From positions 2,505,802-2,543,245 of the forward strand of contig FN649729.1 of assembly GCA_000310025.1 (NCBI GenBank): a stretch of 37,444 bases of DNA, in the 5' to 3' direction. Shown in pieces: positions 1-37,444 of this stretch. The stretch comes from Ectocarpus siliculosus. Taxonomy: Eukaryota; Sar; Phaeophyceae; Ectocarpales; Ectocarpaceae. Below the pieces are notes generated by a model. That model was not told the DNA's origin. It did not search any database and saw only the letters and a list, made by a program, of their open reading frames with translations. The first letter of the stretch is position 1, and every line of letters begins with the position of its first letter. The position numbers were made by a program, and so were the translations under genes.

Positions 1-60
1 GGGGGGGGAGTGGAAAAAAGGGAGGCGGTTGGGGCGGGGGCCCCCCCCCCCCCCCCCCCG
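1..60. repeat. Homopolymer-rich start (G runs then poly-C)
   Basis: The first 60 bases are G-rich with a closing run of about 20 C (about 40-59). G-run and C-run could pair as a hairpin. It lies in the intron upstream of the first visible RPL27A exon. Such tracts are error-prone in sequencing, so the length is uncertain. Confidence 0.7.
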
Positions 61-285
61 ATCGGCTTAGCGTCGCCCTTCTCGCCTCGAATGAAGCACA
101 TTTTCCTCCACTTAGGGTTGTGCTTAACCCGTCACAGCCTATTTGTTCCTGTACGGTAGCTCATTTGTGCCTCACGTTGTTTTCGTTTGTCGACGCTGTT
201 TAGTGATCCGCCCTGCTGGTGGGGCATTCGAAGAACCGAACCGTCCTGTCTCATCCCTCGAATCTCCACCCGACAACAACGACAG

Positions 286-2282
286 GTGGGTATGCGCCAC
301 TTCCACGTGTTGCGCAACCGGGAACACTGCCCCATCGTGAACCTCGACAAGCTGTGGTCCATGCTGCCCGAGGGGACCATGGAGCAGGCCAAGGCTGGCG
401 GCGGAAAGGCACCGGTCATCGACGTGACTGACAACGTGAGGTTTTGTGGTATTCTTGGATGTGTATTTTTTTGCTTGAAACTACGTGGCCTATTCGTTCT
501 CTGTGTGTCTCGTTGTGTAGCGTGTCTTATATTGGCGTTTCTTCTCTTTTGTTGCGGTTGGCCTCTGTTGTTGTTGTTGTTGTTGTTGTCTGTGTGTACA
601 TTTTACCACCCCGGGTGTGGCGTGTTGTTGTTGGTTGCCGCCCAAGCGCACGGCGCGATTATACATGATGCCAAACAACAGACTGATTACCATGTGACAC
701 ACAATACTCAATTGTAGTTGTACTGTAAGGGGTTTCATCAAAAGAGGAAGACACCATGGGTGAGAGGGACACGCACGAGAGAGAGGCCTCAGAAAAAAAA
801 CGCCGAAAAATGCCTGACCTACGGCATCCATGGCTTCAAGTCATACATGCCACGAAAAAAACAAAAAACGTTGAAAAATGCGCGATACCACAGCTTGAAC
901 CACGCACATTTGGAACACCTCGTGTCACCGATTACCCTAGTTCGCTTCCTTCTTGAGGAACTTACCGCTGCGGCACTCGCGGTCGATGCATTTTGATATC
1001 GGTCAACTTGTCGACTTTCTTGTAGCCTGTCTGGGAACCGAGAGAGGAAGAACTGTCCTGCTTCTGACCGCGACCGTTGTTGCCAACTGGAGAGTTGTCA
1101 AGGGCAGTTGACATACATGGGGGTGTCTGCTCCGCGCTACTATTGTAGAGGCTGGGAGTTGTGGAACGTAGACATTGCTGACAGTTGTGGGGGAGGTGGA
1201 GATTTTTGTGATGCTGTGGCTGTGGCTTTGTCTGTGATACTGTGACCTGCGTTGGCCTTCGTTTTGCGCCAAGTGACTTGAACCAACTACTGTAATTACT
1301 AGAACCAGACCCCCAGCGAGAAAACCAAATCCTTGACTTCCGTATCCGGGCGGTCAAGCGCGACTAGCTCTTGGCACAGCGCACCGCATGGTGCGATACG
1401 TGCCAGGCACGCTGAGTGCAATCTTGCTGTCCGCGAGCGGGAAAGAACGAAAGTAGTAAAATGTTAAAACGGCCCTACACAAACCTTGGACGCACCGCAG
1501 AGCAGCATTCGAGGTTGGGCTGCAACTCGCGCAGATTGTGCTGTAATTGCTTTGTGTACCCTCAAGTGCCTGCTTTCTCGAAGGGGCGGCTGCAATTAGC
1601 CCCCGCTTAAAAGCCCAACAACCGTTGATCTTCCTTGTGTTGGTCCTGTTTGTTTTGTATGGCAGCCGCAAGTGCTGTTGCTCCGCTTCAATATGTGTAC
1701 CCCCACCCCCCTTTGCGTTGCTGGAGGTGGCGAGTACGCTTGGCCTATCGCCTCTGTCCTTGTAAGGCCGCGACGCCCGGCGTGTAGCGTCACAAGTTGC
1801 TGGTGGTGACCGCGAACAATCTACGAAAAATGTCGGTTGCTAGACGATGAAAACCGTTGCTGAAAGAGTGCTTGCTTCAGCGACTCACGTCAGCGTTCCA
1901 ACCATGGACTTTTTTGGCTCGCCGCGTTTACCGTCTGCTACCGTCCACCATCCCGTCTTTTATCTTTTTTGCTCTGCTTGACCCTTTTTACTCCCCTCGA
2001 CTCCGCGTGCAACATGTTTGGATGGACATGTGCTTTTCGCCTCCACTCCACCCCCATCTGTCGTAATACTTTTCCGCATTATTGACACGGCTTATTTTGT
2101 CCTCCACCCTACCCCCATCTGTCTTTACTACCTTCCCGTGTTGGTTGATACAGGGCTACTTCAAGGTGCTGGGCAAGGGAAAGCTCCCCGCGGTGCCCAT
2201 CATCGTGCGCGCCAAGATCTTCAGCAAGCTCGCCGAACAGAAGATCAAGGCGGCAGGAGGAGCTTGCCTCCTCTCCGCTTAG
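286..2282 (+). CDS. RPL27A: 60S ribosomal protein L27a (uL15), 3' two exons
   Basis: This is the C-terminal 92 residues of cytosolic large-subunit protein uL15, a structural protein of the 60S subunit. Exons are 286-435 (50 codons, after acceptor ..CGACAG) and 2154-2282 (42 codons plus TAG, after acceptor ..GATACAG). The first exon ends at donor GTGAGG and both junctions are phase 0. Diagnostic stretches are [23 protein letters not shown] and APVIDVTDN in the first exon, and [30 protein letters not shown] in the second. These match the eukaryotic L27a family as I know it. The family is about 148 residues long, so about 56 N-terminal residues lie in exon(s) before the window; bases 1-285 are intron. 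The intron between the two exons is 1718 bp. I see no break in the coding exons. Confidence 0.95.
567..589 (+). repeat. (GTT)n microsatellite in RPL27A intron
   Basis: Nearly eight uninterrupted GTT units lie inside the 1718-bp intron 436-2153. No function is suggested. The rest of the intron shows no recognisable element apart from an open antisense frame (962-1357), noted separately. Confidence 0.9.
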
Positions 2283-5200
2283 GCGTCGCCACCTTGACGA
2301 TTGCTTGGCAGCTGTAACAACCCTTTGCCGGTTCTCCTGGTTTCCGGATATGTAGTGCATGTGTCCGGTTTTTCGCCGGGAATACGGTATGGGTGGAGTA
2401 GGGCACGGGGGCTGGTGGGTTTTTGGTGTGGTGGAGATCGGTTGTTGGTTGTCCCGTAGGAGGCGTACATGTGGCGTACCGCCCCTCGCCGGCCGCTTCT
2501 GATAGGGCCGGTGTCGGGTACAGCAGTGCTGCTGCTGCCTCTGTGGCGGTGGTGTTGGTGGGCGTCCAATGTGATGTCGCCGAGCATCAGCCGAAGAACT
2601 GCACACTCACGCTCAAGAATAAAAAGAAAAAAAACACATCACCCGTGAGGGTAGTGAATGGTGTGCCGTGGCAGCCGGTCGGACCTCCCTCCCGACTGCT
2701 TGGTAAACGTGTACGTACCAAGCTCGATTGTTGCAGTCGTGCACGATAGCGCGACGTCCTTGGCCGTGTCCTTTGGCCCGTGCTGCACCCATGTAGTCTA
2801 GCTCCAGACTAGACACGGCGCTTTGGGGACGGATAAGTTCCGGGCGCCCACTCGTACAAATTCCCTCCACACTGCGAAGCCGTTCAGGAGGACAGCGGCT
2901 CTATCTTCGACACTCGATTCACCCCGACACTCCCGGTCCCGCGATGCTAATAGCTGGAAGTACGTCGAACTCGAGGCTGTCGTTCTCGAGCGAAATTTGG
3001 CAGCAGTCTCCCAGGAGCGTAAGAAACAACACGGCCCAATCATCCTCTCGCTCGTAAAGCCGTTGCGGGCTCAGCTTTTGTGAGTTGAGTTCTCGACGGA
3101 AGGGGAATTTCGTCGCGGTTTTTGCTGCTACTTTCTCCCTGCTCTACCGTTGTGTTGGCGGACAATAATGCGGTTTGAGATGGTGGTTCGGGGGGCCACC
3201 TCCCCCGAGCTGTTTCTGCCATCACTCTGTGGTACGTGCTTTACCCTTGATGCACACTCAAGTAACTTATCTCCGGACTCTTGTGCCGTCGCACGCAGTC
3301 TCGGTAATTCCCTTGTTTCTGTGGCCGTTCAGCTGTTGTGCTCCTCGCCAGACCCTCGATTGTAGGAGTGCCACATACCGTGAGTATTCGTGTTTTTCTG
3401 GTGTTCGGTGGAACTATTTCTCGGTCGCGTACTGCTGTAGTAGTCAGGTTTACGACAACTACATCTGGTCCGTACGCATCATCACGTAGCATCGATCGCT
3501 CCAGTCAATCTACGTAGATCATCATCAGTCCTTACTCAAGCACCAACACATCGATCGATCGATAATATAAGCAGTTTAGTGAGGGTCAGACTGAGTGGTA
3601 AAGCGGAGGAGACCCCGAAAGAAAATTCCAGCTTCTTCTCCGAATTTATTTCCGGTTGTGTGTCCTCGCACAGCAGCAAAACACAGGGTTTCCGTTTTCT
3701 GTACCTCACCACACGAGAAACAATATTCATCCCGTCACCCCAGACTCGTCAATATCCGAAAAACACAAAAACTATGCTGTGGTAGACAAAAAACAGTTAC
3801 TACTTCGAACAAACTCGCCTGCGAACAACCACAATAAACCAAACTCTCAAGGACAGCAATCCAGCAACTCAAAGAAGAACGTACGTATTGCAGGACAAAA
3901 TCTTTCTTTCAAGAACCAGAGCCCACTGCTCACAGACTGCATACTGCATACACCACCAGTAGTTAAAAGCTGCATGATTATTTTTTTGCATCAAACAGCC
4001 AACCAAGAAGAGACCCGGTTCACATCGAACCAACGTACGCACAACTAAGAGATTTCCTCACCCACCCCACAATAAATACCATGCAAGGTGACAATAATTC
4101 TTACGCGTCCGAACGTAAGCCCACAACAAAAAAATGATCTCAAATATCAACTATCAAATAGAACGACATGAGATAGATGCAGATGTGCGACACACACTCA
4201 CTACCCTTCCTTACAACAGCCCACCCGGTGACAGATCTATCTGTGGTGTGGAGCAATATTAATATTTCATCACAAATAAACAACGGCATTGATTGATTCC
4301 CTTATGTTGCATCACGCCTACATGCATACTACAGTACATGCCCGGAGAAGCCGCTTCGCACCCTCCCCTCCACGCGATAAATTTATTGGAGATTTTCACC
4401 TCCAACCTGTAGTCTATCGCACCAGAGCGGCGTGGTCAACCCTCCCCGTCACCTTGGGATCGGCGAACAGGACTTGACAATATAGACTATTGAGTCACAA
4501 ACTTTCAGTGTGTGAGACAGTATCTCCACAGGCTCGTACGCCGGACAAGAAGACAGATACCTCCCCCCCCTTCCCCTACCTCTTACACGTCTGGGCTCGC
4601 CGATGGTTGAGCAACATGAACGGCCCCTTTTGTCATCACTCACACGGCAAACGGAACAACACGAAAATGACAACAAAAGGATTGTTCGTCTTAGGCAATT
4701 CCTTACAAAACCTTAACCAGCTAAACAAGACAAGAAAAACAAATGCCAAACTGCCGCCGCCGTTAAAAGCATCATATGCCCAGGGGCGATCGCATCTGTA
4801 CGTCGCTACAACCAAGGTCCCGCGAGGTACTTACCGTTTCACTCCCTTTCTGTCGATATCCTGGGCATCATTTAGTCTTCTAGAACTTATCCATCCAATC
4901 CGACCCGTTCACAACAAATTGACATAATATATTGCTTGTCCGACTAACGCGCCAGTCCACACTGGCGAAGAAAGGCGAACTACCATGATCACAGACCGAC
5001 CCGAGGACATGTACGACGCACAACGTACCACACAACAAAACACGTCTGGCACGAAGACTCCCGCTGGCACAGTTAAAAAAAGCGGCGAATCACAGAACAA
5101 AAGTGCACGGACGAACAACCACTCACAATGGCTCCTTGTAGGGAATTTTACCTGTAGAGTTTCAGGCCGGGTTGAGCAGAGGAAGAGGACTCACTCGAAT

Positions 5201-5378
5201 CTCTCTCAAGCTTTGCGATACACTTCGCGCGTTCAACTTTTCGGCGCTTGTTCCCACCCACACGCAATCCACCCACCGCACCCGAGGAATCTTAGCGTCC
5301 ACCGCCGACTTCCAGGAGAGTTTTTCTGCACGGTGTGGTTACTCAGCTCCAGCAGGCACCTGCTTCTTCCTGTACCCT
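2283..5378. other. Intergenic stretch, no gene recognised
   Basis: This region begins with the 3' flank of RPL27A (an A-rich AATAAAAAGAAAAAAAA-like stretch near 2618-2636 could mark the transcript end). It ends with the 3' flank of the minus-strand gene ending at 5379. The open frames between are short, overlap on both strands and show no domain or splice structure that I can support. Around 3480-3570 there are clustered ATCGATCGAT palindromes of unknown meaning. Confidence 0.5.
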
Positions 5379-7237
5379 TTACAACATGCACTTCTTCCCG
5401 CCTGCGAGTGGAACCTCCACCCAGTCGATGTGTACGTTCACGCCACCACGCCCGTGCAGCCCGTGTGGCATTAATTCCCTGAACCATTTCTTCAGTGAAT
5501 TGATGATGATACCGGTTAGCTTTCTGCCCCCCTTCGCATCCCCTCCTCCTCCTCCTCCCTTTTCCTGCGGGGCGCCGAAGGGGTGGTGAGGGGAAGCTTC
5601 GGCTTCTACTGGCGACCGTTTCTCCTTTTGGCCGGCGCAGTCAGAGCCACCATCGCTAGCAGCGCCGCCTTCCTCCCCTCCTCCCCCCGCCTCGCCCTGC
5701 TCGAGTTTCTTTGTTTCAGGCTGGTCGAGGCAGTCTCCTGACCCCCGCGCCGCTTCCGCAGATTCGTTCGGCTGGTGCTGGTGCTCGTGCTGGTGCTCGT
5801 CCTCCTTCTCCTGCTCGTCCTCGTTCTCCTTCCTTCCCTCCGCAGCGACCTGCCGAGTCTCTTCCAGCAGCGCCACCCATTCCGCTTTGCCGCCCCCCTT
5901 TCCAGAGATGTCGAATCTGTGCATCTTGTAGTCGTTGCTGGAGTAGAAGCACGAAGCCCACAAGGCCGCGGTTGGGTAGATTTCCTCTTTCGACGGCAAC
6001 AGCACGGCCTGTCGTACGTCGCGGGGGGGACGGGAGTAAAATTGTTGAGCATAGGGGGGTGGGGGTGGGGGTGGGGGGGCATGGCAGGAAATTGGAGGTT
6101 GCGCTGGCGAACTAAAACGGGGCCCAGTGTGGTGCGTGTGCGCGAACGTTACACCGAACGGCGGGCTTTATATTTTGTACACCCTTTAGACTAATGACTT
6201 GGACTCAACGAAGTTTTGTCTGACATACCAATGTCCCCACTGAAAGGGGCACAAAGCACATCATCATGATTGTCTTGCCCTAATGTATTGCAAGCGGCAG
6301 AAGGTCATTTGGACAACAAGAGTAGCGTGTGGTACCTCCGGAACTTCTCGCAAAGAGTCGTGCACTTGTGCCCGACAAAACACCAAGAAACACCTCGCAG
6401 GGCGTGCGAAGTCATTGGTCCAACATTGTTTGTGCTGAGGCTGTCTGTTTGTGAGTACCTACGTGCATGATTTCCATCCGAGCACCATGTTCAACCCCAT
6501 CACACCAACAGGGAACCGTTTTTCAAGCTGCCACTGTTGACACTAGAGAACGCAACACAAATTCAAAGCCCTGGGAAATGCAACAAATACCGACACTTCC
6601 CACCCAACTCTTGCCCAGTCCATGCCGCGGATTAGTGTCAATTCAATGAGAGGGGGTGGGCAGGAGAGAGACAGAGACATGAAATACTTCTCAAAGAAGA
6701 AGAGAGACGGAGAGACCGAACAACACGTTGTTTCCTACCGCTCTATTCCCGGCCAGCTAAGAGCGGAGTGAGAGATACCGACGGCATCCCCTTGACAACC
6801 GCGTGAATTTTTGAACAGAAAGAGGAGGCGAGAGTCGCGTCACGTGCATTCTCGTACAACACACCCATCACACCCGAGAGCGAAGCATACATGGCTGTTA
6901 CCGACCCTCCACACTATAAACGTTTTACGCCTCCGCTCACCCGGATTTTTTTGTTGAAGGTAACGCTGCACCCAGCCTTGAACTCGGTCCACGTCTTCTC
7001 GCTGACGGGGTAGCCGCGGGGCACCTCGACCTCGATGGTTCGCCTGACCCTGACCGTGACGTACTCCCCACTCGATTTGACGGCATTGCCGACGATTCCC
7101 CGCCGTCGCCGTTGCCTAGAACGCCGTTCCTCGCCGTCGAGAGCATCCGTGAGGGGGCTGTTGTTCTTGTTGGGGCGCTTGGCAGCACGCCGCCGGCGGG
7201 GGTGCAAGCTTCGGCCGTCGGGCGTTTGGAGCCGCAA
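5379..7237 (-). CDS. Unrecognised protein, two 3' exons
   Basis: Two exons join cleanly in phase 0. The 3' exon is 5379-6008 (209 codons plus TAA, after acceptor ..GTACGACAG). The upstream exon ends at 6941 at donor GTGAGC, giving a 932-bp intron. The upstream exon is open to about 7237, but its true 5' edge and the start codon are not resolved; the best protein-like part is SSGEYVTVRVRRTIEVEVP to VTFNKKIR. The 3' exon begins AVLLPSKEEIYPTAALWASC and continues with YSSNDYKMHRFDI. A low-complexity segment rich in Glu, Gln and His (EDEQEKEDEHQHEHQHQ) and Gly-rich runs follow, and it ends NVHIDWVEVPLAGGKKCML. No signal peptide, membrane segment or known motif was seen. The family is not recognised and no function is assigned. 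The matched splice phases and the protein-like composition outside the repeats support a real gene. Confidence 0.6.
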
Positions 7238-7915
7238 GGCCGTCGGCGATCTCGGTGGTAGCTTGACTTCTTCGAGAGCGGGATCAGCTTTGTTTCGCCA
7301 CCAGCCGCTACGGTTGAATAACAGCGCCGTGGAAGAGTGTTTGCATGTCGCACATCCTGGATTCGTGGATCGGACGTTTTACGGAGGAAGATGCGGTAAC
7401 CAGAAAGAAAGGCGAGGGCAGGGCATGGCGAGGAATTTGCATGGATGGATGGTTCGTATGCGAGAGGAGTTGGTGCTAAGCCGAGATAAAACAAGCGGGT
7501 AGCACATCATCTCTACATTTCAATCCCGAACATGCAACGGGCCCTGCGAAAGCGGTGACGAGAAGCGTGGCAGACTTTATTTTCGTCGCTCGCTACAAGG
7601 TATGTGTTTTCGCTGTTCTTTCGGTGAGTTCTGGTTGAAGTAGTCTCGAGACGATATGGAAGTCTCACACTTCATCCGATGCAAACCTTGGTGTCCTACA
7701 CACCCACCCAAAGCTACGACAACGAACCGTTGTTTCTAAACTCACTCAGTGTTATGGCAGCAGACAGACGCAGCAGATCGACACACTATTATCAGAGAAA
7801 CATGCTTGTGTTTTCAAGAAAGTTAGAGAAGGCAAGACAGAGAAAAACCAATCCGAGATGTGAACGCAGCCAATCGTAGGAAATAATTCCGAACACACCC
7901 CAGCGCGTTTCCAAC

Positions 7916-7996
7916 TGTTGAGAAGCACAATGACCACTGGACTACAACCAGTTAGCGCTGACCAAGTCTATCTAGTGGGTATCGTGCTTCTCAACA
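7916..7996. mobile_element. MITE copy 1 (81 bp)
   Basis: The left end is TGTTGAGAAGCACAATGACC and the right end reads, on the other strand, TGTTGAGAAGCACGATACCC, giving terminal inverted repeats of about 23 bp with few mismatches. The interior is about 35 bp and non-coding. It is too small to encode a transposase, so it would be mobilised in trans. No convincing target duplication is visible. A second element with the same ends lies about 210 bp downstream. Confidence 0.75.
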
Positions 7997-8175
7997 AAAG
8001 TTAACGCCCGAGTCCGTCAGGCTTTTGTTCACACGTTCCCCCACGGTTTCCATTTTGCTTGGTAGTCAACGCTGTGCTTGCCAGATCGATACAACGAGCA
8101 GGTCATCATGCGGCTTTTTTGCGAAGTCCATGTGTTCGCATTTTCGTCCTTTTTATTTCAGGCACAAATAAAATG

Positions 8176-8203
8176 CCCAAGGGGAGAATTGAACCCCAGA
8201 ATG
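8176..8203 (-). other. tRNA-like T-arm (B-box-like) fragment
   Basis: On the minus strand this reads CTGGGGTTCAATTCTCCCC, a possible T stem-loop with a B-box-like GGTTCAATTCT. It directly abuts MITE copy 2. No A-box or full cloverleaf was found, so it is at most a tRNA relic or SINE piece. Confidence 0.3.
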
Positions 8204-8209
8204 AGCTTG

Positions 8210-8301
8210 TGTTGAGAAGCACGATAGACACTATGTAGTACATAAATAGTCAAATAATAATCTGGTGGTTACCGTGCTTCTCAACATCGTGCTTCTCAAC
8301 A
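8210..8301. mobile_element. MITE copy 2 with duplicated right end
   Basis: The left end is TGTTGAGAAGCACGATAGAC, the same terminal repeat as the element at 7916. The matching inverted end finishes at 8286. The terminal 15 bp (TCGTGCTTCTCAACA) then appear a second time at 8287-8301. The interior differs from copy 1, so the two share ends rather than the whole body. The extra end could come from a nested insertion or slippage. Confidence 0.72.
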
Positions 8302-9477
8302 GCCACCATCCGCCAACACTTCGAGACGAAGCAAGGACACGTGATGGGAGTCGCTGGCCAGCTCCGACCTACTGCTTTTTTTAGCGTCTCAGGCTGGCTC
8401 ACTGGTTTGCCTCCCGAAACTCCAACGCTGCAACTCCCACACACTTTTCGTGTCAACCATAAATAAATATTGGCGCTCACCCGCTGAGATGCCGCCAGAT
8501 TGAGGCGAGGACCATCGTCCGTACCCACGGGGTAGCATGGTCGTACTGAATGCTGCCTTCGACATCGTTCCCCTGGGCCCGCCTTGGCTAAGGGAGCAAT
8601 ACCAGCTATTGTTTTGTGTACTTGTAGCTTCTCCCTCTCCGACCAATCCGTCGGCCAATGGATGTTATAAATTCTTCAAATATGTCACGCGCGTTGGACG
8701 CTGTCGCTCTGCCACTGTTGCAGCTGTGCACAGTTCAGGAAGCACATGCGGGCGAATGATATCAATTCGTGAAGTGCCCTCTGCCCGTGGTTCTCCGTTC
8801 CTTCTTGTTGTTCTCCTGTAGTTCGAAAGCGAGTGAGATGATGTATCCTGGAACACGGCGCAGCGCGGTATGAGTGCGTGTGTGGTGTATCCCGAAATTC
8901 CGAAAATCCGGACAGAAAATGAGGCTGAAGAGACGGGACTGTAATAAAAAGTGCCACGGACAGCGCGAAAGGGGCGGGACCGTGGAAGAGAAAACGCCTC
9001 CTTCATTTTGTGTTCGACCTTAGCAAAATCCGCCTGCCTGCTTTCGTGCGGCATCGCCTGCGGCATGCATCGCGTGCCTTCCGCTGTGCTTGACGCGTCC
9101 CGTCGTTAAGTCCATATATTCCTCTTGTAGTAGTCCAACCGCAGTGGCGGACAGAAGTAGAATCTCAATCACAAACCAAGCTGCGTCGCCGACTCCGAGT
9201 TTGAGTTTTTTCAGGATATCTCACATCGGAAATTCATCTCTTCCTTGCTTCCTCTCGGTAGAAGTGCTTGGTTTTCTGCTGTTATATTTGGGTTTTTACT
9301 GGTGTAGCCTCTCTGGACAAGTTAGGCTAGAACTTTGAGCCCCCACAAATGAAGCTGCTGTTTTCCCCACTAGACTAACGGTCGAGACTCCTGTTGGGAT
9401 ATTAGTTGGCCTGCGGCCAAGCTTTATCCTCGCACACCTTGCTAGGTAGAAGAACATACAGCCCCGGCGCCTCTACA

Positions 9478-9785
9478 TGTAATGGTATTTGACCCCTTCC
9501 TTCAGAATCAATCACCTTTGAGCTGTGTGGAACTCTCTTGTCCGACCACAGTAGCAGGTTGTTGTTGCTTTCTGTTGTTCTCTTTCTCTTGATTACGCTT
9601 TCCAAACCAACTCACAATATCCCGCGCACACACGATCATAGATCGTCTGTACGCACACACTGAACAGAAGGGCACATGTCTCGGCATAAAGCCCTGATCT
9701 AGTATGACGTCACATCTTATCATCCGACGGCGCCAAATAACCATGATCAACCACGATCACATGTCTACCTTCAAATACCATAACA
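9478..9785 (-). repeat. LTR (3' LTR in element orientation)
   Basis: 308-bp terminal repeat with TG...CA ends. On the minus strand it is preceded by a weak purine-rich stretch (AGGGTGGG) that could serve as polypurine tract. Confidence 0.9.
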
Positions 9786-10690
9786 ATAGCCCACCCTGAG
9801 TGGACGTAGATTCAGATACAGAAGCAAACCTCGGAGGGACTCTAGTCAATCAAGAGGATTGCGGGATGGATCGAAGATACGACAACTCAAAACCCTCACC
9901 CGCACCTCTCCGTTAACCAAACCAAAGAAGCGGAACCAAGAAAGAAGAAAGCAAAGAACCCGGGGGCGGCAAAGTCGGCGGATAAAATCGGGAAAAGGCA
10001 TATGGGTGGGTGCGAAAAATAACCAAAACATCCGAACCGAAAAGACCATATTGTAACACGAAGTAACGAAATCGTGAAGAGAAAATCACAAACGATTTCG
10101 CACGAATGAACCGATCGACTATGCCATCAAGTAAGCCAAACCCTTACGGGAAGGGGGGCTACGATGCGATGGAGTTCCGAAATGCAAACATAAATAATAA
10201 GAAACGAAAACCGAGCCTGCAAAAGCTAAAACGACATGGAAACCGTTAAGGGTCGACCAAAATCGAGAAAAGCATGGCAAAAGGTGGTTTCCGGGGAACG
10301 TAAACAACGGCCAAAGAAAAGGACAGGAACCAACGCCAAAAACAACGTTCGCATGTCACGATGCAACGTGGTTGCGATCGGGGTGGAGCGAGGAAAACAA
10401 TCCTACTTGTACGTTAAGGCCAATTGGATGAAGAAAAATGCTATAGAAAGTAGCAAGATGGAACACGTTGGCCGTGGCATGCAATAGAAGCACTGGCGGA
10501 ACGTTGGACCATAAAATATGCAAAGCAAACCATAGAGGGGGGGGTTAAACGATGCACCAAATTTGGGTGTCACCGCAACTAATGACGAACCTAGGTCGCA
10601 TTGAAAAATAGGGAAAGGGGAGCGAAAAATTTCGACAACCGACCGAGAAGTGACAAACGGGGCGAGAAAGTACGCAACACAAGAGCAAGA

Positions 10691-10857
10691 GCCAGTCTCA
10701 AAGATATTGAGAGGGCGAGCGGAAAGCATAAAGGAGCAATAGCCAGTCTCAAAATATTCGAGAGGGCGAGCTTATTCGAGAGGGCGAGCTAGAAACATAC
10801 AGAAGCAATAGTCAGTCTCAAAAATAGATCGAGAGGGCGAGCTAGAAACATACAGAC
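10691..10857 (+). repeat. Three-copy tandem repeat inside the LTR element
   Basis: Units starting at 10691, 10742 and 10811 share GTCTCAAA, GAGAGGGCGAGC and a short A-rich tail. The second unit holds an internal duplication of TTCGAGAGGGCGAGC. An A/C-rich stretch (10858-10925) follows. Non-coding filler of this kind is common in non-autonomous elements. Confidence 0.8.
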
Positions 10858-10940
10858 AAACATACAAAAACACAAACTTATAACACACAAACATATACAC
10901 ATACATATACATAAACAGAAAAACAAGGGCAACAGTCCTA

Positions 10941-11216
10941 TCAGTCATCTATAGCCGTACCACGCGATTCGTCTACATTGCGCAAGATACCTCGCATGAA
11001 GGGACTACTTCGGTGCAGCTGAAGGCACCAAGAACCACAAACAACTCCCAAAGCTGTCGTGTAGCGCGAAGGGGAGAGGGTGATCTTGACAGGTCCAGGG
11101 TCATCCAGGAAGCGAACCAAAAAGACGTTTGTAATTGGAGTGTGTCCGGAGATTTTCCCTAGCCACCATAGAGCGTCTTGAGCCTTGTACCAGAAGTGTG
11201 CGCCAACAGGCAGCAC
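10941..11216 (-). CDS. gag-like/accessory open frame in LTR element (91 aa)
   Basis: This 91-residue frame starts about 70 bp inside the primer-binding site. It has a compact protein-like region, LPVGAHFWYKAQDALWWLGK to VFLVRFLDDPGP, then SPSRYTTALGVV and NVDESRG. The pattern of a Trp-rich small beta-barrel (Tudor or chromo-like) segment is an impression, not an identification. No Cys knuckle, protease or polymerase follows. It is probably a truncated remnant of the parent element's first frame. Confidence 0.55.
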   Translation of the reverse strand: MLPVGAHFWYKAQDALWWLGKISGHTPITNVFLVRFLDDPGPVKITLSPSRYTTALGVVCGSWCLQLHRSSPFMRGILRNVDESRGTAIDD

Positions 11217-11287
11217 GGTGTTGCGATAACGGCGGGCCCAAACATCGCGGGGAGCATATTCGTACGGAAACCTATTGTGATTTCACG

Positions 11288-11316
11288 CACAGGTTCGAGT
11301 CCTGCCGACGACGCCA
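11288..11316 (-). other. Primer-binding site complementary to a tRNA 3' end
   Basis: One base inside the 5' LTR, the minus strand reads TGGCGTCGTCGGCAGGAC followed by TCGAACCTGTG. Its complement is a tRNA 3' half: the T-arm CAGGTTCGAGTCCTG, an acceptor strand and a terminal CCA. This is the classic priming site for minus-strand cDNA synthesis and fixes the element's orientation. The complementarity runs through the T loop, beyond the usual 18 nt. The tRNA identity is not determined. Confidence 0.85.
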
Positions 11317-11317
11317 G

Positions 11318-11626
11318 TGTAATGGTATTTGGCCCCTTCCTTCAGAATCAATCACCTTTGAGCTGTGTGGAACTCTCTTGTTCGACCACAGTAGCAGGTT
11401 GTTGTTGCTTTCTGTTGTTCTCTTTCTCTTGATTAACGCTTTCCAAGCCAACTCACAATATCCCGCGCACACACGATCATAGATCGTCTGTACGCACACA
11501 CTGAACAGAAGGGCACATGTCTCGGCATAAAGCCCTGATCTAGTATGACGTCACGTCTTATCATCCGACGGCGCCAAATAACCATGATCAAACACGATCA
11601 CATGTCTACCTTCAAATACCATAACA
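11318..11626 (-). repeat. LTR (5' LTR in element orientation)
   Basis: 309-bp terminal repeat, near-identical to 9478-9785. It carries one extra A in the GATTAACGC stretch. Confidence 0.9.
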
Positions 11627-13109
11627 TACACATGCTACCGGCCGGTACTTATGGCCACACACCAGAAACGAAGGGGGTCCGTTCCCCACTTATATCCCCG
11701 CCAACGACGCTTGTTGTAGGATAGTTGGCATCACTGGTCTGATACAACCCTCAAGCAATTCTCTCTTCGTAGTGATTGGCAGGTATGACAGCGTCGTTGT
11801 GTGTGATTGGCAAGAGGGCGGCATACATACACTCCGTGCCTTGAGTGAATACCCAACCGAACAGATGCTTCTCACAAAAACCTGCGGCCTGTAAAATGAT
11901 CGAGTGTTCCTGTACACAACCGGTCGGTCTGTACGCGCTCGTTTTTTCAAGCACGTCGTCGGCAGGTCGAGCTGTGACTTGCAGTTTCTCGCGCCCGAGA
12001 TCGTTTTGTCTAATCGACCAAAGACCTCCGAACCAGGGGTAGCACAACAAGGAACCATGCGCGATGGGTCTCACAACAGTTTTGTGCTCCTTCGGCGGTG
12101 TCGTTCCGAAAATGCGACCGGTCGCGCATTTTATGAAACGGATATAACTCAATATTTTTTTATTTTGTATCAAAGGGAGTCTACATAGAAACACGTTTCG
12201 TACACCTGCCAGAGATACCTGCAGCCGGAGTTTACATCCTCGTCCCGCCAACCGCATCGCCATGATGGTCTCTCCGAACCAAAACCCAATCCATTACACC
12301 GTCAACAAAACCACATGTATGTATGTGTATGTAGAAAACATGCAGGGGATCCTCTACTCAGAGCGGTTCGCTGCTTGCAGCTACCCGTAGCGAATGGCAA
12401 GAAGCGTCCTCCGTGTCCAACGAATGCTCTCGTTTCAGGGTACCGATGTCCTTGTCTCGAACCCTCCCGTAGAGTGCTTCTCGCAGCCTGCGCGTGTTGT
12501 ACGAGGCAGGCACGGGTTTTTCCATCGGTGGTGCATCAATGGGCGTGTATATCCGAACGGACGCAGATGTTGCCGTTAGAGGCAAGTTCGATGACCGATG
12601 AATCAATGCGAGCGGCGAGAGGCACACGCACGTCATGCACGAAGGAACGGTGACATGCTTTTTTGATACGTGGGTTCGCTTCGACAGCAGGTATCGGCCT
12701 GGCTTACGATTCTAACGCCCCCGGCACAAAGAGAGGGACAGATAAAGAGAGAGAGGGGCGATCGAGTACGCTTCCTACAAGCACCACCCGTCTTCTGACG
12801 CTGGTTTCATTTTCGTAGTGGAAGGCACCGTTCTCGAAACTGTTGGAAGTATCCCGCGTGACATGCATCAATGATGCTTGGCTTGTATACGCACATGGGG
12901 ACGCGGCGCACGGAAAGATCAAAATCCTTCACAACGGCAGGTAAGCATACCGAACGCGAGATGTCTACCTGCGGCACGTATGTCTGGACAGAGAGTGGCA
13001 AAAAGAAAACTTACACCCCTTCTCCAACGCGATGACATCAGCGCCTGCAACACGCATGTCTAAACGCAGACCGAAAAAAAGAACAACCGGACACCCCCCC
13101 CCCCTTCTC
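11627..13109. other. 3' flank of the Rolling-stone-like gene; two weak exon candidates
   Basis: No gene can be established. Two minus-strand frames look more protein-like than their surroundings: 11751 to about 12050 (contains VQEHSIILQAAGFCEKHLFG, ends at a stop) and 12358 to about 12580 (contains VRIYTPIDAPPMEKPVP, ends at a stop). No joining splice sites or start could be assigned. Part of the region may be 3' UTR of the gene ending at 13110. Confidence 0.35.
13096..13106. repeat. Poly-C tract just past the stop codon
   Basis: A run of about ten or eleven C lies a few bases beyond the stop codon of the Rolling-stone-like gene; on the transcribed strand it is poly-G. It is one of many such tracts in the window. 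Confidence 0.6.
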
Positions 13110-16100
13110 CTACACGCAGTGACAGCAGTAGATGGTCTCACACCTGAACACCACCAGGTGCAGCAGTCCGGCGATCGGCACGAGGACCCCTACGGCGACC
13201 CCTCCCGACAGGCAGGCCTGCAGCCTGTTCTCGCCCCAATCGAGTGTGTCCTCGTAGAGATACTTCTCGTCTTCCGGGCCTTTGTAGAACCAAATGACAG
13301 AAAAGGCTAGGTATACCAGCCCGTAGATCTGGGCGAGAGAGGCGCAGGCGCGGAGGCGCGGCGGCGGGATGAGTCCGATTGGTTAAGAGCGTACCCGAAG
13401 TTCTGCCGCATTGACCAACGGAAAGCGAAGTAGACCAACGAGAGACCTAGGGGAGGGCACGGGTCGCGTGTGGATAGGATCGCTTGGACGAGGGGCCACC
13501 GCAGGTAAATACTGAGTACGCCGGCGGGAGCTGGGTTGTCACAAGAGGGAATCCCTCCACAGTCCAATCAAGCACTGGCACGCACGCCGGGGGAAAATCT
13601 TCTCGAAAATCTTGCAGGAGTTCTGCCGGGGAGAGGAAGCCTTCCGTGGGGGGCTTGGAAAACTCAAGTAGCACCCCCCGGAACATTGACAAAAAATACA
13701 GTTTTCCCACTGATGAGTTATCACAAGCCAAGGTCTCTACATCAGGCTCGTAGGAGCAAGAACCTCTGCGAGACACAGCTGAGAACGAAACATCGTTCGA
13801 CTGGCGAAAAAAGTCTTCACGTTCGCATCGGTTTGTACGTTTGTATCATCCAGCAGTTAAACGAGACGACATTCTCCACGGAGAGCTGCAGATGTTTGAC
13901 GGGGTTATCTGCGTTCCTCCCCCGCCGAGTGAAAAATAGAAAGCTCGCGCCCGGTACACTCTCTTTGGTTTGTTGTCGGGGGGGGGGTTCTAGGAGAGCC
14001 ATGGCATTCCCTGATTTGCGAGGTGGGACTAGCCAATCATGACGGTTACAACCGTTTCTCCCCGGTAGTTTCGGTCGAGTTTGTTCAAGGTGGTACTATT
14101 TTCTCACCTGGGTGAAGATCATGTGCCCCAGCTTGAACGTGTCCGCTATGAGCAACTGATCCACCAGCTGGATTTCGTCGTCGTTGGAAGACGAACAAGA
14201 AGACAAACGATGGACGGAAACGAGGGTGACAACTGTCAGACAAACGAGTTTTACCGCGCACCATGATTTGTTCGATCAACCACCACAGGCGCGCGTCCAC
14301 ATGCACAAGCACAAGAAACCGCTCCCACTTGGACAGAACCCTGAACCCTGATGGAGACGTACACACAAGTGCAGAGGCACGCGCGGCAGATACCATACAT
14401 TCACGATGACCCCGCCCACGCCAACCCTATCCCCTAAGAGAGTTGGCTGCGCGGCACACCTCCGAGTACACCCACGAAACCATGCAAGCGGTGTGCAAGC
14501 GTGGAGGGATGCGAGGTCAATGTACGGCATTCACGACTATGAGTATCCCCCCCCCCCCCCCGGAGACGTGGGAACTGAAGGATGGGGACGTGGTAAGCAA
14601 ACTAGGGAAATACCGGTGGGTAGGGAAGGCAAGAAAGGGCTTAGACCCGAAGAAAAGGGGGGAGGGAGGAGTCGGATTCCTGGCCAAGGAACACTTGTTT
14701 GACGTGTGGTGAAAACGGAGTTCGAGGAAAGCCTATGGCTTAAAATACCTGGGGAGCGGGGTGAGAAATATTTGTTTCTAGGGAACGTATACGTCCCACG
14801 GTCGTCGAAGAAAGTCGCAAGCAAGGCGCAGGAGAACTTCGGACAAATTGAGGAAGATGTCCAGAGGTTCAGTAGGAAGGGAGAAGGTGTCATGGTGGGC
14901 GATTTTAACTCCAGGGTAGGGAAAGCTTCCAGTAGAGGACAGGCGATAGGGCAGCACGGAGAAGACAAAGTGAATGACAACGGAGTGAGGATGCTTGAAT
15001 TCTTGGGAAGCAACGAGCTGATGGTGTTGAACGGTAGGAGGGAATGCGATAAGCCGGAGTTCACCAGGCAAAGGGCAGTTTGAAATGAATACTCGATCCT
15101 CGACTACATCCTGGTAGATAGGGGGAGCACACAAATCCCAGAGCTGCACGTACGTGCGATAGATATAGGTTCGACCGACCATTTCCTCATATGGGCAAAC
15201 ATCGACCGATCTAGAAAGACGGAGAGTAAGAAACAGAGGAAAGTGTTCCGGTGGAAAGTAGAGCGTTTGGGAGACGAGGGGACACGGGATGAATTCCAGA
15301 AAGGACTGGCTGGTAGTGTAGAACCCTTCAGGAAACTGCTGAGAAGCGTCGAAGACGGACATGTAGACGTACAAGCAGCAGGGGACAGGGTGATTGAAGG
15401 ATGGGAGTTCATAATGAACTTAACGGCAGAGAGAGTAGTGGGAAAGAAAGTGGTACGATGTGGGGTATCGGTTAAGTGGTGGGATGACGAGCTGAAAGAA
15501 GAAATAGGGGAACGTAGAGAAGTCTTCAAGCAGTACCTGAGTGAGGGGTCTGAGGAGAGTTGGGAAAAGTACAGGGCCAAGAGAAAACAGGTGAAGGGTC
15601 TAGTGAAAAAGATGAAAACGTGCATTTGGGGCGAAGTAGTGCAGAAGGCCAACGGAGGCCTGGAGGGGAACGCCAAGCAGATGTGGGAAGGGATTAGTGG
15701 GATGGTAACAAATACCGCGCAAGTGGGGGATATAGGGGTAGCAACTTTGCGAGGTGTGAACGGTGGACTAGTCAGCAGTGGGAAGGGGAAAAGGGAAGTT
15801 CTAGCAGGGCACTACAGGAGACTTGGAGTTCCTTCGGAGCTTTGACCGAGTGTTTAAGAAGGAGGTGAACGCATGGGCCCAGAAAGGAGAAGAGACATCG
15901 AAGGCAGACGTTGGGAACGTAGAACTGGAAAAAGAGTTCACTGAGGACGAGGTTGAGGCGTGTGTGAACAAGTTGCAGTGCCACAAAGCAGCAGGGGCGG
16001 ATGGGATCCGGTACAGACCCACATGAACTTTCGATCGCTCGTTTCCATGCCAAAAGCCTTTCTTCTGTTCGCAGAATTTTTCTTTTTTTCACCAAGGTAA

Positions 16101-19100
16101 TGTAAGTCCTTTTCCTTCCAGATGGGATATTAACTTGAATCGCTTTCAGATCTGCTGACTCCACATAGTAAGCTCGAGACACCGTCGCATATATCTCTTG
16201 TGTCCATATCTTTGATAGCAAAACTGACAAGAGCAGTCCAGCACTATTATCTTCGCTGTAGTTATCATCAAAGATTCCATAGCTAACTTGATTTTGTCCT
16301 TATCACTTTCCAAGTTGTATATGACTATCTCCGGGTGGACTTCTTGCAAGAGTTGAGTGCACTTTAAATCTCCCAGAGATGTCCTTACCAACCGTAGATC
16401 TCCATCTTCCGAATTGAATATAGCACACTCCAGACCTTTCCAATCCGCTTCAATAGCAACCTTGACATCTAAAATGCCCGCGGCTAGTAGGTTGCCTCCC
16501 CCCCCGCAGCAGAGCACCATGGCAGAAGGTTGATATTCGACGGAAGTTGGAGTCATCAGTAGTGACCCATCCTGTGACTGGCAGTCTATCTAGTAAGGCT
16601 GCAGTGACCACTGCGCTGACCAATGGTTCATCATTTGCTGAGCCATCTTGATAAGAAATGTCTTTCACACCTAGATCACTGAGTAAAATTCCATCCAAAA
16701 CTGGACCTTTTGGACCTCTGAATGAAAGTTTAGTGGACAAATCATCTGGGGGGAAGGGAATGATCCAGTTGATGGTACTGCTGTACAACTGGGTGTGGAA
16801 AACGAGTATGCCCCAAGTAGATGGAGGGAAGGAGTGGTTGTGAACTTGTTTAAGAAAGGAGACAAGCCTGACCCAGGAAACTACAGGTGTTGAACACAGT
16901 AGGAAAAGTGTTTTGTAAATTGCTGAACGATAGGACAGTGGGAGTATTGGAGAAGGAACGTAGCATTAGTGAGGGCCAGGCAGGTTTCCGACAGAAGAGG
17001 GGGTGCGTAGACCACACATTCACGGTAGGGAGAATCATCCAAGGTAGAAAGAGGGCGGGAAAGCCGACGTACTGCTTCTTCCTGGACGTGAAAAAGGCAT
17101 ACGATACCGTATGGAGAAATGGGCTGTGGAAACAATTGTCCAAGTACGGGATCAAGGGGAAAATGTGGAGAGTGCTGAAGAAGAAAAGCGCGGTCATGCT
17201 AGACGGAGAACTGTCTAAGTTCTTCGACATTGAGCAGGGGGTCCCACAAGGTTGCACGCTGTCCCCAACTTGTTCCAGGTGTTCATCAACGATCTGTTGG
17301 AAGTCGTAGAGGCAGTCCGGAAGGGAGTAAAAGTAGGGGACACGGAAACTTCGGTGTCAAGAATACTGTTTGCGGATGATTTTGTTGGTATGTCGGACAC
17401 CCCTGAGGGACTGCAACTACAAATTGACGCGGCGAAGAAGTTTACTGATAAATGTAGATTGTCTGCCAACGTTAAGAAGAGTGCCGTCATGGTGTGCAAC
17501 GAGGTCAGGGAGGAACCAGTAGAACATAGATGGAAGTGGGGGATCGAGGAGATGGCAGTAGTGGACCAGTACACATACCTCGGAGTAGAGATCGCAAACG
17601 ACTGCTCGTGGAATGCACACATGTCCAAGGTAGCGGAAAACGGCAAAGCACGAGCAGGGAAGCTGCACCCAATACTCGCAAACCGGCACCTCGATACACG
17701 CATCAAATTGGCGGTTTTGAAGAGCGTAATCGTACCGCCGCTAGAGTACGCCGGAGAAGTATGGGAAGGAAATAAGAAGGGAGTGAAAGAACTCGAGGCG
17801 GCGCAGACGAAAGCAGCGAAAATCATCCTACGATGCTCCAAGCGCACAAGTAATGCAGCTGTAATGGCAGAATTGGGGATCCAATCCCTACGGTCGGGAA
17901 GAGACGCAAGGAAGCTGACATGGCAGTATCGCATGTGCGGGATGGGAGAGGAGAGGTTGCCGAGAATAGTATGGGGGGCGAAGTGGGCAAACAAAAAGAG
18001 GGGTAGACAACCCACGGAATGGGTCAAGGTTGTAGAGGACGTATGGAAGGGGTTAGACATCGACGAAGATGAAACGCTGGAAACAGAGGGTCTACAGGGG
18101 TTCAAGGAGAAGATATCTGTTGCTTGTGCCGAGAGAGAAGAACGGAATCTAAGGAAAGAAACCAAGGATAAGGAGGGTCTAGAAGTGTACGGAATGTTGA
18201 AAGAAGGAATAGGGTTCAAGGACTACCTACATGGACCAATGGATGCAGGGACAAAGCTTAAAGTCAAATTCAGGACCGGGGACATAGGCCTTCGAGAACG
18301 TCGACGAAGACATAGGACGGTAGACGACGAAGACGACAAGTTCAAATATGATTGCGGCTTCGAATGCGAAGACCGTGTTCATGCAGTCGCGGAATGTCCG
18401 TGGTACGAAGAGGAGAGGGAAGTGTACATGACTGAGCTGGGAAAAATACAAGGGACGTACAGGGAGATGTTTGAGGCATGAAATAGAGAGGAGAGGACGG
18501 TAGTTATACTGGGGAGTAGGAAGTGGTTTGAAAAGGCGGGAAGGGATATCGTTAGGATAGACAGACTAGGGAAGACATTATTGAGCCACCTTTGGCAAAG
18601 TAGGAAGGTACGATTGGCCATCGGTGATCGGTCCTGTGGGAACAATGCTCCGTCCTCTCGAGGACGCGTGGTCAATGGTCTACCCGCTAAGGCATGCAAA
18701 ACATAAGAGTACGCCCCCCCCCCCCCCCCCCCCCCCGAGAGACCGGTTTCATAGCTCGAGTGGTCTGCAATCGAGAGGGCACGTTGAGGCCGAAAATTGT
18801 GGGGAATTTTTGACATCTAGTCGAGAGCTTTCCTTGGAAGAGGTATCGGCCGATTCTCGCACCCTCTTGGTTGTTGAGGAATCGAGCTATGAAACTCGAT
18901 CTAGGGGGGAGGGGGGGGGCGTGCGATCGCTCGCGCAGTTACGGCCCTATGTTCTCGCAAGCAGCGCCGGGAGAAGAAACGCCACGGGCACCTATATTCG
19001 CGGGAAACGGGAACCCGAAAGCTTTATGTTTCTCACCATGAAGAACGCTACCAGGCCGTGAGCCTGAACGTCGAAGTTCTTGGTGCCCTGCCGAACCTGT

Positions 19101-21985
19101 CGGACGTACTGTAGATATCGACCACGTCCGCGAGCGTCGTGATGAACGCCGCGTGAAAGAGAAGGTGGGCGCGTGCGATGCATGGGAAGGGCGCGGCATC
19201 AGAAAGGGAAAATCACGTTTTTCCGGTAGGTTTCCGGCCTGGAAAGACTAAGACAGGAAGGCGCACACGTTCCTTGTACAACCGATAGTCAGGACAAAAA
19301 TGATGTTATTCGATTAACGACTGTTGCTTGCCGCATCCATTCCACTCCGGGAAAAGAGCACAAGGTCTGCTCTCGGCATAAGTACTACCCCTCTTGCGGG
19401 TGCCCGCGAAACACGCGGGCGTTCGTCCTGAGTAATCAGCTATCGGTGGAGAGTGGCGGTGGGTTTTGGCCCTCGCTAACAAGGCGGGTGGACGACAATG
19501 CTCTCAAGTTCGACAGGGGGTATAGCATGCTACTGTCAACGTTTGCGCATCTGCACCAAAGGCTAACCCTACGTCGATATGGCACGTTGTAAGGTGCCAT
19601 GCTTGTTTTCCAAAAACCACGCTCACGTCTTCCGAAGCCCAGACAAACGTGACGAGCAGGGAGGCTATGCACGCGATATTCCACAGCACGAGCTGGAGCC
19701 ACCTCAACCCCCGCGGTACCGGGGGCTGGGCGTTCCCATCCGGCACCATCCCTCCTGCCGCCGCGGCCGTTCCTGATGCCGCCGCCGCCGCTGATGTCAT
19801 CGCAGACGGTATTGTTGCCGACGGTGCCATCACAGAAGATGGTGCTGTGGAGCTGACGGTGCTGTTGCCGCTTCGTTGCTCGTGCATGGAGAGGGTTCGT
19901 CCCAGCTCGTGCATGGAGAGAGTTCTTCCCAGCGCTGTCGCCGCCGAGGTTCCTCCGTATCTCTCCATGGCTCTCAAGCACATGAATGCCGTGGCGGTGG
20001 AAACAAGGAAGTCTGGAAGAGCGCGGGACGTAGGGTTCACCGAGATGAGACGGGACCGACTGGGAATGGGAGGTTGGATGCAGCATTGGGGTCTTACGGT
20101 CAGAGGGAAAATCGGACGGCCCTTACATCGTGGTCGCTGTCGAGGATACCCCGCCCGTTTATCACGTGCCCCCGATGTGCGCGGACAGCACTGCGGGGCT
20201 CCCTGCTCGGTGATGTACGTTTGGTAGTTTCGTTTTTTTTTTTAAGGGGGACGAGGGATCTCGAAAAGCCGCAACCCCACCTCCCGCCTTTCGCTCTACT
20301 ATTTGGAAATGTAAATTGACAGCAGTACGAGAACCCCCCCGCCCCTCCATCTGGATACCTTCGGGGATGCCCCGGCTCCACAACCGAAATACGTACAATT
20401 GTTTTTTTTCGATGTGCAGTCAACAACGGCCTGGCATCGTCGGTTCTATGAGAGAGATCCACCGCCATGGCTGCTGCATGGTGGATCGGGTGAGTGGGCA
20501 TCCGTGCTGGCCGTACTCTCTTTCTTGAAGACTTACCCCCACCTGTTGCTGAGTTCAGGGGGGAATTTGTTTCGCGAGCACCACCCCTCCCGCGGAGTCC
20601 AAGAACAACATGGATAGAGAACCAATTAATGCGGAGTACCCCAAAGGAAGCAGAGTTCTTGCCAGAAACAAGCGGAAGCAAACAGGAACAACAGTGTTCC
20701 TTCCCTCCACGAGAAAAAAAAACATCGGTCAACTGGTTGGATGTTTGGCTCTCTATCTCATATGTGACAACGAGGTGATGCAAGGTCCCCCAAGGTACCA
20801 CAAACTGTATCTGATGGTGGTCTCCCTTTTTTTCTTCGTATTTTTGTGAAAACACACCGTGAGAATACCGTAAACGTCAGAGTTTGCCCCCCCCAGTAGA
20901 GTTTTCCCCTCCCCCCATTACATTTTCGGCCTGGAAGCATGGTTTCTTTGATTTAGCCCCGGGGTAGATCGTTTTCGACCAAAAAAACAACACCCCCCCG
21001 GGTATTTCAATTTCCCCCCGGGGCACCAGTTTTCCCACTAGTTCCCCCCCGGGGCATGTATTTCTCTAATTTTCTGAGTCGATTTTGTTGCATCGCAGAG
21101 CACACAAAGCATGATATGGGACGGAATATTCATTTGCAGATCTGCGCTTCGAGCGAGATTTAGGTGTACCGTTTGTCACTGGAAGGCGGGCCCTTCCTCT
21201 TCTTGGAATCACTTGCGGGACGAGACAAACTCCCTCAGCTGCTGTCCTCCTTGCTGTCTTTTTTCTCTTCGCCTTCGTTGCTCTTACCTTCCTCCTCCCT
21301 CTGCTTGTTGAACGCTTGCTCGTAAACCTTATCCATCTCAGTTTTGCCACTCTCTGTGTGTTTGGTGTGTGGACCATCATTATTTTGCACAACCCCCCCG
21401 GCGGGGGGCTTCCTCCCGGGGTAGCGTTGGAAAAAAAACAACCAACTCCCCCCGCAAGTTGCCCCCCGGTATGTCAATTTCCCCCCGGGGGGTTTGGTTT
21501 CAGAAAAAAAAAACGATCCCCTCCCCGGGGGGAAAACTCCGACGTTTACGGTACTTGGTGCTGTTGTTTGGTGCACTCTTTATCTCTACCGTGCAAACAA
21601 GGAAACACGTATGTTGGAAAAGACTTACTGTAGACTTCTGCTGTACATAATCTACACAAGTTGAGTTTCCTCTACACCATGAAGGGCAAACCCTGCCAAT
21701 GCTCGTGCAAACAGTTTGCCAAGCGATCCGTAAAGAAGTGGACCCACATCCTGTGCAGACATCCCACGTCCAAAAGGTCAGCTGATGTATGGCCTGCCGA
21801 GAGAAGCCCTCGAACTTCGGCCAGTACACCGCCCAGAAAAGGAAGTAGGCGCCCAGTAAAGCCTTGTAGCCAACAAAAGCTTCCTGGGACAGAAATCTCG
21901 ATGTACCGAAGCCTAGATCATGCTCCCTGACGGCACCAGCTCCGTAGCATGTGCGCGGCTGCGAAGAAATGCCGAACGTTCCCAT
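13110..21985 (-). CDS. Rolling-stone (Rost)-like six-pass membrane protein, 324 aa, five exons
   Basis: Exons on the minus strand are 21985-21748, 20012-19627, 19108-19037, 14167-14108 and 13328-13110. All junctions are GT-AG (donors GTGGGT, GTGAGC, GTGAGA, GTGAGA) and the 975 coding nt keep one frame to TAG. About six hydrophobic segments are visible: YKALLGAYFLFWAVYW, YFLVSTATAFMCL, LQLVLWNIACIASLLVTFVW, HGLVAFFMLVDQLLIA, IYGLVYLAFSVIWFY and GVLVPIAGLLHLVVF. LTFWTW after the first and KYLYEDTLDW before the last resemble the T-N-W and Y-P-x-L-D-W positions of the Rolling-stone family, of unknown biochemical role at membranes. An Ala/Ser/Thr-rich loop with a duplicated ELGRTLSMHE-like decapeptide lies in exon 2. 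Introns are 1735, 518, 4869 and 779 bp; the third holds the LINE. The start is the ATG of MGTFGISSQPR. Structure is confident; the family name is from memory. Confidence 0.8.
14562..18714 (+). pseudogene. Decayed non-LTR retrotransposon (APE endonuclease + RT LINE)
   Basis: The order endonuclease, RT, zinc knuckle is that of an APE-type LINE. The endonuclease shows VMVGDFNSRVG (about 14890), SILDYILVD (about 15090) and STDHFLIW (about 15175). The RT shows HKAAGADGIRY (about 15980), GQAGFRQKRGC (about 16975), FFLDVKKAYDTVW (about 17080), QGVPQGCTLSP (about 17235) and FADDFVGMS (about 17370). The C-terminus has a C-x3-C-x4-H-x4-C knuckle (about 18355). Breaks: a frameshift near 14705, in-frame TGA at 15081, a frameshift near 15840, a 0.7-kb insert at about 16025-16745, frameshifts near 16810 and 17260, a small deletion near 16890, and TGA at 18479. 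It lies antisense in intron 3 of the Rolling-stone-like gene and cannot move itself. Ends are set by flanking poly-C tracts and are approximate. Confidence 0.9.
16025..16745 (-). pseudogene. Broken cytosine-C5 methyltransferase-like fragment inserted in the LINE
   Basis: This segment interrupts the LINE between ADGIRY and GGKGMIQL. On the minus strand it reads, across two frame breaks, as a Rossmann-type methyltransferase. First comes GPVLDGILLSDLG to PVTGWVTTDD (16788-16560). After a break in the C run near 16500 comes MVLCCGGGGNLLAAG, then VKVAIEADW, like C5-MTase motif I and the acidic strand-2 residue. HPEIVIYNLES sits where the catalytic Pro-Cys loop is expected, but the Pro-Cys is absent. 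After a second break (near 16210) IQVNIPSGRKRTYITLV resembles motif VIII (Gln-x-Arg-x-Arg region). It is a non-functional copy as it stands. The family call is by motif pattern only; another SAM-dependent methyltransferase or an unrelated fold is possible. Confidence 0.5.
18714..18920. mobile_element. Poly-C-ended foldback element (about 205 bp)
   Basis: A run of 23 C (18714-18736) is followed by GAGAGACCGGTTTCATAGCT. The right end, read on the other strand, is a C-rich run, TAGATCGAGTTTCATAGCTC. TTTCATAGCTCGA (about 18749-18761) and its complement (about 18885-18898) are exact. This gives an imperfect inverted repeat of about 30 bp bounded by homopolymers. No coding capacity. It lies at the 3' edge of the LINE, inside intron 3 of the Rolling-stone-like gene. 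Confidence 0.6.
20866..21553. mobile_element. Terminal-inverted-repeat element (688 bp) in intron 1
   Basis: The left end TACCGTAAACGTCAGAGTTT pairs with the right end, which on the other strand reads TACCGTAAACGTCGGAGTTT; both continue into C-rich sequence. The subterminal regions hold several copies of a TTTCCCCCCGGGG-type block. No transposase is visible and no target duplication is obvious. The element sits wholly within intron 1 of the Rolling-stone-like gene. Its middle contains a short Lys/Glu-rich minus-strand frame ending at 21235 (contains MDKVYEQAFNKQREEE), preceded by a possible acceptor CACACAG. This may be a captured exon or chance. Confidence 0.65.
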
Positions 21986-23723
21986 TTCCAAGGAACACAC
22001 ACATGATCAGCTATTGACATGCCACTTTCCTCAAGGGAAAATCGAAAGGGGCGCAGGTTAAGCGCTATACAGCAATATTCAGTCAATCTGCAGCAGCTAG
22101 CAGTCGCAATCATCCACGTCGTCGGTGATTTCCGATTCTCCACCAATCTGCGCACTTTCGAACAGAAAAATATTATATGAAGAGTAAGAATATCACCCAC
22201 CACCGTGTTCGGAATTTCGAAAAACACGAGGGATGCCCACACGTTGAAGCAGCAAGTGTTGTTGAGGAACGTTGGTGCTGTGTCGTTTCTAAACTGAAAA
22301 CAATCGAAGGTACAGTAGTGTAATGCAGCTGGTTACAGTGCATGAGGAGAGATGAGTGGAAGAGTTGTAGAGACCTGCGATCACCCGGAATTACACTTCG
22401 AAACCTGCTACAGCACAGTACAGCAGTGGCTGCCGCGCGCCCCAGTTTTGACACCAAGAAGAGGTGGTAACTGGCGCACATCCTATTGATCACGCTCCTC
22501 CTCTTGAGAGTACTGATGGTACACACCCTCAGCAATGTCGTGAGTCGCTATATCGGGTTCTGACTGCAGATGGCAGATGGTTAATACATGCGCAGATGGT
22601 TGATACGTGCGGTGAATAACGGTGGTCTGAATCCGTCTGAATCCTACACATACGTGCGCCCCCCGGGTCTCACCATAGGTACCGCTAGCTCAGGAGGATA
22701 AGATGGCCTCGCGCGCAAGGGCCACGCATGGAGGTAGCCCGACAGGTGCCGATATAGCTTGTACCGATAGTTGAGGGGCACAAGAAGACGATAAAACGTG
22801 ATGTGAGGGCCACCTGGCGCTTTTTCGTTGATTGGTCCAGGTCAATACTCGAACCGAAGTTACGAAAAGTTGTGCCGAAAAGTCTCATCGCCGACGGACC
22901 TTCTGGGGATGCGAAAAGGCGCGAGACCACACCGCGACACCGCAGAGAGCAGTGGCAGAAGGTTCTCGGCAGTGGTACAGAGTCAAATGTCCTTGCATTG
23001 TTCAAGCTACAGCAGTACGTACCTCGTTTGAATCTAATCAGCATCATCATCGGCAAACATCCGCCCGTCACCCGGGTACGGCGGTGTAGGCCGCTTGTTT
23101 CCTGTAGGTTTGTGGAGAAAGGCAGCTTGGCCAGTGAGGGCTGAGATGCGAGGGTCTTGTATGAGAGGAGCGAGTGGAAACCGGAATCCCACCCGGAGAG
23201 GAGTGCATCACGACATCCATCCGTGACGCAGTTCCCTCACTAATCGAATCTCCGAGGAAACCAAGTAGAAACTCCCTGTTCTCCCCCGAGGATCTGTTGA
23301 CAGCAACTATTGTACCTTCTCCGTAGATCTAATAACACCCGCAAAATCGAATTCGCCGGACTGCTGTGCCCCAAGGCATGCACAAGGGCTGCAGTAATCC
23401 TCTCGAGCGGACGTGATCAATGGCGACGCACGTATCTGATCTACAGTATTCTAAGTCCATTCCACAAGAGCATATTGCCTGCGCGGCAAAGTTGCCGGAC
23501 GTACACGGAGTACAAAAATCCGCACCTTTGCCCCGGTTCACCAACACACGTTGGCCGGGCCCGCTCAATACCCCCCCTTCGTACAAGGTACGACGAGTCT
23601 AATGAGACGTAGTTTCGACGGAGACACTCGTGTTTCGAGGTTCGACCGCCGTGAGATGCTGCGCTTGCGCATGGGTAGCAGACGACGAACGATGCAAACA
23701 CACAGTCAGTGGTGCGAGTTGTA

Positions 23724-23795
23724 CATATGCAGCGAAGAGGGCGTCAAAGGAATCGCTCGCTGGCTGAAGCCATCATGCACTCTTCGCTGCACATG
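23724..23795. repeat. Short inverted repeat (16-bp arms)
   Basis: CATATGCAGCGAAGAG (23724-23739) and CTCTTCGCTGCACATG (23780-23795) pair at 15 of 16 positions across a 40-nt loop. It could form a stable stem in RNA or be a very small foldback element. No flanking coding region is recognised. Confidence 0.65.
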
Positions 23796-25343
23796 ATATA
23801 CATATCGAACAACAGCCGTATACAGACAGAAGATTGTATCCTGTGCTGGTGTGTGTGCAACAATAACATGGACGGTACTTCCGGCAGTGTGCGCCTTGGG
23901 GCCCACAAACTAGTCTAAATATTGTCATCGCCAATGTTAATCGGTGTCTGTTTGTTCATCGTACTACTGCTGTATCCACACAGAGTCTAGGGATGGGAGC
24001 ACCCTGTGCCGCTCTGTGACATGGAACGCACCATAAGGATAGTCCTCGCCAACATAACCTGTAAGCGTGCAACGTGACCGCTACATCATGTGAGATCGGC
24101 CTTGTTTTCTTTGTTTGGAACGCGCACGAAGCTGAGATTCCCTCGTGGCAAACCCACGCTCACAAGTGATAATCCAAACGGGCGGCCACGCACCAGGAAC
24201 TAACCTGCCTGGATGAACTTTCGCAGAATGCCCTTAGGCACGCGATATGTAACCTTGTTATATGTAGTATCACACACGGAAAAATACATGCACGAATCTG
24301 GCATGCATGTGTCGATTGTCGGGTACCTCGATTTCTACAGTCTGCAGGAGTTTGGATCGCCTCGAGCGAACCAATGTCCCCAACAGGATGCCGTACGCAT
24401 GCTAAAATACTGCGCGGTGTTTGGCGATGACTGAGGCACCGAGACGTTCAGCACGAGGACCACATTCACCCCCGCCGGGCGAAACCAAAAATTCGCCGAA
24501 GAGGAGGTGACGATATTCTTGTTCATCAAGTCAGCGTCCATCCACGCTCAGTTCACCCTCATTCGAAAACTCATTCCGCTTGTTTCCCCTTCCGACACGT
24601 AACACGCAATCAATCCAAACGATCCCGACCATGGAGATACATGTTGTCACCCCATCGATTCCTTGGCAACCAACCGTGGCTTGTCATTTGGAAAAAACAA
24701 CCCGACGAGCACCCATTTTCTGCGTTCGCCCTCACAAACCTTCACGCAACTTCTGGTGGCGCAAAAACGTGACATTCACGACAAAGAACCCTCCACTACC
24801 ACAAGGATATGAGACGGGACATTGAGTAGTTGCCGTTTTCCCTCTCAAAAAGGCGTAACCCTGGGTCGCCACCAAGGTTCTCCGGGCTTTTGTTTGTAGT
24901 CCTTCGAGAGGACTTGGAGACAAACATCGGCCGCACTCGACGAACGCCTATGAGACCTACCTACCGAGACGAAAATTTATCAATAGTTAACCTTTGGTGG
25001 AGGCTATGTTGGACGCCCTACATAAACTCTTGCGTCCCCGACCGTTAAAAATGCTGCGTACTGTTCAAAACCATGCGAATTTCTTTTATCAAAAGCGTGA
25101 GAATACAGCGTCACATGCCGCCCCACGAAATTCTTCGACGAAGCACACCAGACCTTATGGATCTCAATCACTACCGTCGGGTCCCGACAACAATAGCTGC
25201 TCGTGCTCCCCCCCCGAGTGATCATTGCGCAACAGGACCAACTAGTCTACATAGCGAAACTTATACACATGTTGACTCATTGCGTGCTTGTGTTGGATTT
25301 CCGCAGGAGGCGAACGCCCAGTAGATGTTCCCTCTGTCTACGC

Positions 25344-25357
25344 ATATATATATATAT
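25344..25357. repeat. (AT)n microsatellite
   Basis: Seven uninterrupted AT units in non-coding sequence. Confidence 0.9.
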
Positions 25358-25646
25358 CTACATGATGGTATATACATTCAGTTCTGCCTAGCCCCACGGA
25401 AGATAAGCACCGACGAGCGACCTCGATCCTTGGTACCTCTTCACCGAAGGGCATTGTAACATAGCTGCCTAGTCACTCCTCAAACAATACATACAACAAG
25501 GTCGTGTGTCGCGTTCCGTAGTGATCAAACCTGATGATGCGTTACCACTAGGAGAATAAGACCAGCCAACGTTCCAAAAATAAAATTTAAATGCGTTTCA
25601 CCAACACGATTCACCACCAGAAAAACAGGCACACGAATGACGACAA

Positions 25647-25663
25647 CACAGCAGCAGCAGCAG
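25647..25663. repeat. (CAG)5 tract past the stop codon
   Basis: Short CAG repeat about 12 bp beyond the stop codon of the membrane protein gene, so in its 3' UTR. Confidence 0.85.
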
Positions 25664-25674
25664 CCCCGAGACGC

Positions 25675-27779
25675 CTAAACACCCGGCTCTTGCTCTCGAA
25701 TGATCATCCCATCCTGCGACGTGCTGTGGTAATGGCGTATCAGCAGCTGGCTGGAGACCCAGCCCAAGAGGGCGACCACGGACCCGGGCACCACCAGCAT
25801 CCACGCCTCCGTGGAGGACGCCCCAACCGTGGAGAAGAAGGTGATGCCCATGATGACCATGAAGGCGCCGAGACCGAACACGGCTGCCGGGATGAGGCCG
25901 CACAGGGCGTCGGAGACCCCTTCCAGCGCGCGCCAGCAGCCGTTCCGCGCCGCCGCGGGGGAGGTGACGGTGGCGTTGGGCCCGAACTTCCGGACCAGGT
26001 TCCCCCGGTACACGGCCAGCATCGTGGTCATGACCAGGGAGTACAGCCCAAACCACGCGCTGACGATCGACACGGTCCCGCCCCCCATCACCGCGAAGAA
26101 GATCGAGCTGGCCTCGGTCAGGCCCCCGGCGATCAGCTGGACGAGGATTATCGTCAGGTAGCCGTTGAACTGCGAGTTGACCTGGTACCGGAAGCACCGC
26201 CTCTGCACCGACAGGAAGGGGGCGTGGCAGAAGACGAGCGTGTGCCACGCCACGAGCTCCATCGTGTTGTCCCAGGTGGTCTCCTTGTGCCCCACCCGGT
26301 TGATGAGGAAGTTGGTGATGGACTTTCCGTCGGAGAAGACGTACCTGAGATGTTCCGTTTCGTTCCAAAGAGAAGCGGTTTTCCAGAGTTTGTGGTTGGT
26401 GTAAAGTGGGGTTGCTGTATATTGAACTCTGTGTTAACCCGATTTATGAAGATACAACAGCGCGAGATGCTCGGCAAAAAACGACCTTTCTTTTCACGTT
26501 CGGTCGCCAAACAAAATCGTTGCTGAATGCACCCGAAACGTTGCGAGATCGTCACGCCCGCCTGGCTAAGAGCGAGATGGCCATCGTCCGTCATCCACAA
26601 AAACAAAGTGCCGAACCACTTCACTCGGTCCACCAATACATCGAAAAAGTCGACTTAAACGTCTCGCGTTCCGAATACATACCACTACCCCAATGTGCTG
26701 TTGTTCGAGCAGAATCACGGGGGGGCAGGCGTCACATGGAATGCGGATGAAGGAGGCAAGAAGTGGATACGTCTGTGTCACGTCGCCACGGCGAAATGGT
26801 TCGTTCGTGTTGTTCGCGGGGTTCTCTGCGACTCCCGCAGGAAAAGCGAAAGGCAGCAAAGGCCGGACACCACAGTCATCAAACACATTTTCCTGCTTTC
26901 CTCTTGAGCTACACTATCATCGCTGTAGTTGTGTTTTTTTGGGGTGGAGGTATAGCCTTGCTCATATTTCAACATCCCCGGTATGTGTGACACCTCTTGT
27001 ACAAGCGACCGAAGGAAAGCAACGGCGCAGTCGCCGATTTTCATTTTACATTGGTGAACAGCAACCACCGCTGAAAAGGGTTTCGAACAATACGCACAAG
27101 AGGTTGGTGGCGATCATACTCGCCTTGCCAGGCCCGGAACGTTCTTTACCACGTTCCTCACGCTGATTGGCGGTGTTCGCCGTTGTTCCGTGGGGGTGAT
27201 CACGGCTCGGGCTTTGCCCACGACGGCGACCACCAGCCCCGCCAGCAGCCCCAGCAGTATCGCGACGTCCGGGATGGCATCGACTACGGTTCCCACCATC
27301 AGCAGCGCCCGCATCACCTGAGACGGGGTAACAACCGAAGTGCCGAAGTGAGGGGCGAGGACGATATGCGGCGCAAGCTTCTCACAGCGAGCTGGCGCGA
27401 GCGGTGAGGAAGACATGAGGGCGAGATAAGCCATCGCAGGTTGCAGATGATGTGTCAGCTTGGAAGGTCGCAGATGCTCGGAGAATCCATGATTCGGGGA
27501 GTGCCTCCGAGGCTTGTTGTTTCCATCCTAGCGGACACAAAAAGCAATCTTGCCTCCCTCCAAGGGATGAAAAAGTGAACAACCGCAACGTACGGTGCAG
27601 AAGACTAGTTCGTAGTTCAGGAGACTGCTTCCCATATAGAAAACAAAATCCCCGCCATTCTTGCGGGGCAGACATGGGGTTTTAGAAACTAAGAGAACTC
27701 TCCGGCAGAACGGTTAGAACCTCATGGAATCTCAGACGGGGTTGGGCTTGCTCGAAGACGTCGTTACCGTTTGCTCAGA

Positions 27780-27810
<31 letters not shown>

Positions 27811-28326
27811 ATTCTCTCACTCGCTCTTGGCCAGCGCCGCGTTGTAGAAGAAACACCTGTGTCTAGCGTGAGTGTGTGACGTGTACTGGAGCACGTCTCT
27901 CTCCATCGCAGAGATTTGCGTCAACGCTCACCTTTTCAAAACTGGTACTTCAAGAACACCTATTTGCCATTTCCCTCCTGACGCACGCACGGGTGCAGAA
28001 GGGAGTGTCGTATGTCACATCCAACCAACACCTTCTACGGAGGGAGCAAAATCCCCAATGCAGTCGGTTCGGCTATACAGAAATGTCGCGAGCACGCATC
28101 GTACGCACACTCAAGGGGCATCGAAATACCCCAACGAGAAGAACCACAACAAGACACGCTCGTACGGCGTCGGCCGTACCGTGTAGGTTTCCGCCGAGCA
28201 GCTGTAGTCCTCTGGCTTTTCCCGGGGCAAGGTCGACCAGAGCCAGACGTCACTCACGAGGTCTCCGAAGGGCAGGAACTCGCCGGTAAACCACTCCGCG
28301 AAGGGCTCTGTCGCGGCGCTCTCCAT
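25675..28326 (-). CDS. Polytopic membrane protein, family not recognised, at least three exons
   Basis: Exons on the minus strand: 28326-28180 (49 codons, starts MESAATEPFAEWFTGEF, ends YSCSAETYT at donor GTACGG), 27317-27162 (52 codons, acceptor TCTCAG, donor GTGAGG) and 26344-25675 (acceptor TCTCAG, ends REQEPGV then TAG). The first two join in phase 0. The third begins with one base before a codon, so a short exon between 26345 and 27161 is missing from this model or an alternative site is used. Hydrophobic segments: VGTVVDAIPDVAILLGLLAG in exon 2; in exon 3 YLTIILVQLIAGG, VSAWFGLYSLVMTTMLAV, LIPAAVFGLGAFMVIMGITF and AWMLVVPGSVVALLGW. A Trp/Asp/Asn motif (TTWDNTMELVAWH) precedes these. It is probably a multi-pass membrane protein with an intracellular or luminal Asn/His-rich tail. 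No function is assigned. Confidence 0.65.
27781..27820. repeat. (CT)n microsatellite
   Basis: About 40 bp of CT dinucleotides with a few interruptions, in intron 1 of the minus-strand membrane protein gene (GA-rich on its transcript). Confidence 0.9.
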
Positions 28327-29159
28327 GATGGCGCAACTGCTACCTCACCAAAAGTGTTAGAGCGGCCACCTGTCGCTACAGACGTCGCCCAAACACCAAA
28401 AGCAGGCGTGTGGGTGTGCGGGTGTGGGTGTCTTGGAAGCGCACTCCAAGGTAGGTTTTACGGGGGACATTGGCTCTTGTCCGTAAAGCGATCGAACCAA
28501 CCTTGAATACGTGATAAAATGACCCGCGCGGGGTGTGCGCGCGCTCAATATACTAAGTGCGCATGTGCCGCAAATATATGAGTCTATGCACACCCTTAGG
28601 AGACACCCAACGTGGTGACTAGGACATGACCAGCAGTTGCGTCTGGTACAGAGCGGACTATCCTCCAATGACATAAATAGTGTAATTTTCGTTATTTGAA
28701 GGTTGCCGTCTCACGGAGGGTTCGTGGGGGTTCGGCGACGTCGTCACTGGTGTGCACCAGACTATCTGACTCTGCATTGGGCGCGCCCGAAGTCCACGGA
28801 CGGTCGCTCGATAGGCAAACAGCTGCGGACGACGCCCACGGAAGTCCGCGGAAGCTTCCGTGCGACACGTCCGTGGGTGCTGACGGAAAAGTCTGCCGTG
28901 GATATCAGCGGGACGCCCCAGAAGGCTTGCGTGTGTGCGGGGGTCAGTTAGCCTGGTCGACCGGAAAAAACTCAGATTAGCGGCATGTCGAAATTTCCGC
29001 GGCTGGCTTTGTTGAGGGTGCGGAAAGAGGATATGCATACGTGTACATTGTTGTGATTAATTAACGTGACGAGCATGGTCGGCGCTGCCTTCCTGAATCT
29101 AATAAATTGTTTTCGGGTACCGCTGGGTGGGCTACTGCAGTAGACGGCGGGCATCCTCG
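28327..29159. other. Upstream flank of the membrane protein gene
   Basis: No gene recognised. The promoter of the gene starting at 28326 should lie here. The stretch 28680-28960 is rich in GTCCGCGGA-like and GTCCACGGA-like near-palindromes (for example at about 28793, 28843 and 28867), which resemble the CCATGGAA motifs further on. Confidence 0.4.
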
Positions 29160-29720
29160 TGAGCGATAACCATGAAAGTTCTCAAGGACCTTCCACGAAA
29201 GTGTGTCGCGATGATTCTTCCTACATGGACGCTGGACTCGGGTGATTCCTTCCATGGAAGCTAGTGGGATCCAGCATCCATGACAATCCCTATGAGTATG
29301 ATTTGCATGCAACGAACATTACATGCCATGCATGGAAGTCGTCCGCGTTTCTCAGCTTCCATGGACATCGCTAATGTCGACTTCCATGGGATCTGAACTA
29401 GGGTGATACAGCATAGTTCCATAGAAGTCGAACTTCTACGTCCATGGAAGCTACCGAAGGTGGACGATTTCCGTGGAACTCACAGTACTGGATTTGACTT
29501 CCATGGAAGCTCACCGAGCGACTGCCATGAAAGCTAGTTGAAACTTCCACTACAATAACTTCTATCGAACGTTAATCTTCGATGGACTTCGCTCGTGAAC
29601 CGCCCTAACTGCACTCCCAAGAAGTTCCCTAAACGCCCATGGAAATCGCTTAGACTACTTGACGAGTGTTCATGGAAGTCAAATGAACCAGTCAGCGTGC
29701 GTGCATGAAGATGCATGGGC
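29160..29720. repeat. Block 1 of dispersed CCATGGAA palindromes
   Basis: Within about 560 bp the motif TTCCATGGAAGT or close variants (CCATGAAAG, CCATAGAAG, CCGTGGAA) occurs about 15-20 times at irregular spacing of 15-60 bp. It is not a strict tandem repeat. Both strands contain the motif because its core is palindromic. No coding frame is supported. Confidence 0.75.
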
Positions 29721-29829
29721 GCAGGAAAATCAATCTACTGCTACGTTTGGCGATGATGCTGTTGGTTTCTGGGAAGAGGACCCCAAGACTCGACATTTCC
29801 CAATTTTTTAAGAGAAGATAAATAGAGCG

Positions 29830-30470
29830 AAAGTACAGTCAGGAAGACGGCAACCGACGGGTGACGAGGAACTAAACGGTGCACATGGTGGCGATTTGTC
29901 GCACAGTTCTGGCGTACGCAGCACGCTTGCACATCGATCGGCGCACCGCATGCGCCTGTGTCGTATCATGACTTTTTGGCACTTGGTCTCGTCGGCAACT
30001 CACCCAGTCCGCTCACACTACATTGAGCTACGAAACTGCCACTTCAATGAATATGATGCCGGTGGTTGCTGCAAACCGGAGGCCGAGATTCGACTTTCCC
30101 CCCCCGAAAATGTCGGGAAGAAGACGAAGAGAGCAAAGGGGCGACAAGACCGGCAGGAAGACGACGAACCGTGAAGAGGAGAGAAACAACGCGCATGGTC
30201 GCATATGGCCGCATAAGTATGTCTGGCGTGTGTCCACCAACACCCGCATTTACTACTGTCTGTATGCCACCACTCACTGCCATCAAGTTGAGGATGCCGT
30301 CGGATGCTGCCACGCGGACGCCGGGATTCGAATTTTTCGAAAGTGCTCGAGAAGAAGACATGAAGAGAACTCAACACAGACAAAAGACGGGGAGACGGAT
30401 GACAGGGAAAGTGGCACAGAGAGAAAAAGCGCGCATGGTCGCACATGCCGCATGCTTGTGGCGTAGCTGC
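29830..30470. repeat. Three diverged copies of a 240-310 bp repeat
   Basis: Landmarks recur in the same order. GCRCATGGTSGC occurs at about 29880, 30191 and 30431, followed by a TCTGGCG/TGTGGCG block. GATGCCGGTGGTTGCTGC near 30056 corresponds to GATGCCGTCGGATGCTGC near 30294, each followed by GATTCGA and GAAGAAGAC. Spacing is about 311 then 240 bp. The minus strand translates similarly in the copies, but with stops and no start, so I do not call a gene. Confidence 0.65.
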
Positions 30471-30584
30471 TGGGCGCGGAAGAAGTCAATGAAACTTGGC
30501 AAGGGGCCATGATACGCGATGCTCTACCGAGGCATACTCCAGATGTCACCGTCATCTACACCATAGTAATTTTTGGTGTGGAAT

Positions 30585-31330
30585 GTTTCATGGATGTCCA
30601 CAGAATTCCATGAAACATTCCATGGAAGATCATCAGAGTCCATGGCATTCCACGGAATGACCATGTAAGTTCATGGAAGTCCGTCGAAAAAATGAGAAGG
30701 CCATGGAAGTCCATGAAAGATTTCATGATGGAAGTATACCACACATTTCATGGGCGTCCAATCAATATTCCAATGGAGCCAAATTGGCGGACGCATGGTG
30801 TTGGACAAACCAAGGTCTCCTCCTGGCACGTCGTCTTCAAAACACTTCGTGGGCATCCTTGAATGTTTATCAAAGTATATAAAACAGTATTCTTAAAAGA
30901 ATTCCATGGGATTCCATGGCGTTCCATACAATCTGTGAAATGTGTCATAGGCGTTCATTAAAGATTCCGTGGAACTCCACGAGCGCGTTTATGAAACATT
31001 TCGTGGATGGCGATTGCCAACGTTCCATTACACATTACGTGCATGAATGCGTGTCACGAATGTCCATGAAATGTTTCACGACACGTTGTGAAATATTTTC
31101 TTGCAAAGTTTCATGACAAAAATGTCATGGACATGGATGGAGAAACTATTCAAGAACGTTCGTGAAAAATGCCATGAACGTCCATGGAATTCAAGGACTT
31201 CCATCGACCTTCCATTTCATTCCATCGAAGTTTCATGGGACTTCCATGGAAGTCCATAGACGGTCATGGAAGGCCATGCAACTCCCGTGGAATGTTTCAT
31301 GGCATTCCGAGGACTCGTTCCATGGAAAAG
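30585..31330. repeat. Block 2 of dispersed CCATGGAA palindromes
   Basis: The same motif family as block 1 (ATTCCATGG, TTCATGGAAGTCCATGG, CATGAAACAT) occurs over 30 times in about 745 bp, spaced about 10-40 bp. The two blocks flank the three-copy repeat at 29830-30470. Many neighbouring motifs could pair with each other, so long hairpins are possible. Confidence 0.75.
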
Positions 31331-32463
31331 GTACGAAAATGTACATGCCCCAGATATCGCGAGACGTGCGCAATAGGTGGACACCGGATTTTGAGACCCG
31401 GTCGGGCAAGGGTGGAGGTATCGGATGAACTCGCACTACAAGATAAATTTTCCGCAGCATGCCTTCTGCTCTTCTTGCAGTTGGATGGCGGGGTCTCTCT
31501 CTCTCGTGTCCAATAACGTTCGTTCTGTTCTCGGTTAGTCTACGCCAAGGGGGAGAGGTTGAGAGATGGAATCTATCCTTGGTGTGGTCTCCACAGGTAG
31601 ACTAGATGAGTTACTTGTACTTGTTTTTGGTGTATTCCGCGCTTAATTCTTCGTGAGTGCTGTGACGCTATCTAGAGTTCAACCATTATTGCACTCAATG
31701 GGCTAGATATGTTAGTGCAGTACTGCAACCGACACGGACGCCCTCGTGTTTACAGGCAAACGTAAAATGTGATTGCGATATGCGACGGACCCGACTATCA
31801 TAGAGCAGTAGCATAGCAGGTGGTGTTGGGACTCGCTTTGTTTGATTATTCAGACAGCTCTTTGCTTGTCGATCGGTGGAAGAGTGGCAGAGGGGGGGGA
31901 GCTCTCTCTCCCTTCTCTTGACTCTCTCAATCATCCCTCAGCTGATACACCCCGTTCTACAGCAAAAACCGTTCTGTTGACGACGCCAACACGATCCTCC
32001 GGGCTCTTGCCCGAGTGTCGCCCTATAGATGGTACCTGTCTACTTCTATCTCATACAGCAGCAACACCGTTGCACGTGGACTGATAACACGAGTAGACAC
32101 GTAGCCCACATCTAGCCTACTTGTTATTGCGGCAGTCCCCCCATTTTTCGTGGTGAGACGTACACTACTTTTTTCAGTGTATTTGGAGTACTACCCTTTT
32201 CAGTTTTCTTTTTCGTACAACTACAACCAACCATTCAGGGTCACACAGGAGGGCGTAAACACATGGCTTTTTTCTTCAAGATATTTACTTTATTTTCGTG
32301 CCCCACCTTCCGCCTGCGGTGCATGCTGATTTCTTTCTTTATCTCGAGGAAGGTTCGCACGTCTCTTTCCCTCGTCAACGGTGCTAAATAACGTCAAAAT
32401 GTTGTGCTCACTAGAGCTTTTCGGCTTTTTTTTCACGTTCAACCGCAAACTTGTACATTTTTC
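31331..32463. other. No gene recognised
   Basis: Only short overlapping open frames are present. Nothing with splice sites, domains or repeat structure was identified. Confidence 0.5.
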
Positions 32464-32532
32464 ACCCATGAGGATTTGAACTCACGACTCCGCGAGTAGA
32501 GGTCTTGAGGTCAACCACTGGACCACCGGGAC
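32464..32532 (-). other. tRNA-like sequence (tRNA pseudogene or SINE head)
   Basis: The minus strand carries a good A-box TGGTCCAGTGG and, 30-odd bases later, a B-box-like GAGTTCAAATCCTC in tRNA spacing. The T stem (GTGAG/CTCAT) is imperfect, the anticodon stem has a mismatch, the anticodon loop lacks T33, and the acceptor stem does not close. It therefore resembles a tRNA but is not a functional one. It could be the Pol III promoter of a SINE extending along the minus strand. Confidence 0.55.
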
Positions 32533-32763
32533 GACCGATGTTACATACAATTAATCTTATTAGGAGGTTTTGCTGTTCGAGCGGCGATGTAGCATAATAA
32601 TAATAGTGTTGCCTCCCTCCAGTGGGATCTTTAGTCTTACATGTAGTGATTGCAAAATGAGGTGGCTCCATGATCAAATGATGGTTCTCGCTGCATGTAC
32701 ATATAGCCTCCTAGCATATGTAAAGCCGGCCCCGGCGGCATGACTCCACCCGTGGCCATTGTG

Positions 32764-32872
32764 CCCTGCCCTGTGGCCACCCTGCAGGCTTTCAACCCTG
32801 TGGACACCCTGTGGGCACCCTGCAGGGTTCAGATTTCCCTACAGGGTTCCTGTGGGCACCCTGCAGGGACAT
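32764..32872. repeat. Degenerate CCCTGTGGGCACCCTGCAGG repeats
   Basis: Four to six partial copies of a unit containing CACCCTGCAGGG and CCCTGTGG, directly upstream of the 51/52-bp minisatellite. It may be an older part of the same repeat field. Confidence 0.6.
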
Positions 32873-32890
32873 CGACCTTGGTGAGGTAGG

Positions 32891-33300
32891 ACCTCCACAG
32901 GCTTTGGGGGAAAAACCTTGGTGAGGTCCCTCCGAGACGGACCTCCACAGGCTTTGGGGATGAAAACCTTGGTGAGGTCTCTCCGAGACGGACCTCCACA
33001 GGCTTTGGGGGTAAGGAACCTTGGTGAGGTCCCTCCGAGACGGACCTCCACAGGCTTTGGGGGTGAAAACCTTGGTGAGGTCTCTCCGAGACGGACCTCC
33101 ACAGGCTTTGGGGGTGAAAACCTTGGTGAGGTCTCTCCGAGACGGACCTCCACAGGCTTTGGGGGTAAGGAACCTTGGTGAGGTCCCTCCGAGACGGACC
33201 TCCACAGGCTTTGGGGGTGAAAACCTTGGTGAGGTCTCTCCGAGACGGACCTCCACAGGCTTTGGGGGTAAGGAACCTTGGTGAGGTCCCTCCGAGACGG
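32891..33300. repeat. 51/52-bp minisatellite, eight units
   Basis: Units start at 32891, 32941, 32992, 33044, 33095, 33146, 33198 and 33249 (ACCTCCACAGGCTTTGGGGG ... CTCCGAGACGG). Lengths are 50, 51, 52, 51, 51, 52, 51 and 52. Two alternating types differ by GTGAAAACC with TCTCTCC versus GTAAGGAACC with CCCTCC. The minus strand is open for about 200 codons, giving a 17-residue unit that changes frame at each 52-bp unit, so I read it as non-coding. Confidence 0.95.
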
Positions 33301-33739
33301 ACACAGGTGGCCGGTGGGGCACGTTATGGGAGGTTATGCCCGCGCATAACCTGCCCAGGTTGAATATACGCTGTATAACCTCTTCATGCTGAGTTACCAA
33401 CCGCCGGTTTTCTATCGGATTAGGAAATCAATTTTAACCTTGCCTTGTCGGGCTAGCAACCTCGATCCAAAACAAATGGGTGCAAGCTCGCCCGCAGCTG
33501 GGTGACAATCACCCCACCCAGCGACGCGAGCCTTCGCGTCGAGGCCAGGAACAATCCCACACAAGGATTACGAAGCACACACACAAGGAAGGAGTACACC
33601 ACACGAGGATGATTGATTGGGCCATAAACGAAAAAAAATATGGTACTCCCTCAGGTCCGAAACGTGAGCTCGATCGCGTAAGCCGGGGGATCCCGCACGC
33701 AGTAAAAAGTACGCCGGGGAGAGGGGCGAAATTATCTCG

Positions 33740-34290
33740 AAGGCGAATGACATGACATACATACGCGTAGTAAGGAGGAGGTCGAGGGTTCGATCCCCGC
33801 AAAACATACTTTTTTTCCCCAAAAAACCAACAAATTATACGCGAAATTTGAAATTTGAAATTTGAAATTTTCTCTCGAGGGCATAGGCATATGATAAGCG
33901 TAGTACGGAGGAGGTCAATACTTCGGTCCCCGGGAAACATTTTTTTTTCTTCGCAAAACCAAAAAAGTAAGCGCGAAATTTATCGCGAAGACGTATGACA
34001 AGCGTAGTTCTTGTAAGGAGGAGGTCGCGAGTTCGATTCCCGCAAAAAAACAAAAAGTTTTTTTTCCCCCCAAAACAACAAATTATGCGCGAAATTTCGA
34101 AATTTCCCGCGAAGGCGTAGGCATATGATTTGCGTAGTACGGGGGAGGTCGATACTTCGGTCCCCGCGAAAAAAAAAAGTTTCTTCCCAAAACCAAAAAA
34201 AGTAAGCGCAAAATTTATCGCGAAGGCGTATGATATGTGTAGTAAGGAGGAGGTCGGGAGTTCGATCCCCGCAAAACATGTTTGTTTTTT
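33740..34290 (+). repeat. Array of five alternating B-box-like (tRNA T-arm) units
   Basis: Five units of 105-133 bp share a GCGAAGGCGTA..ATG block, GTAGTA(A/C)GGAGGAGGTC, a T-arm-like core, then an A/T tract. Type A cores are GGTTCGATCCC (33787), AGTTCGATTCC (34030) and AGTTCGATCCC (34259). Type B cores are ACTTCGGTCCC (33920, 34154). Order is A-B-A-B-A, a dimer of about 235 bp. Type A matches the Pol III B-box; no A-box was found. Minus-strand frames here are typical translations of tRNA T-arms, not genes. Confidence 0.75.
33843..33870 (+). repeat. (GAAATTT)4
   Basis: Four perfect heptamer units inside the B-box array; single GAAATTT copies recur in the other units. Confidence 0.9.
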
Positions 34291-35645
34291 TCCCAAAACC
34301 AAAAAATACTCCAGGAGCATTTACAAGAAAAACACATACACACGTTTAGGCCTCTCCGAGTGCTTCATTTTTCCAACCTGACGCTTTGCTTACGGTCAAC
34401 ACCAAAGACAACCACGACAATCGAAAATGGCGGTCTACGGCCATACCGTAGTGGCTGTGCCCTTATCCTGCCATGACCTTCCTCGCGAAAATATCCCGAC
34501 CCGCCTGTCCCCCAAAGAGGCTCTGGTGGGCCCGGAAGTGCTTTATGCAGGCTGCCCCCGACAATACACGTCCTAAAGCAAGCAGAATCATTTTCCACAG
34601 CAGCTCAGCCTTGCGGCGTGGCCTTCCGCCCCCATCCCGCACTCCTTGCGCCTCCCCCGCCCTCCCGCTTGACTCCGCCCAACGAGACCCGCGACTCGAG
34701 AAGTCGATAAAAAACAGGAGAAATCTGTAGAGCACCGGATTGTCATCTACGCGTATCCCCATCCTGAGACCTGATTGATTACAAAGTAGGAGCGTGGAAT
34801 TGCGCAAGGAAGTTGAGGGAGGGGTACCTCGTCAGTAGGGTCCGAGAATCAAAGAGCGGTCTTAGCCTCCGGATTGTTGTTGTTGCTCCTTGCCTCCAAT
34901 ATGGAGCAATCCCTACGAGTACAGATGGCGCGGACGACTTCCGTGGTCACAGCTTGGAAGCTACCTATATACCCAAAGAGGGCACACTCTAAGACAAACC
35001 AAAGAGAACAACCAAGGACCCAGAAACAAACAGCACGAATGCGAAACAACCCGTCGGGCGTAGACGGCAACATATCCACGCCGGCGATGCAACTAAAAAA
35101 CAGAGCAAAGACAACATGTTTTTATATTATCGGATTACGGTACTCCATGCATGGACATCGAATGCCCTGGTAGTCGCAGAAAACGAGGGTAAAATACCAG
35201 ACCAAGGCGAAACCTAGGACTCCATGTTTCCCATCGAGAATTTTCGAGTACATGACGGGGGATCAGGCTCATTGCAAACGGCAACTGGTGCATGCGTGCG
35301 TGTGTCAGAGAGGCAAAACAATTTCCACAGTTGTAGGCACGATCCTTTGCCAGTCCCCCCCCCGTAGCCCAACTACTTCCGATGAAGAACCTAAACGTAC
35401 GGTGGCATCCTTTCCTTGGCTTGCTCGATGCGAAGCAAAAGGCCATTCAATTGCAGATTCTTTCCAGCAAACCACAAAACATCGATCGTCCGCGGTGTAG
35501 GAGGGAAATGAAACTAAATCACTAGATTGCCGTATGGCTCTAGGTTGCTCTAGGTTCCCATCTCAGACAACTTGCGGAGGCAGGGGAGACAGAAAGGGTA
35601 TGCATACGGTCGATCGCATACAACGAACCCGTCGTCACTCACGGC
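34291..35645. other. No gene recognised; GC-rich island 34470-34730
   Basis: The 34470-34730 stretch is open on both strands (plus 85 codons, minus 114 codons) and differs in composition from its surroundings. I cannot tell which strand, if any, is coding. The rest shows only short shadows. Confidence 0.4.
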
Positions 35646-36958
35646 TCAGGCGATGGAGTCCCGCAGAACACTGTGGAAGTACTTGTTGAGGAGGTAGTTC
35701 GGGTTTCCTGTCAGGTTGCACCGCCACACCGGCCGCTTGCTCCCCTCGTCGACCACGCGGCGGGCGGATGTCCCAGTTGTGGAACAGGCATGCATCATAT
35801 GCACTACGCACCGGATGGCCGAGGCAGGGAAAAACGTAAGGGACGTGCGCATCCGAAGCATGTCCAAACCGGTCACCGGATCGACCTTGCGCTTGTTGCC
35901 AACTCCTGCTGTCACATACTCCACCACCGCCACCCAAATGGTGAATTCTCCCTCCGGAATGGCGTTGCTGATATCACCTCGTCTCCAGTCGTTGCCTTGG
36001 TGCTCCAAAAAATAGGCCACTTTCCCGAGCGTCGTGCGACCTAGCCCTTGGTTTCCAGCTCGCTGGTCTTCGGCCTTGAGGTACATCTCGACGTCATTGC
36101 CACGCGATGCCGCCGACCGGACCCACGTAGGGGTACCCGCGTCTTTGACCGGGCCGCCACGGATGGTGCCGATTCCAGCACTGACTTCCGCCGGAGCCTG
36201 GCCCCAATGGTTAAACACCACGACCGTCTGACGGACGATCCCTTGGCCTCTGTCCCTCCAGCAAAAAGGGCACGTCCGCCTACTACATAGCGCCTCCTGC
36301 GAGGTCCTACCACACCCAAGCGCATCGTCGTAGCGCTTTTCTAGTTGCTCGGCGGATGGCAATGTTTTCGATATCGCCTGCTGCCATGCCGGGGCGTCCA
36401 GACCGGTCTCGAGCCGAGTTGGACCCAACCCGGCATCCCACTGTTGGTAACCGTGCGGCCGCCCCCCCCTTCTTCCCGTCGTGCCGTCTTCCGAGGCTGC
36501 TGGAGTCGTCTGCAACGGCAAGATCTTGAATACCTCCTGAAGCACTTCCCGGCAGAGACGGCCAGCTGTCAACTCCTTCGTGACCTCGACCCCGCCTACG
36601 CGACCTTTCGCACTCCACCTGACGGCCTGCAGACTATGGCCCATACCGATACGAGCATCTCGGTGAGGTTCGCCCAGGGAAAAAAGCGGCTGCCTAGCGC
36701 CAAACCAGCAAAATTCAGATCTTCGCCGTCGACTACCTCTGCGTTCATGTATTCCTCGATGAGTTCGTGCAAATGTCCCAGCCAGGGTGGTACCGTCGCC
36801 GACCCGTCGCTCGCTGGATCACCGGCTCCACTGCCGGCTTCACCCGTGGTGTCGTCACCTCCGGCATTGCCCTCAAATCCTTCGTCGCACGTACCGCTGC
36901 CGCCTGGTGTCGCGAATATCAAATGGCGAGTGGAGCGAGTTGTGTTAGCAACAGACAA
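35646..36958 (-). CDS. Unrecognised coding-like region, two overlapping frames
   Basis: The main frame, 36644-35646, runs 332 residues to a stop. A second minus-strand frame, 36958-36596, ends inside it and reads LHELIEEYMNAEVVDGEDLN and LALGSRFFPWANLTEML, so one frame break or an intron near 36600-36700 may join them. The main frame has a Cys cluster (C-x4-C-x2-C, about residue 116), then EFTIWVAVVEYVTAG, VDPVTGLDMLRMRTSLTFFP, IRCVVHMMHAC and, near the end, LTGNPNYLLNKYFHSV. The conserved-looking C-terminal half and Cys cluster recall uncharacterised proteins carried by large algal DNA transposons, but this is an impression. No membrane segment. The start at 36644 is only the first ATG of the frame. 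Confidence 0.5.
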
Positions 36959-37246
36959 TCACGAGTCGACTTGGCCAGGATGTGCCACGGAAAAGGGAAA
37001 GAGGGCCAACCACGAGATCGACAGAGCTCACCAGCAGCATGCGATCGATACAGCAAATGAATATTCGAAATCTGTGGGTGATGTTGTTCATCGCGCTCTC
37101 TCGTCCCCACAGGCCGATAGTGTTGCATACACTCAGCGGTACCGGCATCTCGTGTAGGATGTTGACGGGGGAGGTCGAGAGCACACATCCGCCGTAGTGA
37201 ACCGCATCGCGCGATTTCTATTACAATTCAAGGGCTTAGGACGCAG

Positions 37247-37269
37247 AGGCTGCCCCCCCCCCCCCCCCA
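37247..37269. repeat. Poly-C tract
   Basis: A run of about 18 C with one A near its end. Another C run of about 14 lies at 37400-37413. No gene is seen between 36959 and the end of the window. Confidence 0.85.
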
Positions 37270-37444
37270 CCCCCAATTGAGAGTGGTCCTGCCCACCTAT
37301 GCCTGTGAAAAGGGAAAAAAATGTGAGGGACATGGGAATTGTAGCGCACTTTCAAAGCCAGAATCCACTGTTAAAAACGACCCCACCAAAGGGTAAATGC
37401 CCCCCCCCCCCCGGCTCGTGGGAAGGTATATTGTAAAAAATCAA

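Follow-up and report, generated by a model that had tools for sequence, protein, structure and literature searches.

A decayed, truncated fragment of a Ty3/gypsy-type Pol lies antisense within a LINE of Ectocarpus siliculosus, as comparison with other LINE copies and with a longer gypsy relative showed. We regard it as probable, on balance, that this fragment was captured at a double-strand break and that its diverged C5-methyltransferase domain is a Pol module kept under selection and probably non-catalytic. The stretch of DNA that was analysed (the window) comprises 37,444 nucleotides of contig FN649729.1.

A Pol fragment antisense within a LINE

The LINE copies L161 and L162 resemble the window up to position 16007 and again from 16747, and both copies hold 21 bp between these points in place of the 739 bp of the window (16008-16746, minus strand; delimited by the two LINE copies and by homology to the relative C30). 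The insert therefore splits the LINE reverse transcriptase, as the initial annotation had held, and the span given there (16025-16745) was correct to about 20 bp. On its 5' side the LINE (14703-16007, plus strand) comprises an endonuclease-like frame, with a weak PF14529 match (E 0.0016, below its cut-off), and the N-terminal part of the next frame, and on the 3' side the remaining reverse transcriptase (16747-18481, plus strand) matched PF00078 in two frames (E 5e-17 and 4e-7).

Positions 16012-16746 align with C30 in three collinear pieces of 53, 130 and 70 query residues (74, 56 and 60% identity, respectively), all on the minus strand. The first (16588-16746) corresponds to residues 1-53 of the 366-aa C30 query and lies just after RNase H, the second (16209-16589) runs in another frame and carries methyltransferase motifs I to VI, and the third (16012-16221) returns to the first frame with the motif VIII region. 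Because the homology falls into three such pieces, the window copy contains the two frame breaks that had been proposed. In one search a TAG appeared at the extreme edge of the middle piece; it may lie past the frame break and was left uncounted. Minus-strand translation and alignment of the copies recovered the three motifs quoted earlier, namely motif I, the SAM-binding loop VLCCGGGGNLL (16485-16517), motif II, AIEADW (16440-16457), and, with profile alignment in addition, motif VIII, VNIPSGRKRTY (16102-16134; GVPQxRxRxF in C5 methyltransferases). The profile-profile and copy alignments placed motif IV at PEIVIYNLES (16305-16334, minus strand) and motif VI at IIVLDCSCQF (16221-16250, minus strand), where C5 methyltransferases have ENV. 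The C-terminal third of the domain, with motifs IX and X, is absent from the fragment. The window's own 147-aa piece had more matches in the genome than chance would give, 37 including itself, with the best other one at 59% identity (E 1.4e-39).

As the insert matches the part of a 1943-aa Pol frame, located elsewhere in the same genome, that lies between RNase H and integrase, it is a truncated gypsy fragment rather than a nested element. That the LINE hosts an entire nested element was ruled out: comparison of the window with L161 and L162 revealed no target-site duplication at the insert ends, both ends fall inside Pol and 21 bp of the LINE were lost. Thus, where the initial annotation had suggested the trace of a methyltransferase-carrying retrotransposon nested in the LINE, the retrotransposon origin stands and the nesting falls. 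Given the missing duplication and the position of both ends within Pol, the fragment would have arrived as a piece of cDNA or DNA captured at a double-strand break. A host methyltransferase pseudogene was also ruled out, as the scanned relatives sit in gypsy frames and the host PF00145 gene lies elsewhere.

Gypsy Pol frames carrying the domain

The search for intact genomic copies and their flanks that the initial annotation had proposed uncovered long-frame relatives with a diverged C5-methyltransferase domain in gypsy Pol. At least 45 genomic places hold part of this domain, in three main lineages, and one long frame of each lineage (1943, 1807 and 1649 aa) continues through the domain in the order reverse transcriptase, RNase H, domain and integrase, followed by a putative Tudor-type C-terminal arm. 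C30 is a single open frame, 1943 aa long, in which RVT_1, RNase H, H2C2 and rve follow one another in this order; its domain region occupies 366 aa (residues 872-1237), RNase H ending at 834 and H2C2 starting at 1394. The same Pol order was found in L018 and L025, one element from each of the other lineages, and the order reverse transcriptase, RNase H, integrase is present in the C30, C147 and C98 elements. Judged by this domain order, the C30-type element is assigned to Ty3/gypsy. LTRs were not found around the C30 element within 4.3 kb on one side and 2.7 kb on the other, a stretch that may be too short. In a chosen subset of 41 of 148 matches, in which neighbouring pieces had occasionally been merged, the gap between RNase H and integrase measured 526-808 bp in 26 gypsy elements without the domain versus 1678-2186 bp in 15 elements with it.

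The C-terminus of C30 gave a weak Tudor-type match (PF21743, E 0.0038, below cut-off), and the same arm is seen again in lineages ii and iii, in their 1807- and 1649-aa frames. For this reason, C30-type elements may belong to the lineage of Gypsy-10_Ec32, a Tudor-bearing gypsy element of Ectocarpus, although the description of that element with which we compared them mentions no methyltransferase-like domain (PMC12477816). Related gypsy elements of the same genome have a similar C-terminal arm, with no such domain detected.

Relationship of the domain to C5 methyltransferases

The domain between RNase H and integrase is, by profile and motif comparison, a diverged C5-cytosine-methyltransferase domain. 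This link rests on the intact relatives, as no match of the window piece by itself was significant: the profile search that the initial annotation had called for returned no Pfam methyltransferase match for the window piece and a PADLOC match only at E 0.064. Likewise, a Pfam scan of the window pieces assigned no family to the two core pieces and one weak DUF7047 match to the third, the window's own frames reached only E 0.82 and 1.2 against a C5 profile, and an AlphaFold model of the 147-aa piece alone was useless as a structure model (pLDDT 36.7).

We scanned 19 domain members (the A1 alignment) against PADLOC and Pfam. PDLC03270 was matched by 14 of them (best E 2.3e-9), PDLC03234 by 15 (best E 5e-5) and the DruM model PDLC00026 by 10 (best E 8.4e-4), and the coordinates are collinear (L018 131-325 to model 59-250; L024 61-265 to 63-261). 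All 12 PADLOC families matched by members are methyltransferase models, and 11 of the 12, the exception being PDLC03355, are among the 25 best listed for Dcm or a bacterial C5 methyltransferase. By contrast, the 21 models that the adenine methyltransferase Dam matches at E up to 0.1 include none of these 12; with no family shared between Dam and the domain, an adenine methyltransferase was ruled out. L011, from the C30 group, had no PADLOC match at E 0.1. No Pfam methyltransferase match reached its cut-off, the best being to PF00145 (E 0.012), which 7 of the 19 members matched, and searches of PDB sequences by phmmer and by profile found no match to the domain at E up to 10. Matches to Seadorna_VP8 (2 of 19 members, E 0.01-0.02) and to plsB (2 of 19 members, best 0.18) were set aside as chance because they are weak and, where a cut-off is given, below it.

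Against 28 bacterial C5 methyltransferases the domain profile reached a best E of 9.8e-9 (Z 1000) over motifs I to VIII, the next best being 0.001. A profile-profile comparison, for which L127, L129 and L149 had been removed from the 30 bacterial loci after failing the motif filter, scored 48.2 (P 9.4e-6), compared to 13.6 for the reversed control and at most 22.5 in 200 column shuffles; motifs VI-VIII contribute most of the signal, and motifs I-II by themselves score 19.7, which falls inside the range of the shuffles. Conversely, a C5 profile was run against 611 ORFs of the window and of the same-genome loci, among which the domain family is abundant; of the best 12, 10 are ORFs that carry the domain and the other 2 are exons of the host PF00145 gene. 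One protein from each of two lineages, searched against IMG/VR viral contigs, gave 3 and 1 candidate stretches, none of which was confirmed.

Altered motifs, selection and the role of the domain

The motif survey covered 31 readable copies, the window's own included and C53 and C129 both counted. The latter two hardly differ and may represent a single element that was assembled twice. The motif order is complete in the domain copies, and the Pro-Cys of motif IV was found in 0 of 31. The initial annotation had therefore been right to report it missing, yet this is a trait of the family and no damage of this copy; the loss is old and common to the family. Outside the C30/window lineage, 20 of 23 readable copies have a Cys without the Pro at motif IV, which in the two other lineages mostly reads IGNAC, and this Cys aligns, with one gap, with the catalytic Cys of C5 methyltransferases in the profile-profile alignment. 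In the C30/window lineage the Cys is missing at the aligned position in 8 of 8 copies, with YNLE or CNVE instead. The ENV of motif VI was likewise found in 0 of 31 copies; its Glu is kept in most (MESP, MECP, IECA, once MENP), the window having LDCS and L156 LQCP. In motif VIII the C30 lineage reads IPSGRRRTY, with both Arg of QxRxR kept, and lineages ii and iii mostly have K and then R at the last place, with Gln replaced by S or T; the last Arg is kept in nearly all readable copies. Among L025/L027, L024 and L022, dN/dS was 0.16-0.19 at dS of about 1.7-2.1, and 45 of 58 pairs, which are non-independent, had values of 0.15-0.5. Some within-lineage pairs gave 0.55-0.96, and L011-L017 gave 2.37 on few changes.

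The retention of the motif I, II and VIII region, the loss of Pro-Cys and ENV and the purifying selection together suggest a non-canonical, probably non-catalytic, putative SAM- and/or DNA-binding Pol module, the non-catalysis being inferred from the residues only. Such a module would hold new cDNA or assist the neighbouring integrase, and the Tudor-type arm beside it may read chromatin.

It is possible, if doubtful, that the domain is still enzymatic in lineages ii and iii, where the IGNAC Cys would be the nucleophile and the element would methylate cDNA or RNA of its own, and inactive in the window's lineage. The position of that Cys and its frequency would fit such an enzyme, as would the widespread motif VI Glu and last motif VIII Arg, and known retrotransposon DNMTs are described as able to methylate CG de novo (PMC5890265). 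On the other hand, no readable copy has the preceding Pro or the ENV triplet, the CpG ratio of the window (0.96; 0.58 in the small insert itself) reveals no methylation-driven CpG loss, and loss of DNA methylation is reported for brown algae (PMC13076208). We likewise think it unlikely that this selfish gypsy clade, having long carried an altered C5 methyltransferase in its Pol, is the last holder of a DNA-directed C5-methyltransferase fold in brown algae, its IGNAC lineages perhaps modifying nucleic acid through a non-standard active site.

That the domain is a dead, hitch-hiking relic, a functionless spacer between RNase H and integrase, appears improbable: long open frames traverse it in all three lineages and a neutral spacer would not show dN/dS of 0.16-0.19 at dS of about 2, even if the standard catalytic motifs are gone from every readable copy, other gypsy elements of the genome do without the domain, as their short RNase H-integrase gaps indicate, and many copies, that of the window included, are broken. 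Finally, it is very improbable that an unrelated gypsy-specific domain merely imitates the glycine-rich loop and the arginine motif, an idea to which the missing Pfam and PDB matches and the concentration of the profile-profile signal in motifs VI-VIII lend something, but which is countered by the exclusively methyltransferase PADLOC families, nearly all matching C5 enzymes, the complete motif order and the low reversed, shuffled and Dam controls.

A selected, probably non-catalytic module may be compared with DNMT3L, a DNMT without catalytic activity that serves as a partner: in both, a degenerate C5-methyltransferase fold is retained by selection, whereas DNMT3L is a host regulator outside any mobile element. 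The best profile matches, to Druantia and type II C5 methyltransferases (PADLOC DruM, MTase_II), are collinear but weak, and the Ectocarpus domain differs in lacking Pro-Cys and ENV and in residing within a Pol polyprotein. Methyltransferase-bearing retrotransposons are already known, as the initial annotation had pointed out for some algae and dinoflagellates, from Klebsormidium and Symbiodinium (PMC5890265). The closest parallel is KnitGypsy-Dnmt3 of Klebsormidium nitens, in which a C5-methyltransferase domain also lies in a Ty3/gypsy Pol frame under purifying selection; its key residues are described as conserved and its class is Dnmt3 (de Mendoza et al. 2018, PMC5890265), whereas the Ectocarpus domain lacks Pro-Cys and ENV in the 31 readable copies, has no class assigned and belongs to a brown-algal host. 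SymbioDIRS-Dnmt3 and SymbioLINE-Dnmt of Symbiodinium are similarly multi-copy retrotransposons with a C5-methyltransferase domain, but they are DIRS and LINE elements with key residues described as conserved (PMC5890265), and in Ectocarpus the LINE served the fragment only as a landing site. The literature searched contained no conserved, catalytically altered methyltransferase-bearing retrotransposon from a host reported to keep DNMT2 alone.

Reports name DNMT2 as the sole DNA methyltransferase kept by brown algae, and the one host gene that a PF00145 search of the genome detected fits these reports. The same search does not pick up the gypsy domain group, and for this reason the published brown-algal methyltransferase counts probably missed it. 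A gypsy clade appears to retain a methyltransferase fold under selection after the standard catalytic residues have gone, in a host group reportedly without DNA methylation. For the question of why retrotransposons carry methyltransferases, this clade makes a non-catalytic role of domains captured in this way directly testable.

Origin of the LINE insert

The initial annotation described a methyltransferase-like piece splitting the reverse transcriptase of a LINE. Comparison with two other copies of this LINE (L161 and L162) confirmed the arrangement: similarity ends at 16007 and restarts at 16747, leaving 739 bp at the insert site of the window versus 21 bp in the copies, and the comparison revealed no target-site duplication. 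The host LINE is unremarkable, with 100 genome matches to one 25-aa stretch. The motifs quoted for the piece (a glycine-rich SAM-binding motif, AIEADW and IPSGRKR) were all recovered in the minus-strand translation. The insert (16008-16746, minus strand) has a CpG ratio of 0.58 versus 0.96 for the whole window, and a G+C content of 44% versus ~52%.

A 147-aa frame of the insert has 37 matches (self counted) in its own genome (189 Mb, 492 contigs), the best non-self match lying within a 1943-aa open frame on contig 30 (C30). Pfam places RVT_1 at residues 472-633 of this frame, RNase H at 706-834, H2C2 at 1394-1448 and rve at 1466-1555, along with a weak Tudor-type match at 1898-1927 (E 0.0038, below cut-off), and gives no match to an aspartic protease. 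The insert corresponds to C30 Pol residues 872 to ~1123, between RNase H and H2C2, and is therefore a fragment of a gypsy-type Pol cut on both sides; it aligns as three collinear pieces in two frames, in agreement with the two frame breaks noted initially. The proposed trace of a retrotransposon nested in the LINE thus holds in that the piece derives from Pol, and fails in that the truncated fragment is not a whole element. It probably reached the LINE by capture at a DNA break. The window fragment itself is a dead piece, and the finding is the family behind it.

No LTRs were found in the sequence stretch around the C30 element. A 724-aa frame upstream of its Pol (L009 and L159, contig 30) carries a CCCH-like cysteine motif, by which it looks Gag-like, and a chromodomain-like stretch is discernible by eye ahead of the Tudor-type match at the Pol end.

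Elsewhere in the window, an imperfect inverted repeat (34-nt arms, 79% complementary, 82 nt apart) directly follows the LINE at 18711-18925, bordered by long runs of C and of G, and is possibly a small palindromic element; a further C run lies near 14550, ahead of the LINE. A tandem array at 32889-33302 (51-bp unit, ~8 copies, 93-96% matches) is open in all three minus-strand frames, with repeats of the type GGPSRRDLTKVFTPKAC, and a 234-bp unit present 1.8 times at 33857-34276 (82% matches) encodes repeated minus-strand peptides of the type NRTRDLLLTRTTLVIRLRDKF.

Relationship of the domain to C5 methyltransferases

A search with the 366-aa C30 region between RNase H and integrase returned 70 matched pieces in the genome, corresponding to at least 45 places including the window's (pieces within 3 kb merged; both figures are minima, and a number of the places are short). 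Similarity separates three main lineages. In the C30 group, with 8 places, pieces stand at 73-97% relative to C30 (58-72% for the window's copy). The C147 group forms lineage ii, and C98 together with C3, C5 and further copies forms lineage iii; both are at ~31-36% to C30. Intact copies do exist, as long gypsy-type Pol frames carry the domain; open frames of 1943, 1807 and 1649 aa, one per lineage, span it.

Pfam did not bear out the methyltransferase likeness of the window piece, two core pieces of which matched no family at E ≤ 1. Alone, the piece matched the PADLOC Druantia cytosine methylase model DruM at E 0.064 and a C5 methyltransferase profile built here at E 0.82 and 1.2. Among 19 domain relatives, PF00145 was the Pfam family matching most members (7, best E 0.012, below cut-off), and TIGR00675 (dcm) matched three (best 0.04). 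The PADLOC models PDLC03270, PDLC03234 and PDLC00026 (DruM) matched 14, 15 and 10 of the 19, respectively (best 2.3e-9, 5e-5 and 8.4e-4), with collinear coordinates (131-325 to 59-250 in L018; 61-265 to 63-261 in L024). C30 itself matched PADLOC at 1.8e-4; L011, of the C30 group, had no PADLOC match at 0.1. Eleven of the 12 PADLOC models matched by the relatives also appeared among the best 25 listed when the query was Dcm or L151, a bacterial C5 methyltransferase, and none was among the 21 families of Dam.

We then compared the domain profile with 28 bacterial C5 methyltransferases (Dcm, plus the 27 loci retained from 30 after filtering for motifs). The best match, from motif I to VIII, had an E of 9.8e-9 (Z 1000), and the next 0.001. 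Profile-profile alignment scored 48.2 over 277 columns (P 9.4e-6), versus 13.6 for a column-reversed control and at most 22.5 for 200 column shuffles. The signal is concentrated in the motifs VI-VIII block, which scores 43.9 by itself; taken singly, the segment with motifs I-II reaches 19.7 and the C-terminal segment 17.2, both inside the shuffle range. PDB sequence searches with the family gave no match. The assignment to C5 methyltransferases is well supported at the level of sequence, with structure unproven.

Six motifs, numbered and lettered as is canonical for C5 methyltransferases, were read in 32 loci. Most copies read LCCGGGG or LG(C/R)GAGG at motif I, and most read (E/D)x(D/E)W at motif II. 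The reported lack of the catalytic Pro-Cys extends to the family: none of the 31 loci readable at motif IV has it. Outside the C30/window lineage this site is mostly IGNAC, with Cys in 20 of 23 loci (exceptions: L022, D; L029 and L155, Y), and profile-profile alignment, with one gap required, pairs this Cys with the catalytic Cys of C5 methyltransferases. The eight C30/window members read VCNVE, VCNVG or IYNLE, with no Cys in the aligned position. No readable copy has ENV. Motif VIII is best kept (GIPTTKRRVF, GVPTGKQRVF, NIPSGRRRTY), and motif X retains LPP, LAP or LPA but no GN; members of the C30 group show SN. We infer that the domain would bind without catalysis, and it would help in cDNA handling or integration.

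Selection and distribution among gypsy elements

Pairwise Nei-Gojobori estimates on the domain only, rough at high dS, reveal purifying selection: dN/dS lies between 0.15 and 0.5 in 45 of 58 values. The ranges are 0.26-0.75 in the C30 group (plus 2.37 once, on few changes), 0.12-0.96 in lineage ii and 0.16-0.66 in lineage iii, where L025/L027, L024 and L022 give 0.16-0.19 at dS ~1.7-2.1. Old divergence is strongly constrained while recent copies drift, the pattern expected of a mobile element.

The RNase H-to-integrase gap was measured at 41 chosen RNase H places with an integrase match, of 148. In the 15 elements that carry the domain it spans 1678-2186 bp; another 15, which lack a domain match and match the C-terminal Tudor-type arm of C30 Pol, have gaps of 745-808 bp, and the 11 matching neither have 526-595 bp. 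The arm-bearing, domain-free group (contigs 150, 227, 141, 156, 16 and others) has open frames of 1282-1598 aa and a gap ~200 bp longer than that of other gypsy elements here. Measured against the C98 integrase, similarity is 61-100% for the integrases of domain-bearing elements where the query is mostly covered (51% for the C59 copy), and mostly 53-55% for those of the 15 arm-bearing, domain-free elements. C85 and two C1 places, outside the gap count, have integrases 76-90% like that of C98 and no domain match; they may be broken or truly without the domain, and their integrases would weigh against a clean split between domain-bearing and domain-free elements. The distribution would fit a single acquisition within the arm-bearing clade, or losses in relatives.

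Host methylation and known relatives

A genome search with PF00145 yielded two pieces on contig 2, ~2 kb apart, taken as exons of one gene, a putative DNMT2; brown algae are reported to retain no methyltransferase homologue except DNMT2 (PMC13076208). The absence of 5mC in brown algae is not undisputed, because ~1.4% of cytosines were reported methylated in Saccharina and ascribed to DNMT2 (PMC6916402). EsV-1-7 (PF19114), a family expanded in brown algae (PMC7457493; PMC12477816), gave 150 scored matches among 880 candidates, which makes a brown-algal host very probable.

DNMT-bearing retrotransposons with conserved key residues are known from Symbiodinium and Klebsormidium (PMC5890265), and methylase-bearing retrotransposons in stramenopiles are mentioned in general terms (PMC6338049). 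Among the transposable elements described from Ectocarpus, one gypsy element bears a Tudor domain and one Sola transposon carries an N4/N6 methyltransferase (PMC12477816); "methyltransferase" occurs twice in the main text of that paper, neither time for a gypsy element. Among the papers listed by our literature searches, none reported a domain of this kind in LTR elements of brown algae or stramenopiles. What emerges is a clade of gypsy elements that carry a C5-methyltransferase-like domain, conserved and catalytically altered, between RNase H and integrase; the host belongs to a group in which DNA methylation is reported to be missing.
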